From positions 1 to 64,000 of the forward strand of contig CABYSJ010000005.1 in assembly GCA_902521615.1 (NCBI GenBank): 64,000 bases of DNA, in the 5' to 3' direction. This stretch comes from an uncultured Pelagibacteraceae bacterium. GTDB lineage: Bacteria > Pseudomonadota > Alphaproteobacteria > Pelagibacterales > Pelagibacteraceae. The first letter of the stretch is position 1, and every line of letters begins with the position of its first letter. Under the pieces are notes generated by a model, which made no database searches, had not been told where the DNA came from, and saw nothing but the letters and a program-made list of their open reading frames with translations. Below, piece after piece: positions 1 through 64,000 of this stretch. The translations under genes were made by a program, and so were the position numbers.

Positions 1-891
1 GGAATAAGACCATTGGTAATTGGTAAGCTTGGCAATAGTTATGTCTTAGCATCTGAAACTTGTGCCTTTGACATTATTGGTGCTAAATTTGTTAGAGAAG
101 TTGAAAATGGTGAGATAATTTTAATTGAAAACAATGAACTGAAAAGTATTAAGCCCTTCCCTGCTAAAAAAGTTAGGCCTTGTGTTTTTGAGTATATTTA
201 TTTTTCAAGACCAGACAGTTTAATAGGTGGAAAAACAGCATACGAGCATAGAAAAAACATCGGCAGAGAGCTTGCAAAAGAAAATGATACTGATGCCGAT
301 ATAGTGGTTCCAGTTCCAGATTCTGGAAATGCTGCTGCTATGGGTTTTGCTCAAGAATTAAAAATGAATTTTGAACATGGGTTAATTAGAAATCATTATG
401 TTGGAAGAACTTTCATTGAACCAAGCCAGAAAATTAGAAGCTTGGGTGTTAAATTAAAATTAAATGCTAATCAAACAACAATTAAAAATAAAAAAATAAT
501 TCTTATAGATGACTCTCTTGTTCGAGGAACAACGTCGTACAAAATTGTTAAAATGCTTTATGAAGCTGGTGCAAAAGAAGTTCATGTTAAAATTGCATGC
601 CCTGAAATAAGATATCCAGATTTCTACGGTGTAGATACACCTACAAAAAAAGAATTGTTAGCAGCAAATAAATCTAATGATGAAATTTGTGAATATATTG
701 GAGCTAAATCTTTAAGATTTTTATCAATAGAAGGATTGTATAAAGCTATTGGTTTTGAAAAAAGAAACGAAACGTATCCACAATTAACAGACCATTATTT
801 TACAGGTGAATATCCTGTTAAATTAGTAGATGAATTAGGAGATAATAAAATAACTCAATTATCTTTATTAAGTACTGGATCAAACAATTAA
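1..891 (+). CDS. purF: Amidophosphoribosyltransferase, 3' part (5' end outside window)
   Basis: Catalyses the first committed step of purine synthesis, transferring glutamine amide nitrogen to PRPP to give phosphoribosylamine in the cytosol. The frame is open from base 1, and the residues before the TTG at 13 already fit the family (GIRPL then VIGKLGNSYVLASETCAFD), so the gene starts upstream of the window. The phosphoribosyltransferase fold is visible, with the PRPP-binding motif ILIDDSLVRGTTS near bases 500-536 and PVPDSGNAAA near 310-340. The N-terminal glutaminase half with its catalytic Cys is not in the window. The gene ends 3 bases before the next start, so the two are probably co-transcribed. 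Family assignment is secure. Confidence 0.95.
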   Translation, partial: GIRPLVIGKLGNSYVLASETCAFDIIGAKFVREVENGEIILIENNELKSIKPFPAKKVRPCVFEYIYFSRPDSLIGGKTAYEHRKNIGRELAKENDTDADIVVPVPDSGNAAAMGFAQELKMNFEHGLIRNHYVGRTFIEPSQKIRSLGVKLKLNANQTTIKNKKIILIDDSLVRGTTSYKIVKMLYEAGAKEVHVKIACPEIRYPDFYGVDTPTKKELLAANKSNDEICEYIGAKSLRFLSIEGLYKAIGFEKRNETYPQLTDHYFTGEYPVKLVDELGDNKITQLSLLSTGSNN

Positions 892-894
892 GTT

Positions 895-1452
895 ATGAAA
901 ACAGTAAATTTTACAGAAATGAAAAATGGAACTAAGGAAGATTATGAACTTCTTGAAAAATTTGAGAAAAACTTTGAAAGACAAACAGCTGATAGAGTTT
1001 TAAATTATTTATCTAAACAAACTACTACTTTAGAAGGTTACAAAATCACTAGACTAGAACACTCCTTACAAGCTGCAACAAGAGCTTTTAAAAATAAAGA
1101 AAGTGATGAAATGATTGTTGCAACTTTACTTCATGATATTGGAGATGATTTGGCACCTATGAATCATTCTCAATATGCTGCATCTATACTAAGACCTTAT
1201 GTTTCAGAAAGAACTTATTGGATTGTTCTTCACCATGGTCTTTTTCAAACTTACTACAGCGCTCATCATTTAGGTGGTGACAGAAATGCAAGAGATAAAT
1301 TTAAAGACCACAAGTATTATCAAGACACGATAGATTTTTGTGAAAAATATGACCAATGCTCTTTTGATCCTGATTACAAAAGTATGACTTTGGATGATTT
1401 TAAGCCATTAGTTAAAAAAATATTCGCAAAAGAGCCTTATTATTATCTTTAA
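895..1452 (+). CDS. HD-domain protein (predicted metal-dependent phosphohydrolase/oxygenase fold)
   Basis: 185 residues with the metal-binding pattern of the HD superfamily: H in EHSLQAATRA, the HD pair in LLHDIGDD, H in MNHSQYAA and HH in VLHHGLF, followed by a conserved FDPDYKSMTLDDF segment. It most resembles the 'predicted HD phosphohydrolase' group, which is related to the di-iron HD oxygenases such as PhnZ. Those enzymes and true phosphohydrolases share these ligands, so sequence alone does not decide between phosphoester hydrolysis and oxygenase chemistry. It lies 3 bases after purF and 29 bases before gshA, all on one strand, which suggests one transcript. Substrate unknown. Confidence 0.75.
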   Translation: MKTVNFTEMKNGTKEDYELLEKFEKNFERQTADRVLNYLSKQTTTLEGYKITRLEHSLQAATRAFKNKESDEMIVATLLHDIGDDLAPMNHSQYAASILRPYVSERTYWIVLHHGLFQTYYSAHHLGGDRNARDKFKDHKYYQDTIDFCEKYDQCSFDPDYKSMTLDDFKPLVKKIFAKEPYYYL

Positions 1453-1481
1453 ATTTAGGTATAAATCACTACTTACAGCGC

Positions 1482-2777
1482 ATGATTGATTCAAAAGAAA
1501 AAGTTATAAATTATTTTAAATCAGGTATTAAGGAACCCAAAAATTTTAAAATTGGGATCGAGCATGAAAAGTTTTTATTTAATAATTCGGACAATAAAAG
1601 AATTGATTATTCAAAAATAAAAGAAATGTTTACAGCCCTGCTTGAATTTGGCTGGAATCCAGTTTTTGAAAAAGAAAATATCATTGCTCTTAATAAAGGT
1701 GGAAAAAATATAACTCTTGAACCAGGCAATCAAATAGAATTATCAGGAGACAAATTAAATCATATGCACGAAGCTTGTGCGGAGTCACAAGACTATTTAT
1801 TTGAATTAAAACAAGTTACAAAAAAACTAGATATAAAAATTGTTAGTGCGGGATTTGATCCTATATCTAAATTAAATGAAATCCCAAAAAATCCTAAACA
1901 AAGATATGAATTGATGACTAAGGACATGCCTCTAGGTGGTGAACTTAGTTTAGATATGATGTATCGAACATGTGGCACTCAATTAAATATAGATTATAGC
2001 TCAGAAGAAGATTTTATTAAAAAGTTTAGGGTAGCAAACTCAATTGTACCCATTTCAATTGCTTTATTTGCTAATTCCTCAATTGTTGAGAAAAAAAATA
2101 GTAACTATTTATCTTATAGATCTAAAGTATGGCAAAGCACTTCTAGAGGTGGATTGCCTAAATTATTTTTTGAAAATATGAATTTTGAAACATATGCAGA
2201 TTTTGTAATTAATTTTCCTATATTATTTATACAAAATAAAGATCAGTATATTTCAGGTAAGAAATATATTTTTAAGGATTTTATGGAAGGAAAAATCCAA
2301 GAAATTGAAAATAGACTTCCAACTGAAGCAGACTTAACAACGCATTTAAGTACAATATTTACTGAAAACAGAGTTAAGAAATATATTGAATTAAGATCAA
2401 TGGATACCTGTGGTTGGGATTGTTTATGCGCAGGACCAGCTTTCAATATAGGTATGCTTTATGGAAATTTAGATGAAGTTTATGAGCTAATTTCAACATG
2501 GGAGATCGATAAAATAATTAACGCCTATCTAGAGGCTCCGAAAAATGGATTTAATACTCAATTAATGGGTAAAGATCTTCTTTTTTGGTCATCTTCACTT
2601 TTGGACCTTTCAAGAAAAGGTTTAGAGAATAGAGATGTTTTAAGTAAAAAAGGCAATAACGAAACTGTATTCCTAAACCATCTACAAAAAGTAATTGATA
2701 ATAAGACTACAAACGCAGATCATATGATTAGTAAATTTTCAAAAAACGAAAATTTAGACGAATTATATGATAAATAA
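1482..2777 (+). CDS. gshA: Glutamate-cysteine ligase (plant/alphaproteobacterial type)
   Basis: Joins glutamate and cysteine with ATP to gamma-glutamylcysteine, the first step of glutathione synthesis. The 431-residue length and the segments FKIGIEHEKFLF near residue 25, LEPGNQIELSG near 85, LSLDMMYRTCGTQLNIDY near 155 and YLSYRSKVWQSTSRGG near 210 are typical of the GCS2/plant-type ligase, not of the E. coli-type GshA. The next gene, gshB, starts 11 bases inside its 3' end, so translation is probably coupled. No promoter is obvious in the 29-base gap after the HD gene. Confidence 0.93.
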   Translation: MIDSKEKVINYFKSGIKEPKNFKIGIEHEKFLFNNSDNKRIDYSKIKEMFTALLEFGWNPVFEKENIIALNKGGKNITLEPGNQIELSGDKLNHMHEACAESQDYLFELKQVTKKLDIKIVSAGFDPISKLNEIPKNPKQRYELMTKDMPLGGELSLDMMYRTCGTQLNIDYSSEEDFIKKFRVANSIVPISIALFANSSIVEKKNSNYLSYRSKVWQSTSRGGLPKLFFENMNFETYADFVINFPILFIQNKDQYISGKKYIFKDFMEGKIQEIENRLPTEADLTTHLSTIFTENRVKKYIELRSMDTCGWDCLCAGPAFNIGMLYGNLDEVYELISTWEIDKIINAYLEAPKNGFNTQLMGKDLLFWSSSLLDLSRKGLENRDVLSKKGNNETVFLNHLQKVIDNKTTNADHMISKFSKNENLDELYDK

Positions 2778-3693
2778 AATTGTTGCTGTTCAAGGAAACC
2801 ATCCTTCTAAACTAAATCCTTTAACGGATACAAGTGTTTTTTTAGCAAACGAAATTCAGAACAAAAAATATAAAATATTCTATTACGATCCAAAAGACTT
2901 ATCGGTTGTTAATTCGAAAGTTACAGCTAAAGGTTTTTTTATTAAGTTTAACTATAGTAATAAAAAATTTTATAAAATTATAAAAAAACAAAATCTAGAA
3001 TTAAGTAAATGTAAATTTATTCTTATTCGCCAAGATCCGCCTTTTAATCTTGAGTATATTTCAACAACATACATTTTGGATACAATTAAGAGCAAAGTTA
3101 AAATAATTAACAACCCTACCTCTGTAAGAAATATTTCTGAAAAATTGTATTCATCTAAATATCAAAAATACATGCCAGCTACTATTTTTACTCAAAATAT
3201 GGATGAAATTAAAAAATTTTTCAAAAGAAACAAAAAAGTTATTTTAAAACCCATCCATAGTTTCAGTGGAAATGATATTCATTTACTAACTAAATTTAAT
3301 GCAAAATTAGTTAATAAATTTATAAAAAAACATGATCATATCATGTGCCAAAAATTTCTTCCTAAAATAAGTAAGGGAGATAAAAGGGTTTTTATTATTA
3401 ATGGGAAAGTATGTGGTGCAATTTCAAGAGTTCCCAAGAAAGGTTCAATTTTAAGTAATATGAGTAAAGGAGCAAAACCCATTAATATAAAATTAACAAG
3501 TAAAGAAATTAAAATTTCAAAACTAATTGCAAAAGATTTAAAAAAAGAAAATATTTTTTTTGCAGGGATTGATTTTATAGATCAAAAGCTCAATGGAGAT
3601 ATAAATGTTACTTCTCCAACTGGTCTTAAAACACTTTATGATCTATCTGGAAAAAATTTAGCTAAAATTTTTTGGAAAGAACTTAAAGCGTGA
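2767..3693 (+). CDS. gshB: Glutathione synthetase (ATP-grasp)
   Basis: Adds glycine to gamma-glutamylcysteine, completing glutathione. At 308 residues it fits bacterial GshB (about 310-320). It shows the N-terminal DP-rich substrate domain (FILIRQDPPFNLEY near residue 80) and an ATP-grasp domain with KPIHSFSGNDI near 160, GDKRVFIINGKVCGAISRVP near 205 and a late FAGIDFIDQKLNGDINVTSPTG metal/ATP region. The family's glycine-rich ATP loop (usually KPLDGxGG) is altered here to KPIHSFSGND, and lysine content is very high, as in neighbouring AT-rich genes. It overlaps gshA upstream and the GTG of the next gene downstream (GTGA). Confidence 0.9.
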   Translation: MINKIVAVQGNHPSKLNPLTDTSVFLANEIQNKKYKIFYYDPKDLSVVNSKVTAKGFFIKFNYSNKKFYKIIKKQNLELSKCKFILIRQDPPFNLEYISTTYILDTIKSKVKIINNPTSVRNISEKLYSSKYQKYMPATIFTQNMDEIKKFFKRNKKVILKPIHSFSGNDIHLLTKFNAKLVNKFIKKHDHIMCQKFLPKISKGDKRVFIINGKVCGAISRVPKKGSILSNMSKGAKPINIKLTSKEIKISKLIAKDLKKENIFFAGIDFIDQKLNGDINVTSPTGLKTLYDLSGKNLAKIFWKELKA

Positions 3694-4565
3694 ACAATTT
3701 AACTAATCAGCAAAAAGGTTCATTGATGGCTTTTATAGGAGTTATGTTTATAACTCCTGACTCTTTACTAATTAGATTATCAAATATTGATACTTGGGGG
3801 ATGCTTTTTTACCGAGGAGCAATACCATTTGTGGTGGTTTTAGTTGGTCTTCTTTTATTTTATAAAAATAATTTCTTAAAAGCTTTGTTTAAAATTGGTT
3901 ACCCAGGTATTTTTTATGTAATTAGTTTTTCTATTTGTAATATTACTTTTATTATCTCAATCCAAAACACTAATGTAGCAAATACTTTATTAATGGTAGC
4001 TCTTGCGCCAATGCTATCAGCAATCTTAGGAGCTATTTTCTTAAAAGAAAAACCAGATAATAAAACTTGGGTCGCAATAATAATTACTTTTATTGCATGT
4101 GTTTATATTTTTTACGACTCTTTAAGTCTTGGCAATTTTTATGGAGATATGTTTGGTTTAATCACTTCTTTTGGATTAGCTTGTAATGCTAACATTGCTA
4201 GATATGCTAAAACTATTGATTTAGTACCTGCTGCTGTAATTGGAAAATCGTGCGTTGCTATATTTGCCTTTTTCTTTGTTAAAGACTTTGCTTTAGTGGA
4301 AAATGATCTTTTTTATATACCTTTAATGTGTGTAATGTGTGTAGCCATACCATTTGTTTTAGTCACCATAGCACCAAGATTTATAACTGCAGCTGAAGTT
4401 AATCTATTTTTCCTATTAGAAACTATCCTTGGACCGATATGGGTTTGGATGGTTATTAAAGAACAGCCCTCTAACGAGACTATCTATGGAGGTATCGTTA
4501 TCATTATTACGATAGCAATTCATTCTTTACTGGCCATAAAAAAAACACAAACCAAAACTACGTAG
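3690..4565 (+). CDS. EamA/DMT-family permease
   Basis: 291-residue inner-membrane protein with about ten hydrophobic helices in two EamA halves: first half to about residue 145 ending at FIACVYIFYDS, second half from GNFYGDMFGLITSF. It ends in a short basic tail. EamA (drug/metabolite transporter superfamily) proteins move small metabolites, often outward, but the substrate cannot be read from the sequence. The start is a GTG overlapping the gshB stop codon, so it is translationally coupled to the glutathione genes. A link to thiol or gamma-glutamyl compounds is possible but only contextual. Confidence 0.85.
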   Translation: MNNLTNQQKGSLMAFIGVMFITPDSLLIRLSNIDTWGMLFYRGAIPFVVVLVGLLLFYKNNFLKALFKIGYPGIFYVISFSICNITFIISIQNTNVANTLLMVALAPMLSAILGAIFLKEKPDNKTWVAIIITFIACVYIFYDSLSLGNFYGDMFGLITSFGLACNANIARYAKTIDLVPAAVIGKSCVAIFAFFFVKDFALVENDLFYIPLMCVMCVAIPFVLVTIAPRFITAAEVNLFFLLETILGPIWVWMVIKEQPSNETIYGGIVIIITIAIHSLLAIKKTQTKTT

Positions 4566-4597
4566 CCAGAAAATATTAAACTTAAAAAAAACTATAT

Positions 4598-5902
4598 ATG
4601 CAAAAAGAAGTAAAAAAGTCTTGGGCTCTATTTATAGGGATAGGGGTAATGATGATTGCTCATGGTTTGCAAATGCAAGTTATGGGTATTCGATCAGTAC
4701 TTGAAGATTTTAGTGTTTTCACAACTGGTATCTTTATGTCCGGATATTATGTTGGTTACTTTGTAGGCTCAAGAACAACACCTAACTTTGTTCAAAAAGT
4801 TGGTCATATAAGAGTTTTTGCTGCATTCGCTTCACTTGCATCTTTAAGTGCTTTAATTGCTGTTGTTTATGTAAATCCATTTATGTGGACAATTAGTAGA
4901 TTTGTAACAGGTATAAGTTTAGTTAGTTGTTATGTAGTTACTGAAAGCTGGTTAAATGACAGGGCAACCAATAAAAATAGAGGACAACTATTGTCTGCTT
5001 ATATGATGGTAATCTATTTTGGATTAGCTATAGGTATGTTACTACTTAATGTTAGCAAACCAGAAGACTACGAACCATTTATTTTAGTTTCTATTTTACT
5101 TTCTCTTGCGCTTGTTCCTATTTTATTAACTAAAAGACCTGCGCCTAAATTTAAAAAGATAGAAACAATAAGTATAAAAGAATTGTATAAGATTTCACCA
5201 CTTGGTTCATTGAGCTCATTCTTTACTGGTATCATTCACGCAGCATTCTTTTCTTTAATATCTGTTTACGCAACACTTGCGAAATTATCTTTGGTTGAAA
5301 CATCAATACTTTTATTTATTGCAACAATTGCAGGAGTGATTGGGCAAGGACCAATAGGTTATTTTTCAGATACATTCGATAGAAGAAAAGTCATCGTAAT
5401 TACAACATTTGGAAGTTCTTTTTTAGCTTTTATTTCAATTCTAACTTCAAATGATCCTATTCAAAATATTTATTACATGGATGAATTTGCTTTTAGAAAA
5501 ATTATATTTTTTATTGCTGTAGGATTGTATTCAAGTTTATGTCTTCCTTTGTTTTCACTTAACCTTGCCCACACAAATGACTTTGTTCCTAAATCAAAAT
5601 TCGTAGCAGCTGGAGGTGGTTTGCAGTTTATCTTTGGTGTGGGTGCAATTAGTGGTCCTATTTTGTGTTCTATATTTATGGAATGGTTTGGTTTAAATGG
5701 TTTATTTATTTTTTTAATTATTGCTCATGCGATAATTGGTGGATTTGGTTTATATAGGATGAAAGTTAGAGAAACTGTTGAAAACCCAGACTCAACTTTT
5801 ACACCTGTACCAGCAACAATCACACCTGCTGGACTAGAACTAGACCCAGATACACCCGCAACACTTGATGAAAATCCAGTTAATGAAACTGTAAAACCTT
5901 AA
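4598..5902 (+). CDS. MFS transporter, YcaD-like
   Basis: 434-residue permease of the major facilitator superfamily. Twelve hydrophobic segments are visible, split by a basic cytoplasmic loop (LLTKRPAPKFKKIETISIKEL) near residue 190. The N-terminal motif GLQMQVMGIRS and the second-half loop YFSDTFDRRKVIV (MFS motif A-like) match the YcaD/YfkF group. The last 40 residues are an unusual hydrophilic tail rich in Pro, Thr, Asp and Glu after the final helix. It ends tail-to-tail with the MOSC gene, the two sharing the bases TTAA. Substrate unknown. Confidence 0.82.
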   Translation: MQKEVKKSWALFIGIGVMMIAHGLQMQVMGIRSVLEDFSVFTTGIFMSGYYVGYFVGSRTTPNFVQKVGHIRVFAAFASLASLSALIAVVYVNPFMWTISRFVTGISLVSCYVVTESWLNDRATNKNRGQLLSAYMMVIYFGLAIGMLLLNVSKPEDYEPFILVSILLSLALVPILLTKRPAPKFKKIETISIKELYKISPLGSLSSFFTGIIHAAFFSLISVYATLAKLSLVETSILLFIATIAGVIGQGPIGYFSDTFDRRKVIVITTFGSSFLAFISILTSNDPIQNIYYMDEFAFRKIIFFIAVGLYSSLCLPLFSLNLAHTNDFVPKSKFVAAGGGLQFIFGVGAISGPILCSIFMEWFGLNGLFIFLIIAHAIIGGFGLYRMKVRETVENPDSTFTPVPATITPAGLELDPDTPATLDENPVNETVKP

Positions 5903-6348
5903 ATATTAATAATTTCTATTTTATCACCGACATTAATTTTGGAAGATGAGAGAATTTGGCATCTTAGGCCTCCTTTTCTCATAAATTCTTTAAGGATATT
6001 TTTTTGATCGAGCATTTCAGTCAAATGTCGACACGGACGACATAATTCTACCCCCTCCAATTCAACATTTCCTACCTTTAATTTTTTTCCAATTAAATCA
6101 TTTAATTGAATGCCTTTTGTAACAACATTCCTTCTAAAATTGATGTAAGGTATATCGAGCCCAAATTTAATATTATATTCATCAATATTCTCAGACTCTA
6201 TTAAAGATAATTGATTGTATGGATCATTAAAATCATGAAAATGTCGATCACCTACTATTCCTTTATTTGCTAAAACCTCAATTGAATTTACTTCCTTTAT
6301 GGGTTGATTGTTGTTAGCAGTAATTCCTAATTTAATTACTTCGGCCAT
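5899..6348 (-). CDS. MOSC-domain protein
   Basis: 149-residue stand-alone MOSC (molybdenum cofactor sulfurase C-terminal) domain. It has the conserved N-terminal NKGIVGDRHFHDFNDPYNQLSLI, the internal NFRRNVVTKGIQLNDLIG and the conserved Cys in ELCRPCRHLTEML near residue 115. MOSC domains bind and pass on sulfur or molybdenum cofactor, and short free-standing ones are often of unknown target. It lies head-to-head with the dioxygenase operon 47 bases away. Elsewhere in the window a molybdenum enzyme (formate dehydrogenase) and its cofactor genes are present, but no direct link is visible. Confidence 0.85.
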   Translation of the reverse strand: MAEVIKLGITANNNQPIKEVNSIEVLANKGIVGDRHFHDFNDPYNQLSLIESENIDEYNIKFGLDIPYINFRRNVVTKGIQLNDLIGKKLKVGNVELEGVELCRPCRHLTEMLDQKNILKEFMRKGGLRCQILSSSKINVGDKIEIINI

Positions 6349-6395
6349 AAATTATTGAAGAAATAGTTGAGCTCATATAATCTTTTCAAAATAAT

Positions 6396-7220
6396 ATGAC
6401 TTATCTATCATCAAATCAACTTAAACAGTATGAAGATCAAGGTTACATATCCCCTATTGAAGTTTTGTCTAGTAATGAAGCATTAGAGGCAAGAAAGGAA
6501 ATTGAGTTAATTGAAAAAAAATCACCAAATGAAATAGATAAGTCGGGAAGATATAATGTTCATTTAATTTCACCAAAACTTGATTCGATCGTTCATAATT
6601 CAAAAATTTTAGATGCAGTAGAAAGTATTATTGGAAAAAACATCTTAGTTTGCAGCACTACTTTATTCATTAAAAACCCTAACGAACAAGGTTTTGTGAG
6701 CTATCATCAAGATGCAAAGTACATTGGATTAGAACCACACAATTGGGTCACAGCATGGGTAGCATTAACAGATTCGAACGAAAACAACGGATGTATGAAA
6801 ATGTGGCCTAAATCACACATAAATATTAAAGATCACAATGAAAAATTTAATGAAGGAAATTTACTTACCAGGGGACAAACAGTAGAGAATGTACCTGAAG
6901 ACGAAGTTAAATCTATAGAACTAAAAGCTGGTCAAATGTCTTTGCATCACCCAAGAGTAGTGCACGGGTCAGGAATAAACAAGAGTAATGATAGAAGAAT
7001 AGGATTTGTTATCCAAAGTTATATAGGCACAAACGTAAAACAAACCTTAGGTAAAAATAGTGTCCAAATTGCAAGAGGAGAGGATAAACATCATTATCAT
7101 GAAATTATAAATAGAACTAATACTTTAATGAGTGAAGAAAGTATTTTACTTCGAAAAAAAGAAAATGATTACTTGCAAGAAATTTTTTATAAAGGTGCAA
7201 AACAAAAAGGTTCTTATTAG
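6396..7220 (+). CDS. Phytanoyl-CoA dioxygenase (PhyH)-family Fe(II)/2-oxoglutarate oxygenase
   Basis: 274 residues with the PhyH-type jelly-roll features. The iron-binding HxD is in SYHQDAKYIGL near residue 107, the distal His in LHHPRVVHGSG near residue 190, and the 2-oxoglutarate-binding Arg in SNDRRIGFVIQSYIG. ENNGCMKMWPKSH between them is the usual family linker. Members hydroxylate or demethylate small molecules, including halogenated, phosphonate and sugar-like substrates. The substrate is probably related to the two Gfo/Idh/MocA oxidoreductases that follow 3 bases downstream. First gene of a three-gene operon. Confidence 0.88.
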   Translation: MTYLSSNQLKQYEDQGYISPIEVLSSNEALEARKEIELIEKKSPNEIDKSGRYNVHLISPKLDSIVHNSKILDAVESIIGKNILVCSTTLFIKNPNEQGFVSYHQDAKYIGLEPHNWVTAWVALTDSNENNGCMKMWPKSHINIKDHNEKFNEGNLLTRGQTVENVPEDEVKSIELKAGQMSLHHPRVVHGSGINKSNDRRIGFVIQSYIGTNVKQTLGKNSVQIARGEDKHHYHEIINRTNTLMSEESILLRKKENDYLQEIFYKGAKQKGSY

Positions 7221-7223
7221 TTT

Positions 7224-8234
7224 ATGAAAAAAAAACTTAACCTTGGAGTAATCGGAATAGATCATGGTCATATTTTCGATATGCTAGATGAAATGATCAA
7301 AGAAGGTTGTAGCTGTAATTATTTCTGGACAGATGGGGAACCTTTAACTCTTCAAGAATTTAATAAAAAGTATCCGAATATTAAAAGAAAAGAAAATAAA
7401 GAGGAAATATTAAATGACTCATCTATTGATATGATTTTAATATCTTCAATCCCTGTAGATAGAGCTGGTCATTCAATAGACGCTTTAAAAGCTGGGAAAG
7501 ATGTTATGGTAGATAAACCAGGCTGTACTACCTTAGATCAGTTAAATAATTTGAAAAACACTGTGAAAGAAACTGGAAAGATATGGTCTGTAAATTTTTC
7601 TGAAAGATTTCATGTTGCTGCAGTTGCTAAAGCGGAAGAATTAGTCAATGAGGGAAAAATTGGTAAAGTAAAACAAACGATTGGAACTGGTCCCCATAGA
7701 CAGGGTAATTATGAAAGACCTGATTGGTTTTATAATCGTCAAAGTTATGGAGGAATTATTACCGATATTGGTTCTCACCAAATTCATCAATTTTTAGTTT
7801 TTACAAACTCAAATCAAGCAAAAATTAACCATGCATTAGTGGAAAATACGACAAAGAAAGATATGCCTGGTTTTCAAGATTTTGGTGAAGTGAACCTTAC
7901 TGGTAATGGTGGGCATGGCTATATTCGTCTGGATTGGTTTACTCCAGATGCCCTTCCAACCTGGGGAGATGGAAGATTGTTAATCCTTGGAGACAAAGGT
8001 TTTATTGAAATAAGAAAATATACAGACTTAGCAAAATCAGAAAAAGGTAATCATTTATTTTTAGCAAATAATGATGAGGTGAAGCATATTAATTGTTCTA
8101 ATGTTAAACTACCCTACTTTAGTAATTTAATTTCTGATGTTTTAAACAGAACAGAAACTGCGTGTCCTCAAGAAATTACTTACATTTCAATGGAACTTGC
8201 TATTAAAGCTCAAGAACAAGCTGAAAAAAAATGA
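7224..8234 (+). CDS. Gfo/Idh/MocA-family oxidoreductase (first of a pair)
   Basis: 336 residues. N-terminal Rossmann region (LNLGVIGIDHGHIF, where the usual GxGxxG is degenerate to GIDHGH), the family signature KAGKDVMVDKPGCTTLDQL near residue 95 in place of the usual EKP, and a C-terminal domain with the substrate region GGIITDIGSHQIHQF near residue 175. Members oxidise sugars, inositols or related polyols with NAD(P). It follows the PhyH gene by 3 bases and overlaps the next oxidoreductase (ATGA). The altered dinucleotide motif suggests it may differ in cofactor handling from its partner. Confidence 0.85.
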   Translation: MKKKLNLGVIGIDHGHIFDMLDEMIKEGCSCNYFWTDGEPLTLQEFNKKYPNIKRKENKEEILNDSSIDMILISSIPVDRAGHSIDALKAGKDVMVDKPGCTTLDQLNNLKNTVKETGKIWSVNFSERFHVAAVAKAEELVNEGKIGKVKQTIGTGPHRQGNYERPDWFYNRQSYGGIITDIGSHQIHQFLVFTNSNQAKINHALVENTTKKDMPGFQDFGEVNLTGNGGHGYIRLDWFTPDALPTWGDGRLLILGDKGFIEIRKYTDLAKSEKGNHLFLANNDEVKHINCSNVKLPYFSNLISDVLNRTETACPQEITYISMELAIKAQEQAEKK

Positions 8235-9301
8235 AAAAGTATCAAGTAGCAATAATTGGAACCAATATAGGGGCAAAACATTTTGAAGATTTTCAAAAAG
8301 TATCAGAGAGATTTAATGTTCACACATTATGTGGTTTAACCAGGGAGGCTATTGATAAAATGTTACAATCAAATACTGAGACAAAAGTTTCTCTAAATTT
8401 TGATGATGTATTAAAAGTTAAAGAAATTGATATTATTGATATTTGTCTCCCACCCCATTTACATTTTTCTGCTTGTAAAAAAGCTATGGAAGCTGGAAAG
8501 CATGTGATTTGTGAAAAACCGTTAGTTTCAAGTCTTAAAGAAGTAGACGAATTAGAACAAATCAGCAAAGAAACAGGTAAGATTATTTTCCCAGTATTTC
8601 AATATCGATATGGTCTAGGATTTTCAAAATTAAAAGCATTGATCAAATCTGGTTTAGCAGGAAACCCTTTGGTTGCTTCTTTAGAAACTCATTGGAATAG
8701 AGGTAAAGATTATTATTCAAAATCTTGGAGAGGAACTTGGGAAGGTGAACAAGGTGGTGCAATATTAAGTCATTCAATCCATATTCATGATTTAGTGAGT
8801 ATGATCTTGGGACCAGTTTCAAATGTTTTTGCAAAATTAACAACTAGAGTAAATAATATTGAGGTTGAGGATTGTGCTGCTCTTTCTATTGAAATGGAAA
8901 ACGGCACATTGGTTACAAGCTCAATCACACTTGGAGCTGCAAATGATACTAGTAGACTTCGATTTTGTTTTGAAGGGTTAACAGCTGAGTCTGGTGCATC
9001 ACCAGATAAACCATATAGTCCAGCTGATGATAAATGGGACTTTTTACCAAGAGCTCCTATAACTCACGCTCAAATAAATGAAGTACTATCAAAAGTAAAA
9101 GAACCAAAATCATGGTATGCAGGTATGTTTGAAGAAATTGCTAATAAACTAGATGGATCTCCTAGTGATGAAGTAACTTTATTAGACGCTAGGAATTCTT
9201 TAGAATTTGTTACTGCTGTCTATGCTTCATCTAGACAAAATAAAATTATTGAAATTCCAATAGATAAAAAAAATAAATTTTATAATTCCTGGCTCCCTTA
9301 A
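8231..9301 (+). CDS. Gfo/Idh/MocA-family oxidoreductase (second of a pair)
   Basis: 356 residues with a more typical sequence than its upstream neighbour: YQVAIIGTNIGAKHF at the N-terminus, DICLPPHLHF near residue 75, the signature AGKHVICEKPLV near residue 95 and GGAILSHSIHIHDLVSMILG (substrate-side His residues) near residue 180. Two adjacent oxidoreductases of this family after an oxygenase suggest stepwise oxidation of one compound, but the substrate cannot be named. It overlaps the upstream gene by 4 bases and ends 8 bases before the convergent pcs gene. Confidence 0.88.
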   Translation: MKKYQVAIIGTNIGAKHFEDFQKVSERFNVHTLCGLTREAIDKMLQSNTETKVSLNFDDVLKVKEIDIIDICLPPHLHFSACKKAMEAGKHVICEKPLVSSLKEVDELEQISKETGKIIFPVFQYRYGLGFSKLKALIKSGLAGNPLVASLETHWNRGKDYYSKSWRGTWEGEQGGAILSHSIHIHDLVSMILGPVSNVFAKLTTRVNNIEVEDCAALSIEMENGTLVTSSITLGAANDTSRLRFCFEGLTAESGASPDKPYSPADDKWDFLPRAPITHAQINEVLSKVKEPKSWYAGMFEEIANKLDGSPSDEVTLLDARNSLEFVTAVYASSRQNKIIEIPIDKKNKFYNSWLP

Positions 9302-9309
9302 TAAATGAA

Positions 9310-10047
9310 TTAATTTCTGAATGTTTTAAATATACTTACAGATATAAAATAAATATTTGAAACAACCCATAAAAACATTAAGAAAACCTCATATACTGGG
9401 TTAATATTCAAATCTTTTATTAAAATTAGCAAAATTGAAGTAATGAACCAAAAGATTCCAAAAAGAATTGATAAACTTTTGAATTTTTTAACTCTTAAAG
9501 GATGAATGCATTTTAAAGGAGAAAATTTTAGTAATATTAATAAAATTAAAAATATTAAATTAAAATTTTGGCTAGTGCCAAAGATATAAAAGTAAAGTAC
9601 AATTACATTCCAAATAGCTGGAAAACCATTATAGTAATTATCATTTGTTAAAATATTCAAATTCACATAAGAATAAATAGAAATAAAAATCAAAATTACA
9701 GGAATTAATAAAATAAACTGGTCTGGTACATACCTAAACCAATAAATCATTATTGATGGTATTATAACATAGTTAAAAAAATCAATTATACTATCCAGCA
9801 TTTTACCATCAATATGTGGTAGATTTTTTTTTACATTAAATTTTCTTGCTAAAGACCCATCAACACTGTCTATTAAAAATGCACACCCAAGCCAAAGAAA
9901 AGCCTCTTTTTGGTTGTTATTCATGACTGCAATTAAAGCAAAGAAACCAGCAACAATTCCAAATCCAGTCAACAAATGGACAAGAATACTTAGAAATCTA
10001 TCTTGTTTAAAAATTTCATTCGTTTTAATATTTTTTTCTTTACTCAT
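9310..10047 (-). CDS. pcs: Phosphatidylcholine synthase (CDP-DAG:choline)
   Basis: Condenses CDP-diacylglycerol with choline to phosphatidylcholine in the inner membrane. The 245-residue protein carries the CDP-alcohol phosphatidyltransferase motif as DSVDGSLARKF...DGKMLDSIIDF near residues 80-110, with all its Asp ligands. Family-specific segments match rhizobial Pcs better than PssA: NLPHIDGKMLDSIIDFFNYV, YYNGFPAIWNVIV near 160, and HPLRVKKFKSLS near 200. About eight hydrophobic helices. It is the last gene of a (-) operon after a secreted Cys-rich protein 10 bases upstream. A second enzyme of the superfamily (pssA) lies at 56522-57331. Confidence 0.85.
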   Translation of the reverse strand: MSKEKNIKTNEIFKQDRFLSILVHLLTGFGIVAGFFALIAVMNNNQKEAFLWLGCAFLIDSVDGSLARKFNVKKNLPHIDGKMLDSIIDFFNYVIIPSIMIYWFRYVPDQFILLIPVILIFISIYSYVNLNILTNDNYYNGFPAIWNVIVLYFYIFGTSQNFNLIFLILLILLKFSPLKCIHPLRVKKFKSLSILFGIFWFITSILLILIKDLNINPVYEVFLMFLWVVSNIYFISVSIFKTFRN

Positions 10048-10057
10048 TTTTCTAAAA

Positions 10058-10750
10058 TTATCTTGCCAATTTTATAAAAATATCTCCCATCCCACTTTGT
10101 AACTCTTCATCAGGCTTATTGTTTCTAAATTCACAAAACAAACCTGTAACCTGATGATTATCAATTTTGACAATTTCAGATTTGTCGCAAGATTTAGCTT
10201 TATGAAATAAGCCAATAACCAGCCTATTATTTAGTTCTATAACTTGATCTTTTGATAAACTTTCACCATCACAAAAGTAGTCTCGATTTACTTGTTTTGG
10301 AAAATTTTTTTTACCACATGGGTTTTTAATTGTTAAAACATAAAACTCTTTTTCGATATCTTTAAATTTATGTTTCATTTTTTCAACTTTTGAATATTTC
10401 ATTACATCACAAGAACATGGAATACAGCATCTGTAGTAATCCCCGCAAATTTTTTTATTTGTGTTGACTTCTTTTAAATATACTTTTTCAGGTACAGCGT
10501 TAGGATCAATTAAAGAACCTGATACAGCACAATAAAGTTTATTAAACTCTACAAATTCTTGATACGTAATATCTTTATTTAATATATGTTTAAAAAATTT
10601 TGGACCAGCAGCGTTTCTATTTCTATCTGGAAATATTTTACTCCACTCATTCACTAATTCTTGATAATAATTTCTTTCTTGTGCTTCTAAACTTGAGTTA
10701 TAAGACAAAACTAAAAATGCAGTGCATATTATTAACAAAAATTTTTTCAT
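10058..10750 (-). CDS. Secreted Cys-rich protein of unknown function
   Basis: Not recognised. 230 residues beginning with a clear signal peptide (MKKFLLIICTAFLVLSYNSS, likely cut near SLEAQ), so it is periplasmic or exported. The mature part has many cysteines: YCAVSG near 87, the cluster ICGDYYRCCIPCSCD near 115, NPCGK near 145, YFCDGE near 158, KSCDKS near 190 and LFCEF near 208. The cluster could bind a metal or form disulfides. It sits 7 bases after a secreted FG-GAP/ASPIC protein and 10 bases before pcs, so the three are probably one transcript. Confidence 0.65.
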   Translation of the reverse strand: MKKFLLIICTAFLVLSYNSSLEAQERNYYQELVNEWSKIFPDRNRNAAGPKFFKHILNKDITYQEFVEFNKLYCAVSGSLIDPNAVPEKVYLKEVNTNKKICGDYYRCCIPCSCDVMKYSKVEKMKHKFKDIEKEFYVLTIKNPCGKKNFPKQVNRDYFCDGESLSKDQVIELNNRLVIGLFHKAKSCDKSEIVKIDNHQVTGLFCEFRNNKPDEELQSGMGDIFIKLAR

Positions 10751-10757
10751 AAAAAGA

Positions 10758-12185
10758 TTAATTATTTTGTTTAATTTCCAATGTTTTATTTAAATTTTTA
10801 ATTTCAAAAATATCTTCTTTACCATTTGTCCAGGTGACTAAAATTTTAATATTTCTCTCATTTTTTCGAATTCCGTAATGTGCCACTGGCTCCATTTGAC
10901 ACAAGTAACCCGAGCCTGCATCTATTGTTTTGGAATGACTTCTTAAATTTGAAATAAGTGTAACTGTGGCACCCCTTGCCGGAGCTCCATAAATATTAAT
11001 TGGTTTTATTCTTAAATAATCATTATTTTTTGAATTTGCCTTGTATAAAGTTAAAGGTTGATAGCCTGACTCACCATGAGATATTAAAAGTTCAAGTATT
11101 CCATCACCATCTATATCTGCTACTGCAGCTCCTGTTCCTAATCCGTTAGTTTCTAAAGCATTTTGAATATTTATTTCTTTAAACTCACCATTATCTAAAA
11201 TCTTAAATAATTTATTTGGCTCACCAATATTATTCATGAATACTTCGTCATAACCATCATTATCAAAATCAGCAGAGATTACTGTTCTAATTCTCGATGG
11301 GGCGCTAAATGGTTTATCAGCTATGTCTACAAACTTATCATTTTTTAAAACAAATGCTCGATGAGGCCCTTCCCAATTTGAAGTTAATATATCTAATCTA
11401 CCTCTATAATAAATATCGCTTAGCGCTGTACCACGCCCATTTTGAAATATATCATCAACAGCATAATCTTTTGCAAGTTCAACAAAATTTCCACTATTAT
11501 TATAATATAAAAAATTCTCTCCTCTCTCATTGGCAGCAAAAATATCTGATTTTCCAGATAAAATATTACCTGAAATAACTGCTCTTCCTCCAGTAATTTT
11601 ATCAATACCTAGCTTAGAAGCTTTGTCTATTATTTCATTTCCATCTTTTTCATAAAATCTTGTTGGTCCTCCATAATTTGCAACATATATTCCATAAGCT
11701 CCATTTCCATTTCTGTCTACACATACAACTGATCTACCTGCTGTAAGATTTAAATTTTTCTGGTTTATTTCTAATTCAAATAAATCGAAAAATTTATTTC
11801 CATCAAAATCTAATAATCTGTCAGAATATCTTTTGTTTCCACTATAAGTGTCTGTGTTTAAAAAATATATTTCCTCATAACCATCCTGATCAATATCACA
11901 AGATGCTACTCCTATTGTTTTACGATTTTTGTCTACAAATATACTTTGGTCAATTGAATTAAACAAAATACCTTTTTTATGAGCTAAGGCTAAATTATTA
12001 AATCCAAATCCAGTAACTATAAATTCAAAGCTACCATCATTGTTTACGTCCGAAACAGACACGCCATAACTTAATCTAGGTTGATTTTCTAATATTTGAT
12101 AAGTTATATCTTCAAAGAAATCGTCTGACTTGGAATAATTAACAATATTTAAAAATATAAATAAAAATATAAATAATTTTTTCAT
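10758..12185 (-). CDS. Secreted FG-GAP/VCBS-repeat protein with ASPIC/UnbV C-terminus
   Basis: 475 residues with an N-terminal signal peptide (MKKLFIFLFIFLNIVNYSKS). The body is a series of Asp-rich calcium-binding-like FG-GAP repeats: DVNNDGSFEFIVTG, DIDQDGYEEIYFLN, DRNGNGAYGIYVAN, DFDNDGYDEVFMNN and DIDGDGILELLISHG, about 60 residues apart. This implies a beta-propeller. The last 90 residues match the ASPIC/UnbV type (APARGATVTLI, KTIDAGSGYLCQMEPVAHYG), as in CRTAC1-like proteins. Probably exported and involved in surface or adhesive interactions, which is inference from the fold. First gene of the operon with the Cys-rich protein and pcs. Confidence 0.85.
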   Translation of the reverse strand: MKKLFIFLFIFLNIVNYSKSDDFFEDITYQILENQPRLSYGVSVSDVNNDGSFEFIVTGFGFNNLALAHKKGILFNSIDQSIFVDKNRKTIGVASCDIDQDGYEEIYFLNTDTYSGNKRYSDRLLDFDGNKFFDLFELEINQKNLNLTAGRSVVCVDRNGNGAYGIYVANYGGPTRFYEKDGNEIIDKASKLGIDKITGGRAVISGNILSGKSDIFAANERGENFLYYNNSGNFVELAKDYAVDDIFQNGRGTALSDIYYRGRLDILTSNWEGPHRAFVLKNDKFVDIADKPFSAPSRIRTVISADFDNDGYDEVFMNNIGEPNKLFKILDNGEFKEINIQNALETNGLGTGAAVADIDGDGILELLISHGESGYQPLTLYKANSKNNDYLRIKPINIYGAPARGATVTLISNLRSHSKTIDAGSGYLCQMEPVAHYGIRKNERNIKILVTWTNGKEDIFEIKNLNKTLEIKQNN

Positions 12186-12284
12186 TTAATTTCCACTAGA
12201 CTAAAAATTTAAAATTAAAACTGTTAATATTGGCATAGTTAATTTAGTGTAATTTCAATAGTAAATTTAAAAATTTTAAAAAAT

Positions 12285-12752
12285 ATGAGTGATCTCAACA
12301 AAGCACCAAATGATTTTTTTGAAAATTGGAATAAAATCCAATCAATGTCATATAAAAATGTCATTGAGCTACTTGTGAAAAGAAGTAGCGAAAAAAAGAT
12401 ATTAGCTTTAATTCAATTTGAATTAGATCAATTTTCAGAAAATGTTCAAAAGTATTTAGCTATTTCTGAAAAAAGTTCTTTCTATCAAGAAATATCTAAT
12501 CTTTTTAGAGATTCAACCTGGTGGTCAACAGCTACAGTAACAGATGCTTGTAAATATTATTTAAACTGTGCAAGAAATAATATTTCTTATTTTGAAAACT
12601 ATGTAGAGGCAGATAGTGATTTGTCTCAAAATCAAAAAAATGAGATATTTGCCTTGTATCAATTGTGTACTTTATTTGTTTCTTGGAATGCTATTAAAGA
12701 CAAACAGATCAGAGAAATTATAGATATTAGAAAAAGTTTATTTTTTAGATAA
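12285..12752 (+). CDS. Small helical protein of unknown function
   Basis: Not recognised. 155 residues without signal peptide or membrane segment, and mostly predicted helix by composition (long Lys/Glu/Gln/Leu stretches such as SEKKILALIQFELDQFSENV). Notable aromatic patch FRDSTWWSTATVTDACKYYL near residue 75. The general size and helical make-up resemble phasin-like or scaffold proteins, but no motif supports this. It is followed 9 bases later by the TPR-glycosyltransferase gene and is divergent from the FG-GAP gene, with a 99-base AT-rich gap that probably holds both promoters. Confidence 0.55.
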   Translation: MSDLNKAPNDFFENWNKIQSMSYKNVIELLVKRSSEKKILALIQFELDQFSENVQKYLAISEKSSFYQEISNLFRDSTWWSTATVTDACKYYLNCARNNISYFENYVEADSDLSQNQKNEIFALYQLCTLFVSWNAIKDKQIREIIDIRKSLFFR

Positions 12753-12761
12753 AATATTTAT

Positions 12762-14555
12762 ATGAATAAAAAGGATATAAATCCACCTGAAACCGAGATT
12801 AAAAATCTAATTCGAGAGTATCAAGAAAGAAGATTTGATAACGCAATAAAATTAGCTTTATCAATTACCCAAAGATTTCCTACCAATCAATTTTCTTGGA
12901 AAGTGCTTGGTGGATTGTTAGGTATAACTGGCAAACATCATGAAGCAATTAAGGCAAATCAAAAAGCTTTAGATTTGTTACCAAATGATAATGAAGTCCA
13001 CAATAACATGGGTAATTCTTACAGAGCTTTAGGTAAATTAGATTATGCCTATAAAAGCTATAAAGAGGCAATTAGATATAAAATTAACTTTACCCAAGCA
13101 TATAACAATTTAGCTATAACTCTTCAAGCACTAGGTAAATTTGATGAAGCTATAATAAATTATAAAAAAGCAATTGAATTGGAACCTAACTACCCTCAAA
13201 CTCATAATAACCTTGGTATAACTCAAAAAGAAATTGGTAAATTAGATGATGCTGTAAGAAGCTATAAAAAAGCAATCGAATTAAAACCTGACTATTCAGA
13301 AGCTTTCAATAACTTAGGTTTAACCCTTAGAGAACTTAATAAATTGATTCAGTCCGAGGAAAGTTACAAAAAAGCGATAGAGTTAAACCCTGAACAAGCA
13401 GAATATCACAATAATTTAGGTGTAACCTTAAATGAACTTAGTAAATTAGATGAGTCCGAAAAAAGTTATAATAAAGCAATAAAGCTAAACCCTGAATATA
13501 TTGAGTGTTATACTAACTTAGGAATCACTCTCCAAGAATTAGGCAAATTAGATGAGTCCGAAGAAAGTTATAAAAAAGCTATTGAATTAAAACCTAACTA
13601 TGCAGAAGCTAATTATTGTTTGTCTCTTTTATATAACTTAAGGGGAGATCTAAAAAAAGGATTTAAATTATATGAATGGAGATATCATGAAAAAAAAAAA
13701 ATTACACGACCACCAAATAAAAAATTTTTTTGGGATGGAGAAAAATCTATCAAAAATAAAAAAATTTTAGTTTATGGAGAACAAGGTTTTGGTGATACTA
13801 TTCAGTTTTTTAGATACTTAAGCATACTTCAAAATATGGGTGCACATGTAATATTCAAAGTTAAATCAAACTTACATCATCTTTTTAATGCCCCAAATGA
13901 TAAAATACAAATTATAGATAATTTTCCAGAAACAAATAAAATTGACTTTGAATCACCTTTAATGAGCCTTCCATATCTTTTAAAAACCGATCTAAATTCA
14001 ATTCCATCTTCAGTACCATATCTAAAAGCAGATATTAATAAAATAGATGAATGGGGTAAAAAATTAAATTCTAAAAAATTTAAAATTGGTATTTGTTGGC
14101 AAGGTAGTAAAACAAAAGTCGATAAAGGTAGATCTTTTCCATTATCATTATTTAAAGATATCTCTAAAATTCCTAATCTTGAACTAATCAGTCTTTACAA
14201 GGGAGACGAAGAAAACCAAATTTTAAATATTGATTTTGATTTGAATAGTTTGGGCAATAATTTTGATAATGAAAAGCATGCATTCATTGATACAGCAGCA
14301 ATAATGATGCATTGTGATTTAATTATCACTTCTGACACTGCAATAGCACATTTAGCAGGTGCTCTTGGACGACCAGTTTGGGTTGCATTAAAACATATTC
14401 CTGAATGGAGGTGGATGCTAAATCGTTCTGATAGCCCTTGGTATCCAACTATGAATTTATATCGCCAAAATAAACTTAATGATTGGGGTTATGTATTTGA
14501 TTTAATGAAAAAAGACTTGAAAAAAATTGTGAGTAATAAAAGTAATCAAATATAA
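12762..14555 (+). CDS. TPR protein with C-terminal GT9-like glycosyltransferase domain
   Basis: 597 residues in two parts. Residues about 15-290 hold seven or eight 34-residue tetratricopeptide repeats with a repeated core such as LGKLDESEESYKKAIELKP and YNNLGITL, giving an elongated protein-binding solenoid. Residues about 300-590 resemble the heptosyltransferase (GT9) fold: ILVYGEQGFGDTIQFFRYL near 345, FKIGICWQGSKTKVDKGRSF near 440, then CDLIITSDTAIAHLAGALGRPVW near 525, a typical nucleotide-sugar-binding end. Such fusions are usually cytosolic enzymes modifying proteins or surface glycans, but acceptor and donor are unknown. The adjacent similar repeats are liable to recombination. Confidence 0.85.
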   Translation: MNKKDINPPETEIKNLIREYQERRFDNAIKLALSITQRFPTNQFSWKVLGGLLGITGKHHEAIKANQKALDLLPNDNEVHNNMGNSYRALGKLDYAYKSYKEAIRYKINFTQAYNNLAITLQALGKFDEAIINYKKAIELEPNYPQTHNNLGITQKEIGKLDDAVRSYKKAIELKPDYSEAFNNLGLTLRELNKLIQSEESYKKAIELNPEQAEYHNNLGVTLNELSKLDESEKSYNKAIKLNPEYIECYTNLGITLQELGKLDESEESYKKAIELKPNYAEANYCLSLLYNLRGDLKKGFKLYEWRYHEKKKITRPPNKKFFWDGEKSIKNKKILVYGEQGFGDTIQFFRYLSILQNMGAHVIFKVKSNLHHLFNAPNDKIQIIDNFPETNKIDFESPLMSLPYLLKTDLNSIPSSVPYLKADINKIDEWGKKLNSKKFKIGICWQGSKTKVDKGRSFPLSLFKDISKIPNLELISLYKGDEENQILNIDFDLNSLGNNFDNEKHAFIDTAAIMMHCDLIITSDTAIAHLAGALGRPVWVALKHIPEWRWMLNRSDSPWYPTMNLYRQNKLNDWGYVFDLMKKDLKKIVSNKSNQI

Positions 14556-14561
14556 ATAAAA

Positions 14562-14599
14562 AACTCGATGTCAAACTCGAAACAAAAGAGATAAAACAA
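14562..14599 (+). repeat. 38-bp box, copy A left (variable part CGA)
   Basis: Two AACT-based direct repeats start 12 bases apart (AACTCGA at 14562 and 14574). GAGATAAAACAA follows, starting 14 bases after the second AACT. The same spacing holds in all five boxes of the segment. This one lies 13 bases before the ATG of the degenerate small gene copy A. Confidence 0.8.
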
Positions 14600-14612
14600 T
14601 GATCTGGATAGT

Positions 14613-14681
14613 ATGAATAAAGAAAACGCAAGTAAACTCTGGAAAATTATTCAGGAAGCTGGCGATTATTTGGGGTGCTAG
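14613..14681 (+). pseudogene. Truncated copy A of the small ORF6C-like gene
   Basis: Encodes MNKENASKLWKIIQEAGDYL then GC and a TAG stop after 22 residues. The first 20 residues differ from the intact gene at 17943 at one position only (I for M), and the DNA differs at about four of 61 bases, so this is a recent copy. After the stop the sequence still aligns loosely with the intact gene (TGGGACAAC against TGGGTCAAT), but no open frame continues. It is a broken duplicate. Confidence 0.75.
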
Positions 14682-14690
14682 TGGGACAAC

Positions 14691-14720
14691 CTACCTCACA
14701 CTACCTCACACGACTTCACA
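14691..14720 (+). repeat. Three-fold 10-bp tandem repeat in copy A
   Basis: CTACCTCACA, CTACCTCACA and CGACTTCACA follow one another directly, one DNA turn apart, within the 98-base stretch identical to copy B. A 6-bp inverted repeat CTAGTG/CACTAG brackets the tract. It may be a relic of decay of the small gene or a binding site. Nothing in the sequence decides this. Confidence 0.7.
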
Positions 14721-14788
14721 CTAGTTATGCGACAAATTAAAATTCGATTGAAAAAAAATTGCTTAAAGACTCGTAAATTTAACAAGTA

Positions 14789-14826
14789 AACTAGAACTAG
14801 AACTAGAACTTTTTTAGATAAATCAA
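14789..14826 (+). repeat. 38-bp box, copy A right (variable part AGAAC)
   Basis: AACTAG is repeated three times plus AACT, so AACTAGAAC occurs at 14789 and again at 14801. TAGATAAATCAA ends the box, with T in place of the usual first G. The variable letters AGAAC equal those of the box at 16050 on the other side of the hydrolase gene. Confidence 0.75.
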
Positions 14827-14881
14827 ATAGCTGATTTTCAAGCAAATAGACACATGTTTCAGAATTTGATAATATTATATT

Positions 14882-15988
14882 ATGAAAAAAATCTTTGTTA
14901 TTACATTATTAATTTTTATCTCAAGTACGGTTCTTAACGCAGAAACAATTAAACCAAAAAAAACACCACTTAAAAAATTATCCAAACAACTAGGCAATGG
15001 AGAATTAATCAAGATTAATTCATATCAAACTTCTGATTATAAAGGAATTTTGGAGGGCTGGTATAAAGAGAGTCCAATAATAGTTGATGCTCTTATTACT
15101 TATCCAGAGGGAGAAGGTCCATTTCCTTTATTATTAATCGTTCATAGTAGTGGTGGTGCTGATGAATTTACTGCAAATTGGCTAGAGTTTATGAGAGATC
15201 AACAAAAACCTCTGTTAGATATGGGGATAGCGACAATGTATTTAGATAATTTTTCTGCGAGAGGTGCAAAACATACTTATACAGATCAATCAAAAGCATC
15301 TTTATGGTCTACTTATATAGATGTGTTTATGGCATTAGATTATCTCAGTAAGGATCCGAAAATAAATATTAAAAAAGTAGGTGTCTCTGGTTATTCAAGG
15401 GGAGGAAATCTTTCAATAATGGCTGCAGAAAAAAGATTGAGAGATATATTGGTTAGCAAAGATCTTTATTTTGCTGCGTCTCAACCAAGATCTGCAGAAT
15501 GTGGAATTTCTGGAATGTTTAGAAATCCAACTCCAGTTAAAGAAACTAAAATTTGGTATGTACATGGTTTAGCTGAGGATTATACCTTACCAGGTCCATG
15601 TGTAGACCTAATGGAAAAAATGCAAGCTAAAGGTGCTGATATTGAAATAGATTTAAGAGAGGGATGGTATCATTTATTTACCGGAAATTATGAGCCAGAA
15701 ATTGAAAAAAGAACTCAATATTTTTGGAAGTGTCCTAATTTTTACACAGAGGATGATGGGAATCCCAATAAAGAGTTTTTTGATTTAATTTTAAAAAATA
15801 CAAAAATAAAAAGTTTGGATGAATTTAATGAGTTATCACGTAAAAATCCAAGAAAAGCTTTTAAAACCATGTTTAAGGGTCTTAAAAAAGAAAAATGTAT
15901 TGGAAAAGGTGTTACTGAAGGGGGTAACCATGGAAAAACTTTTATGCCAGAGTATTTAGCTTTTTGGAAAGAAAATTTATTAAATTAA
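14882..15988 (+). CDS. Secreted alpha/beta hydrolase, dienelactone-hydrolase-like
   Basis: 368 residues with a signal peptide (MKKIFVITLLIFISSTVLNA), so periplasmic. The hydrolase triad can be placed: nucleophile Ser172 in GVSGYSRGG, acid Asp233 in HGLAEDYTL and base His264 in GWYHLFTG. HSSGG near residue 89 is the likely oxyanion region. This resembles the dienelactone hydrolase group acting on esters or lactones, but the substrate is unknown. A C-terminal extension with three Cys follows the catalytic domain. The gene is alone between two boxes with the same variable letters (14789-14826 and 16050-16087), so it looks like the cargo of the repeat system. Confidence 0.82.
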   Translation: MKKIFVITLLIFISSTVLNAETIKPKKTPLKKLSKQLGNGELIKINSYQTSDYKGILEGWYKESPIIVDALITYPEGEGPFPLLLIVHSSGGADEFTANWLEFMRDQQKPLLDMGIATMYLDNFSARGAKHTYTDQSKASLWSTYIDVFMALDYLSKDPKINIKKVGVSGYSRGGNLSIMAAEKRLRDILVSKDLYFAASQPRSAECGISGMFRNPTPVKETKIWYVHGLAEDYTLPGPCVDLMEKMQAKGADIEIDLREGWYHLFTGNYEPEIEKRTQYFWKCPNFYTEDDGNPNKEFFDLILKNTKIKSLDEFNELSRKNPRKAFKTMFKGLKKEKCIGKGVTEGGNHGKTFMPEYLAFWKENLLN

Positions 15989-16005
15989 TTTAATAAATTA
16001 AAGAG

Positions 16006-16077
16006 ATGAAAAAACTTTTAAGTATTGTGGTTATAGGATTTTGTAGGATAACTAGAACCATAACTAGAACTTTTTGA
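16006..16077 (+). pseudogene. Signal-peptide start of a secreted-protein gene, cut by the repeat element
   Basis: ATG at 16006 encodes MKKLLSIVVIGF, a typical start of an exported protein, but the frame then runs into the box (RITRTITRT) and stops at 16077 after 23 residues. The change from signal-peptide-like to repeat-encoded sequence falls where homology with copy C begins (about 16038). The simplest reading is a gene start left over when the element or its cargo was inserted or rearranged. The piece is short, so confidence is moderate to low. Confidence 0.4.
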
Positions 16078-16087
16078 GATAAAACAA
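16050..16087 (+). repeat. 38-bp box, copy B left (variable part AGAAC)
   Basis: AACTAGAAC at 16050 and again at 16062, then GAGATAAAACAA starting at 16076. The spacing is identical to the other boxes. Its variable letters match the box at 14789-14826, the other border of the hydrolase module, and it sits 13 bases before the copy B small-gene ATG. Confidence 0.8.
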
Positions 16088-16100
16088 AGTTTGAAGTAGT

Positions 16101-16169
16101 ATGACGCCAGAAAACTCGCAGAAACTCTGGAAAATTATTCAGGAAGCTGGCGATTATTTGGGGTGCTAG
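16101..16169 (+). pseudogene. Truncated copy B of the small ORF6C-like gene
   Basis: Encodes MTPENSQKLWKIIQEAGDYL, then GC and a TAG stop, the same break as in copy A. The first codons differ from copies A and C (TP for NK and SQ for AS), whereas the following 98 bases are identical to copy A. The identical break in A and B means one copy was already broken before it was duplicated. Confidence 0.72.
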
Positions 16170-16178
16170 TGGGACAAC

Positions 16179-16208
16179 CTACCTCACACTACCTCACACG
16201 ACTTCACA
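16179..16208 (+). repeat. Three-fold 10-bp tandem repeat in copy B
   Basis: Same three units as in copy A (CTACCTCACA twice, then CGACTTCACA), directly adjacent. It lies within the 98 bases identical to copy A. Confidence 0.7.
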
Positions 16209-16276
16209 CTAGTTATGCGGATAATTAAAATTTGATTGAAAATAATTCGCATAAAGACTCATCAATTTAAGCAAAA

Positions 16277-16314
16277 AACTATACCCCAAACTATACCAAG
16301 TTGAGATAAATCAA
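16277..16314 (+). repeat. 38-bp box, copy B right (variable part ATACC)
   Basis: AACTATACC at 16277 and 16289, then GAGATAAATCAA from 16303. The variable letters ATACC match the box at 17892-17929, the other border of the Lrp/DapA-family module. Confidence 0.8.
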
Positions 16315-16329
16315 CTTAATATAATATCT

Positions 16330-16782
16330 TTATTCTACTCGTGAATATTCTGATTTAACTCTACGTAAAGGTATGGAGGTTTCAACTGAAGAAACACCAT
16401 CTATTACAGTAAGTTTTTTTGTTAAAAAATCTTCAAATTCCTCAACGTCTTTAACCGCAATTCTAATTAAGTAATCCTTAGCACCTGTCATTAACCAACA
16501 TTCAACAACTTCAGGAAAATTTAAAATTTTTTTCTCAAATTTATCAAAATTTTTTGATTGTTGTTTTTCTAAGCTTATAAATATAAATGCAGGAAATTTG
16601 TAACCAAGTGAAGTTTCATCAATATTTATTGAATAATTTTTAATTATATTATTTTCTTCTAATTGGTTTATTCTTCTTGCGGTAGGAGCAATACTTAAAT
16701 TTATTTTCTCACTAATATTTTGAAGTGTAGTTTTGCTGTTATTTTTAAGTATTTTTACAATCTTTTTATCAACTTCATCCAT
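16330..16782 (-). CDS. Lrp/AsnC-family transcriptional regulator
   Basis: 150 residues. An N-terminal winged helix-turn-helix (MDEVDKKIVKILKNNSKTTL, then ISEKINLSIAPTARRINQLE, residues 1-50) is followed by the RAM/AsnC effector domain (EVVECWLMTGAKDYLIRIAV near residue 95, with the G-x-x-D-Y pattern of amino-acid-binding members). It is divergent from the DapA-family gene 117 bases away, so it probably controls that gene, and itself, in response to an amino acid or related ligand. Both genes lie inside the module bracketed by ATACC-type boxes. A specific ligand cannot be read from the sequence. Confidence 0.9.
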   Translation of the reverse strand: MDEVDKKIVKILKNNSKTTLQNISEKINLSIAPTARRINQLEENNIIKNYSINIDETSLGYKFPAFIFISLEKQQSKNFDKFEKKILNFPEVVECWLMTGAKDYLIRIAVKDVEEFEDFLTKKLTVIDGVSSVETSIPLRRVKSEYSRVE

Positions 16783-16805
16783 ATTTTTAATAAATTTTAT
16801 TAATA

Positions 16806-16855
16806 TTTATAAAATATCTTATAAAATTTACTAATATTCAACTATAAATTAGTAA
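16806..16855. promoter_or_regulatory. Two adjacent inverted repeats between divergent Lrp-type and DapA-family genes
   Basis: TTTATAA/TTATAAA (16806-16825) and TTACTAAT/ATTAGTAA (16828-16855) are perfect inverted repeats lying side by side in the 117-base divergent gap. Lrp-type regulators bind such dyads in divergent promoters, so these are candidate operators. The AT-rich background makes chance dyads common. Confidence 0.4.
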
Positions 16856-16899
16856 TAATAGAGAAAATTTATTTTTAATTTCATGTAATTAATAATTAT

Positions 16900-17868
16900 A
16901 TGAATAAATCTAAATCATTTGATCCAATCTGGGTTCCAATTATTTCTCAATATCAAAACACAAAAAATTTAGAGCTAGATGAAAAGCTTATTCAAAAACA
17001 CATCAATTGGTTAGACCCACATGTAAAACAATTCTTGGTATGCGGAACTACAGGAGATGGATGGAATTTAACTGATAAATTAATTTTTAATTGGTTAGAT
17101 ATATTAAATGATAACTCTTTAATCAAAAAAGATAACAAAATATTATTTGGAGCATTTGGAAAAACAACAGAAGATGTTCTAAGACGTGCAGATATCATAG
17201 AAAGATATATAGATAAAAATGGATCATCTGCTGGTTTTTTTGGATTAACTTTGTGTGCTCCCGTTGACGAAAACATCAAACAAGAAGGAATTATTTCACA
17301 TTTTAAGCTTATCATTGAAAATACACATTTACCAATTTCTATCTATCAATTACCTCAAGTAGTAAAATGTAAAATTGAACCTGAAACATTAAAAATATTA
17401 AAAGATAATTTTCAAGATAGAATTCAATTATTTAAGGATACTAGTGGTGAAGATGATGTTGTGAATTCTAGAATTAATTTTAATGATTTAATATTTTTAA
17501 GAGGAGCAGAAGAAAATTATTTTGATCATTTAAAACCTAATGGGAAATATGATGGATTTTTATTAAGCTCAGCAAATTGTTTTGGTAAAATTTTAAGAGA
17601 AATTTATAATAATGTTGCAAAGGGTAATTTTAAAGATGCAGAAAAAATGTCTGAGGAACTAAGCGATATAATTAGAATTTCATTCTCAGAAGGTCAAAAA
17701 CTAGATTTTGGAAACCCTTTTTCTAATGTAAATAAAGCATTTGCTCATGTCTTGATTAATAAAGATAATCTTAGTTGCAAAACATGTTTTGACAGAAATA
17801 TACCTAATGAATTTTTAAATGATATGTTTCTATTGCTATCTAAATATAACTTAAGAAAATCCTTATAG
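16900..17868 (+). CDS. DapA/NanA-family aldolase-type lyase or synthase
   Basis: 322-residue TIM-barrel protein of the dihydrodipicolinate synthase superfamily. The pyruvate-binding loop is GTTGDGW at 49-55, the conserved Tyr149 lies in ISIYQLPQVV and the Schiff-base Lys179 in IQLFKDTSG. It lacks the close DapA signatures and is a little longer, so a role in catabolism of a keto-acid, hydroxyproline or sugar acid is as likely as lysine synthesis. Divergent pairing with an Lrp/AsnC regulator supports regulated catabolism. It is cargo of the second box-bracketed module. No partner dehydrogenase or transporter is included. Confidence 0.85.
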   Translation: MNKSKSFDPIWVPIISQYQNTKNLELDEKLIQKHINWLDPHVKQFLVCGTTGDGWNLTDKLIFNWLDILNDNSLIKKDNKILFGAFGKTTEDVLRRADIIERYIDKNGSSAGFFGLTLCAPVDENIKQEGIISHFKLIIENTHLPISIYQLPQVVKCKIEPETLKILKDNFQDRIQLFKDTSGEDDVVNSRINFNDLIFLRGAEENYFDHLKPNGKYDGFLLSSANCFGKILREIYNNVAKGNFKDAEKMSEELSDIIRISFSEGQKLDFGNPFSNVNKAFAHVLINKDNLSCKTCFDRNIPNEFLNDMFLLLSKYNLRKSL

Positions 17869-17891
17869 GAATTTGTAAAATTTTGTGGGAT

Positions 17892-17929
17892 AACTATACC
17901 CAGAACTATACCAGATTGAGATAAATCAA
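17892..17929 (+). repeat. 38-bp box, copy C left (variable part ATACC)
   Basis: AACTATACC at 17892 and 17904, then GAGATAAATCAA from 17918, followed 13 bases later by the ATG of the intact small gene. The variable letters match the box at 16277-16314. The upstream context ATTTTGTGGGATA is shared with the copy B left box. Confidence 0.8.
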
Positions 17930-17942
17930 GGTTTGAAGTAGT

Positions 17943-18170
17943 ATGAATAAAGAAAACGCAAGTAAACTGTGGAAAATGATACAGGAAGCTGGTGATTATT
18001 TGGTGGGTCAATTACCTGACCACCCAAATCATCCTAAAGGAAGAAACCCATATGCACATGTTGCTATTTGTGTGAAAAGTAAATTCAATGCAAGCTACAA
18101 AGATATTCCAGATGAGAAATATGAGGATGTAATTAAATACATTGAATTTTTAAAACAAAATCCAAATTAA
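17943..18170 (+). CDS. Small ORF6C-like protein (intact member of the repeat family)
   Basis: 75 residues, no signal peptide. The C-terminal half (GRNPYAHVAICVKSKFNASY, then KDIPDEKYEDVIKYIEFLK) resembles the ORF6C/antirepressor C-terminal domain of phage regulatory proteins, a small DNA- or protein-binding unit. This is inference from the pattern (K-F-x-x-S-Y-K-D-I-P, then a helix). The N-terminus is MNKENASKLWKMIQEAGDYL. Two broken 5' copies of the same gene lie at 14613 and 16101. The upstream 38-bp box could be its operator. It ends directly against the convergent amidinotransferase gene, with no base between them. Confidence 0.65.
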   Translation: MNKENASKLWKMIQEAGDYLVGQLPDHPNHPKGRNPYAHVAICVKSKFNASYKDIPDEKYEDVIKYIEFLKQNPN

Positions 18171-19286
18171 TTATTGTTTTGGAAAATAATCTTTGAGTTC
18201 ACCTTCTCTGTAAACATCAGCAGTACAACAATGTAAACCTCCACCAAAAGCGTAGGCATCTCTAAGTTCTACTGGTATAACTTCCATTCCTAATTTATCT
18301 AATTGTTCAGCCTGATAAGTTTCGCTTTTTTCCACACACACAGTTTTAGGATCTAAAACTAAAACATTCATTGATAGCCAAGTTGATGAATAACATAATG
18401 GAGGTGGTTCGTTATGTGCTGGTTGTGCACTGTCTACAATTTCCCAACCATTATCTTCAAATAATTTTCTTTGTTCCTTAGGAAGTCTTCTTTGTGGGTT
18501 ATTGATAATTAAACCTTCTTTAATTGGTGTAAAAGTTGCATCAATGTGAATTGGATAAGGATCACCTGGAAAATTAACTGCGTGAACTCTATGATCTTTA
18601 TAATGTCTCTTTAGCCAATCAATTCCTTTTAAATTTGTTGTAAAACCATGTTGAACAACTAAATCTTTGCCAAATCTTAGTACGTCCGCTGCATCAAACA
18701 ACGGTTCTTCTTCAGTGGTTACAAAATATTTTTTTTCAGTCCACTCTAATCTTTTTTGAACACCTATTTTATCTGATAAATAATCTTTTCTGTAATCTGC
18801 ATCAGTTAATCTTGGCTTTGGAGCAGACTCGTGTCTCATATTAGGATCTTGATTATAATAATCTTTTAGAAGTGGTCGATAACATAAATATTCAAACCAT
18901 CGACATCGGTAACTCATTGTAGCTTCTAAAATTTCGTTTCCTACTGTTAACAAAACATCTCTTGGAGGCATGCAGCCAAACATTGTTTCAGCTTCCCAAT
19001 CTGGTGTGGATGTTTTTTGATTAAAATCTATTGGTGTTGGTCGATCAACTTTAATGCCTTTTTTTTCAAGCATGTTTGAAAAGTCATCTAAAAGTTGATT
19101 TGCTTTATCGACAGTGTCTTTGGTTCTTGGTCCAAATTGACCTCGCATATCACTGTCTTCTGGAACTTTTGCATCCAAAGCAGGCTCTGGTGCTGGTATA
19201 CAAGTACCATCCGCTCTACCAACAATTACATGTTTTAATGGATCCCACTCGTTCCAACTATTAACAATAGTTTTATTCTCGCTCAT
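18171..19286 (-). CDS. Glycine amidinotransferase (AGAT-like)
   Basis: Transfers the amidino group of arginine to an amine, typically glycine, giving guanidinoacetate and ornithine. 371 residues. The active-site triad of the family is in place: Asp in LFDAADVLRFGKDL near residue 200, His in PYPIHIDATF near 249 and the nucleophile Cys353 in FGGGLHCCTADV. SWNEWDPLKHVIVGRADG at the N-terminus is also characteristic. Relatives that use inosamine phosphate as acceptor share these motifs, so the acceptor is not certain. Creatinase is encoded 5 bases upstream on the same strand, which supports guanidino-compound metabolism. Confidence 0.88.
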   Translation of the reverse strand: MSENKTIVNSWNEWDPLKHVIVGRADGTCIPAPEPALDAKVPEDSDMRGQFGPRTKDTVDKANQLLDDFSNMLEKKGIKVDRPTPIDFNQKTSTPDWEAETMFGCMPPRDVLLTVGNEILEATMSYRCRWFEYLCYRPLLKDYYNQDPNMRHESAPKPRLTDADYRKDYLSDKIGVQKRLEWTEKKYFVTTEEEPLFDAADVLRFGKDLVVQHGFTTNLKGIDWLKRHYKDHRVHAVNFPGDPYPIHIDATFTPIKEGLIINNPQRRLPKEQRKLFEDNGWEIVDSAQPAHNEPPPLCYSSTWLSMNVLVLDPKTVCVEKSETYQAEQLDKLGMEVIPVELRDAYAFGGGLHCCTADVYREGELKDYFPKQ

Positions 19287-19291
19287 AAAGA

Positions 19292-20509
19292 TTAGTTTTT
19301 TATAATATTATGCTCAGGGCCGAAAGGGAATTTTGTAATATTTTCTGCTCCATCTTTACCAATCACCAAAATATCATGTTCTCTATATCCACCTGCACCA
19401 GGATTACCTTCTGGTATCATAATCATTGGCTCCATAGACACGACCATATTTTCCTCAAGAACAGTATCAATATCTTCTCTTAATTCTAAACCAGCTTCCC
19501 TCCCATAAAAATGTGAAAGCATGCCAAATGAATGTCCGTAACCAAAAGTTCGATACTGAAGATAACCAAGCTCAGCAAAAAGTTCGTTTAGCTCGTGACA
19601 AATATCTGAACATTTAACACCTGGTTTAATTAATTCCAATCCACGTTTGTGAACTTTAACATTTGCCTCCCATGCTTTGAGTGAAGCATCATCAGCATGA
19701 TCTAAAAATAAAGTTCGCTCTAGTGCAGTGTAGTATCCTGAGATCATTGGAAAAGTATTTAAAGATAATATATCTCCTTTAACTAATTTTCTATTAGTCT
19801 TTGGGTTGTGAGCTCCATCTGTATTGATACCTGATTGAAACCATACCCAAGTGTCCATGTACTCTGCACCTGGATAACTTTTAACAATCTCTCTTTCCAT
19901 TCTATCTCTTGCAGCTATAGCTACTTCGATCTCCGTATTATCTTCTCTAATATTTTTAACTGTTTCCTCACCACCAATGTCTGCAATTCTTGCACCACTT
20001 CTAATGATCTCAATTTCTTCGTTTGATTTAATCATTCTTAGTTCCATTAGATCTTTTGAAACATCACTAAACAAAGAGAAAGTAAAAATTGACCCTATTT
20101 TTTCTCGCATATCTAACGTGACATGATCATTTTCAATTCCAATATTTTTTGGAGGTTCATCTCTTCCAATAATTGAAACAATAGCTCTTAAAAAATTATC
20201 TCTTTTCCAATCAGTATAAATAACGTTGTCACAATGAGATCTACGCCATGGTTGACTTGCATCAATGTTAGCTGAAATTGTAGAGATTTTATTTTGAGTG
20301 ATCACACATCCGTAAGGTCTACCAAAAGAACAATAAATAAATCCAGTGTAATATGCAACGTTATGCATTGAGGTTAAGATGACCATATCTAGACCATTTT
20401 GATTCATGACTGATCTAAGTTTGTTTACTCGATTACTGTATTCTTTATCTGTAAATGGTAATTTTACTTTTTCACCATTTTTAAGTTCAAAAAAATCTGG
20501 TCGTTCCAT
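19292..20509 (-). CDS. Creatinase (creatine amidinohydrolase)
   Basis: Hydrolyses creatine to sarcosine and urea. 405 residues, close to the roughly 403 of Pseudomonas creatinase, and alignable along its length: YCSFGRPYGCVIT near 59, ISANIDASQPWRR near 78, then WFQSGINTDGAHNP with catalytic His234, DILSLNTFPMISGYYTALER near 247, and REHDILVIGKDGAENITKFP at the C-terminus. This is the M24 'pita-bread' fold without the metal ligands of the aminopeptidases. It lies between an EamA permease and the amidinotransferase in one (-) operon. A closely related guanidino compound, for example guanidinoacetate, remains possible as substrate. Confidence 0.9.
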   Translation of the reverse strand: MERPDFFELKNGEKVKLPFTDKEYSNRVNKLRSVMNQNGLDMVILTSMHNVAYYTGFIYCSFGRPYGCVITQNKISTISANIDASQPWRRSHCDNVIYTDWKRDNFLRAIVSIIGRDEPPKNIGIENDHVTLDMREKIGSIFTFSLFSDVSKDLMELRMIKSNEEIEIIRSGARIADIGGEETVKNIREDNTEIEVAIAARDRMEREIVKSYPGAEYMDTWVWFQSGINTDGAHNPKTNRKLVKGDILSLNTFPMISGYYTALERTLFLDHADDASLKAWEANVKVHKRGLELIKPGVKCSDICHELNELFAELGYLQYRTFGYGHSFGMLSHFYGREAGLELREDIDTVLEENMVVSMEPMIMIPEGNPGAGGYREHDILVIGKDGAENITKFPFGPEHNIIKN

Positions 20510-20510
20510 A

Positions 20511-21416
20511 TTAATTTAATGCTATATATCTTTTGTTCCATCTCATTATTAAACTGTAATAAAATATAGATACAAAAAGAAAAAAACCGCCGATTATAGT
20601 ATTTGTGGATGGTATTTCATTAATACCAAATAATGGTAACCAAACCCAAAAAATTCCACCTATAACTTCAGTTAAAGATAAGAGAGTCAATTCTGCTGCT
20701 GGTATCGCTTTAGATCCAATTGAATATAAAATTAAACCAAAACAAACTAGTGTGCCATGTAAAGAAAATAAAGCTCCATTGTAGCTGGATGAAAAGAAAA
20801 CTAAGTTTTTTGATAAAATCATAATTGTTGCAAACACAAAACAAAAAAAACCTGCAAAAGCTACAGTTGTAAATTTTGGTGTTTCTTTTCTCCATCTTAG
20901 AGTTACAGAAAAAACAGAGAAACCAATTGAAGAAGTTAAACCAAATACAAAACCAATTAATGATTTTTCACCAGTATTTCCAAGTGCCATAATAATGATA
21001 CCAACTGTAGCAATTATTATTGATATCCACACATTCAGAGAAATTTTTTCTCTTAAAAATAAAAATGCTAATAATGCTGTAAAAAAAGGCATTGCTGCTA
21101 AACAAAGCAAAGTGACTGCAGCACTAGTATTTGTAATTGAATAAATAAATGTAATCATTGCGACACCCAATCCAGATCCACCGATTACTCCTGATAAACC
21201 TATTTTCAAATAGTTTTTGTAGAAATTTTTTCCTTCCTCAAAAAATAAATAAAGATTTAATAGGATGAAAATTGTTAAACCTCTGCCAAAAATATACTGC
21301 CAAGGCACCAATTGAGGGTTATCCATATATCTTACAACTAGTGGACCAAAAGACCATAACAGACCAGCAAAAAGAACAACAGGTATTGCAATTTTTGGAT
21401 TTCTCAGCTTTAACAT
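20511..21416 (-). CDS. EamA/DMT-family permease in the creatinase operon
   Basis: 301 residues with about ten hydrophobic helices and two EamA halves (FAGLLWSFGPLVVRYMDNPQ at the start, then ITNTSAAVTLLCLAAMPFFT near 90; second half from KSLIGFVFGLTSS near 150, with IPAAELTLLSLTEVIGGIFW near 240). It is separated by one base from creatinase and probably moves a guanidino compound, sarcosine or a related metabolite, which is contextual inference. First gene of the operon permease-creatinase-amidinotransferase. Confidence 0.83.
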   Translation of the reverse strand: MLKLRNPKIAIPVVLFAGLLWSFGPLVVRYMDNPQLVPWQYIFGRGLTIFILLNLYLFFEEGKNFYKNYLKIGLSGVIGGSGLGVAMITFIYSITNTSAAVTLLCLAAMPFFTALLAFLFLREKISLNVWISIIIATVGIIIMALGNTGEKSLIGFVFGLTSSIGFSVFSVTLRWRKETPKFTTVAFAGFFCFVFATIMILSKNLVFFSSSYNGALFSLHGTLVCFGLILYSIGSKAIPAAELTLLSLTEVIGGIFWVWLPLFGINEIPSTNTIIGGFFLFVSIFYYSLIMRWNKRYIALN

Positions 21417-21465
21417 ATTCAGAAATCTAATTGTAAATAGAATTTTCTACAACAAAAATACGTTT

Positions 21466-22710
21466 CTAAACTAAATTTTGATTTGAAAGGTTGGGGAAAA
21501 AACAATCAACGATATCTCCCTTTTTAAATTTTGATTTACCCGCTGGTAACAAAATCCAAATATTTGATTTTACAAATGATTTAATTCTAAAGGACTCTTG
21601 ACCTTTTAAAATTTCAACGTTTAATTTTCCATTTTTAGTTGTGCTTAATTGACTCTTTGCAAATCTTGTGAAATTTTTTTTTTTATTAAAACTATTCGTC
21701 AAAATAGCTTTAATTGATTTTTCTTCTGATAATCCTAAAGCATTTAAAATATATGGAATTACAAAAAATCTAAAACACGCGGCTGAGGAGATTGGATTTC
21801 CAGGGAGTCCAAATATTGCCTTTTCTTTCCCTTTAATTTTTGCAAACATTATTGGTTTTCCAGGCCTTATTGCAGCACTTTTAAAATAGCTTGATAACTT
21901 AAATTTTTTAACAACATCAGGTATAAAATCAAACTTACCTGCAGAAACTGCACCTGACGTAATAATAATATCATCTTTAGATTTAATTAATTTGTTTATT
22001 TTTTGTTTAAAAATTTTTTGATGATTATCTTTTAGTATACTTCCACTTTTAAAATTAAAAAAAAAATTTTGATTTAAGTTTTTAATATAGTGTGTGTTAG
22101 AATTTCTTACCATCCAAATTGGGATATTGTCTTTATTTGATATTTCGTTTCCAGTTGAAAAAAATAATATATTAATTTTTTTTTTTACTTTAATTTTTTT
22201 AATACCTAAGCTTTTAAAAGCTAAAATATGATTTGGTTGAACAATTGTATTTTTTTTTATTACAATCTCTCCTTTTTTATAATCTGAACCTGCAAACCTA
22301 ACGTGATTAAATTTTTTTATTTTTTGATCTATTAAAATATATTTTTTATTAGGCGCAAAAATTATTTGTTCTATAGGAATAATTGTATCAAAACCCTTTG
22401 GTATAATTCCTCCGGTCATTATTTCAGCAGTATCAAATTTTTTTATCTTTTTTTTAAGTGGTTTCATTCCTGCTGCAATTGATCCAATAATTTTGAATTT
22501 TTTTGTGAATTTTTTTTTTAATCCGTTAGTATCTTTTGAGTTTATTACGTAACCATCAAATGCAGCATTATTCCCTGCTGGATAATTTATATTAGAATAA
22601 ATATTGGTAGAAACTACTCTATTTAGAGAATTTATACTCTTTATGGTTTCCTCTTTAATTTTAATTTTTGCTTTTTTCAAAATTTTTTTTGATTTTTCGT
22701 AACTAATCAT
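21466..22710 (-). CDS. moeA: Molybdopterin molybdenumtransferase
   Basis: Inserts molybdate into adenylated molybdopterin. 414 residues with the MoeA order of domains: AGNNAAFDGYVIN near residue 45, GSIAAGMKP and TAEIMTGGIIPKGFDTIIPIE near 75-120, then the MPT-binding domain with FSTGNEI near 190 and DDIIITSGAVSAGKFDFIPD near 245, RPGKPIMFAKIKG, and GLPGNPISSAACF near 300. Very lysine-rich, as expected from the base composition. Overlaps mobA by 8 bases. The Mo cofactor it makes is needed by the formate dehydrogenase at 26747-29515. Confidence 0.92.
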   Translation of the reverse strand: MISYEKSKKILKKAKIKIKEETIKSINSLNRVVSTNIYSNINYPAGNNAAFDGYVINSKDTNGLKKKFTKKFKIIGSIAAGMKPLKKKIKKFDTAEIMTGGIIPKGFDTIIPIEQIIFAPNKKYILIDQKIKKFNHVRFAGSDYKKGEIVIKKNTIVQPNHILAFKSLGIKKIKVKKKINILFFSTGNEISNKDNIPIWMVRNSNTHYIKNLNQNFFFNFKSGSILKDNHQKIFKQKINKLIKSKDDIIITSGAVSAGKFDFIPDVVKKFKLSSYFKSAAIRPGKPIMFAKIKGKEKAIFGLPGNPISSAACFRFFVIPYILNALGLSEEKSIKAILTNSFNKKKNFTRFAKSQLSTTKNGKLNVEILKGQESFRIKSFVKSNIWILLPAGKSKFKKGDIVDCFFPNLSNQNLV

Positions 22711-23311
22711 TTTTTAATATTTCTTCAGCTTTTTTTAAATCTTCTTTTGTATTTATATTAAAGAAAGGATCATTATTTGAAAACTCCATATTAATTATTT
22801 TTACACCAGTATTATTAGCCCACAACTCTACTTTTCTTTCTCCATTATTTAAATCCTTCTCTAACTTATCTAGTAAATTAATCGACCATAAACCAAATAT
22901 ATTATGTCGTGTGTTGTTTGACTTAATGAAAAATAAGTCGCTTTCATTGAAATTAATATTTTGAATAAAGTCTTTAAGTATTTGTCTCTTAAAAAAAGGC
23001 GTATCAACGGGAAAAGTTGCTACCCATTTGTAGTTTTTTTGATTTTCTTTTATCCATTTCATTGCCGAAAAAACCCCTCCTAACGGACCAAGACCTTTTT
23101 CAAAATCTTCGATTATTGAAATTTTTTCTGAGTTATGAAAACTAATTTTATTGTTTGATACTATAAGGAGTTCCTTAAATTCATCAATTATTTCAGTCAA
23201 CATGTGGTCAATTAACAATTTACCAGCTAACATTACTTGAGATTTATCTTCTCCAAACCTTTGTGACTTACCACCTGCTAGCACAGTGCCTAAAATATTG
23301 TTATGATCCAT
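22703..23311 (-). CDS. mobA: Molybdenum cofactor guanylyltransferase
   Basis: Adds GMP to Mo-molybdopterin to form the guanine dinucleotide cofactor used by bis-MGD enzymes. 202 residues. The nucleotide loop LAGGKSQRFGEDKSQVMLAG lies at residues 11-30, GPLGGVFSAMKWI is near 75 and VATFPVDTPFF near 97 (metal-binding Asp). Lies upstream of moeA with an 8-base overlap and is divergent from the SufU-like gene with a 42-base gap, which must hold promoters for both directions. Confidence 0.92.
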   Translation of the reverse strand: MDHNNILGTVLAGGKSQRFGEDKSQVMLAGKLLIDHMLTEIIDEFKELLIVSNNKISFHNSEKISIIEDFEKGLGPLGGVFSAMKWIKENQKNYKWVATFPVDTPFFKRQILKDFIQNINFNESDLFFIKSNNTRHNIFGLWSINLLDKLEKDLNNGERKVELWANNTGVKIINMEFSNNDPFFNINTKEDLKKAEEILKND

Positions 23312-23353
23312 CTATAAAATATAAAACATTCAAAGTTGAATTAAAGAAATTAA

Positions 23354-23752
23354 ATGGATTTAAGAATTTTAGAAATAGCAGCCCATACTGAAAACAATAA
23401 AGTTGTTGAAAACTATACTCATAAATCAAAACACAAAAATCCATTATGTGGTGATGAAATGGAGATAAGCTTAATTGTCAAAGAAGATGTTGTAAAGGAT
23501 ATGGGTTATCAGTGTAAATCATGTGTTTATTGTCAGGCATCGGTCAGTCTATTATCAAGAAAAATTAAGGAAAAAAAAGTTGATGATATTAAAAAATTTA
23601 TAAAAGTTGGTGAACACCTTTTTGAGGACGCAAAAGTAAGTATAGAAAAACATTGGAAAGATTTTAAAGAAATTTTAGATAAAAAAAATCTTTCAAGGAA
23701 AGAATGTTTGCTTTTACCCTTAAGAACTATTGCCAAAGCATTAAAAATATAA
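23354..23752 (+). CDS. SufU/NifU-N-like iron-sulfur scaffold protein
   Basis: 132 residues of the IscU/SufU fold. The ligands NPLCGDEM near residue 37 (Cys and Asp) and CKSCVYCQASVSLLS near 57 match scaffold positions, and the last Cys lies in LSRKECLLLPLRTI near 117. The CxxCxxC around the second ligand is unusual, since typical members have a single Cys there. It starts the (+) operon of formate dehydrogenase, which needs many Fe-S clusters, so a dedicated cluster donor is plausible. Next gene starts directly after its stop. Confidence 0.75.
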   Translation: MDLRILEIAAHTENNKVVENYTHKSKHKNPLCGDEMEISLIVKEDVVKDMGYQCKSCVYCQASVSLLSRKIKEKKVDDIKKFIKVGEHLFEDAKVSIEKHWKDFKEILDKKNLSRKECLLLPLRTIAKALKI

Positions 23753-24229
23753 ATGATTAAAATCACTAAACCAATTTTACAAAAAGCATTTATCGCAGGT
23801 TTTTTTTCTGTATTCACAATTGGAGTACTAACTGTACTTACTTATAAAAGCACACTGGGTTATTTTATTGCAGCATCATTCGGTTCATCAATGGTTTTAC
23901 TATTTGGGTTTCCTGAAAGCCCGTTTGCACAACCGAAAAATGTTTTTTTTGGACATTTGGTAACAGCTTTAGTAGGAGTAATTTTTGTAAACTATATTCC
24001 ACTACCCATTTATATAAGTATTGCAATTGCTGTTGGAGCTGGAGTTTTTTTAATGATTTTACTTAATATTGTTCACCCACCTGCTGGTGGAAATCCAATA
24101 ATAGTAATTATTGGAAGTGCCTCTTATGATTATTTAATTAATCCAATAATTTTTGGTTGTATAATTATATTGTTATTAGCAATTATAATTAACAAATATT
24201 TATTAAAAAAAAACTATCCATTAAAATAA
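23753..24229 (+). CDS. HPP-family membrane protein
   Basis: 158 residues with four or five transmembrane helices and the family's HPPAGGNPIIVI motif near residue 105, plus SFGSSMVLLFGFPESPFAQP near 45. HPP proteins are inner-membrane permease-like proteins, and some members transport nitrite in plastids and cyanobacteria. Within a formate dehydrogenase operon an anion such as formate or molybdate could be the substrate, but this is inference. It starts directly after the SufU-like gene's stop codon and ends 4 bases before fdhD. Confidence 0.8.
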   Translation: MIKITKPILQKAFIAGFFSVFTIGVLTVLTYKSTLGYFIAASFGSSMVLLFGFPESPFAQPKNVFFGHLVTALVGVIFVNYIPLPIYISIAIAVGAGVFLMILLNIVHPPAGGNPIIVIIGSASYDYLINPIIFGCIIILLLAIIINKYLLKKNYPLK

Positions 24230-24233
24230 TTTA

Positions 24234-25073
24234 ATGAATACTAGATATAAAGTTTTAAAATACTCATCTAATAAGTTTGAAAATATAGATGATTTAATTT
24301 CAATTGAAGAACCATTGGAAATTTCATTAAAATATAAAGAGTCTAATAAATGGATAAATCAAAGTTTATCTATAACAATGAGAACTCCAGGTGATGATGA
24401 GGATCTTGTTAGAGGATTTTTATATAATGAACAAATTATAAAAAATATTGATGATATTGATTCAATAGAGAGTTATGGAGATAAAGTTGGTCAGTACAAT
24501 ATTCAAAATAAAATATTAGCAACTTTAAATAATTCTGAAAATGTTAATATTTCAAAAATAAAAAAAGATTTTTTAACTAATTCGTCATGCGGTGTATGTG
24601 GAAAATCTTCTCTTGATGCTCTAGAGATAATTAAAAAAAATAAAACAAATTCATCAGAACCTAAAATCAAAAAAGAAGTAATTGTTAAATCACCAGATTT
24701 ATTGAGAGAGGGACAATCAGAGTTCAGTAAAACAGGTGGAATTCATGCAAGTGGTCTTTTTAAGAGCAATGGAGAATTGATTAATGTTAGAGAGGATGTG
24801 GGCAGACACAATGCTCTAGATAAACTTATTGGTTGTGCATTAAACAACAATCAAATAGATCCCAAAAACCAATTTATTACATGCTCAGGAAGACTTAATT
24901 TTGAATTGGTTCAAAAGGTTTTGATGACGGATATAGGTATACTGATTGGTGTTGGTGCGCCAACTAGTCTAGCTATAGATTTAGCGAATAAGTTTGACAT
25001 TACCCTTATAGGTTTCGTAAAGAGAGACAGTTTTAATATTTACACAAATAACAAAAAAGTTATTGTGAGCTAA
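24234..25073 (+). CDS. fdhD: Formate dehydrogenase accessory sulfurtransferase
   Basis: 279 residues. FdhD carries sulfur from a desulfurase to the Mo cofactor of formate dehydrogenase. The persulfide CxxC is in NSSCGVCGKSSLDAL near residue 120, TMRTPGDDEDLVRGFLYNE is near 50, and the cofactor-binding region has TGGIHASGLF near 175 and REDVGRHNALDKLIG near 190, all conserved. It sits immediately upstream of the formate dehydrogenase genes and needs their MGD cofactor, made by mobA and moeA just across the divergent promoter. Confidence 0.95.
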   Translation: MNTRYKVLKYSSNKFENIDDLISIEEPLEISLKYKESNKWINQSLSITMRTPGDDEDLVRGFLYNEQIIKNIDDIDSIESYGDKVGQYNIQNKILATLNNSENVNISKIKKDFLTNSSCGVCGKSSLDALEIIKKNKTNSSEPKIKKEVIVKSPDLLREGQSEFSKTGGIHASGLFKSNGELINVREDVGRHNALDKLIGCALNNNQIDPKNQFITCSGRLNFELVQKVLMTDIGILIGVGAPTSLAIDLANKFDITLIGFVKRDSFNIYTNNKKVIVS

Positions 25074-25091
25074 ATTAATAAAAGGGTATTT

Positions 25092-26747
25092 GTGTCAAAA
25101 AATATAAGTAATTTATCAGGCAGAATAGGCTTAAAAGATAATCTATTTAAGCAAATCTCTGAAAATAACCTAAGCGATAATCCACAAGATATTAAAGAAA
25201 TTGCCAAAAAACATAACCTAGGTGTCTCAACTCTCCATGGCGCAGAATCCTTTTATGAATTTTTAAGACCTTCTCATAGAGAAAAAAAAGCGTTCGTTTG
25301 TAATGGTAGTGCATGCATGTGTGCAGGTACTCAAGACAAATTAAAAGATAAACTAAAAGAAAAACTAGGTGATGACAAAGTTGGAGAAATGTTTTGCTTA
25401 GGTCATTGTTATGAAAACCATGCTTTTCATTATGATGGCGAAAATTATGCAGGAAAAGATATAGAACAAATCGATCAGATTTTAAAGGGAGAAGAAATTA
25501 TACAAGATAAGTTTTTCTCTAAGAGTTATGCAACAACAAGTTTTTTAATGGATGATAAACTTTCCTCTACAGATCAATTTAAAGATAAATTAAGTAAATT
25601 TTTAAAAGTAGATAAAAAAGACATTGTTAAATCATTATTAGATTCAAATTTAACAGGAAGAGGTGGTGCTGGTTTTCCTACAGGAATGAAATGGGATTTT
25701 TGCAGCAAAGCAAAAGGAGATAAAAAATATGTCATCTGTAATGCAGATGAAGGAGACTCAGGTGCTTTCTCAGATAGATATTTATTAGAGGACCAACCTT
25801 TAAAAGTTATTTTTGGAATGGTGATTTGCGGTTATGTGATAGGAAGCAATGAAGGAGTTTTATACATTAGAGGTGAATATCCAAAATCTATTGAAGCAAT
25901 TAATGGCTGCATCAATGAACTTAAAAAATTAAATTTACTAGGTGAAAATATTTTAGGAACTGATTTTTCTTTTGATCTTGGAATTTGTATTGGTCAAGGT
26001 GCTTATATTTGTGGAGAAGAAACAGCTTTGATTGCATCTATTGAAGGAAGAAGAGCTGAAGTAGATGTAAGACCTCCCTTCCCTGTTACCGAGGGGTTAT
26101 ATAAAAAACCAACTGTGGTTAATAATGTTGAAACGTTGGCTGCTGCAACTGGAATTTTATTAAATGGATCAGAAAAATTTTCTTCAGTTGGAAATAAAAA
26201 ATCAGCTGGAACAAAATTAGTTTGTTTGGATAGTTTCTTTAACAACCCGGGTGTTTATGAAATTGATATGGGTACACCAATGAAAAAAATATTTAATGAA
26301 ATTGGTGGTGGATATAAAGAGCCTGTTAAAGCTTTTCAAATAGGAGGTCCATTAGGTGGTGTTGTTCCTTTAAGTGAAATAGAAAATTTAAATTTAGATT
26401 TTCAAGAATTCACAGCAAAAGGTTTTATGTTAGGTCACGCAAGTGTAGTTAGTATTCCAAAAGATTTTCCAATGGCTGAATACATTCATCACTTGTTTGA
26501 ATTCTCAGCCGAAGAATCATGTGGAAAATGTTTCCCAGGGAGACTTGGATCTTACAGAGGTAAAGAGATGTTTGATCAAGCTAAGAAGAAAACAGCTAAA
26601 ATTCCTTTAAAATTATTAGAAGAATTGTTGGTTACTATGCAAAAAGGATGTCTATGTGCTCTTTGTGGAGCAATCCCAACTCCAATCCAGAACATCCTAA
26701 AATACTTTGGTGATGAAATGAAAAATGATATGATGAAAGATAATTAA
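25092..26747 (+). CDS. NAD-dependent formate dehydrogenase, fused small (NuoE-like) and beta (NuoF-like) subunits
   Basis: Electron-transfer subunit passing electrons from formate oxidation to NAD+. 551 residues. About 1-145 is a thioredoxin-like [2Fe-2S] domain with the C-x4-C / C-x3-C set (CNGSACMCAG and CLGHCYENHAF). About 160-551 is NuoF-like, with FMN/NAD sites (LTGRGGAGFPTGMKW, GAYICGEETALIASIEGRR) and a [4Fe-4S] site (EESCGKCFPG and CLCALCG). In FdsGBA-type enzymes the two parts are usually separate proteins. The start is GTG (25092), 18 bases after fdhD, with AAAGGG upstream. The alpha-subunit gene overlaps its last base. Confidence 0.9.
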   Translation: MSKNISNLSGRIGLKDNLFKQISENNLSDNPQDIKEIAKKHNLGVSTLHGAESFYEFLRPSHREKKAFVCNGSACMCAGTQDKLKDKLKEKLGDDKVGEMFCLGHCYENHAFHYDGENYAGKDIEQIDQILKGEEIIQDKFFSKSYATTSFLMDDKLSSTDQFKDKLSKFLKVDKKDIVKSLLDSNLTGRGGAGFPTGMKWDFCSKAKGDKKYVICNADEGDSGAFSDRYLLEDQPLKVIFGMVICGYVIGSNEGVLYIRGEYPKSIEAINGCINELKKLNLLGENILGTDFSFDLGICIGQGAYICGEETALIASIEGRRAEVDVRPPFPVTEGLYKKPTVVNNVETLAAATGILLNGSEKFSSVGNKKSAGTKLVCLDSFFNNPGVYEIDMGTPMKKIFNEIGGGYKEPVKAFQIGGPLGGVVPLSEIENLNLDFQEFTAKGFMLGHASVVSIPKDFPMAEYIHHLFEFSAEESCGKCFPGRLGSYRGKEMFDQAKKKTAKIPLKLLEELLVTMQKGCLCALCGAIPTPIQNILKYFGDEMKNDMMKDN

Positions 26748-29515
26748 TGAGCTCAGAAAAAAGAAAAATTGCTTATATTGATGGAAAACCATACGAAATT
26801 GGTCCTAAACACTCATCTATTTTAAAATTTGTAAAAAGCTATGTAGGTGAAAAAAAAGTACCTACTTTATGTGATGATCCAAACCTAGCTCCTTATGGTG
26901 CTTGCAGAGTTTGCTCTGTAGAAGTCGCTTTAGAAAAAGATGGTCCAACAAGAGTGGTTGCATCTTGTCATACTCCGGTTGCTGAAAACCAACATATCTT
27001 TACTTCAAATGAAGCTTTGACAAGTTTAAGAAAAAATATTGTTGAATTAGTTTTAACTGACCATCCAATGGAATGTGATACTTGTGAGGTAAATAATAAT
27101 TGTGAATTACAAACAGTTGCAAACGATTTAGGAGTTGCAGATCACAGATACAACAGTCCTAAACAACACAAAGGTATACCAAAAGATACATCTCACGATT
27201 ACATGAGAATGAACTTAGACAACTGTATTAATTGTGGAAGATGTGTCAGAGCTTGTGATGAAATACAAGGTTCGTTTGTTTTAACAATGAGTGGAAGAGG
27301 TTTTGAGTCTAGAATAACAACTGACAATGATATGATGTTTGGAGATAGTTCATGTGTTTCTTGTGGTGCATGTGCACATACATGTCCAACAGATGCAATT
27401 TCAGATGTTTTTCAATCTAAATCTGCAGCTGTAGATCAAAAAGTTAGAACGACTTGTTCATACTGTGGTGTTGGATGTAATTTAGAAGCATCAATAAAAG
27501 ATGATAAAGTTGTAGCAATAGATACTCCAAAACAAACGGAGGTAAATGCTGGTCATACTTGTATTAAAGGAAGATATGCATTTAGTTTTTATGATCATCC
27601 AGACAGATTAAAAACACCTTTAATTAAAAGAAATGGAAACTTTGAAGAAGCTTCATGGGATGAGGCTTATGAATTCATTAAAAAAGAAATGAACAGAATT
27701 ACAAAAGATGATGGTCCAGATGCATTTGCTGGAATTTCTTCTGCAAGATGTACAAATGAAGAAAATTACGTTTTTCAAAAAATGATTAGAGCGGCTGTGG
27801 GAACTAACAGTGTAGATTGTTGTGCAAGAATTTGTCATTCACCAACAGCTTGGGGAATGCAACAAACTTTTGGGACTGGGGCAGCAACTAACTCTACAGA
27901 AGATATTTATCATGCAGATTTGTTTTTGGTAATTGGAGCTAATCCAACTAATGCTCATCCTGTAACAGGTGCAAAAATAAAACAACAAGTCATGAAAGGT
28001 AAAAAACTAATTGTGCTTGATCCAGTTACAACTGAGCTAGCGAAACTTGCTGATTATCATATTAAACTAAGACCAGGAACTAACGTTGCAGTTCTAAATA
28101 TGATGTTGCACTTTATTATAAAATCAAAACTTTATAATGCAGATTTTATTAGAGATAGAACTGAAGGTTTTGATAATTTCTTAAAAGAAATTGAAAGACA
28201 AGATGTAGATCATTTAGCAAAAGTAGCTGGTGTAGATAAACAATTAGTTAAAGAAGCAGCAATTGCATATGCTACAGCAAGGAATTCAATGGAGTTCCAT
28301 GGTTTAGGAGTCACTGAACACGAACAAGGATCTAAAACTGTAATGTTAATTGCAGATTTAGCAATGATTACTGGAAATATTGGACGAAAAGGTGTCGGAG
28401 TTAATCCTTTAAGAGGTCAAAACAATGTTCAAGGTGCAGCAGATATGGGATGTCAACCACACCAAGGTGCTGGATATTTTCCTGTAGCTGATGAAAAACA
28501 TCAAGATTTCTATACTGAAAAATATGGGGTAACACATCCAACTAAGCCAGGATTAAAAATTCCTCAAATGTTTGAAGCTGCAATAAACAAGGAATTAAAA
28601 GGTTTATGGATTATAGGGGAAGATATTGTTCAAACAGATCCTAATAGCGCACATGTTATTGAAGCTATGAATTCTTTAGAACTTTTAATTGTTCAAGAAA
28701 TATTTATGAGTGAAACTGCAAAATTAGCAACCGTTGTTCTGCCAGGTACTACTTTTTTAGAAAAGGATGGAACTTTTACAAATACTGAGAGAAGAATTCA
28801 AAGGGTCAACCGAGCTGTACCTCCTCTACCAGGCACTAAACCTGATGGGTTAATTGTAACTGAGATGATGCAGAAATTAGGATTTGATCAGCCAACTTAT
28901 GATGCAGATCAAGTTCTAGCAGAAATTGCTGACATTGTTCCTTTCTTTAAGGGAGTTACTAGAGAGAGACTTGGAAAATTTGGATTACAATGGCCAGTTC
29001 AAGAAGATGGAACTGACACAAAAATTTTACATACAGAAACCTTTAAATTAGGTAAAGGCAGACTTAAAAACTTTGATTGGAAAGAATCATCAGAAATAGA
29101 AGCTAATCAAAAAGACTATCCTTTAATTTTAACAACAAGTAGGGTTTTACAACATTACAACGCTGCAACAATGACTAGAAGAACAAAAAACATAAATATT
29201 GTTGATGAAGATGTTTTATTAATTCATCCTAAAGATGCAGCTTATAGAGATCTGAATACTGGTGATATCGGAAGACTTTATTCAGGTAGAGGTGAGGTTG
29301 CGCTTAAAGTTGAGGTTACAGATAAAGTTAAAGAAGGAATTGTGTTTACTACGTTCCACTTCCCAGAGCATATGGTTAATATGGTTACAGGTCACGGTAA
29401 AGATGAAGAAACAATGTGTGCTGAATACAAAGTATCTTCTGTTGAAGTACAAAAAATCTCTAATCAATTTAAAACAGAAGTCAAACCAAAAGAAAATCAA
29501 GCTGAAGTTAGTTAA
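26747..29515 (+). CDS. fdsA: Formate dehydrogenase alpha subunit (Mo-bis-MGD, FdsA-type)
   Basis: Oxidises formate to CO2 in the cytosol. 922 residues. N-terminal NuoG-like [2Fe-2S] ligands (YGACRVCSVEV, CHTPV) and a His-Cys [4Fe-4S] (HPMECDTCEVNNNC) are followed by two ferredoxin clusters (CINCGRCVRACD and CVSCGACAHTCP). The catalytic domain starts at CSYCGVGCNLEA near 235. The Mo ligand is Cys, not Sec, in DCCARICHSPTAWG near 360, with His next to it as in formate dehydrogenases. The C-terminal MGD domain begins near 780 (ILTTSRVLQHYNAATMTRR). Forms a complex with the fused upstream subunit. No fdsD homologue follows. Confidence 0.95.
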   Translation: MSSEKRKIAYIDGKPYEIGPKHSSILKFVKSYVGEKKVPTLCDDPNLAPYGACRVCSVEVALEKDGPTRVVASCHTPVAENQHIFTSNEALTSLRKNIVELVLTDHPMECDTCEVNNNCELQTVANDLGVADHRYNSPKQHKGIPKDTSHDYMRMNLDNCINCGRCVRACDEIQGSFVLTMSGRGFESRITTDNDMMFGDSSCVSCGACAHTCPTDAISDVFQSKSAAVDQKVRTTCSYCGVGCNLEASIKDDKVVAIDTPKQTEVNAGHTCIKGRYAFSFYDHPDRLKTPLIKRNGNFEEASWDEAYEFIKKEMNRITKDDGPDAFAGISSARCTNEENYVFQKMIRAAVGTNSVDCCARICHSPTAWGMQQTFGTGAATNSTEDIYHADLFLVIGANPTNAHPVTGAKIKQQVMKGKKLIVLDPVTTELAKLADYHIKLRPGTNVAVLNMMLHFIIKSKLYNADFIRDRTEGFDNFLKEIERQDVDHLAKVAGVDKQLVKEAAIAYATARNSMEFHGLGVTEHEQGSKTVMLIADLAMITGNIGRKGVGVNPLRGQNNVQGAADMGCQPHQGAGYFPVADEKHQDFYTEKYGVTHPTKPGLKIPQMFEAAINKELKGLWIIGEDIVQTDPNSAHVIEAMNSLELLIVQEIFMSETAKLATVVLPGTTFLEKDGTFTNTERRIQRVNRAVPPLPGTKPDGLIVTEMMQKLGFDQPTYDADQVLAEIADIVPFFKGVTRERLGKFGLQWPVQEDGTDTKILHTETFKLGKGRLKNFDWKESSEIEANQKDYPLILTTSRVLQHYNAATMTRRTKNINIVDEDVLLIHPKDAAYRDLNTGDIGRLYSGRGEVALKVEVTDKVKEGIVFTTFHFPEHMVNMVTGHGKDEETMCAEYKVSSVEVQKISNQFKTEVKPKENQAEVS

Positions 29516-29520
29516 TTAAA

Positions 29521-30966
29521 ATGACCATTGGTTGGCATTTTGATAATACATATTCAAAGTTATCAAATACTTTTAAAGAAAATATTAAACCAACTCCGGT
29601 TCACGACCCTGAATTAGTAATTTTAAATGATGAACTAGCGTCTATTTTAAATTTAGATTTTTCAAAAACAGACAAAAAAAAATTAGCAGAAATATTTTCT
29701 GGAAACTCGATACCAGAAGAAACTAATACAATTGCGCAAGCATATGCAGGTCATCAATTTGGACACTTTACTATGTTAGGAGATGGTAGAGCAGTTTTAT
29801 TGGGCGAGCATTTAGTTAAAAATGACAATCGTTTTGATATTCAGTTTAAAGGTTCAGGAAGAACTTCTTTTTCTAGAGGTGGTGATGGGAGAGCTGCACT
29901 TGGACCTATGCTTAGAGAATACATTATTAGTGAAGCGATACATTCATTAAATATTCCAACTACTAGAAGTCTTGCTGTAGTCAAAACAGGAGAAAAAGTT
30001 GTGAGAGAAAATCTTTTACAGGGCGCTATATTAACAAGAGTTGCATCAAGTCATCTTCGGGTTGGAACATTTCAATATATTGCTGCAACTCAAAACATTG
30101 AAAATTTAAATACTTTAGTCGACTACACAATAAACAGACATTATCCAGAAATTAAAACATCAAATTCAAAAGCATTAGACTTATTAAATCTTGTTATGGA
30201 AAAGCAGTGCCAGCTAGTAATCAATTGGATGAGAATTGGATTTATTCATGGGGTTATGAATACTGATAATATGGCTATTTCAGGTGAAACAATAGATTAT
30301 GGCCCTTGCGCATTTATGGATCATTATGATCCAAAAACTGTATTTAGCTCAATCGATAAATTTGGAAGATATGCTTTTTCTAATCAACCACCAATTACTA
30401 AATGGAATTTAGCAAGATTTGCAGAATGTTTAATCCCTCTAATTGATAAAAATGAAGCTACTGCAATCAAATTAGCAACAGATATAATTGATAATTTCCA
30501 AAATATTTATGAAGACAAATGGTTAAACATGATGAGAGATAAACTTGGTCTATTTGGTGAGGATAAAACTGATAAAAAATTAATTAATGATTTGTTTAAT
30601 TGGATGGAACAAAATAAAGCAGATTACACAAATACTTTTTGTAATCTAATGGATATCAATTCTAATAAAATTTACAAAAATAATGATTTTATCGATTGGA
30701 AAAATGAATGGAAAAAGAGATCTGAGTTAAATAATTCAAATAAGGAAAAACAAAACAAACTTATGAAATCAAATAATCCAATTGTAATTCCTAGAAATCA
30801 TAAAGTAGAAGAAGCTTTAGCTGAAGCAGAAAAAGGAAGTTTAGATAAAATGAAAAAGTTATTAGCCATTTTAAAAAATCCTTATGAAGATCAGAATAAT
30901 ATTGAAGAATATCAAGTGCCTGCTCCATCGAGCAATGAAAAATATCAAACTTTTTGTGGAACTTAA
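29521..30966 (+). CDS. selO: SelO/YdiU protein adenylyltransferase
   Basis: Pseudokinase-fold enzyme that transfers AMP from ATP to protein hydroxyls, linked to redox stress. 481 residues. Visible segments are AQAYAGHQFGHFTMLGDGRA near residue 75, FKGSGRTSFSRGGDGRAALG near 110, GVMNTDNMAISGETIDYGPC near 240, and the C-terminal redox Cys in KYQTFCGT, the position of selenocysteine in animal SelO. It lies 5 bases after fdsA and may be transcribed with it. An RNVP-like PRNHKVEEAL motif near 420 is also typical. Confidence 0.92.
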   Translation: MTIGWHFDNTYSKLSNTFKENIKPTPVHDPELVILNDELASILNLDFSKTDKKKLAEIFSGNSIPEETNTIAQAYAGHQFGHFTMLGDGRAVLLGEHLVKNDNRFDIQFKGSGRTSFSRGGDGRAALGPMLREYIISEAIHSLNIPTTRSLAVVKTGEKVVRENLLQGAILTRVASSHLRVGTFQYIAATQNIENLNTLVDYTINRHYPEIKTSNSKALDLLNLVMEKQCQLVINWMRIGFIHGVMNTDNMAISGETIDYGPCAFMDHYDPKTVFSSIDKFGRYAFSNQPPITKWNLARFAECLIPLIDKNEATAIKLATDIIDNFQNIYEDKWLNMMRDKLGLFGEDKTDKKLINDLFNWMEQNKADYTNTFCNLMDINSNKIYKNNDFIDWKNEWKKRSELNNSNKEKQNKLMKSNNPIVIPRNHKVEEALAEAEKGSLDKMKKLLAILKNPYEDQNNIEEYQVPAPSSNEKYQTFCGT

Positions 30967-30967
30967 A

Positions 30968-32071
30968 TTATAAAACGTAGGGCTCTGGCCTAGCAGTTTT
31001 ACCCAAAACTCTCTCAACTGCAAAATCACTTATATCAATTGTTTGGTACGATCCTGTTGTGATTAATTCAGTTAAGGCTCTACCGATACCTGGTGCCTGC
31101 ATTAATCCCCGGCCTGTAAATCCAGAAGCCATGTAAACATTGTCATATTTTGGATGTTTACCAACAACTGCATTATTATCTAATCTATTACAATCATAGT
31201 AACCTGCCCATCCACCAGTTAACTTTAATTCTTCAAAGGCAGGTATTCTCTTAGCAAGAGCTGGCCAAACTAATTCCTCAAAATCATTCCAAGCTGGTTC
31301 CAGATCATCTGCATCAAATACAGAAATAGGTGATCCTGCTAAATATTCCCCTCCTTCTGGTCTCCAATAAACACCGGTTGTTAAGTCTCCACTCAGTGGC
31401 ATCTCTTTTATATATGTTGGACATTTTACTCTAAACACAGTGTGCTTTTGAGGAACAACAGGAATATCTTCTAACAATTCCTTTGTCCAACAACCAGCTG
31501 CGGAAACAATCGTTTTAGCGTTTATTTCAGAAATACTTTTAACTTCACCCTTAATAAATTCTGCCCCAAGCTCTATTGCTTTGCTTTTAAGAGCGCTATG
31601 AAACATAAATGGATCAATCCATCCTTCACTTTGGTTATCCGTATAAGTTGCTGTCTCTATACCTTCACTATTCACATAAGGGAAAACTTTAGATAATTCT
31701 GACCCTTTAATATTTTTTGTTCCTGCATCACATTCTTTATGATTTTCTAATGCTCTATATTGTTCTTGAGCATGCTCAGGACCAAACATTAAAAGATATC
31801 CATTTGTTACCATACTAGCTGTTGGGTTTGGATTTCTTTCTGTTTTTAATAGTTCTGGTATTTGAAAAATAAATTCTCTTGCAAATTTTCCTAATAAAAT
31901 ATTTTCTTTTTGAAAAAATTGTCTTCTAAAACCACCTAGAGATAATGGGAATGAAGCTGTTTTATAAGTAGGATCTCTTTCAATAACCTTAACTTTTCTA
32001 CCCTCTTTGGATAAAAAATAAGCAGTTGCCGCCCCTATTATTCCACCACCAATTACTACAACATCATCCAT
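30968..32071 (-). CDS. FAD-dependent amine oxidoreductase (DAO family, sarcosine/dimethylglycine-oxidase-like)
   Basis: 367 residues. The N-terminal FAD site is VVVIGGGIIGAATAYFLSKE (residues 4-23), followed by SFPLSLGGFRRQFFQKENI near 40, and the C-terminal GFTGRGLMQAPGIGRALTEL near 320 is typical of the DAO superfamily. Members oxidise secondary or tertiary amines such as sarcosine, dimethylglycine or N-methyl amino acids. Given creatinase (a sarcosine producer) and the glycine cleavage operon in this window, sarcosine-to-glycine oxidation is a reasonable guess, though it is not adjacent to either. Convergent with selO, one base between them. Confidence 0.82.
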   Translation of the reverse strand: MDDVVVIGGGIIGAATAYFLSKEGRKVKVIERDPTYKTASFPLSLGGFRRQFFQKENILLGKFAREFIFQIPELLKTERNPNPTASMVTNGYLLMFGPEHAQEQYRALENHKECDAGTKNIKGSELSKVFPYVNSEGIETATYTDNQSEGWIDPFMFHSALKSKAIELGAEFIKGEVKSISEINAKTIVSAAGCWTKELLEDIPVVPQKHTVFRVKCPTYIKEMPLSGDLTTGVYWRPEGGEYLAGSPISVFDADDLEPAWNDFEELVWPALAKRIPAFEELKLTGGWAGYYDCNRLDNNAVVGKHPKYDNVYMASGFTGRGLMQAPGIGRALTELITTGSYQTIDISDFAVERVLGKTARPEPYVL

Positions 32072-32073
32072 AT

Positions 32074-32541
32074 CTAATTTAACATAATCAAGCTTGTATT
32101 CAGAATTAGTGCAAAGCTACACCAAAGTAAATATGGAATCATTAGGTAGGCACTCAACATCTTGACGCGTTTAAACCTTAAAATAAGATTGATTATCAAT
32201 ACTATTAATATGATTATTACTAAAAGAGACAAAACCATATTATGGAAAACAAAGAAAACTACACTCCAAGTTGTATTAAATACTAAATGAATAAAATATA
32301 TATAAACAGTATTCATATCTCTATTTTTTGTATGCCAGTAAAGCCATATTGAAATTGTCATCAATGCATACAAAGTGGTCCAAACAGGTCCGAATATCCA
32401 ATCTGGTGGATTAAATGATGGTTTATTTAGCAATGAGTACCAAGGTTCTTTAAAATTAACTGTTGCTAATCCACCAATTAAAGAAGCTGAAAACGTAATA
32501 ACAAGAAAGGCTGAGAAAGATAAAAATTTATTTTGATTCAT
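32074..32541 (-). CDS. tspO: TspO/MBR-family membrane protein
   Basis: 155 residues with five transmembrane helices. The conserved segment NKPSFNPPDWIFGPVWTTLY lies near residue 38 and FNTTWSVVFF near 95, where Trp and Asn residues line the tetrapyrrole/cholesterol-binding pocket. TspO binds porphyrins and modulates stress and light responses in bacteria. It is 2 bases upstream of the amine oxidoreductase on the same strand and divergent from the SDR gene 21 bases away. Confidence 0.92.
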   Translation of the reverse strand: MNQNKFLSFSAFLVITFSASLIGGLATVNFKEPWYSLLNKPSFNPPDWIFGPVWTTLYALMTISIWLYWHTKNRDMNTVYIYFIHLVFNTTWSVVFFVFHNMVLSLLVIIILIVLIINLILRFKRVKMLSAYLMIPYLLWCSFALILNTSLIMLN

Positions 32542-32562
32542 ATTAATATTATAAAGTAAAAT

Positions 32563-33330
32563 ATGATTTATAAAAAAGTAATTTGGATAACTGGAGCAAG
32601 TACTGGTATTGGCAAGGATCTAGCAATAAAATTTGCTAAAAGCGGCTGGCAGGTTGCCGCTTCTGCGAGAAGAGAAAATTTATTATTAGATCTTAATAAA
32701 ATTAATGAAAATATTTCTTCATTTCCATTAGATGTAACAAATGTAGATAATTGCAAAGAAGTTGTAAATAAAATTGTTAATCGTTTTGGTGTAATTGATA
32801 TTTGTGTTTTTTGTACAGGTATGCACGACCCAAATTCTGAGAAAAGATTTAATTTAAGTAAAATTAGAGAAATTATGGAAGTAAACTTCTTTGGTGTTAT
32901 GAATTCTGTAAATTCTATTTATGATCATTTTTGTGAGAAGAAAAATGGTAAAATAGCAATTGTGTCTTCTGTTGCTGGATATCGAGGATTACCTGCAGCT
33001 GGAGGATATTGTGCTTCAAAATCCGCATTAACTAGCTTTACTGAGAGTTTATATTTTGACATGAGAAGAAAAAATGTGCATGTAAGTTTAATTAGCCCAG
33101 GATTTATTAAAACACCAATGACAGATAAAAATAGTTTTCCAATGCCATTTTTAAAATCATCAAGTTTTGCAGCTGAAAAAATTTATCAAGGCTTAATTAA
33201 AAAAAATAATTTTGAAATTCATTTCCCTAAAATTTTTACCTATATGATGAAGATTATACAAATTTTACCCAACTGGATGTATTTTGGAGTAATAAATTTT
33301 GGCAATAAGTATATGAAAAGAGATAGATGA
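32563..33330 (+). CDS. Short-chain dehydrogenase/reductase
   Basis: 255 residues, classical SDR. Nucleotide motif TGASTGIGKDLA at 11-22, the NAG-like position altered to CTGMH near 86, catalytic Ser in AIVSSVAGYRG near 140 and YCASKSAL (Tyr and Lys) near 153. Substrate unknown. Its position next to a radical SAM gene and head-on to the DUF3833-CFA-DUF1365-amine oxidase group recalls the gene sets around singlet-oxygen-response lipid genes in other alphaproteobacteria, which also include an SDR. Confidence 0.9.
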   Translation: MIYKKVIWITGASTGIGKDLAIKFAKSGWQVAASARRENLLLDLNKINENISSFPLDVTNVDNCKEVVNKIVNRFGVIDICVFCTGMHDPNSEKRFNLSKIREIMEVNFFGVMNSVNSIYDHFCEKKNGKIAIVSSVAGYRGLPAAGGYCASKSALTSFTESLYFDMRRKNVHVSLISPGFIKTPMTDKNSFPMPFLKSSSFAAEKIYQGLIKKNNFEIHFPKIFTYMMKIIQILPNWMYFGVINFGNKYMKRDR

Positions 33331-33373
33331 TATTAATTTCAAAATACAACTTTTTATATTAAATATCTATTTT

Positions 33374-34693
33374 ATGAGAATATTAATTTTAGATCCAGAG
33401 AGAGATGTTTCTCACAGAATATCTAAGGATACAAGTGGTGGATATGGAACAGGAAATGATTTTGGAGATAGCTTAGTGCCTAAATTTTTAAAAAAAACAT
33501 TAAAAGTAGTCCATGATTGGCCTGCTATGTTTGCTATTTACACAATGTCTGTACTAAAAAAAAATGGACACGAAGTAACATATTCTAAAAAAATACCAGA
33601 TAATTTAATTACTTATGACTTATTCATAGTGGTCTCATCGATAGTTTGCTGTGAAACAGAGTGTAATTATATTAAAAAAATCTCAGAGTTAAAAAAAAAA
33701 ATTTATGTTATAGGGCCATTTGCAACCAATAATCCAAGAAAATATGTTGAGGCAGGTGGTACAGTAATATCAGGTGAGCCTGAGTTCTTTTTCTTAAAAA
33801 AAGAAAATCTAGAACTAAAGGAGGATAGTAAAATCATAAAATTTGATCATAGTTTTGATTTAGATGATTTGCCATATCCTGATTGGGGAAATGTAATTAA
33901 AAACAATAAGACAAGCTTGTTATTTGGTACAGAGAAATCATTGCCTATTTTAGGTACTAGAGGATGTCCATATTCTTGCTTTAAGTATTGTGTATACCCA
34001 CTTCAACAAGGTCGTAAACCAAGACAAAGAGATACTCAAAAAATAGTTGATGAAATTGAATATTGGAACAAAAAATTTAAAGTAAAAACTTTTATATTTA
34101 GAGACCCTGTATTTTCAATTAACAGAAAACACACAATTGATTTTTGTGAAAAATTAATAAGCAGAAAACTCAATGTTAAGTTTATAATTGAGACACATTT
34201 AAGAATTCTAGATAGTGAGCTAATACAAATATTAAAAAAAGCTGGACTTAAAGGTGTTAAAGTTGGTGTTGAAAGTGGCGATGAAGAAGTTTTAAAAGAT
34301 GCAAACAGATTCACTATAAAAAAAGATGATCAGCTTGAAAAAATAAGAGAATTAGAAAAAAACAATATTTTAGTATCAGCTATGTTTATAATAGGTTTCC
34401 CTGCTGATGATGAAAATTCAATAATGAAAACTATTAATTATGCTAGAAAACTTAATACTGCATTTTCACAGTTCAGTGTTTGGACTCCATATCCTGGCAC
34501 GCCTGTTTTTAAAGAATTTGAAGATAAAATAACAGCCAATACCTATGAAGAATTTGATCAATACAATCTTGTTTTTAAACATAAGATTTTCACACCAAAA
34601 GAAATTAGGAAATTACTAAGTAAAAGCTATACTGTGTATTATGGACGGGTAAACTGGTTTTTAAAATTTTTTAAAAATTTTCTATTAGCTTAA
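33374..34693 (+). CDS. Radical SAM protein with B12-binding-like N-terminal domain
   Basis: 439 residues. About 1-150 looks like a cobalamin-binding-type Rossmann domain but has no DxHxxG motif. The radical SAM core follows: the cluster motif is LGTRGCPYSCFKYCVYPLQQ near 195, with spacing CX3CX3C instead of the usual CX3CX2C. KGVKVGVESGDEEVL near 295 and FIIGFPADDENSIM near 340 are SAM and barrel elements. Substrate unknown. Transcribed after the SDR gene (43-base gap) and converges directly on the DUF3833 lipoprotein gene. In similar proteins the extra Cys spacing is followed by the same YPLQQGR stretch. Confidence 0.85.
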   Translation: MRILILDPERDVSHRISKDTSGGYGTGNDFGDSLVPKFLKKTLKVVHDWPAMFAIYTMSVLKKNGHEVTYSKKIPDNLITYDLFIVVSSIVCCETECNYIKKISELKKKIYVIGPFATNNPRKYVEAGGTVISGEPEFFFLKKENLELKEDSKIIKFDHSFDLDDLPYPDWGNVIKNNKTSLLFGTEKSLPILGTRGCPYSCFKYCVYPLQQGRKPRQRDTQKIVDEIEYWNKKFKVKTFIFRDPVFSINRKHTIDFCEKLISRKLNVKFIIETHLRILDSELIQILKKAGLKGVKVGVESGDEEVLKDANRFTIKKDDQLEKIRELEKNNILVSAMFIIGFPADDENSIMKTINYARKLNTAFSQFSVWTPYPGTPVFKEFEDKITANTYEEFDQYNLVFKHKIFTPKEIRKLLSKSYTVYYGRVNWFLKFFKNFLLA

Positions 34694-35242
34694 TTAATCT
34701 TTTAAAAATACAACTGTTAGTTCAGCAACTTTAAAACCAAATTTAGTCATTGTTGCTCTATTAATTGCTACTCTATCATCTTGTTTAAAAATCCAATCAT
34801 CGAAAGATATTTTTAATTCTTTACCTTTAACTGGAACTAATAAAACATATTCAAATTTAAAAGCTGGTCCATAAGAATATCCTATTGCTTTACCCACAAC
34901 ATCCCCTGCTGTTCCTTCATAATTATGCTCGTCAATTTTGTTTATTGTCCATTCTCGGTCTTGAACTTCACCATCGTCCCAATTAAATTTTTCTTTAAGA
35001 ATTAATTGCTTTCCATCCCAGGTACCATTTAAATCTGCAGAAAACTGTCTTGTAACTTTTCCTGATCTATTTTGTAGAACTCCCCAAGCCTTAACATTTC
35101 CAGATAAATATTCCTCAATAATTAATCTTGGTTCCTTATTTTTAAAGTCTTCAGGTTTCATGACACTTTTGTTTGAACAACTTGTAATTAAGAATAATGA
35201 AATTATCAATGAAATTGACTTAATTATTTTTATATGTCGCAT
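34694..35242 (-). CDS. DUF3833-family lipoprotein
   Basis: About 182 residues from the Met at 35242; an in-frame ATG four codons earlier is possible but less natural. The sequence begins MRHIKIIKSISLIISLFLIT, followed by the lipobox Cys in LITSCSNKS, so it is a lipid-anchored periplasmic protein. The body is the beta-rich DUF3833 domain (GNVKAWGVLQNRSGKVTRQF, YEGTAGDVVGKAIGYSYGPA). Function unknown, but this family is regularly found next to CFA-type methyltransferases and DUF1365. Last gene of the lipid-modification operon. Confidence 0.88.
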   Translation of the reverse strand: MRHIKIIKSISLIISLFLITSCSNKSVMKPEDFKNKEPRLIIEEYLSGNVKAWGVLQNRSGKVTRQFSADLNGTWDGKQLILKEKFNWDDGEVQDREWTINKIDEHNYEGTAGDVVGKAIGYSYGPAFKFEYVLLVPVKGKELKISFDDWIFKQDDRVAINRATMTKFGFKVAELTVVFLKD

Positions 35243-35259
35243 AAATATCTCCATTATTT

Positions 35260-36438
35260 TTATTTGTTTTGCATTGAAAATTGTATCAGATCAATATTTT
35301 TTGACTTAAATCCTGCTTCACAATAAGAAAGATAAAACTCCCACATTCTTTTAAATGTTAAATCGAACCCTTGTTTTTTTATTAAATCCCATTTTTTTAA
35401 AAACTCATTTCTCCATATAGCCAATGTATTTGCATAATGGTCAGCATAAGAAATATATGAATTAACAGTTAAACCGTTATCAGAAACATATCGATTAATA
35501 CTATTTTTATTTGGTAAAAAACCACCTGGAAAAATATATTTTTGAATAAAATCTTGTTTGTTTTTATATCTATCAAACAACCTATCATCGATAGTAATTG
35601 CTTGAATAGCTGCTTTACCACCATCAGATAAGTTAGTTTTAATAGTTTTAAAATACCCCTCTAGATAATTTTGGCCAACTGCCTCAATCATTTCTATAGA
35701 AGCAATTGAATTATATTTACCTTTAAGATCTCTGTAATCCTTTATTTCAATATTTACTTTTTCGTTTAAACCACAATTAAAAATTCTTTCTTTAGCGTAC
35801 TCAAATTGTTTTTTTGATATTGTAATACAATCTAGTTTAACATCGTATTTTTTACCTAAGTACTCAGCAAAACCACCCCAACCACATCCTATTTCTAAAA
35901 CCTTGTCACCATTATTTGGTTTAATTAGATCAATTAATTTTTGATACTTGTTGTTTTGAGCATCAGACAAATTTTTTGACTTATCATCAAAAATAGCACT
36001 AGAGTAAGTGAGTGTATCATCTAACCAAAGAGAAAAAAAATCATTACCTAAATCATAATGTTTAGCAATATTTTCTTTACTTCTACTTTTTGTATTTTTG
36101 ATTATTTTATTTTTTACAAAATTAATTATTGGAAAATCAAAAAGGCCTGAGAATTTATACATGACCTCTATATTTCTTGCACTTAATTCAATTAAATTTG
36201 ATAAGTTATCAGTTTTAAATTCGCCTCTCATGTAGCTCTCAGCAAATCCAATACTACCACCTCTAATTAAATTATAATTAAAATCTGGTTTTTTGATTGA
36301 AATATTTGCATGCAATTTTTCATTTGGATTTCCAAACTTTAAAACTTTTCCGTCATGTGTAGTAAGCTCTAGATAACCGTGATTTATATTATTAAGAAAT
36401 TTAAAAACTAATTTATCTGCGGTATTATTTAAAAACAT
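35260..36438 (-). CDS. Cyclopropane-fatty-acid-synthase-type methyltransferase
   Basis: Uses S-adenosylmethionine to methylate the double bond of membrane phospholipid acyl chains. 392 residues. The N-terminal lipid-binding region holds IRGGSIGFAESYMRGEF near 60, KHYDLGNDFFSLWLDDTLTY is near 125, the SAM site is KVLEIGCGWGGFAEYLGKKY near 180, and PGGFLPNK lies near 300, all family hallmarks. In this cluster type the product may be an unusual methylated or furan fatty acid instead of a cyclopropane, as for relatives in Rhodobacter. This is inference from gene order. Confidence 0.88.
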   Translation of the reverse strand: MFLNNTADKLVFKFLNNINHGYLELTTHDGKVLKFGNPNEKLHANISIKKPDFNYNLIRGGSIGFAESYMRGEFKTDNLSNLIELSARNIEVMYKFSGLFDFPIINFVKNKIIKNTKSRSKENIAKHYDLGNDFFSLWLDDTLTYSSAIFDDKSKNLSDAQNNKYQKLIDLIKPNNGDKVLEIGCGWGGFAEYLGKKYDVKLDCITISKKQFEYAKERIFNCGLNEKVNIEIKDYRDLKGKYNSIASIEMIEAVGQNYLEGYFKTIKTNLSDGGKAAIQAITIDDRLFDRYKNKQDFIQKYIFPGGFLPNKNSINRYVSDNGLTVNSYISYADHYANTLAIWRNEFLKKWDLIKKQGFDLTFKRMWEFYLSYCEAGFKSKNIDLIQFSMQNK

Positions 36439-37202
36439 TAATTTTCTACTGTTATATTATTTTTAATTTTAAATTTTTTCTTAATAAATTTAATTCCTTT
36501 AAACCACAATTTAAACGCTTCAAAATGTATCGCGGAGATAATTTTAAATGTCATTAAAGGGTGTTTAAGATAAGAATTCATTAAGTTTTTGCTTGTCAAA
36601 GCAGATCTTTCACCATCTTGAGATGCAAAAAGAATTTTTCCTTCTTGATCATATTGATCAATTACAACTGACAACCTCTGCTCTGGATTTAATATCCTAA
36701 AAAAATAATTACAATCCATTTCAATAAATGGTGAAACATGAAATTTTTTTGAGCAATTATTTTGAATTAATTTATTTTGTCCCTCTACTTTAAAAACATA
36801 TGTGTGTTGCTCACCAAATGTATTCTTAACCTCATATAATATAGAAATTAAATTATCATTATTATCGTATACAAAAAAAATACTTAATGGATTAAAAACA
36901 TAACCAAATATTCTTGGATAGCATAAAAGTTTAACTTTTATGTTGTCTGTACTGATTTCTTTATTAATTAGATTTTTTTTTACCCACTCAAAAAGAGACG
37001 ACCCATCACGGTCACCATGATCTTTTTCGTAAAAACTAATAAGATTAAATTTATTTAATGAAAAAAATTTTAATTTATCATTAAGCTCATTTAGCTCTGA
37101 TAGATCAATGAAAAGTGAAAATACTTTATATTTAAAAAAATGTTCTTTTGGTTTAAATCTCTTATGGATTACGTTTCCATTATATATACAAGAACTAATC
37201 AT
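36438..37202 (-). CDS. DUF1365-family protein
   Basis: 254 residues of the DUF1365 family: IYNGNVIHKRFKPKEHFFKY at the start, then KYKVFSLFIDLSELNEL, GDRDGSSLFEWVKKNL near 70, LLCYPRIFGYVFNPLSIFFV near 100 and KKFHVSPFIEMDCNYFFRI near 155. Biochemical role unestablished here; it is nearly always encoded with the flavin amine oxidase and the CFA-type methyltransferase that flank it. The stop overlaps the methyltransferase start by one base, and the start overlaps the amine oxidase gene by 8. Confidence 0.9.
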   Translation of the reverse strand: MISSCIYNGNVIHKRFKPKEHFFKYKVFSLFIDLSELNELNDKLKFFSLNKFNLISFYEKDHGDRDGSSLFEWVKKNLINKEISTDNIKVKLLCYPRIFGYVFNPLSIFFVYDNNDNLISILYEVKNTFGEQHTYVFKVEGQNKLIQNNCSKKFHVSPFIEMDCNYFFRILNPEQRLSVVIDQYDQEGKILFASQDGERSALTSKNLMNSYLKHPLMTFKIISAIHFEAFKLWFKGIKFIKKKFKIKNNITVEN

Positions 37203-38433
37203 TAAGGTTTTTCAGCATTTCGAGAGATGATTTTATTCCATCTTCATGAAATCCGTAACCAAAATAACTGCCACAAAAAAGTAAATCTTTTTGATTTTGT
37301 ATTTTAATAAGCTCTGATTGAGTATCTAATGCCTTTTGATCATAATAAGGATGTGTAAATTTTACTTTTCTCAATATTTTTTTCTCATCAATATTGAAGT
37401 AAGGATTTAGTGTTAAGAAAATATTTTCATCACACTTTAAATTTTGCAATAAATTTAGCCAGTAGGTTATTGAATTTTTCTCTAAATTCTTGTCATCTAT
37501 TGATGAATTCCAAGAAGACCAAGCTTTTTTATTTTTTGGCATGGCCCGCTGATCTGTATGTATGTAAGCTATATTTTCTTTGTAGCTAAAATTCGAAAGA
37601 ATATTTCTCTCATCCTCAGTTGGATTTTCAATTATCTCTAAGGCTTCATCAGCATGTGTTGCCAAAATAACCTTGTCATAATCAAAAAATTCACTTTCTC
37701 CACCGTAATATAAATCTAGTCCTGACATTTTTCTTTTAATTTTTGTGACTTTATAATTTTTATAATGTTCCCCACTTAATTGTGAAATTATTTTACTAAC
37801 ATAGGTTCTGCTTCTATTGGTTACTGTGTACCACTGTGGTCTATTTTTCAATTTAAACAAACCATGATTTTGGAAAAATCTAAGAAAAAAACTAATTGGC
37901 ATTTTACTTACTTCATAAGGGGGCATAGACCAAATTGCAGATACCATTGGTATTATATGATAATTAACAAATGTTTTGGATAATTTATTAATTTTTAAAT
38001 ATTCACCTAAGGTAATTTTGTCATTGGATATGGTTGCTTGATCACTTTTTTTATAAAATTTAATTATATCAAAAAACATTTTTAAGAAATCAATGTTAAA
38101 TAGATTTGATTTATTGCAGAAAATCCCACTCAATCCTTTTCCACAATATTCAAATTTCGTATTATCTACTGAAACTGAAAAAGACATGTTGCTTTTTTCA
38201 ATTTTAATATCATTTTCCTTAAAAAAATTAATTAAATTTGGATAGGTTTGAAAATTAAAAACAATAAAACCAATATCAACTGAAACTTTTTTTTCATCAA
38301 AAAACAAATCTATAGTATGAGAATGCCCACCAAAATGATCTTCTCTTTCAAAAAGATCTACATGATGTTTTTTTGATAAATAATAAGCAGCACTTAGTCC
38401 AGAAATACCTGACCCAACAACTGCAATTTTCAT
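37195..38433 (-). CDS. FAD-dependent amine-oxidase-like protein (COG2907 type)
   Basis: 412 residues. FAD site IAVVGSGISGLSAAYYLSKK at residues 3-22, then DHFGGHSHTIDL near 37 and VDIGFIVFNFQTYPNLINFF near 53. The C-terminal CGSYFGYGFHEDGIKSSLEM closes the FAD domain. This is the flavoprotein that accompanies DUF1365 and CFA-type genes and is a candidate desaturase or oxidase of modified acyl chains. First gene of the lipid-modification operon on this strand, starting 6 bases after the gcvP stop, so readthrough from the glycine cleavage operon is possible. Confidence 0.88.
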   Translation of the reverse strand: MKIAVVGSGISGLSAAYYLSKKHHVDLFEREDHFGGHSHTIDLFFDEKKVSVDIGFIVFNFQTYPNLINFFKENDIKIEKSNMSFSVSVDNTKFEYCGKGLSGIFCNKSNLFNIDFLKMFFDIIKFYKKSDQATISNDKITLGEYLKINKLSKTFVNYHIIPMVSAIWSMPPYEVSKMPISFFLRFFQNHGLFKLKNRPQWYTVTNRSRTYVSKIISQLSGEHYKNYKVTKIKRKMSGLDLYYGGESEFFDYDKVILATHADEALEIIENPTEDERNILSNFSYKENIAYIHTDQRAMPKNKKAWSSWNSSIDDKNLEKNSITYWLNLLQNLKCDENIFLTLNPYFNIDEKKILRKVKFTHPYYDQKALDTQSELIKIQNQKDLLFCGSYFGYGFHEDGIKSSLEMLKNLND

Positions 38434-38439
38434 TAATTA

Positions 38440-41310
38440 TTATGCTGCATCTTCTTTAAACTCATCCATACTTGGACAAGTGCAAAAAATATTTTTATCT
38501 CCGTATACATTGTCAACTCTTGCAACCGGAGGCCAAAATTTATTTGCTTTTAAGAATTTTGCTGGATATGCGGCTTGCTCTCTTGAATATTTATGCTTCC
38601 ATTCATCTGAAGCTAATTCTATATCAGTATGAGGTGCATTTTTTATAGGGTTATCAACTTTGTCAAACTTGCCTGACTTGACCATATCTATTTCTTTTTT
38701 AATGCTGATCAAAGTGTCACAAAATCTATCTAATTCAGATAAACTCTCACTTTCAGTTGGTTCAATCATCATTGTTCCAGCAACTGGCCATGACATTGTG
38801 GGTGCATGAAATCCATAATCTATTAATCTTTTAGCTATATCTTCCTCTGAAATACCTGTGTCACTTTTAATAGATCTAATATCAATAATACATTCGTGTG
38901 CTACATTACCATTTGAACCCTTGTAAAGAATTGGATAATGGTCTTTTAATTTGTTTGCAATGTAATTTGCATTTAGGATTGCAATTTGTGTTGCAAGTTT
39001 TACACCCTCTGATCCCATCATCTTAATATACATCCAAGAAATAGATAAAATACTTGAGCTTCCCCATGGAGCTGCTGAAACTGCACCTATTCCACTTGCT
39101 GGTCCACAATCTTTTACAACTGGATGATTAGGGAGATAAACTTGTAGATGTCTTTTACATGCGATAGGTCCCATTCCAGGTCCTCCTCCACCATGCGGTA
39201 TACAAAATGTTTTATGCAAGTTTATATGACAAACATCAGGACCAAAATTTCCTGGTTTTGCTACACCAACAAGTGCATTTAAGTTTGCTCCATCCATATA
39301 AACTTGACCACCATGTTGATGAATTACTTCGCATATATCTTTGATTTTTTCCTCAAATACTCCGTGAGTAGACGGATAAGTGACCATTAATGCTCCAAGA
39401 TTTTCAGAATGCATTTCTGCTTTTTTCTTCAAATCATCAAAATCAACATTTCCTTCTTTGTCACAATCAACAACGACAACTTTCATTCCTACCATTTGTG
39501 CGCTAGCAGGATTGGTTCCATGTGCTGAGCTTGGTATTAAACATATATTTCTATTTTCATCCCCTCTATCTAAATGATATTTTCTTATTACCATTAATCC
39601 AGCATACTCACCTTGAGCTCCTGCATTTGGCTGAAGTGAAACACCAGAAAAACCAGTGATAGATCTTAACCAATTTTTAAGATCTGTGAACATCTCCCTA
39701 TATCCCTCCATCTGTTCAACAGGTACAAATGGATGAGGTTCTGCTAATTCTCTCCAAGAAATAGGTATCATTTCTGCAGTAGCATTTAATTTCATAGTAC
39801 ACGAACCCAGAGCGATCATTGTTCTATTAAGAGCTATATCCTTATCCTCTAATTTTTTAAGATATCTAAGCATCTCTGTCTCTGAGTGATATGAATTAAA
39901 AACAGGATGCTCTAAGTATTTTGAAGTTCTTAATAAATTTTTTGGTAAATTTGGTAAAGTAACAGTAGGATCCTCTTTTTTAATAGATTCCGCTGCATTA
40001 AAAATTTTTAATAGTTGATTTACTCTGTAAACATTTTTTCTTTCGTCAAAAGAAACAGACAACATTTCTGAATTAACTTTTCTTATATTAACTTTTTGGT
40101 CTAAAGCGTTTTTAAATATTTGATCAGTCTTTTCTTTGGTAATAATAGTTACAGTATCAAAAAAATAATCTGAGTATAATTCATATCCAGATTGTTTTAT
40201 TTTATCAGCAAAATTTTTTGCTAGTTGAGATACTCTTTCGGATATACTTTTAATTCCATCTGGACCGTGATAAATAGCATATGCAGCTGAAACAATCGCT
40301 AGTAAGGCTTGAGCAGTACAAATATTACTTGTAGCCTTGTCTCTTCTAATGTGTTGCTCTCTAGTTTGTAATGACAATCTATAAGCTTTGTTTCCATGCC
40401 TATCCACTGAAACCCCAACAATCCTACCTGGCATAGATCGTTTGTATTCATCTTTTGTTGCAAAAAAGGCTGCATGAGGTCCTCCATAACCCATTGGAAT
40501 ACCAAACCTTTGGGAACTACCGACTGCAATATCAGCTCCAAGTTCTCTTGGTGTTTTTAACATAGACAAGGCAAGAAGATCACAAACTAAAATTGCTTTT
40601 CCATTTTTTTTATGAATTTTACTTATGGCTTCACTAGGGTCTTTAATATCACCTAAAGTTCCTGGATACTGTAAAACTCCACAAACAATATCTTCTTTTA
40701 ACTGTTCTAGAACTTTATCCTCATCTCCAACAAGGACTTTAAGACCCATTGGCTCTGCCCTAGTTTGGATAACATCAATTGTTTGTGGATGGCAATTTTC
40801 TGAAACAAAAACTAAATTACTATCACTTTTATTAAGTCTATGACTTAAACCCATAGCTTCGGCAGCTGCTGTTCCTTCGTCAAGCAAAGAGGCGTTTGCT
40901 ATATCCATGCCTGTAAAATCAACAATCATTTGTTGAAAGTTTAATAGCATCTCTAATCTACCTTGTGCTACTTCGGGCTGATAAGGTGTGTACGATGTAT
41001 ACCATCCAGGATTTTCTAATATATTTCTTAAAATTACGTATGGTGTGTAGGTCCCATAATAACCCATGCCTATAAAATTTGAGTAAATTTGGTTTTTTTT
41101 TGAAATTGCTTTTAATTTTCTTAAAGCTTCATATTCTGAGTTTGGTTCACCGATATTTAATTCACCTTTAAACTGAATTTTTTCTGGAATAGTACTATTA
41201 ATAAATTCATCTAATGACTTAAAGTTAAGATCTTTAAGCATTTTTTCTTGGTCCTTCTCAGATGGACCTATGTGTCTTCTAATAAAATCTTTTTGTGAAT
41301 TATGTAACAT
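38440..41310 (-). CDS. gcvP: Glycine dehydrogenase (decarboxylating), P protein
   Basis: Decarboxylates glycine and loads the aminomethyl group on the lipoyl arm of GcvH. 956 residues, full length for the fused (single-gene) form. The N-terminal half starts FIRRHIGPSEKDQEKML, with SLLDEGTAAAEAM near 140. The C-terminal half holds PLP Lys in HINLHKTFCIPHGGGGPGMG near 700, HGTNPASAQMVGMKVV near 600 and GASGIGAVSAAPWGSSSIL-type sequence near 740. Third gene of gcvT-gcvH-gcvP, overlapping gcvH by one base. Expression should follow the glycine riboswitch upstream of gcvT. Confidence 0.96.
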   Translation of the reverse strand: MLHNSQKDFIRRHIGPSEKDQEKMLKDLNFKSLDEFINSTIPEKIQFKGELNIGEPNSEYEALRKLKAISKKNQIYSNFIGMGYYGTYTPYVILRNILENPGWYTSYTPYQPEVAQGRLEMLLNFQQMIVDFTGMDIANASLLDEGTAAAEAMGLSHRLNKSDSNLVFVSENCHPQTIDVIQTRAEPMGLKVLVGDEDKVLEQLKEDIVCGVLQYPGTLGDIKDPSEAISKIHKKNGKAILVCDLLALSMLKTPRELGADIAVGSSQRFGIPMGYGGPHAAFFATKDEYKRSMPGRIVGVSVDRHGNKAYRLSLQTREQHIRRDKATSNICTAQALLAIVSAAYAIYHGPDGIKSISERVSQLAKNFADKIKQSGYELYSDYFFDTVTIITKEKTDQIFKNALDQKVNIRKVNSEMLSVSFDERKNVYRVNQLLKIFNAAESIKKEDPTVTLPNLPKNLLRTSKYLEHPVFNSYHSETEMLRYLKKLEDKDIALNRTMIALGSCTMKLNATAEMIPISWRELAEPHPFVPVEQMEGYREMFTDLKNWLRSITGFSGVSLQPNAGAQGEYAGLMVIRKYHLDRGDENRNICLIPSSAHGTNPASAQMVGMKVVVVDCDKEGNVDFDDLKKKAEMHSENLGALMVTYPSTHGVFEEKIKDICEVIHQHGGQVYMDGANLNALVGVAKPGNFGPDVCHINLHKTFCIPHGGGGPGMGPIACKRHLQVYLPNHPVVKDCGPASGIGAVSAAPWGSSSILSISWMYIKMMGSEGVKLATQIAILNANYIANKLKDHYPILYKGSNGNVAHECIIDIRSIKSDTGISEEDIAKRLIDYGFHAPTMSWPVAGTMMIEPTESESLSELDRFCDTLISIKKEIDMVKSGKFDKVDNPIKNAPHTDIELASDEWKHKYSREQAAYPAKFLKANKFWPPVARVDNVYGDKNIFCTCPSMDEFKEDAA

Positions 41311-41690
41311 TAGCTTGATGTCTCCTTTGCAAATTTATCGTATTCTTCTTTGTTCATTAAAGTATCTAGCTCAGATGTGTCTTTAATTTTCAATTTAAAA
41401 AACCATGCATCACCTTCGGGGTCCTCATTAATTTTGGCTGGATCGTCTACTATAGACTGGTTAGTATCTACCACTTCTCCACTAACTGGGGTATAAACAT
41501 CACTGGCAGCTTTTGTAGACTCTACCACTCCTGCAGTACCATCTTTTTCAACATTAGATCCTTTTTCAGGAAGTTCTGCAAAAACGATGTCGCCAAGCAT
41601 TTCTGTTGCATGTTTTGTAATTCCTATTGTAGCCACATCTCCCTCTAATTTAATCCACTCATGTTCTTTGGAAAATTTTACTTCACTCAT
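41310..41690 (-). CDS. gcvH: Glycine cleavage system H protein
   Basis: Lipoyl carrier that shuttles the aminomethyl group between P, T and L proteins. 126 residues, normal length. The lipoyl-bearing Lys60 is in [20 protein letters not shown], and the N-terminal [20 protein letters not shown] and C-terminal [12 protein letters not shown] are conserved. Overlaps both neighbours by one base, so all three gcv genes are translated from one message. Confidence 0.97.
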
Positions 41691-42793
41691 TAATTTACTC
41701 CTTTCACATAATTTTTTTTATAAAATGGCAATGCACAAACATTTGCTGGATGTTTTTTTCCTCTTACCTCAAGCAAAATTTTGGTATCAACTTTTGAAAA
41801 CTCTTTATCAACATAACCCATCGCTATAGGACCGTTTACACTTGGTCCAAAAGTTCCACTTGTTATCTCACCAATTTGTTTATCAGTATCATCAAATATT
41901 TTAGTCTTTTCTCTTGCAATCAACCTACCTTCAGGCTTAATCCCTACTCTTATTTGGCTTGCTCCATCTTGCATTTGGTTCATAATTTTTTTTGATCCAA
42001 TAAAACCTCCATTAGATAATCTAGATTTTGAGATTGCCCATCTAAGGTTTGCCTCAACTGGTGTTTTATTAATATCTAATTCGTGACCATATAAACATAA
42101 TCCAGCTTCTAATCTCAAGGTATCTCTTGCCCCAAGTCCTATAAGTTGTGCTCCCTTTTCTATTAAATTTTCAACGAATTTTTCCGCTTTATCGTTAGAA
42201 ATTGAAATTTCAAACCCATCTTCCCCTGTATAACCTGATCTTGTTACAAATAATTTTTGATTATCAGAATCAAACCAATTTCCTGTCATAAAACTTAGTT
42301 GATCAACCCCATTTAAAATTGAGTTTAAAATTTCAACAGATTTAGGTCCTTGAATTGCTATTAAAGATCTATTGTTTTCTAAGTTCATTTTAAATTTTGA
42401 ACCTAGTAAATTAGATAAAATCTCAAAATCTTTATCTTTGCATGCAGCATTTAAGATAATTAAATACCCCTCCTCTATTTTAGTGATAATTAAGTCATCA
42501 TAAATTCCAGCGTCTTCATTCATTAAAAAACTATACTTAGAGCAGTTTTGTTTTAAATTTTTTAAATCTAATGGAAAAATTTTTTCTAATTCTTCTGTCA
42601 AACTTTCATCACCATATATAAATAATTGACCCATATGAGATACATCAAATATTCCAGAATTAGATCTTGTGAATTTATGTTCTTCAATAATGCCTTTGCT
42701 ATACTGAATTGGCATTTCATAACCTGCGAATTCAACAAACTTAGCGTTGTTACTTTGATGAAGTTTATTTAGCGATGTTTTTTTTATTTCCAT
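41690..42793 (-). CDS. gcvT: Aminomethyltransferase (glycine cleavage T protein)
   Basis: Moves the methylene group to tetrahydrofolate and releases ammonia. 367 residues. Seen: [22 protein letters not shown] near 18-38, FDVSHMGQL near 49, [15 protein letters not shown] near 190 with the folate-contact region, and [20 protein letters not shown] near 222. The ATG at 42793 is part of a perfect 12-bp helix with the linker between the two riboswitch aptamers (see the leader feature). First gene of gcvTHP. Confidence 0.96.
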
Positions 42794-42950
42794 ATTAACT
42801 CTTCTGTGCCCCCTCTGTCTTGGTGCCTGAGAGATTTGCTCCTTCGGCGAGAATAATTCTCTTTCCAGAGTTAATATGTACGGTCCTTTTGCCTGAGAGT
42901 TTCCGGGGTGGTTGCTCCTTCGGCGCTACAAAAGTAGTCTCTCCCGTATA
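42791..42950 (-). promoter_or_regulatory. Tandem glycine riboswitch before gcvT
   Basis: Read on the (-) strand, two glycine aptamers follow one another, each with GCCGAAGGAGCAA and CTCTCAGGCA. Aptamer 1 lies at about 42949-42880 with closing stem UACGG/CCGUA. Aptamer 2 lies at about 42878-42791. The bases 42867-42878 and 42791-42802 are perfectly complementary over 12 bp (AGAGTTAATATG on each strand). This closes aptamer 2 and includes the gcvT AUG, so the start codon would be hidden when the helix forms. No rho-independent terminator was seen between aptamer 2 and gcvT, which suggests control at translation. Confidence 0.93.
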
Positions 42951-42986
42951 TAAATTTATAGCACATTTAAAATGTTTATGTGAAAT

Positions 42987-43859
42987 TTATTTAGCTACCT
43001 TTTTGACAAGTAATGGAGACAAAAACTGTATAACTACCGCTGTTATAACTACCGCTCCACCAAAAAGCACTGTAAGTGGCGGATTTTCGTTTGCAAACAT
43101 CCATGCCCACAGAGGTCCAAGGACAGCTTCTGTTAGCATAATAATTCCAACAAATGCTGAAGGAGTTGATCTTGCTCCAATTGTTATAAGTATAAATCCA
43201 AGTCCAACTTGAAAAAATCCTGCAATAAAACCTAAAAAAATATCATTTGTTGAAACCAAAATACTCGGTGACATGAACAAACCTATTAGTGTTGCAAAAA
43301 TTCCAGCAACCAATTGTAAAGGTATCATGTCGACTTTTGGATATTTTCTGACAATTAAAATTAAGATTGCAAATGATATCGGCATGATAAATGCAACTAA
43401 GTTTCCAGTCATTTGACCTGGTGTTAGTGAACTTCCTAACATTAAAATGATACCAACCACTGCTGTAATAATGCAAGTTAATGTAATTTTTGAAATTTTT
43501 TCTTTTAAAAATACGTAACCAAAAATTGCTAAAAACAAAGCTTGAGTTTGTATTATAAAGTTTGCATTAGCTACTGTTGTTTCGTACATAGCAAATACAT
43601 AACTAGCAAATCCTATGGATAAAATTATACCTCCAAATAAACCTGGAATTCCAGATTTATAAAGAGCACTGAGAATTTTTCCTTTGTAAGTAAAGATTAA
43701 AAAAATTGTAATTACCCCAAAAAAGAAAAGTGATCTCCAAAATAATATTTGCCAAAGTGTAGATCCATCAAATGACTTAACAATTAAACCTCCAAAACTT
43801 AATGCACAAGCTCCTAAAAATACTAAAAAAGGGCCTGGTATTTTTGATAAAAAATTCAT
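42987..43859 (-). CDS. EamA/DMT-family permease after pxpC
   Basis: 290 residues with ten hydrophobic helices in two EamA halves: LVFLGACALSFGGLIVKSFD near residue 13, then YETTVANANFIIQTQALFLA near 92; in the second half GARSTPSAFVGIIMLTEAVL near 230. Its start codon overlaps the pxpC stop by one base, so it is translated with the 5-oxoprolinase genes, and transport of pyroglutamate or a related compound is a contextual guess. It lies upstream of the glycine riboswitch on the same strand, about 40 bases away. Confidence 0.85.
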   Translation of the reverse strand: MNFLSKIPGPFLVFLGACALSFGGLIVKSFDGSTLWQILFWRSLFFFGVITIFLIFTYKGKILSALYKSGIPGLFGGIILSIGFASYVFAMYETTVANANFIIQTQALFLAIFGYVFLKEKISKITLTCIITAVVGIILMLGSSLTPGQMTGNLVAFIMPISFAILILIVRKYPKVDMIPLQLVAGIFATLIGLFMSPSILVSTNDIFLGFIAGFFQVGLGFILITIGARSTPSAFVGIIMLTEAVLGPLWAWMFANENPPLTVLFGGAVVITAVVIQFLSPLLVKKVAK

Positions 43860-44803
43860 TAAATTTGTGATATTAAATTTTGAGTTTCCATTTCATATAA
43901 CTTAAATAAAGTCTCTGCATCAGATAAATTAATCTCTTTAAATTTTACTTTTGAACCAGGAGACATCTGTACTAATCGGTCATAATCGACACTAGCTACA
44001 ACTCCAATTTTTGGATAACCGCCAATAGTACCATGATCTGAAAGCATTATAATTGGATTTCCATCTGCTGGTACTTGGATTACACCTTTAATCAAACCCT
44101 CTGATTTTATGTTAGTATTCACAATATTATCAATTTTAGGTCCCTCTAGTCTCATGCCCATTCTGTCTGAAAGTTTCGATACTGTGAATTCCTTTTCATA
44201 AAATATTTTTTTACCTTCTTCAGAAAAGTAATCAAAATTAGTGCCTTTGATCACCCTTATGTTTTCTATTTTGGTATTAATGTAACTAATTTTTTTAATA
44301 TCCTTATTTGAATTTATTTTTTTTAAATTAATTCTTTGCCCTACATCTAATTTTTTTCCATTATTAGATCCAATATTTGCTTTTGTATTTATAGAACAAC
44401 TATTCCATTGAAATTTTAAATCGAACTCTCCACCTAGTGCTAAATATCCATAAACTGATTTATTTGTAGATATGATATTTATTTCATCTCCATTTTCAAT
44501 TTGATAGCTTTCGTAAGAATTTCCCTCAATTTCAGTATCTTTTTTTTTAATTGAAAAAATTACATCTCCAGTAACAGCAAAATTAATTTTTTCCCCTGAA
44601 TACTTTATGTGAGGACCTTGATATGCAAACTCTATCACTGAAGAATCTAAATTATTATTAACAAGTTTATTAGCTATGAGGTAGTTTCTATTATCCATAG
44701 CACCACTAAATGGAATACCGATATGATAAAGATGATCCCTGCCTTTATCTTGAAAGGTAGTATTAATTCCAGGTCTGATTATATCTAGATAATTACTACT
44801 CAT
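43859..44803 (-). CDS. pxpC: 5-oxoprolinase subunit C (biotin-dependent carboxyltransferase/KipA-type domain)
   Basis: 314 residues of the AHS2/KipA family: DIIRPGINTTFQDKGRDHLY at 7-26, HIGIPFSGAMDNRNYLIANK near 27, then VIQVPADGNPIIMLSDHGTIGGYPKIG near 240, the most conserved part. With PxpA and PxpB it makes the ATP-dependent 5-oxoprolinase that opens pyroglutamate to glutamate. Overlaps pxpB by 8 bases; pxpA is divergent just beyond. Confidence 0.92.
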   Translation of the reverse strand: MSSNYLDIIRPGINTTFQDKGRDHLYHIGIPFSGAMDNRNYLIANKLVNNNLDSSVIEFAYQGPHIKYSGEKINFAVTGDVIFSIKKKDTEIEGNSYESYQIENGDEINIISTNKSVYGYLALGGEFDLKFQWNSCSINTKANIGSNNGKKLDVGQRINLKKINSNKDIKKISYINTKIENIRVIKGTNFDYFSEEGKKIFYEKEFTVSKLSDRMGMRLEGPKIDNIVNTNIKSEGLIKGVIQVPADGNPIIMLSDHGTIGGYPKIGVVASVDYDRLVQMSPGSKVKFKEINLSDAETLFKLYEMETQNLISQI

Positions 44804-45470
44804 TATAATTTTTATACTGATCTAAAGTAATTTCCTTGAAAATTACTGTATCTCCTGGGTTAATTAGATTTGGTTTATCTTCTTTTGAACTATCAAAAAC
44901 ATCCAAAGGCGTGTTTCCTAAAATATTCCATCCACCTGGGCTTTCAAATGTATAAATATTTGCAAATTGTTCAGTTAAGGCAACAGATCCCTTGGGCACT
45001 TTTACTCTTGGGGTTTCTAAACGTTGAGCTCGCATATTCTCATCTAAGTCACCAAGAAAAGGCATGCCAGCAATAAACCCTATCATGTAACAAAAATACT
45101 CCTTATTTAAAAAATTCTCTAAAATTTTTTCTCTACTTAATTTTAATATTTCTTCCAATCTTTTAATATCCATTGAGAAATTTTCATGACAACAAACTGG
45201 TATTTCTAATTTTTTAGAATTTATATCTATTGAGTCTTCAGCATTTATATTTTCAACATAATTTTTTACTTCTTTAAAATTTGTTTTTTTTAGATCATAA
45301 GAGATAATTAATTTATTATAAGAAGGTGTTAAATTATTTATCCCTTCAAATTTTTTTTCTTTAATAGTTTTAAAATATTTTATAACTTGTGAATTAATTG
45401 ATTTATTTACTTCATTACCAAAATCACAGTACAAAGCTGCGTCACCAAGATTTGATATATTTTTTATCAT
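44796..45470 (-). CDS. pxpB: 5-oxoprolinase subunit B (KipI-type)
   Basis: 224 residues. AHS1/KipI family features are GDAALYCDFGNE near residue 8, GINNLTPSYNKLIISYD near 40, IPVCCHENFSMDI near 90 and FIAGMPFLGDLDENM near 132, then PRVKVPKGSVALTEQFANIY and SPGGWNILGNTPLDVFD near 180. It pairs with PxpC. The start is separated from the divergent pxpA start by 27 bases, so their promoters must overlap each other or the coding regions. Confidence 0.92.
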   Translation of the reverse strand: MIKNISNLGDAALYCDFGNEVNKSINSQVIKYFKTIKEKKFEGINNLTPSYNKLIISYDLKKTNFKEVKNYVENINAEDSIDINSKKLEIPVCCHENFSMDIKRLEEILKLSREKILENFLNKEYFCYMIGFIAGMPFLGDLDENMRAQRLETPRVKVPKGSVALTEQFANIYTFESPGGWNILGNTPLDVFDSSKEDKPNLINPGDTVIFKEITLDQYKNYNE

Positions 45471-45497
45471 GTCATGTTATACTTAACATTAGAGACT

Positions 45498-46277
45498 ATG
45501 GAAATTAATATAAATTGCGATTTAGGTGAAAAATCAAAACATCATTCAAATAAGTATGATCCAGATTTACTAGAAATAGTTAATTCTGCAAATGTCGCAT
45601 GTGGTTATCATGCAGGTGATAATGAGTCGATGAATCAAGTAGTTCAAATTTCAAAAAAAAATGGTGTTAGTATTGGAGCGCATCCGTCATTTAATGACCC
45701 TGAAAATTTTGGAAGGCAAAGAATGAATCTTCTACCTGATGAGGTAAGGCAATTGATTATTGATCAATATGAAATTCTTCAAAAAATTGCCCAAGATCAT
45801 GGGGAAAACGTTACTCATATAAAACCACACGGTGCTTTAAATAATATGGCTTGTGAAGATATTGATTTAGCAACTACATTAGCAAAAGCGATAAATGAAA
45901 TTAATAAAGATTTAATTTATTTGGTACCTACTGGATCTAAAATGGAAGAAGCGGCAAAAAAACTAGATATGCGAATTGCTTGTGAGATTTTTGCGGATAG
46001 AAATTATGAGGATGATGGCAACCTGGTTTCGAGAAAAAAACCACACGCACTTATTACTGACCCTGAAGAGGCCAAAAAGCACGTACTAAATATGGTTAAA
46101 AATCAGTCACTTAATTGTCACAGTGGAAAGCAGATACCTTGTGAAATTGACTCTGTATGCATACATGGGGATAACGAAAGTTCGTTATCTACAGCAAAAT
46201 CAATAAGAGAAAACCTGATAGAGAATGGACTACAATTAAAACCTTTAAATAAAATGGAGAAATTTATAAATGATTAA
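45498..46277 (+). CDS. pxpA: 5-oxoprolinase subunit A (LamB/YcsF family)
   Basis: About 259 residues. The start is placed at ATG 45498 (MEININCDLGEK), because the family begins there, not at the in-frame ATG at 45474. Characteristic runs are ANVACGYHAGDNESM near 35, SIGAHPSFNDPENFGR near 57, ITHIKPHGALNN-type HIKPHGALNNMA near 104, and HGDNESSL near the C-terminus. Catalyses pyroglutamate ring opening with PxpBC. It overlaps the next gene, a small secreted TPR protein, by 8 bases. Confidence 0.93.
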   Translation: MEININCDLGEKSKHHSNKYDPDLLEIVNSANVACGYHAGDNESMNQVVQISKKNGVSIGAHPSFNDPENFGRQRMNLLPDEVRQLIIDQYEILQKIAQDHGENVTHIKPHGALNNMACEDIDLATTLAKAINEINKDLIYLVPTGSKMEEAAKKLDMRIACEIFADRNYEDDGNLVSRKKPHALITDPEEAKKHVLNMVKNQSLNCHSGKQIPCEIDSVCIHGDNESSLSTAKSIRENLIENGLQLKPLNKMEKFIND

Positions 46278-46755
46278 AAAAATATTTATAGTTTTATGTG
46301 TAACATTATTTGCTACAAACTCATTTTCTGCAGGATCAGATCCTAAACCAGTAAAAGTAAAAACAGATTATGCAAAAGCAATTGAGTCAATAAAGTGGGC
46401 AAAAAAATATGAAAAAAAAGGAAAACTTGAAAAGGCAAAAAAAAGATATGCTAAAGCTCAAAAACTACTCTTAAAATCGAATTCAAAAAAACCTAATCAA
46501 GCTGATACTTTAAATTATTTAGGCTTCACTACTCGAAAACTTGGTGATTATGAAAATGGTGAAAAATACTACCTACAAGGTTTAGCGATTGAACCAAACC
46601 ATATAGGTATAAATGAGTATTTAGGTGAATTGTATGTTGCAACAAACAGATTAGATTTAGCTAAAGAAAGATTAAAAATACTAGAAAACTGTAATTGTGA
46701 AGAATATAAAGAATTAAAACAAATCATTGATGGAACAAAAAAATCAAAATACTAA
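46270..46755 (+). CDS. Small secreted TPR protein
   Basis: 161 residues with a signal peptide (MIKKIFIVLCVTLFATNSFS) and at least two tetratricopeptide units (ADTLNYLGFTTRKLGDYENG near 77, IGINEYLGELYVATNRLDLA near 118). A Lys-rich stretch (KKYEKKGKLEKAKKRYAKAQ) precedes them. Probably a periplasmic protein-interaction module; partner unknown. Coupled to pxpA by an 8-base overlap and tail-to-tail with dctM, sharing 4 bases. Confidence 0.78.
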   Translation: MIKKIFIVLCVTLFATNSFSAGSDPKPVKVKTDYAKAIESIKWAKKYEKKGKLEKAKKRYAKAQKLLLKSNSKKPNQADTLNYLGFTTRKLGDYENGEKYYLQGLAIEPNHIGINEYLGELYVATNRLDLAKERLKILENCNCEEYKELKQIIDGTKKSKY

Positions 46756-48062
46756 TTAATATTTTGAACCATTTGTTGTGGCATCCATAAAGCTATCTCT
46801 GGGAAGATAACTACAAGAATTACTGCAAGAATCATTAACAGAAATAATGGGAATGCACTTCTTGCAATAAATCCCATGTCTTTGTTAGCCATTCCTTGTA
46901 ATACAAATAAATTAAATCCTACTGGAGGTGTAATTTGAGCCATTTCTACTACAATAACTAAAAATATTCCAAACCAAATCATGTCAAAACCAGCCTGTCT
47001 AATCATTGGTTCAATGATTGCCATTGTAAGTACTACTGCTGAAATTCCATCAAGAAACATTCCAAGGATGATATAAAATATCATCAATACTAAAATTAAT
47101 ACATACGGGGATAGTTCCATATTTTGTATCCAAATAGCCAAATTTCTTGGAAGACCAGTAAATCCCATAGCTAGTGATAAAAATGTAGAGCCAGCTAAAA
47201 TAAAAGCAATCATGCATGATGTTTTTGTTGCTCCTAACAAAGATTGTTTAAATGTTTCTATAGTCAAACTCTTTTGAAAGTAAGATAAAATTAGAGCACC
47301 TACTACACCTAAAGAAGCAGCCTCAGTTGCTGTTGCAACGCCTGTGTATATTGATCCAATCACAGCTGAAATTAAAATAATTACAGGTAATAATTGTTTA
47401 GATTTTTTTATTTTTTCAAAAAAGGAAAAATTTTCTACATACTTTGGCATGCTTTTTTTATTTATTAAAGACCAGATAATCACATAAGACATAAAAATTA
47501 GTGCAATCATTATTCCTGGAATAATGCCTGCTATAAACAGTTTTGCTATAGACTCTTGAACAGTTACTCCATAAATTATTAGTATTATAGAGGGGGGTAT
47601 AAGAAGTCCTAAGGTTCCTGATCCAGCTAGACTACCTAACAAAATTTTTTCTGGATATTTTCTTTTTCTTAGTTCTGGGATAGACATCTTACCTACTGTT
47701 GCTACGGTTGCAGCAGAAGAGCCAGAAATTGCAGCAAAAAGTGCACAACCAACAACATTTACATGAATTAATCCACCAGGTAATTTTTGCATCCATGGTG
47801 ATAGTCCAGCAAATAAATTTTCTGATAACTTGGTCCTAAACAATATTTCACCCATCCAAACAAACAATGGTAAAGCTGTTAATGTCCATGATGATGAGGT
47901 TCCCCATATTGTAGTTGCCATTGCATCTCCAACTGGTCTTGAAGTAAACAGTATCATACCAATTGTTGAAACACCTATCATGCTTATTGCTACCCAGATT
48001 CCAGATCCAAGAAAAAATAAAAGTACACTTATAAAAAATATTATGAGAAATATTTCAGTCAT
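46752..48062 (-). CDS. dctM: TRAP transporter large permease
   Basis: 436 residues with about twelve hydrophobic helices, the DctM/SiaM type. It shows WTLTALPLFVWMGEILFRTK near 58, IHVNVVGCALFAAISGSSAATVATVGKMSIPELRKRKY near 98-136, LGSLAGSGTLGLLIPPSIILII near 142, and GMFLDGISAVVLTMAIIEPM near 330. Couples sodium flow to uptake of an organic acid delivered by DctP. Overlaps dctQ by 8 bases. Confidence 0.95.
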   Translation of the reverse strand: MTEIFLIIFFISVLLFFLGSGIWVAISMIGVSTIGMILFTSRPVGDAMATTIWGTSSSWTLTALPLFVWMGEILFRTKLSENLFAGLSPWMQKLPGGLIHVNVVGCALFAAISGSSAATVATVGKMSIPELRKRKYPEKILLGSLAGSGTLGLLIPPSIILIIYGVTVQESIAKLFIAGIIPGIMIALIFMSYVIIWSLINKKSMPKYVENFSFFEKIKKSKQLLPVIILISAVIGSIYTGVATATEAASLGVVGALILSYFQKSLTIETFKQSLLGATKTSCMIAFILAGSTFLSLAMGFTGLPRNLAIWIQNMELSPYVLILVLMIFYIILGMFLDGISAVVLTMAIIEPMIRQAGFDMIWFGIFLVIVVEMAQITPPVGFNLFVLQGMANKDMGFIARSAFPLFLLMILAVILVVIFPEIALWMPQQMVQNIN

Positions 48063-48543
48063 TCTTGATTAAAATTGTTAAAATAAATTTATGCAAAACA
48101 GCTATAAAAAAAATTAAAGATCCAATAGCAACACTAGTTTGAGGTATCCAAATTAAGATCTCATCTGCACCTTCGCTTCTCTCTTGAAAATCATAAGAGA
48201 TTAATAACATTTTCCATAAGTAAAAAGACAAATAACCTGAAAAAATTGTTGCTACAATCAGACACCATATTTCTAAAAATCTCTTATAAGATGAAGAGGC
48301 TTTTTCTAAGAAAAGAGTAATTCGAATATGTCCACCCTCAACAAAAGTAAAAGCTAAAGCATAAAAAGAGGCTGCAGCCATGCAGTACCCTGAGTACTCA
48401 GCTAAACCCCTTATGTAAAAACCAAAAATCCTTGAGGAAATTCCAATTAAAATAAAAACTGCAACAAGTATTAAAAAGAAAGCAGCTAAATATCCTGAAA
48501 ATTTATAAAGTTTATTTAGATTATTATTTATTGATTGAAACAT
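48055..48543 (-). CDS. dctQ: TRAP transporter small permease
   Basis: 162 residues, four transmembrane helices, with the DctQ pattern IRGLAEYSGYCMAAASFYAL near 38-57, AFTFVEGGHIRITLFLEKAS near 58-77 and ILIWIPQTSVAIGSLIFFI near 128. It partners DctM. Separated from dctP by a 49-base gap that contains a strong hairpin (48549-48584), so less of it should be made than DctP. Confidence 0.92.
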   Translation of the reverse strand: MFQSINNNLNKLYKFSGYLAAFFLILVAVFILIGISSRIFGFYIRGLAEYSGYCMAAASFYALAFTFVEGGHIRITLFLEKASSSYKRFLEIWCLIVATIFSGYLSFYLWKMLLISYDFQERSEGADEILIWIPQTSVAIGSLIFFIAVLHKFILTILIKND

Positions 48544-48548
48544 TTAGT

Positions 48549-48584
48549 AAAAAGGCCAACTTACTACAAGTTGGCCTTTTTTTT
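48549..48584 (-). terminator. Hairpin between dctP and dctQM (terminator or attenuator)
   Basis: GGCCAACTT (48554-48562), loop ACTAC, AAGTTGGCC (48568-48576), with flanking A/T runs that lengthen the stem. On the (-) strand it is followed by U5, and on the (+) strand by U8. It lies 8 bases after the dctP stop and ends 5 bases before the dctQ start. It probably stops or slows part of the dctP transcripts, or protects the dctP message end, so that the binding protein outnumbers the permease. Confidence 0.8.
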
Positions 48585-48592
48585 AAGACTAT

Positions 48593-49564
48593 TTAATTGT
48601 AAGCAGATAAAACTGCAGCACCTCTGTCTCCAGCTTTTGCTTTCCACTCTTCAGACATTGTTGCTCCAACTTTTTCAAAATGTTTTTTCAAAGCTGAATT
48701 AACTTCGCCTACTTCCATTCCAGCATCTGCTAAAGCTTGCTTGTCTCCAGTATTACCTTGTTTAGATAATTCCCAACCTTTTTCTTCAGCAATCGCTGCT
48801 TGGTTCATTACAAGATCTTGAGTTGCTTTATCAAGCTTATTCCAAGCGGCTTTATTAGCTATGATCATATTTTTTGGAAACCATGCTGCTATGTCATAAA
48901 AATATTTAACACCATTTTCCCAAATCTTGCTATTTTTTCCAGTTGTAGGAGAAGTAATCATACTTTCAACAGCACCTGTAGAAAAAGCTTGGCTAATTTC
49001 AGCTGCTTCAATTTTTGTTGGTGCCATCCCTGTTAACTCCGCAATTCTAATCGTTGCTGAGTTGTATGCTCTAAATTTTAACCCATTTAGATCACCAACT
49101 TTTTTAATTTGCTTTTTACTATAAAGTCCTTGTGCAGGCCATGGCACTGCATAAAGAAATACCAATCCCTTTTCGTCAAGACTCTTAACAATATATGGCT
49201 TTGAAGCTTCATATAATTTCATAGCATCATCATAAGTAGTTGCTAAGAAAGGTAATGAGTCAATTTCATATAAAGGATCTTCTTTTCCAAGAGCAGACAT
49301 AAATCTTTCACCAATAGGTGCTTGACCTGTTCTTACAGCTCTGAAAATTTCACCACCTTTAAATAATGAACCACCTGGATGGGTAACGATTGTAAGTTTT
49401 CCACCACTTTTTTCAGTTACATTCTTTGCAAATTCTGTTGCATTAGCAGAATGAAAGTTTCCAGCACCATAAGCTAGTGCCATATCCCATTTTTCAGCTA
49501 AAGAAACGTTTGCAAATAACAATACTGAAGTAATTATAGATATAAATAGTTTGAATAATTTCAT
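48593..49564 (-). CDS. dctP: TRAP transporter substrate-binding protein (DctP family)
   Basis: 323 residues with a signal peptide (MKLFKLFISIITSVLLFANV, cut near SLAEKW), so periplasmic. DctP signatures are VTEKSGGKLTIVTHPGGSLF near 48, EIDSLPFLATTYDDAMKLYE near 95, LKFRAYNSATIRIAELTGMAPTKIEAAEISQAFSTGAVESM near 150-190 (the Arg being the usual carboxylate clamp) and NKAAWNKLDKATQDLV near 240. A consensus AAGGAGG lies 4 bases before the ATG, the clearest ribosome-binding site in the window, which fits high expression. Ligand not identifiable; neighbouring pxp genes make 5-oxoproline a candidate. Confidence 0.94.
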   Translation of the reverse strand: MKLFKLFISIITSVLLFANVSLAEKWDMALAYGAGNFHSANATEFAKNVTEKSGGKLTIVTHPGGSLFKGGEIFRAVRTGQAPIGERFMSALGKEDPLYEIDSLPFLATTYDDAMKLYEASKPYIVKSLDEKGLVFLYAVPWPAQGLYSKKQIKKVGDLNGLKFRAYNSATIRIAELTGMAPTKIEAAEISQAFSTGAVESMITSPTTGKNSKIWENGVKYFYDIAAWFPKNMIIANKAAWNKLDKATQDLVMNQAAIAEEKGWELSKQGNTGDKQALADAGMEVGEVNSALKKHFEKVGATMSEEWKAKAGDRGAAVLSAYN

Positions 49565-49568
49565 CTAT

Positions 49569-49576
49569 CCTCCTTT
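49569..49576 (-). promoter_or_regulatory. Strong Shine-Dalgarno of dctP
   Basis: AAAGGAGG on the (-) strand, 4 bases before the dctP ATG. Most genes in the window have only weak sites, so this stands out. Confidence 0.75.
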
Positions 49577-49675
49577 TTAAAATTAACATTTAATTATCTC
49601 TTAGAGGTTAAATCAATAAAATTATCATTATGGCCTCATTGAAAAATTGTCAGATTATACTATTATAATGTTATC

Positions 49676-50287
49676 TTGATTGAAGAGCTCATAATTTTAA
49701 CCAATATAATTTTTATAACAATTATATTAACAGCAGATAATGCAGTAATAGTCGGGTCTATTGCTTCAAATTTTGTTCCAAAAAATAGAAAACAAATAAT
49801 TCTTTGGGGAGTAATTGGAGCCTTTGTTTTTAAAATTTTTTTTGCAATTTTTGCAACTTTTTTATTTGAATTTTATTTTATAAAAATTTTGGGTGGTTTA
49901 TTATTAATTTGGATTGTAAATGATTTAAGGAAAGATTTACTAGACATTAAAAAAGTAAAACCCACCACTAAAAAAGGTAAAGAGCCTTCATATATTAGTA
50001 GCATTGGAAAAGTTTTATTTGCAGATATTATGATTAGTTTTGATAATGTCATTGGTGTAGTTGCAGCAGCAAAAGGATATTTTGGATTTATGATATTTGG
50101 ACTTATGCTATCAGTTGTTTTAACTGGTGCTCTAGCGACATATATGGCCAATTATATACAAAGACATATTTGGATAGCTTATATAGGATTAGTATTTATC
50201 TTAATCGTTGGTCTGCAATTAGTAATTGGTGGATTGGTTGATCTTGAAATATTAAATATTAATGAAGAATTTAAAAAATACTTTTAA
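49676..50287 (+). CDS. TerC-family membrane protein (YjbE-like)
   Basis: 203 residues with about seven transmembrane helices. The TerC metal-site motifs occur twice: ILTADNAVIVGSIA near residue 18 and MISFDNVIGVVAAAKG near 118, with conserved Asp-Asn pairs in membrane helices. TerC proteins are linked to export of Mn2+ or handling of metals during secretion. The start is a TTG; no in-frame ATG with the right spacing is available before it. Divergent from dctP, with a 111-base AT-rich gap that should hold both promoters. Confidence 0.85.
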   Translation: MIEELIILTNIIFITIILTADNAVIVGSIASNFVPKNRKQIILWGVIGAFVFKIFFAIFATFLFEFYFIKILGGLLLIWIVNDLRKDLLDIKKVKPTTKKGKEPSYISSIGKVLFADIMISFDNVIGVVAAAKGYFGFMIFGLMLSVVLTGALATYMANYIQRHIWIAYIGLVFILIVGLQLVIGGLVDLEILNINEEFKKYF

Positions 50288-51058
50288 TTAAAAAGAATTT
50301 TTTTTATTAGGAAATTTAATTTTTCTAACTTCTTTTGAATAATTTGAAACAGCTTTAGAAATGAAATTTCTAATATTAGCATATTTTTTTACAAACTTAT
50401 AATTCATTGGATTTAAGCCAATTAAATCATCAAAAACTAATATTTGACCATCGCAATATTTAGAAGCCCCAATCCCTATTGTTGGAACTGTAATATTTTG
50501 ACTTACAAGTTTTGCTAAGGAAGTCTCAACACATTCTAAAACAATAGAAAATACTCCAGCTTTTTCTAACAATTGCGAGTCTCTTAAGATGTGATCTCTC
50601 TCTAGCTTTTTTTTGCCTTTAAATTTAAAACTTTTATCTGACTGAGGAAGTAGCCCTAAATGCCCCATAACTGGAATTTTATTTTTAACTAAAGTTTTAA
50701 TTGTTTCGTAAATTTTTTTTCCACCTTCCAATTTTACACCATCACATTTAGTTTTTTTCATTATTAGTTTTGCATTTTTTAAAGCTTCTTTAGGAGTTCG
50801 ATAGGTGTTATGTGGCATATCAACAATCATTAAACTTTTTTTTATACCCATTCTCACACTTTTAGAGTGTTCAATCATAGTGCTCAAATTTACTTCTCTT
50901 GTAGATTTATAATTGTATAAAACCGAACCAAGTGAGTCTCCTACTAAAATTAAATCACAATAATTATCTAATATAGAAGCAATATTTTTTGAATAGGCAG
51001 TTAGACTAACTATTTTTGACTTATTTTTTTTTGCAATAAATTTTTTAATTTTACTCAT
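50288..51058 (-). CDS. panB: 3-methyl-2-oxobutanoate hydroxymethyltransferase
   Basis: First step of pantothenate synthesis: adds a hydroxymethyl group from methylene-THF to ketoisovalerate. 256 residues. Seen: VSLTAYSKNIASILDNYCDLILVGDSLGSV near 17-46 (metal ligand Asp), MVDMPHNTYRTPKEAL-like MIVDMPHNTYRTP near 77, CDGVKLEGGKK near 104 with PVMGHLGLLPQS near 128, VFSIVLECV near 167 and IGIGASKYCDGQILVFDDLIG near 196. Active-site Glu and metal ligands are present. No panC is adjacent. Overlaps the MGMT-like gene by 8 bases. Confidence 0.95.
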   Translation of the reverse strand: MSKIKKFIAKKNKSKIVSLTAYSKNIASILDNYCDLILVGDSLGSVLYNYKSTREVNLSTMIEHSKSVRMGIKKSLMIVDMPHNTYRTPKEALKNAKLIMKKTKCDGVKLEGGKKIYETIKTLVKNKIPVMGHLGLLPQSDKSFKFKGKKKLERDHILRDSQLLEKAGVFSIVLECVETSLAKLVSQNITVPTIGIGASKYCDGQILVFDDLIGLNPMNYKFVKKYANIRNFISKAVSNYSKEVRKIKFPNKKNSF

Positions 51059-51452
51059 TTATAAATTCTTGGTTCTTATAAGCTTTCAAAAGCTTTTTAG
51101 ATATAGATAGTTTCTTTGCAATAGGAGATTTTTCGTCAATAATTCTCCAAAAAGGAAGTTTTGGTTTTTTAGTTTTTTTTTTAATTTGTTCCTCTAATGA
51201 TGCCTCTATAGCAATTCTTAAAAAAATCCCTGTAGATACTGGGCACGTTTTGTTAGCTTTGGCTTTTTTAGCTAAAGCTTCTCTCATTTCAATAACTGTC
51301 TTTTTTTTACCTTTAGGAATTTTATGAATATATTTTGCTATTGAACTTGGGGATGAAACTAGCATCGTTTCACCTTTCTTAATATCTGCAAAATTAAAAG
51401 TTAATTTTTTAATTTTTTCCTTATATGGTTTGTTAAACTTAGCAATCCACAT
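51051..51452 (-). CDS. MGMT-like family protein (methylated-DNA methyltransferase fold)
   Basis: 133 residues. The run KGETMLVSSPSSIAKYIHKI near 26, GKKKTVIEMREALAKKAKAN near 48, then TCPVSTGIFLRIAIEAS near 69 and LPFWRII near 99 matches a group of small proteins annotated as related to O6-alkylguanine-DNA alkyltransferases. The PCHR active site of true alkyltransferases is absent. The only Cys is in TCPVSTGIF at another position. It may bind alkylated bases without repairing them, as alkyltransferase-like proteins do, but this is inference. Precedes and overlaps panB by 8 bases. Confidence 0.6.
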   Translation of the reverse strand: MWIAKFNKPYKEKIKKLTFNFADIKKGETMLVSSPSSIAKYIHKIPKGKKKTVIEMREALAKKAKANKTCPVSTGIFLRIAIEASLEEQIKKKTKKPKLPFWRIIDEKSPIAKKLSISKKLLKAYKNQEFINE

Positions 51453-51462
51453 TAGAAAAATA

Positions 51463-51882
51463 TTACCAGGTACCAGTATTCTCCATTGAGGCCCAAGGCT
51501 CTTTGGGTTCTAAATTTCCTTCTTGAAGTATTTCAATTGAAATTTTGTCTGGTGATCTAACAAAAGCCATATGACCATCTCTTGGTGGTCTATTAATAGT
51601 ATAACCCATGTCCATTAATCTTTGGCAGGTTTCATAAATATTATCTACTCTATAGGCAAGATGGCCAAAATTTCTTGAACCTTCTCCAAGCTCATCACCA
51701 TCCCAATTATATGTTAATTCTATTTCTGCTTTTTCATCATTTGGTGCTGCAAGAAAAATTAATGTAAATCTTCCCTTTTCGTTTTCCATTCTTCTTGTTT
51801 CTTTTAAACCAAGCCCTTCGCAGAAAAATCTTAGAGACTCATCCACGTCTTTAACTCTAATCATTGTGTGTAAATATTTCAT
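51463..51882 (-). CDS. gloA: Lactoylglutathione lyase (glyoxalase I)
   Basis: Converts the methylglyoxal-glutathione hemithioacetal to lactoylglutathione. 139 residues with the four metal ligands of the family in place: His5 in YLHTMIRV, Glu in AEIELTYNWD near 56, His in GHLAYRV near 74 and Glu in KISIEILQEG near 122. LGLKETRRMENEKGRFTLIF is the usual substrate-side segment. It relies on the glutathione made by gshAB at the left of the window. Followed 10 bases later by the MGMT-like gene. Confidence 0.93.
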   Translation of the reverse strand: MKYLHTMIRVKDVDESLRFFCEGLGLKETRRMENEKGRFTLIFLAAPNDEKAEIELTYNWDGDELGEGSRNFGHLAYRVDNIYETCQRLMDMGYTINRPPRDGHMAFVRSPDKISIEILQEGNLEPKEPWASMENTGTW

Positions 51883-51904
51883 AATATTAATTTATAATTA
51901 AAAA

Positions 51905-53467
51905 CTACTCTAATTCAATAGTGCTAGGTGGTTTTGAAGTAACATCATACACCACTCTATTTATACCCCTTATGCTGTTAACTATTTTATTTGATATAGC
52001 TTGCATAAAAGACTTTTTAAATTCATAATAATCTGCAGTCATTCCGTCTTCAGATGTAATTGCTCTTAATAAACATAAATATTCATAGGTTCGATTGTCT
52101 CCCATAACACCCACAGTTTTAACTGGCAGCAATGCTGCATAGGCTTGCCAAATCTTATGGTAAAGACCATGATCCTTTAAAGCTTGAATAAAATAATAAT
52201 CAGCTTCTTTTAAAATTTTAATTTTTTCATTAGTTATAATACCTGGCATTCGAATTGCTAAGCCTGGACCAGGAAAAGGATGTCTTGAAATAATTTCTTT
52301 ACTTAAATTTAACTCTAATCCTAATTTTCTTACCTCATCCTTAAATAAGAATTTTAGAGGTTCTACTAATTTTAAATTCATTTTTTTTGGTAAGCCACCG
52401 ACATTATGATGTGATTTAATTTTTGAAGTTTGGCTTCCAGTAACAGATTTGCTCTCAATTAAATCTGGATAAAGAGTGCCCTGAGCTAAAAATTTAACAT
52501 TTTTAATTTTCTTAGCGTATCGCTCAAATATTTTGATAAATAAATTACCAATTATTTTTCTTTTTTTCTCTGGATCAGCAATATTTTTCAATTTTTTTAA
52601 GAATTCCTTTTCAGCGTTTACATAAATTAAATTCATTTTTAAACGCTTCTTAAAAGTTTGAACTACTTGCACCTCTTCATTTTTTCTTAAAAGGCCAGTG
52701 TTTACAAAAATACAATAAAGTTTTTTACCAATAGCTTTATTAAGTAATTGAGCAACTACACTACTATCCACACCTCCTGATAATGCACAAATAACTTTGT
52801 TATTTCCAACTTGATTTCTAACATCTTTAATAAGCTGATTTTTTTGATCTCTAGAGGACCAATTTTTTTTAATTTTACAAATTAAAAAAATAAAATTACT
52901 TATTATTTTACTTCCATTTTCCGTATGAGTTACCTCTGGGTGAAATTGTACTCCATAATATTTTTTTATTTTATTTTCAACAATTGCAAATTTCGAATTA
53001 GTGCTTGATGCAACAACTTTAAAATTCTTAGGCAGTTTTGAAACTTGATCAGCATGGCTCATCCAAACTTGTTTGGATTTTTTATTTCTAAAAAAATTAG
53101 TTGTTAAAAGACTGTTATTTTTTTTATAAACATTAGCTAGACCAAATTCTCTATGTTTTGATTGTTTTACCCTTCCACCATTAAGTTTTGATAAAATTTG
53201 ATGCCCAAAACATATTCCAAGAATTGGTACATCAAGTTTTAAAATTTTTTTATCAAATGAATATTTATTTATTTGATAAACATTTAATGGACCACCAGAT
53301 AATACTATTCCTTTAATACTGTGATTTATGTCTTTTAGTTTTATTTTTTTGTGACTAACTATTTCAGAAAACACACCTAATTCTCTTACTCTTCTTGCAA
53401 TTAATTGAGTAAATTGAGAACCAAAATCTATTATTAATATTTTGTTAAGATTTTGATCAAGACTCAT
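51905..53467 (-). CDS. guaA: GMP synthase (glutamine-hydrolysing)
   Basis: 520 residues, normal length. The class I amidotransferase domain carries nucleophile Cys in [13 protein letters not shown] near 85 and His/Glu in [14 protein letters not shown] near 172. The ATP-pyrophosphatase domain has the P-loop [16 protein letters not shown] near 230, and the dimer domain GRH-type end is [14 protein letters not shown] near 395. Converts XMP to GMP after GuaB. Overlaps the TPR gene by 11 bases, and guaB lies on its other side, so the two purine enzymes are in one operon. Confidence 0.96.
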
Positions 53468-53897
53468 TATTTTCAGGTTCTATATTTTTTAATGACTCTT
53501 GAATATTTTTGTTTTCATCACATAAATTTTTACAAACTTTTACAAACTTATCTAAAAGACCTTTGACTTTTTCATAATTAGATTTTTCTAAAGCAATTTT
53601 CATTAACATTAATAGAGCTTCTTCGTTATCAGGCTCAATTAAAAGTGTCGTTTCTAAATTATATTCTTCTTTTCTTTGATTTTCTTCTTGGTTATAAATT
53701 TTTGCTAAATATAAATATGAGTTTGCGTCTTTTGGATTAAAAACAATATTTCTCTCAAATAGAAAACGCGCATCTTCATATTTTTCTTTTTTAAACAATT
53801 CTAAAGCTTCATTAAAAAAATTTTCTTTACTAAAAGACGCGCTGTTAAAAGAAGCTGTTAAAAGTATTAATCCTATTAATTTGAAAAATTTGCTCAT
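53457..53897 (-). CDS. Small secreted TPR protein between guaB and guaA
   Basis: 146 residues with a signal peptide ([20 protein letters not shown]) and two to three TPR-like helical pairs ([20 protein letters not shown] near 28, [20 protein letters not shown] near 57, [19 protein letters not shown] near 93). Probably periplasmic scaffold or assembly factor; partner unknown. Its start overlaps the guaB stop by one base and its end overlaps guaA by 11, which is unexpected for a secreted protein inside a purine operon. Confidence 0.75.
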
Positions 53898-54973
53898 TAA
53901 TATTTACCATCATTTTTTACCACATCTACATTATGAACCATACTTTCATAAAATCCAGCTTTTGTAATTTTCACAAATTGTGGTTTATTTCTTAATTTAA
54001 TGATTGTTTTTGATCCAAGATAACCCATTGAAGATTTCAATCCACCAATCAATTTATAAATAATACTCCCAACATTTCCTTTATATTTTACAAAACCTTC
54101 AACACCCTCAGGCACATATTTTGAGGAGTCTTTTTGTTTTTTTTGAAAGTATCTATCAGCTGACCCTTTGTTCATAGCTCCAACAGAACCCATGCCTCTA
54201 AAACTTTTGAAAAGCTGTCCATTTTTTTTAATTAATTTCCCTGGAGTTTCGTTTGTACCAGCAAATAACGAACCAATCATTACAGCATCAGCTCCTGCAG
54301 CAAAAGCTTTTGCTAAATCACCCGAATATTTTATTCCACCATCTGAAATTATTTTAACATTTTTATTTTTTAAACCACTTCTTACAGCTAAAATTGCGCT
54401 CAATTGAGGAACTCCTATTCCAGCAACCAGTCTTGTTGTACAAATAGAACCTGGCCCTATACCAATTTTAATTATATCTACTCCTAATTTTATTAGGAAT
54501 TTTGCAGCTTCAGGTGTAGCAATATTTCCCGCACATAAAGCAATTTTGTTATTTTTTATTTTTTTTATATATTTGACTATTTCGGCAACTTTCTTTGTAT
54601 GGCCATGTGCTGTGTCTACTACGATTAAATCTACACCTTCTTTAATTATTTCTTTAGATCTAATAAATTCATTCGGTGCTGCACCTACAGCTGCTCCCAC
54701 AATTAGTTTTTGTTTTTTTACTTTTTTTATCTCTGATAATTGTGTTTTTATATCAAGGTTTCTGTGGATTACGCCAATACCACCAGCTTTAGCTATAGCT
54801 ATTGCCATTCTGCTCTCTGTGACAGTATCCATTGCAGATGATAAAAGTGGAATTTTAAGTTTCAAATGCTTTGTTAAAGATACACTAGTGTCTGCATCAG
54901 AAGGCAATATTTCTGAATACTTTGGAGCTAATGTAACATCATCAAAGGTAAGTGCTTCTTTTATAGGAACCAT
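53897..54973 (-). CDS. guaB: IMP dehydrogenase lacking the CBS (Bateman) module
   Basis: Oxidises IMP to XMP. 358 residues, against about 490 for usual IMPDH. After [19 protein letters not shown] (to about residue 88) the sequence passes straight to [10 protein letters not shown], so the two CBS repeats that normally sit there are absent. Catalytic Cys178 lies in [18 protein letters not shown], and the flap has [17 protein letters not shown] near 260 with the Arg-Tyr pair needed for XMP hydrolysis. These separate it from GMP reductase, which also lacks CBS. The loss implies no ATP/GTP control through a Bateman domain. Confidence 0.93.
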
Positions 54974-55010
54974 AATCTTTTATATACGATTCCTTTTAAA
55001 TTAAAAGTCT

Positions 55011-55622
55011 CTATCGGATTTTTTTACAAATTATAAAACTTTCTTTTGAATCTTTTCTACTAGATTTTGGTTTAAAAACCTTCACTTCTTTAAAATATTT
55101 TTTTCCCTCTGCGACGATTTCGTTAAATGTTCCTCCCATAAAAATTTTTGAAATAAAATATCCATTTTCTTTCATTAAATCTTTAGCAAAAAACATTGCC
55201 TCTTTACACAGTTCTCCAGTTTGTATTGAATCTATATTTTTAATACCAGTTGTATCTACAGCCATATCAGACATTACGACATCAACTTTGCCGTTTGTAT
55301 TTTTTTTAATTTCTTCTTGAGTTTTTTCTTCAGTAAAATCTCCTTGGATTTGAACACTATTACCTATTGGTTCCATTTTTTTTAAATCTATAGATATCAA
55401 TTTTCCACTTTTAGCTGTTTTGAGAGCATATTGTGACCAACTTCCTGGAGCTGCACCAATATCAATTACTGATAATCCGCCTTTAAAAATTCTAAATTTT
55501 TCATCAATTTCAATTAATTTGTAAGCTGATCTAGCACGATACCCATCCACTTTGGACTGTCTAACATAGATATCTCTACGCTGTTTATTAACCCAGTTCT
55601 TAGAGATTTTATTTTTTTTCAA
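55011..55622 (-). CDS. rlmE: 23S rRNA 2'-O-methyltransferase (RlmE/FtsJ)
   Basis: Methylates U2552 of 23S rRNA. 203 residues. The K-D-K-E tetrad is readable: Lys35 in RSAYKLIEID, Asp in VVMSDMAVDTTG near 116, Lys in FISKIFMGG near 158 and Glu in SRKDSKESFIICKK near 195. SAM site SVIDIGAAPGSWSQYALK at about 51-68. Shares the strand with, and directly follows, the glycosyltransferase-like gene with no base between. The guaB start is 38 bases downstream. Confidence 0.95.
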   Translation of the reverse strand: MKKNKISKNWVNKQRRDIYVRQSKVDGYRARSAYKLIEIDEKFRIFKGGLSVIDIGAAPGSWSQYALKTAKSGKLISIDLKKMEPIGNSVQIQGDFTEEKTQEEIKKNTNGKVDVVMSDMAVDTTGIKNIDSIQTGELCKEAMFFAKDLMKENGYFISKIFMGGTFNEIVAEGKKYFKEVKVFKPKSSRKDSKESFIICKKIR

Positions 55623-56522
55623 TTATTTGCTAAACCTTAGTTTTTTTTCAATAAATTCACCATCGGTTGTTTCAATTTTTGAAATAAAATCTTTATTATT
55701 TCTTATTTCATCATTATTTTTTCCAGCAAAATGTACAATTCCTATTTGATGGTTTGGCAAATAAGGTTCTACTAAAGTATTTTTGGTCTTATCAAATTTT
55801 AGACCATTAATATGAGTCCAATTACAATATGCAGGTAAAATTTCTACAGGTAAATTATCACAATAGATTGTTATGTTCATTGCAATCTGTTCTGATCCCC
55901 AAATTTTTCCAGATGATAAAGCTTTCTTTAAATTTTCCTGCCATTTATTCCAATGAGGAGCATTTTTTTGAAGGGCAAAAACACCAATATTAAGATGTGG
56001 TTTAAGTGCAACTTCTCTAGCAATCTTTTCAGAAAAACCTGATGATTTAGCATGTTTATAATTTTGAGATTTAATTCTTGCAAAACTTCCTAAGAACCAT
56101 TCAGCTCTTAATACACGGCCATAAGCTCTATCAGCCGATGTAGCTATTGACAATTTATTGTTCTCACATCCTTTAAAATAAAGTTCAATTGCATCCCATG
56201 AGTTGACCCAGGCATCAGCATCTATCCATAAATATTTTTCATAATTGGGAAAATATCTTGTTAAAAATGCTCTAGAAACTTGGCTCTTTAACCATTCTTT
56301 TCCTCTTACTTTAAACTCTGGTACTTTAATATCCCAGTCTGCAGATTTAATTTTATCTACTTTATTAGATAAATTTTGTCTTTGTTCTTCCGTTAATCCA
56401 GCATCTAAAATACAAATTGCTAAGTTTTGACTTTCTTTAAAGCTTTGAATTGAGTCGACAAGCTCATTTAATAAATCAAAATATTTTGCATCAGCTAAAG
56501 AAATTATTACATTTTTTTTCAT
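55623..56522 (-). CDS. Glycosyltransferase-like protein (GT8/GT-A type)
   Basis: 299 residues. The start (MKKNVIISLADAKYFDLLNE) and the DxD-like metal site KYLWIDADAWVNSWDAIEL near residue 95 suggest a GT-A nucleotide-sugar transferase of the GT8 type. LNIGVFALQKNAPHWNKWQE near 180 and HINGLKFDKTKN near 237 resemble acceptor-side parts of that family. The usual C-terminal HxxGxxKPW is reduced to IGIVHFAGKNND near 265. Donor and acceptor unknown. One base of overlap with pssA. Confidence 0.72.
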   Translation of the reverse strand: MKKNVIISLADAKYFDLLNELVDSIQSFKESQNLAICILDAGLTEEQRQNLSNKVDKIKSADWDIKVPEFKVRGKEWLKSQVSRAFLTRYFPNYEKYLWIDADAWVNSWDAIELYFKGCENNKLSIATSADRAYGRVLRAEWFLGSFARIKSQNYKHAKSSGFSEKIAREVALKPHLNIGVFALQKNAPHWNKWQENLKKALSSGKIWGSEQIAMNITIYCDNLPVEILPAYCNWTHINGLKFDKTKNTLVEPYLPNHQIGIVHFAGKNNDEIRNNKDFISKIETTDGEFIEKKLRFSK

Positions 56523-57331
56523 TAAAGAATATCTTCAAGATCATCATCCTCATCTGAACTATTTTGACCTTCATTTTGTTTTTTCAATTTTTGATAATGA
56601 ATAAAACTTATTGGGAGCATTAATAAATAAATTATTGCACTTATAGATATTACGTTAAAAGGATAAACTAAAACTAAACCAAAAAATAACACAATTCCAA
56701 ATAACAAAAAAATAGTCGTTTTTCTTTGTATTACAATTTTTTTAAATGAATAACTTGGAAATTTGCTGATTAGTAATAGAGATGTTACAATAAAAAAAAT
56801 TGGAACAACAATATCATAATTTATATTTATAAAATCGAAGCTTGTAAGACTAAAAATTAATGGAGTTAAAACTAGAATACCTCCTGCTGGAGATGGAACC
56901 CCTTCAAAAAAATTATCTCTCCAAGAAGGTGCCTGACCTGTATTCACGTTGAAACGAGCTAAACGTAATGCAACACAAATTACATATATTAAACATAACA
57001 ACCATCCAAATCTTCCTAATGTATTTAGTTTCCAGAAATACATAATAAATGCTGGGGCTACTCCAAAACTTATCATATCTGTTAAAGAGTCTAATTCTTT
57101 TCCTACTTTAGATGTTCCTTTAATTAACCTTGCAATTCTTCCGTCTAATCCATCAATAATAGCAGCAAGTATGATCGCTATAATTGCAAATTCAAATTTT
57201 CCATCCAACGCAAACCTAATGGATGATAAACCTATACAAACCCCAATAAGAGTTAACATATTAGGTAAAATCACTCTTGCATTTGCTTTTTTATCTGAAA
57301 CAATTTTTAAATTATTTTTTGGTTTTTCCAT
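56522..57331 (-). CDS. pssA: CDP-diacylglycerol-serine O-phosphatidyltransferase
   Basis: Makes phosphatidylserine, the precursor of phosphatidylethanolamine. 269 residues with seven or eight membrane segments. The CDP-alcohol motif DGLDGRIARLIKGTSKVGKE, then LDSLTDMISFG, lies near residues 61-92, and RLARFNVNTGQ near 130 is specific to PssA. The acidic C-terminal tail (GQNSSDEDDDLEDIL) is unusual. Psd is encoded 2 bases upstream on the same strand. Confidence 0.94.
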   Translation of the reverse strand: MEKPKNNLKIVSDKKANARVILPNMLTLIGVCIGLSSIRFALDGKFEFAIIAIILAAIIDGLDGRIARLIKGTSKVGKELDSLTDMISFGVAPAFIMYFWKLNTLGRFGWLLCLIYVICVALRLARFNVNTGQAPSWRDNFFEGVPSPAGGILVLTPLIFSLTSFDFININYDIVVPIFFIVTSLLLISKFPSYSFKKIVIQRKTTIFLLFGIVLFFGLVLVYPFNVISISAIIYLLMLPISFIHYQKLKKQNEGQNSSDEDDDLEDIL

Positions 57332-57333
57332 AA

Positions 57334-57981
57334 TTAATTTTTAGCTAGCAATGTTTCTCCTGAAATTGCTGTTTGTCCAACTTTAACTAGAGGTTCATAG
57401 TTTTCATAATAAACGTCTGCTCTACTACCAAATCTTATCATCCCAATTCTATCACCCTGATTCAATTCTTCATTTTTATTTGTTTCACAAACAATTCTTC
57501 TTGCAACTAATCCTGCAATTTGGACAACAACAATATCATTCCCATGCTTATCTTTAATTTTATAATAATTTCTCTCATTGTCTTCGCTAGCTTTATCAAA
57601 AGATGCATTTAAAAATTTACCTGGTTTATATAAAATATCTTCAACAATACCTGAGCACGGTGTTCTGTTTACATGACAGTCAAAGACATTCATAAAAATG
57701 CTTATTTTTTTAAATTTTTTATTTTCTAGTCCAAGTTCTTTTGGACCGTCCACCTCCTCAACTTTAATTACCTCTCCATCAGCAGGACTTACAAGATAAC
57801 TATCGTCTCCTATAATTGTTCTTTCTGGATCTCTAAAAAAATAATAAACCCAGACAGTAAGTAATATTCCAATTAATCCTAAAAAATTATTAATAATTAA
57901 AAAAATGATAGTTAAGAATACAGCTATTACTATAAACTTGTATCCCTCAGTGTGTATCTTTGGAAATATCTTACTAAACAT
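57334..57981 (-). CDS. psd: Phosphatidylserine decarboxylase
   Basis: Converts phosphatidylserine to phosphatidylethanolamine, with a pyruvoyl group formed by self-cleavage. 215 residues, the short form. Two hydrophobic helices near the start, then SPADGEVIKVEEV near 66, MNVFDCHVNRTPCSG near 98 and the cleavage site Gly-Ser in GMIRFGSRADVYY near 180. The first gene of the operon psd-pssA-glycosyltransferase-rlmE. Divergent from icd. Confidence 0.93.
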   Translation of the reverse strand: MFSKIFPKIHTEGYKFIVIAVFLTIIFLIINNFLGLIGILLTVWVYYFFRDPERTIIGDDSYLVSPADGEVIKVEEVDGPKELGLENKKFKKISIFMNVFDCHVNRTPCSGIVEDILYKPGKFLNASFDKASEDNERNYYKIKDKHGNDIVVVQIAGLVARRIVCETNKNEELNQGDRIGMIRFGSRADVYYENYEPLVKVGQTAISGETLLAKN

Positions 57982-58058
57982 ATTCTTCTATTTGCTAATT
58001 TTGGATTAATATGTATATAAAACGATCAAATTCAATTAATAAGATAATTTTTTATTTA

Positions 58059-59273
58059 ATGAGCAAAATCAAGGTAAAAAACCCAGTTGTTGAGCTGGAT
58101 GGCGATGAAATGACTCGTATTATATGGGAGTTCATCAAAAATAAATTAATCCTCCCATATTTAGATCTTAGTATCGAATATTACGATTTAGGCATGAAAA
58201 GTAGAGATAATACTGATGATCAAATTACCATCGAATCTGCAAACGCAATCAAAAAAATTGGTGTTGGAATTAAGTGTGCAACAATTACCCCTGATGAAGC
58301 AAGAGTAGAAGAATTTGATTTAAAAAAAATGTGGAGATCTCCAAACGGAACCATAAGAAATATAATTGGTGGAACAGTATTTAGAGAACCAATTATTTGT
58401 AAAAATATTCCAAAACTTGTTCCCTCTTGGACTGATCCAGTGATTATTGGAAGACATGCATTTGGTGATCAATATAGAGCAACAGATTTTAAAGTTCCTG
58501 GAAAAGGAAAAATGGAAGTGAAGTGGACATCAGAAGATGAAAAAGATGAAATTAAATATGAAGTATTTAATTTTACAGGTCCTGGTGTGGCTTTATCAAT
58601 GTACAATTTAGATAAGTCTATTGAAGACTTTGCAAGATCTTGTTTCAGTTATGGGTTGATTAAAAAATGGCCTGTTTACATGTCTACGAAAAATACAATT
58701 CTAAAGCAATACGATGGAAGATTTAAAGATATTTTCCAAGAAATTTTTGACAAAGAATATAAAAGTGAATTTGAAAAAAATAATTTAACTTATGAACACA
58801 GGCTAATTGATGATATGGTTGCATGTGCAATGAAGTGGAGTGGTAAATATATTTGGGCTTGTAAAAATTACGATGGTGATGTTCAGTCAGATACTATGGC
58901 TCAAGGTTATGGGTCTTTAGGATTAATGACAAGTACATTGTTAACACCAGATGGAAAAATAATGGAGGCAGAGGCTGCGCACGGAACAGTAACTAGACAC
59001 TATAGAATGCATCAACAAGGAAAAGAAACTTCAACCAACCCTATTGCATCAATTTTTGCTTGGACAAGAGGATTAGCTCACAGAGGTAAGTTAGATAATA
59101 ATGATGCACTAATTAAATTTGCACAAACTTTAGAAAAAGTTTGTATTGAATGTGTAGAAAGTGGATCAATGACAAAAGATTTGGCAATTCTTATTGGTCC
59201 TGATAGCAAGTATTTAACTACCAATCAGTTTTTAAATGAAATTGATGGTAATTTAAAAAAGAAATTAAATTAA
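58059..59273 (+). CDS. icd: NADP-dependent isocitrate dehydrogenase
   Basis: Oxidative decarboxylation of isocitrate in the TCA cycle. 404 residues from ATG 58059 ([20 protein letters not shown]), the normal family start; the in-frame ATG 48 bases earlier adds an atypical stretch. Motifs: [16 protein letters not shown] near 12, [19 protein letters not shown] near 94 (substrate Ser), GDQYRATDF near 132, [20 protein letters not shown] near 248 and [10 protein letters not shown] near 305. This is the eukaryote-like (type II) homodimeric form. Overlaps the alaS 3' end by 9 bases tail-to-tail. Confidence 0.96.
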
Positions 59274-61930
59274 AGCCTTAAGCTTTTCAAAAGCTTCTTC
59301 AATTTTAGATTGATCTTGTCCACCAGCTTGAGCGAAGTCTTTTCTTCCTCCGCCGCCTTTACCACCAATTATTTCAGATCCAACTTTAACAAATTTTACT
59401 GCATCAAACTTGCTGGTTAAATTATCTGTTACTCCAACTGCTAACCCAACCTTGTCATCTTTATTAGCAAATACAACAACAATACCTTCGCCTAAATCTT
59501 TTTTACCTTTATCTACAAGTTTTCTTAATTCTTTTGTAGGTAATCCATCTATTTTTTGAAGTCTTAACTTAACTCCATTAATTTCTTCATCTTTAATAAT
59601 ATTTTTAGATTTATCCTCTAAAATTGCATTTACTGAAATAGTTTCTAATTGTTTAGTTAAATTTTTAATTAAAGTTTTTTGATCATCTTCTTCAAAACTT
59701 GGTTTTCCACCCAATTTAATAATTTGCTGACTTAAAACTTTAATTGTCTCTTGATCTTTTTCTGCAGATAAATTTGACAATTTCTCTTTATTTTTTAAAT
59801 ATTCCTCCAATTGTTTATCTCTTAATGCCTCAATTCTTCTAATCCCTGCAGCAATTGAGGACTGGCTGATAATCTTAAATTTACCAATATCACCAGTGTT
59901 TTTAACGTGTGTTCCGCCACATAATTCAGTAGAAAAATACCTACCATCCTCATCTCCCATTGAGAGAACTCTTACTTCATCCCCGTATTTTTCCCCAAAT
60001 AATGCTAAAGCACCATTTTCAACTGCCTCATCAGGTGTCATTAATCTAGTTTTTACATCAGATTTTTTAGAGACCATTTTGTTTACAAAGTCTTCTATTT
60101 TATCGATTTCTTCATTCAAAATTGGCTTCATATGACTGAAATCAAATCTTAATCTACTTGGCTCTACTAAAGATCCTTTTTGAGTGACATGAGTACCCAG
60201 AACTCTTCGTAAGGACTCGTGCAATAAATGGGTTGCTGAATGATACGCACGAGTATTATCTCTTCTTTCAACATCAATTTTTAGCTCTACACTTTCTTGT
60301 AATTTTATAGATCCACTCTTTACCTTTCCGTAATGAACAAATAAATCACCTAATTTTTTTTGAACATCAGTTACGTCAAATTTAAAATCATTTGAAACTA
60401 TTTCACCAGTATCACCAACTTGACCACCAGACTCACCATAGAAGGGAGTTTGATTTACTATGATCATTCCTTCATCATTTTGTTTTAATTGATCAACTTC
60501 TTTATTGTCTTTTAAAAGGGATAAAACGACACCTTCAGCTTGATTAGTTTCATATCCTAAAAATTCAGTTGGCTCAATTTTATCTTTTATTCCAAACCAA
60601 ATATCTTCAACTGCTGCATCACCAGAACCTTTCCAGTTTTTCTTAGCAAGTTCTCTACTTTCTTTCATCAAAGATTTAAATTTTTCAGTATCAATTGACA
60701 TTGATTTATTCCTTAAAATATCTTCAGTAAGATCTAATGGGAAACCATAGGTATCATATAATTTAAAAGCTACTTCACCTGGCAATACTTTATCTATTTT
60801 AGATATTTCATCATTTAAAATTTTTATTCCTCTATCTAATAGTACTAAGAATTTTTCTTCTTCCATTTTTAAAGTTTCTTTAATTAAAGACTCTGCTCTA
60901 ACTAATTCTGGATAGTTTCCAGACATTTCATTTTTAAGAGTGTCAAACAAATTAAAAAAACTGGTTCCTTTGATCCAAGTAAATGAGAGTGTCTCATCCC
61001 TCTTCTCATAATTCTTCTGAGAACATATCCTCTTCCTTCATTTGAAGGTAAAACTCCCTCAGCAATTAAAAATGAACTTGCTCTTAAGTGATCAGCTATT
61101 ACTCTGAAACTAGCTAGATTAGATTTATCTGATTTAACTTTTGTAATTTCTGATGCAGAGCCAATTATTTTTTTGAAATGATCTGTTTCATAGTTATCAT
61201 GTGAACCTTGCAATAAAGCTGCAATTCTCTCTAATCCCATTCCAGTATCAACTGACGGTTTTGGAAGATTAATTCTTTTATCTTTAGTAACTTGTTCAAA
61301 CTGCATAAAAACCAAGTTCCAAATTTCTATAAATCTATCTCCATCCTCATCTTTAGTTCCAGGTAAACCTCCTGATAAATGATCTCCGTGGTCAAAAAAG
61401 ATTTCTGAGCAAGGGCCACATGGACCTGTCTCACCCATTGACCAAAAATTATCAGAAGTTGCTATCCTTATAATCCTATCATCACTAAAACCCGCTATTT
61501 TCTTCCAAGAATTGAAGGCCTCATCATCTTCATGAAATACAGTTACATAAAGCCTGTTTTTATCTATTCCAAAATCTTTTGTAATTAAGTTCCAAGCATA
61601 ATGAATTGCTTGTTCTTTGAAGTAATCACCAAAAGAAAAGTTTCCCAACATTTCAAAAAATGTATGGTGTCTTGGTGTGTAACCAACATTCTCTAAATCG
61701 TTATGCTTACCACCTGCCCTTACACATTTTTGTGATGTGGTTGCTCTTACATAATCTCTTTTTTCTAACCCTGTGAAAACATTCTTAAACTGGACCATTC
61801 CAGAATTTGCAAACATCAATGTTGGATCATTATTTGGAACCAGGTTGCTAGATTCCACAATCTTGTGATCGTTCTTTTCAAAATACTTTAAGAAAGTATT
61901 TCTTATTTCATTGAGTGTTTTGTCTGCCAT
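59265..61930 (-). CDS. alaS: Alanyl-tRNA synthetase, reading frame broken at a homopolymer
   Basis: Charges tRNA-Ala and edits mischarged Ser/Gly. The sequence is complete in two frames: 61930 back to about 60960 encodes the class II core ([15 protein letters not shown] near 40, [20 protein letters not shown] near 70, [15 protein letters not shown] near 230), and about 60950 to 59265 encodes the rest, with the editing site [29 protein letters not shown] and the C-Ala domain [13 protein letters not shown]. The break is at the run of seven A (+ strand 60954-60960); one more A restores [15 protein letters not shown] sequencing error is likely, since the gene is essential; slippage on the run is the alternative. 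Confidence 0.9.
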
Positions 61931-61976
61931 ATTTTTAAAATACAGCTTTTTTATTCTATGTCTAGATATCGAAGGG

Positions 61977-62004
61977 AAAAAAGGCGCTTAAATTAAGCGC
62001 CTTT
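61977..62004 (-). terminator. Rho-independent terminator of recA
   Basis: GGCGCTTA (61983-61990), loop AAT, TAAGCGCC (61994-62001), followed on the (-) strand by U6 (61977-61982). It lies about 20 bases after the recA stop and 47 bases before the alaS start on the same strand. Confidence 0.85.
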
Positions 62005-62023
62005 TATTAATAAAGATGACCTA

Positions 62024-63178
62024 TTAATTCTTTTTAGATGGAGGAGTAACTTCTGCTTTTTCAGCTTCTTCTTTTTCAACTACTTTCTTTTCTTTCTCCA
62101 ATTTTTCAGGATCGATTGGATTTCCTTCTATTTTCTTAGAAATCACACCTGCTTTTTCTCTGATTGCCATTTCAATTTCTGCAGCAACTTTAGGATTTTG
62201 AGCTAAATAAGTCTTAGCATTCTCTCTACCTTGACCAATCTTCTCACCTTTATAAGCATACCATGCACCTGATTTTTCAATTATATCTGCTTTAGAACCA
62301 AGATCGACTAGTTCACCCATCTTGCTAATTCCTCTTCCATACATCAAGTCAAATTCAACAACTTTAAATGGTGGTGCTACTTTGTTCTTAACTACCTTCA
62401 CTCTTGTAGAGTTACCAATAATTTCGTCTTTATCTTTGATGGCACCAATTCTTCTAATATCCATTCTTACAGATGAGTAAAACTTAAGTGCATTACCACC
62501 TGATGTTGTCTCTGGACTTCCAAACATAACTCCAATTTTCATTCTGATTTGGTTGATGAAAATCATCATTGTATTTGTGTTTGATATTGAACCAGTTAAT
62601 TTTCTTAAAGCCTGACTCATTAATCTTGATTGAAGACCAACATGATGATCTCCCATCTCACCTTCAATTTCAGCTTTAGGAGTTAAAGCTGCAACAGAGT
62701 CGATAACAATTACTGAAATAGAGCCTGATTTTACTAGTGTATCAGCAATTTCTAAAGCTTGCTCACCAGTATCTGGCTGAGAAATTAAAAGTTCTTCAGT
62801 ATTTACACCTAATTTTTTTGCATAAACTGGATCTAATGCATGTTCTGCATCAACGAATGCACAAATTCCACCAGATTTTTGAGCTTCAGCAACAACTTGT
62901 AATGCTAATGTTGTTTTTCCAGATGACTCTGGTCCGTAAACTTCAATAATTCTTCCTTTTGGTAATCCACCTATACCTAAAGCTAAATCAAGACTTAAAG
63001 AACCTGTTGAAACAGACTCGATATCCATTGCTCTCTTTTCACCAAGCTTCATTACAGAGCCTTTTCCAAAATTATCTGTAATTTGAGCTATCGCAGCGTC
63101 TAACGCTTTGTTTTTTTCTTTAACATCCATTTCTTGATCTTTGGTAGATTTAACTACTTTTAGGTTATTTTTCGTCAT
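62024..63178 (-). CDS. recA: Recombinase A
   Basis: Homologous recombination and SOS co-protease. 384 residues. Walker [10 protein letters not shown] at 82-90, then the [23 protein letters not shown] run to about 113, Walker B region [19 protein letters not shown] near 150, and [19 protein letters not shown] near 220 (L2 to monomer interface). The C-terminal tail is Lys/Glu-rich ([16 protein letters not shown]). The N-terminus is about 15 residues longer than E. coli RecA. Possible LexA-type box 50 bases upstream. Confidence 0.98.
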
Positions 63179-63227
63179 TTTTTGCCTCTTTTTTTAAATT
63201 TTTTAACACTCGAATCATGGAATAAAT

Positions 63228-63242
63228 GTACACATTTTGTTC
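63228..63242. promoter_or_regulatory. Possible alphaproteobacterial LexA box before recA
   Basis: GTAC-N7-GTTC on the + strand (GAAC-N7-GTAC on the recA strand), one base from the GTTC-N7-GTTC pattern known for alphaproteobacterial LexA, and 50 bases before the recA start. One mismatch in an AT-rich gap, so low confidence. Confidence 0.35.
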
Positions 63243-63285
63243 TCATTAGCAATATATTTATTTTTTGCTGCTAAAAATCAAATAA

Positions 63286-64000
63286 TTACTTAAGTTTTAG
63301 ATATTGGCTGTTGAGTAAACCCACGGCTTTGAGCAGATTGTATTGAGCCATTAGATAATTTTTCTCAGAACTTGCTAATGAAATTTGAGCAGAAAGTAAT
63401 AAAGCATTTGATTGAATAACATCTAAAGTTGTTCTTGACCCTCTTTCGTATTCTGCGGCTATTCCTTCATTAGCTATTTCAGCTGCATTAACTTGAACCC
63501 TAACTGAATTTAAAAAACTTTCTGAAGACTCTAGACTAGACCAAGCACTTGCTACATTTGTGTCATTTGTTCTAACAGCATCATCTAATAATAATCTTTT
63601 TCTAGTAGTTAAATTTGAATTTTTATTAATAGTTGATCTTTTTTTTCCACCTGAATAAAAAGGCCAATTAACTGTTGCCTTTAATACATCTTTTTCTCTT
63701 TCATCATATGTAGAACTTAGATCATCAGTATAAGATCTTTCTAAAGATAAAGAAGCAGATGGTTTCAAGTCTGACTCTGAAATTGCTAATTCTTTTTCAG
63801 CTTTAGTTAAATCAAATTTTGCTATTTGAATATCTGGATTATTTTGTTTTGAAATACTAATTGCCTCGTTTAAAGATTTTGGAATACTGACTATTGCTGT
63901 TGAATTTTTCTGTAATTGGTTAGGATCACTGATTTTACCAATTATATTCTCATAATTTAGTTTGCTAATTAATAAATCACTTTTAGATTTTGCAAATTGA
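63286..64000 (-). CDS. TolC-family outer membrane efflux protein (5' end outside window)
   Basis: Outer-membrane channel of type I secretion or RND efflux. The frame is open to base 64000 and continues past it; the seen part is about 237 residues. Typical TolC repeats are visible: NPDIQIAKFDLTKAEKEL and then LAISESDLKPSASLSLERSY near the left part, VNWPFYSGGKKRSTI near base 63660, and YERGSRTTLDVIQSNALLLS near base 63420. It ends LLKAVGLLNSQYLKLK, so the C-terminus is complete. N-terminal signal peptide not in the window. Separated from recA by a 107-base gap. Confidence 0.9.
   Translation of the reverse strand, partial: QFAKSKSDLLISKLNYENIIGKISDPNQLQKNSTAIVSIPKSLNEAISISKQNNPDIQIAKFDLTKAEKELAISESDLKPSASLSLERSYTDDLSSTYDEREKDVLKATVNWPFYSGGKKRSTINKNSNLTTRKRLLLDDAVRTNDTNVASAWSSLESSESFLNSVRVQVNAAEIANEGIAAEYERGSRTTLDVIQSNALLLSAQISLASSEKNYLMAQYNLLKAVGLLNSQYLKLK

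What the first reader, a model, noticed from the sequence alone, without database searches (positions are those of the whole stretch)
14562..17929. Five 38-bp boxes with fixed spacing and cargo-matched variable letters bracket two accessory modules
Seen in sequence: boxes at 14562, 14789, 16050, 16277 and 17892 all have AACT-NN-A half-repeats starting exactly 12 bases apart, then (G/T)AGATAAA(A/T)CAA starting exactly 14 bases after the second AACT. Within each box the two halves carry the same variable letters (CGA, AGAAC, AGAAC, ATACC, ATACC). The two boxes on either side of the hydrolase gene share AGAAC, and the two on either side of the Lrp/DapA-family pair share ATACC. Inference: each module has its own matched border, as in site-specific or recombination-mediated cassette exchange, with the small ORF6C-like gene as the repeating partner. 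No integrase lies within the window.
Basis: partly seen in the sequence, partly recalled or inferred. Interest (0 to 1): 0.85.

Follow-up and report, generated by a model that had tools for sequence, protein, structure and literature searches.

The report
Matched-arm gene cassettes in SAR11
In the ocean bacteria called SAR11, this stretch carries two small gene cassettes stacked at the start of one short gene, each bracketed by its own matched pair of DNA boxes that are likely docking sites for the integrase of a related, apparently circular 9-kb element, which would let cells trade accessory and phage-defence genes.

Summary
In detail: five exact boxes, far above chance. The window and fetched relatives gave 72 cassettes in 61 loci; of 67 with both ends readable, 61 carry matching box letters (at most 1 of 6 different) and 6 do not. 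Insert-free sites exist, and each of the window's cassettes occurs singly in another genome (97% and 99.6% identical).

The boxes are not the exchange points. A 20-bp core inside codons 14-20 of a selected 75-aa gene is. Each insertion restores the gene and leaves a truncated 5' copy. Box, core, spacer, box in one piece is the attP of ~9-kb elements with a tyrosine integrase and primase, though their two boxes match less tightly. One box overlaps the integrase's first codons in 112 of 120 homologues; the predicted integrase has a P4-like arm-type domain, and box-coding residues covary most with it.

Best reading: arm-type sites, two per attP; the cassettes are integrase-less, CIME-like elements accreted in tandem and probably moved in trans. 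Cargo is varied and rich in restriction-modification genes. Binding and mobility are untested. New variant of a known kind.

The parts
12285..12752 (+). 155-aa gene; native left neighbour of the target gene in genomes without an insert
   Evidence: in L060-L063, L066 and L070 its end directly precedes the 75-aa gene
12762..14555 (+). TPR / glycosyltransferase-9 protein, starting where the native gene's ATG would be; possibly cargo of an older insertion whose left end is lost (inference)
14562..14599 (+). arm box, letters CGA; in the P position but with a P'-type sequence, translates KLDVKLETKEIKQ
14613..14671 (+). 5'-truncated copy of the 75-aa gene (left junction of cassette 1)
14652..14671 (+). 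20-bp shared core CAGGAAGCTGGCGATTATTT, inferred crossover zone
14672..14788 (+). conserved spacer with 10-bp CTCACAC-type repeats, between core and P' box
14789..14826 (+). P' arm box, letters AGAAC (cassette 1)
14882..15988 (+). cargo 1: DLH/S9-type hydrolase, 368 aa
16032..16049 (+). TATAGGAT-type direct repeat directly left of the P box
16050..16087 (+). P arm box, letters AGAAC (cassette 1)
16101..16159 (+). 5'-truncated copy with core at 16140-16159 (junction of cassettes 1 and 2)
16160..16276 (+). conserved spacer
16277..16314 (+). P' arm box, letters ATACC (cassette 2), translates KLYPKLYQVEINQ
16330..16782 (-). cargo 2a: Lrp/AsnC-family regulator, 150 aa
16900..17868 (+). cargo 2b: dihydrodipicolinate-synthase-family protein, 322 aa
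17892..17929 (+). P arm box, letters ATACC (cassette 2)
17943..18170 (+). target: intact 75-aa gene, core at 17982-18001

Best explanation
The boxes are likely arm-type integrase-binding sites flanking the crossover core of two small integrase-less insertions that would have been added one after the other at the 5' end of a 75-codon gene by the integrase of a related, apparently circular ~9-kb element. In the circular form each element would carry one contiguous attachment site: P box, core copied from codons 1-20 of the gene, ~120-bp spacer, P' box; this order is seen intact in four 9-kb elements. Recombination between this core and the same core in the host gene would place the P' box at the left end of the insert (after a truncated gene copy) and the P box at the right end (in front of a restored gene). 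So the two boxes that match across a cargo are read as the two arms of one attP, and boxes either side of one core in an array mostly differ because they belong to different cassettes. Shown: architecture, matched letters, insert-free and single-cassette genomes, attP-bearing elements with integrase, a restored gene under purifying selection. Inferred: that the integrase binds the boxes, that cassettes move in trans, and that they were inserted successively.
Against: In the four 9-kb elements the two boxes of one attP differ by 0, 1, 2 and 2 of 6 letters, looser than in most cassettes. No integrase of this family in the own genome (its one PF00589 protein, 325 aa, was not identified further) and few in chromosomes: 3 of 197 and 7 of 399, mostly distant. 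No cassette circle seen: the att pattern in viral contigs found only three 9-kb elements. 6 of 67 cassettes have mismatched ends. The four elements lack the TATAGGAT repeat that 35 of 55 cassettes carry. The left edge of the core is not sharp, as the gene start is conserved anyway. 12 of 49 rule-empty gene copies keep a box-like tail and 3 a box, so not every 'empty' site is pristine. Covariation may partly reflect linkage; the partial Mantel correlation is small (r 0.11, p 0.02). No binding, excision or transfer was tested.
Confidence: 0.76

Rival explanations
1. Homologous-recombination cassette exchange: the repeated gene 5' end, spacer and boxes act only as homology for RecA, with no integrase needed.
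For: Six mismatched cassettes, fused cassettes (C52_L209 holds cargo 1 plus another cassette's gene) and a zero-cargo one-box site (L096) look like homologous deletion products.
Against: Does not explain why boxes match across cargo but mostly differ across the core, or why the same arrangement is the attP of integrase-bearing elements.
Confidence: 0.11
2. Dead relics: each cassette is a decayed 9-kb-type element that lost its integrase and no longer moves; matching letters are fossils.
For: No integrase in 72 cassettes by tblastn with five integrases; P' boxes of cassettes still translate like integrase N-termini, 45 of 55 12-bp-period boxes sharing the residue pair of a listed integrase, without a chance control.
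Against: The same cassettes occur in different combinations in other genomes, one at 99.6% identity; arms kept matched; 152 cargo proteins fall in 126 clusters.
Confidence: 0.2
3. Operators: the boxes are binding sites of a repressor that regulates the 75-aa gene; pairing is incidental.
For: A parsed box upstream of a full gene sits at a fixed distance from its start.
Against: 34 of 49 gene copies without an insert have nothing box-like at that place, and P' boxes face cargo, not the gene.
Confidence: 0.04

Closest known systems
CIMEs and tandem accretion (ICESt1-related elements, Streptococcus; PMC5704250, passages seen)
   Same: Elements with attL and attR but no recombinase, stacked in tandem at one gene end by site-specific recombination.
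   Different: Here the 5' end of a short protein gene, cassettes of 0.2-6.8 kb, arm boxes in many letter types, relatives are 9-kb elements with a primase and no conjugation family found; SAR11.
P4-like integrases and their attP arm sites (structures 3jtz, 3rmp; titles seen)
   Same: Predicted arm-type domain fold; repeated sites on both sides of a core.
   Different: Arm box overlaps the integrase's first codons; Pfam finds only the catalytic domain; cassettes keep the arms without the gene.
Dehalococcoides ssrA islands (PMC3146451, abstract and one section read)
   Same: Tandem islands at one target, 20-bp repeat, 16 of 31 with the integration module.
   Different: tmRNA target and serine recombinase; no matched arm pairs in the part I read.
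Tycheposons (PMC10872708, passages)
   Same: Cargo islands with a tyrosine recombinase in ocean bacteria.
   Different: tRNA borders, 4-200 kb.
Integron cassettes (recalled)
   Same: Arrays of exchangeable one- to few-gene cassettes.
   Different: Here the core lies in a host gene and flanking box pairs are present.

Membership tests
CIME | flanked by attL and attR sites | tested here: met
   truncated core plus P' at left, P plus restored gene at right; insert-free partner for 14 of 55 loci
CIME | lacks integration genes | tested here: met
   tblastn of five integrases against 72 cassettes: none
CIME | derived by decay of a conjugative or mobilizable element | tested here: inconclusive
   related 9-kb elements have integrase, primase, RusA-like; no conjugation family among nine proteins of L141 scanned
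CIME | mobilized by an accreted active element | not testable with these tools
   needs culture
tyrosine recombinase (9-kb element integrase) | catalytic domain | tested here: met
P4-like integrase | arm-type binding domain fold | tested here: met
P4-like integrase | Pfam match to an arm-binding domain | tested here: not met
   only PF00589 in the integrases scanned, at E<=0.01 and E<=0.1
tycheposon | tRNA gene at border | tested here: not met
   no tRNA in the window
ssrA island | tmRNA target | tested here: not met
   target is a protein gene; no tmRNA in window
integron | IntI and foldable attC | not tested
   own PF00589 protein not classified
phage satellite (PICI/PICMI) | packaging by a helper phage | not testable with these tools
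   three of the 9-kb elements are IMG/VR contigs; no capsid family among nine proteins of L141
ORF6C | Pfam domain in the 75-aa protein | tested here: not met
   no Pfam match at E<=5

The most novel reading that the evidence does not exclude
SAR11 runs an integron-like gene-trading system whose recombinase is not in the chromosome: cassettes consist of an attachment module plus cargo and ride on integrases of 9-kb satellite-like circles. Arm-box letters act as compatibility groups, coevolved with the integrase arm domain, and cassettes switch group by exchanging the whole attP while circular. One conserved short gene is the shared dock, from both of its ends.
Probability: 0.48. Interest if true: 0.88.

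Novelty: new variant of a known kind. Interest (0 to 1): 0.76.

Why it matters
SAR11 are among the most abundant cells in the ocean, with small streamlined genomes, and how they gain and lose accessory and phage-defence genes is poorly known (recalled). Here is a concrete, repeated site with cassettes, insert-free sites, a candidate integrase family and a recognition code that can be read from sequence. It makes trans-mobilization and arm-site specificity testable, and gives a way to find accessory and defence genes by their boxes.

Tried and rejected
ORF6C identity of the small gene: no Pfam support; its three-helix model has no PDB match at E<=0.001. Relatives of the small protein or the L059 integrase in 50,697 phage records: none. 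Rfam: only a glycine riboswitch elsewhere in the window. Charybdis elements (PMC12324425, abstract and outline only) were considered for the 9-kb circles and dropped: 4.6 kb, linked to archaea. Cargo-specific letters: rejected. Literature: nothing on this system in the listings of searches for Pelagibacter/integrase/genomic island/satellite, SAR11/integrase/phage satellite (no paper), SAR11/prophage/attachment site/integrase, SAR11/anti-phage defense/genomic island (no paper), a four-term search, SAR11/tyrosine recombinase and a five-term search. These cover openly licensed PubMed Central papers only and I saw listings, not the papers, for nearly all. Rows dropped before counts: false cores in L071 and L097; five cassettes with an unreadable box (C16, C24, C39, C52, C65; C24 may not be a cassette); two of the 71 att sites (G313, G284) were not fetched. 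C29_L185 looked incomplete to the rule and by eye is a mismatch; it is counted against.
Full report
What was checked. The five boxes are exact and unique in the window: 5 matches at up to 3 mismatches against a mean of 0.04 in shuffles, and the only zero-mismatch matches in the 1.2-Mb own genome. Two 239-nt stretches (14588-14826 and 16076-16314) are 83% identical repeats. They contain a 5'-truncated copy of the 75-aa gene that stands complete at 17943-18170.

How widespread. The box pattern (at most 1 mismatch) is in 13 of 197 genomes of the family, with no match for the reversed control pattern. The 75-aa protein is in 80 of 197, often with extra truncated copies of its first 20-23 residues, and has 5628 homologues in the large protein set. 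The core-plus-spacer pattern of the left junction is in 56 of 399 genus genomes, 71 sites, controls zero, and in 114 stretches of named genomes; the 80 listed are all titled Pelagibacter, Pelagibacteraceae or Pelagibacterales. That is my ground for 'SAR11'.

Anatomy. I fetched 80 regions around the gene or its remnants and 53 around left junctions. Neither selection used the boxes. Occupied loci read: native upstream, truncated gene 5' end, spacer, box, cargo, box, full gene. With the window, 72 core-to-core units were cut out in 61 loci: 52 single, 7 double, 2 triple; the leftmost core has no box by rule in 50 of 61; lengths run 227-6847 bp, median 2203. Left and right copies agree at 86-100% of cassettes per position from -3 to +16 around GAAGC, then fall sharply to the right; to the left the gene start stays similar except at -4, -7 and -16 (0.74, 0.67, 0.43). 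I place the exchange in this 20-bp stretch, CAGGAAGCTGGCGATTATTT, codons 14-20.

Empty sites. By rule 49 gene copies have neither box nor truncated copy. On rechecking, 34 have nothing box-like at the expected place, 12 keep a box-like tail and 3 (L093, L095, L102) have a box that the rule missed. Both flanks of an occupied locus were found around such a copy for 15 of 55 loci; one partner (L093, for L087) has a box, so 14 remain, 11 of them with a box-free partner. Examples: L188 (insert 1488 bp) and L060, 94% over 749 and 699 bp; L220 (5222 bp) and L061. For L114 the upstream match is only 75 bp.

The window's two cassettes. Cassette 1 (hydrolase, AGAAC) stands singly in G279, 1488 bp, 96.7% identical, at a site whose flanks match those of genomes with the 155-aa gene as left neighbour. 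Cassette 2 (Lrp/DHDPS-like, ATACC) stands singly in G298, 1842 bp, 99.6% identical. The window thus holds two independent units in tandem. The leftmost box (14562) has a P'-type sequence, and the TPR gene before it starts where the native gene would start; I read this as remains of an older insertion, without proof.

The matching rule. In 50 cassettes parsed by rule, 41 have identical and 48 nearly identical letters (6 letters after the second ACT); no shuffle of 20,000 came near. With repeated box pairs removed, 37 of 39 against a shuffled maximum of 15. Reading the 22 others by eye gave 13 matches, 4 mismatches and 5 unreadable. In all, 61 of 67 match. The 6 exceptions (C19_L177, C60_L218, C11_L110, C29_L185, C43_L200, C58_L216) may be fused neighbours; C52_L209 and C60_L218 carry cargo 1 plus a further gene. 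Boxes either side of one chromosomal core differ by at least 2 letters in 16 of 18. Against a strict rule, the two boxes of the attP in the four 9-kb elements differ by 0, 1, 2 and 2 letters; there the P' box is also coding. Letters are not set by cargo: C30_L187 and C47_L204 share a 2709-bp unit (97%) but have CGACAC and CGAAAC at both ends; C29_L185 and C61_L219 are 97% identical, one mismatched, one matched; AGATAC brackets several cargos.

The autonomous relative. Searches of viral contigs with the small gene and then with an integrase gave L059, L140 and L141; L139 is a genome contig of 8864 bases, the length of AG-447-P19 NODE_13. All are 8.9-9.1 kb; three have terminal repeats of 29, 98 and 81 bp, so circularity is likely, not proved. 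Each has box, core, spacer, box in one piece at 227-228 bp spacing, the second box overlapping the first codons of the integrase. They encode an AEP-TOTE/DUF5906 primase (L059, L141) and, in L141, a RusA-like protein; no capsid family among nine L141 proteins. L141's P box equals that of the L064 cassette. G348 holds such an element in the chromosome next to this gene, with a broken integrase at the contig end; related elements sit elsewhere in G310, G357 and G508.

The target. pN/pS is 0.17-0.20 in each of three segments of 114 gene copies, so the gene is kept functional. Its function is unknown.

Judgement. Architecture and matching are shown; binding, excision and transfer in trans are inferred. 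By sequence it works like CIME accretion with P4-like arm sites; membership in the CIME class is met for att sites and lack of integrase, open for origin and mobility.

Noticed in passing
L077:7795-7911, L075:12088-12210, L057:10001-10108: 3' remnants of the same gene (residues 35/37/40-75); in L057 next to a 557-aa integrase 28-30% identical to the 5'-end one, in L077 after a 269-aa gene. A second system seems to use the gene's 3' end.
   Followed up: partly
window 16032-16049 and right ends of other cassettes: TATAGGAT-TT-TATAGGAT-type direct repeats directly left of the P box in 35 of 55 cassettes, absent from the 45 bases left of the P box in the four 9-kb elements; possible excisionase or host-factor sites.
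   Followed up: partly
window 14672-14788, 16160-16276: Spacer between core and P' box holds about three 10-bp repeats (TACCTCACAC type) whose letters vary between loci; role unknown.
   Followed up: no
L096:13774-14001: Zero-cargo site: native truncated copy, spacer, one box, full gene; cores 227 bp apart.
   Followed up: partly
L240:9113-16798, L241:3657-10175, L242:3061-10369: Related ~7-8-kb integrase/primase-type elements at other chromosomal places, a wider SAR11 element family.
   Followed up: partly
L057:5416-8166: The presumed prophage carries a ResIII/Mrr 916-aa protein with the same domains as cassette cargo in L178.
   Followed up: no
L072, L084, L090, L091, L113, L127 and others, upstream of the gene: Gene copies without insert that keep only a box tail (12 of 49), perhaps scars of lost insertions.
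   Followed up: partly
window 42871-42956 (-): Glycine riboswitch, 70.5 bits.
   Followed up: no
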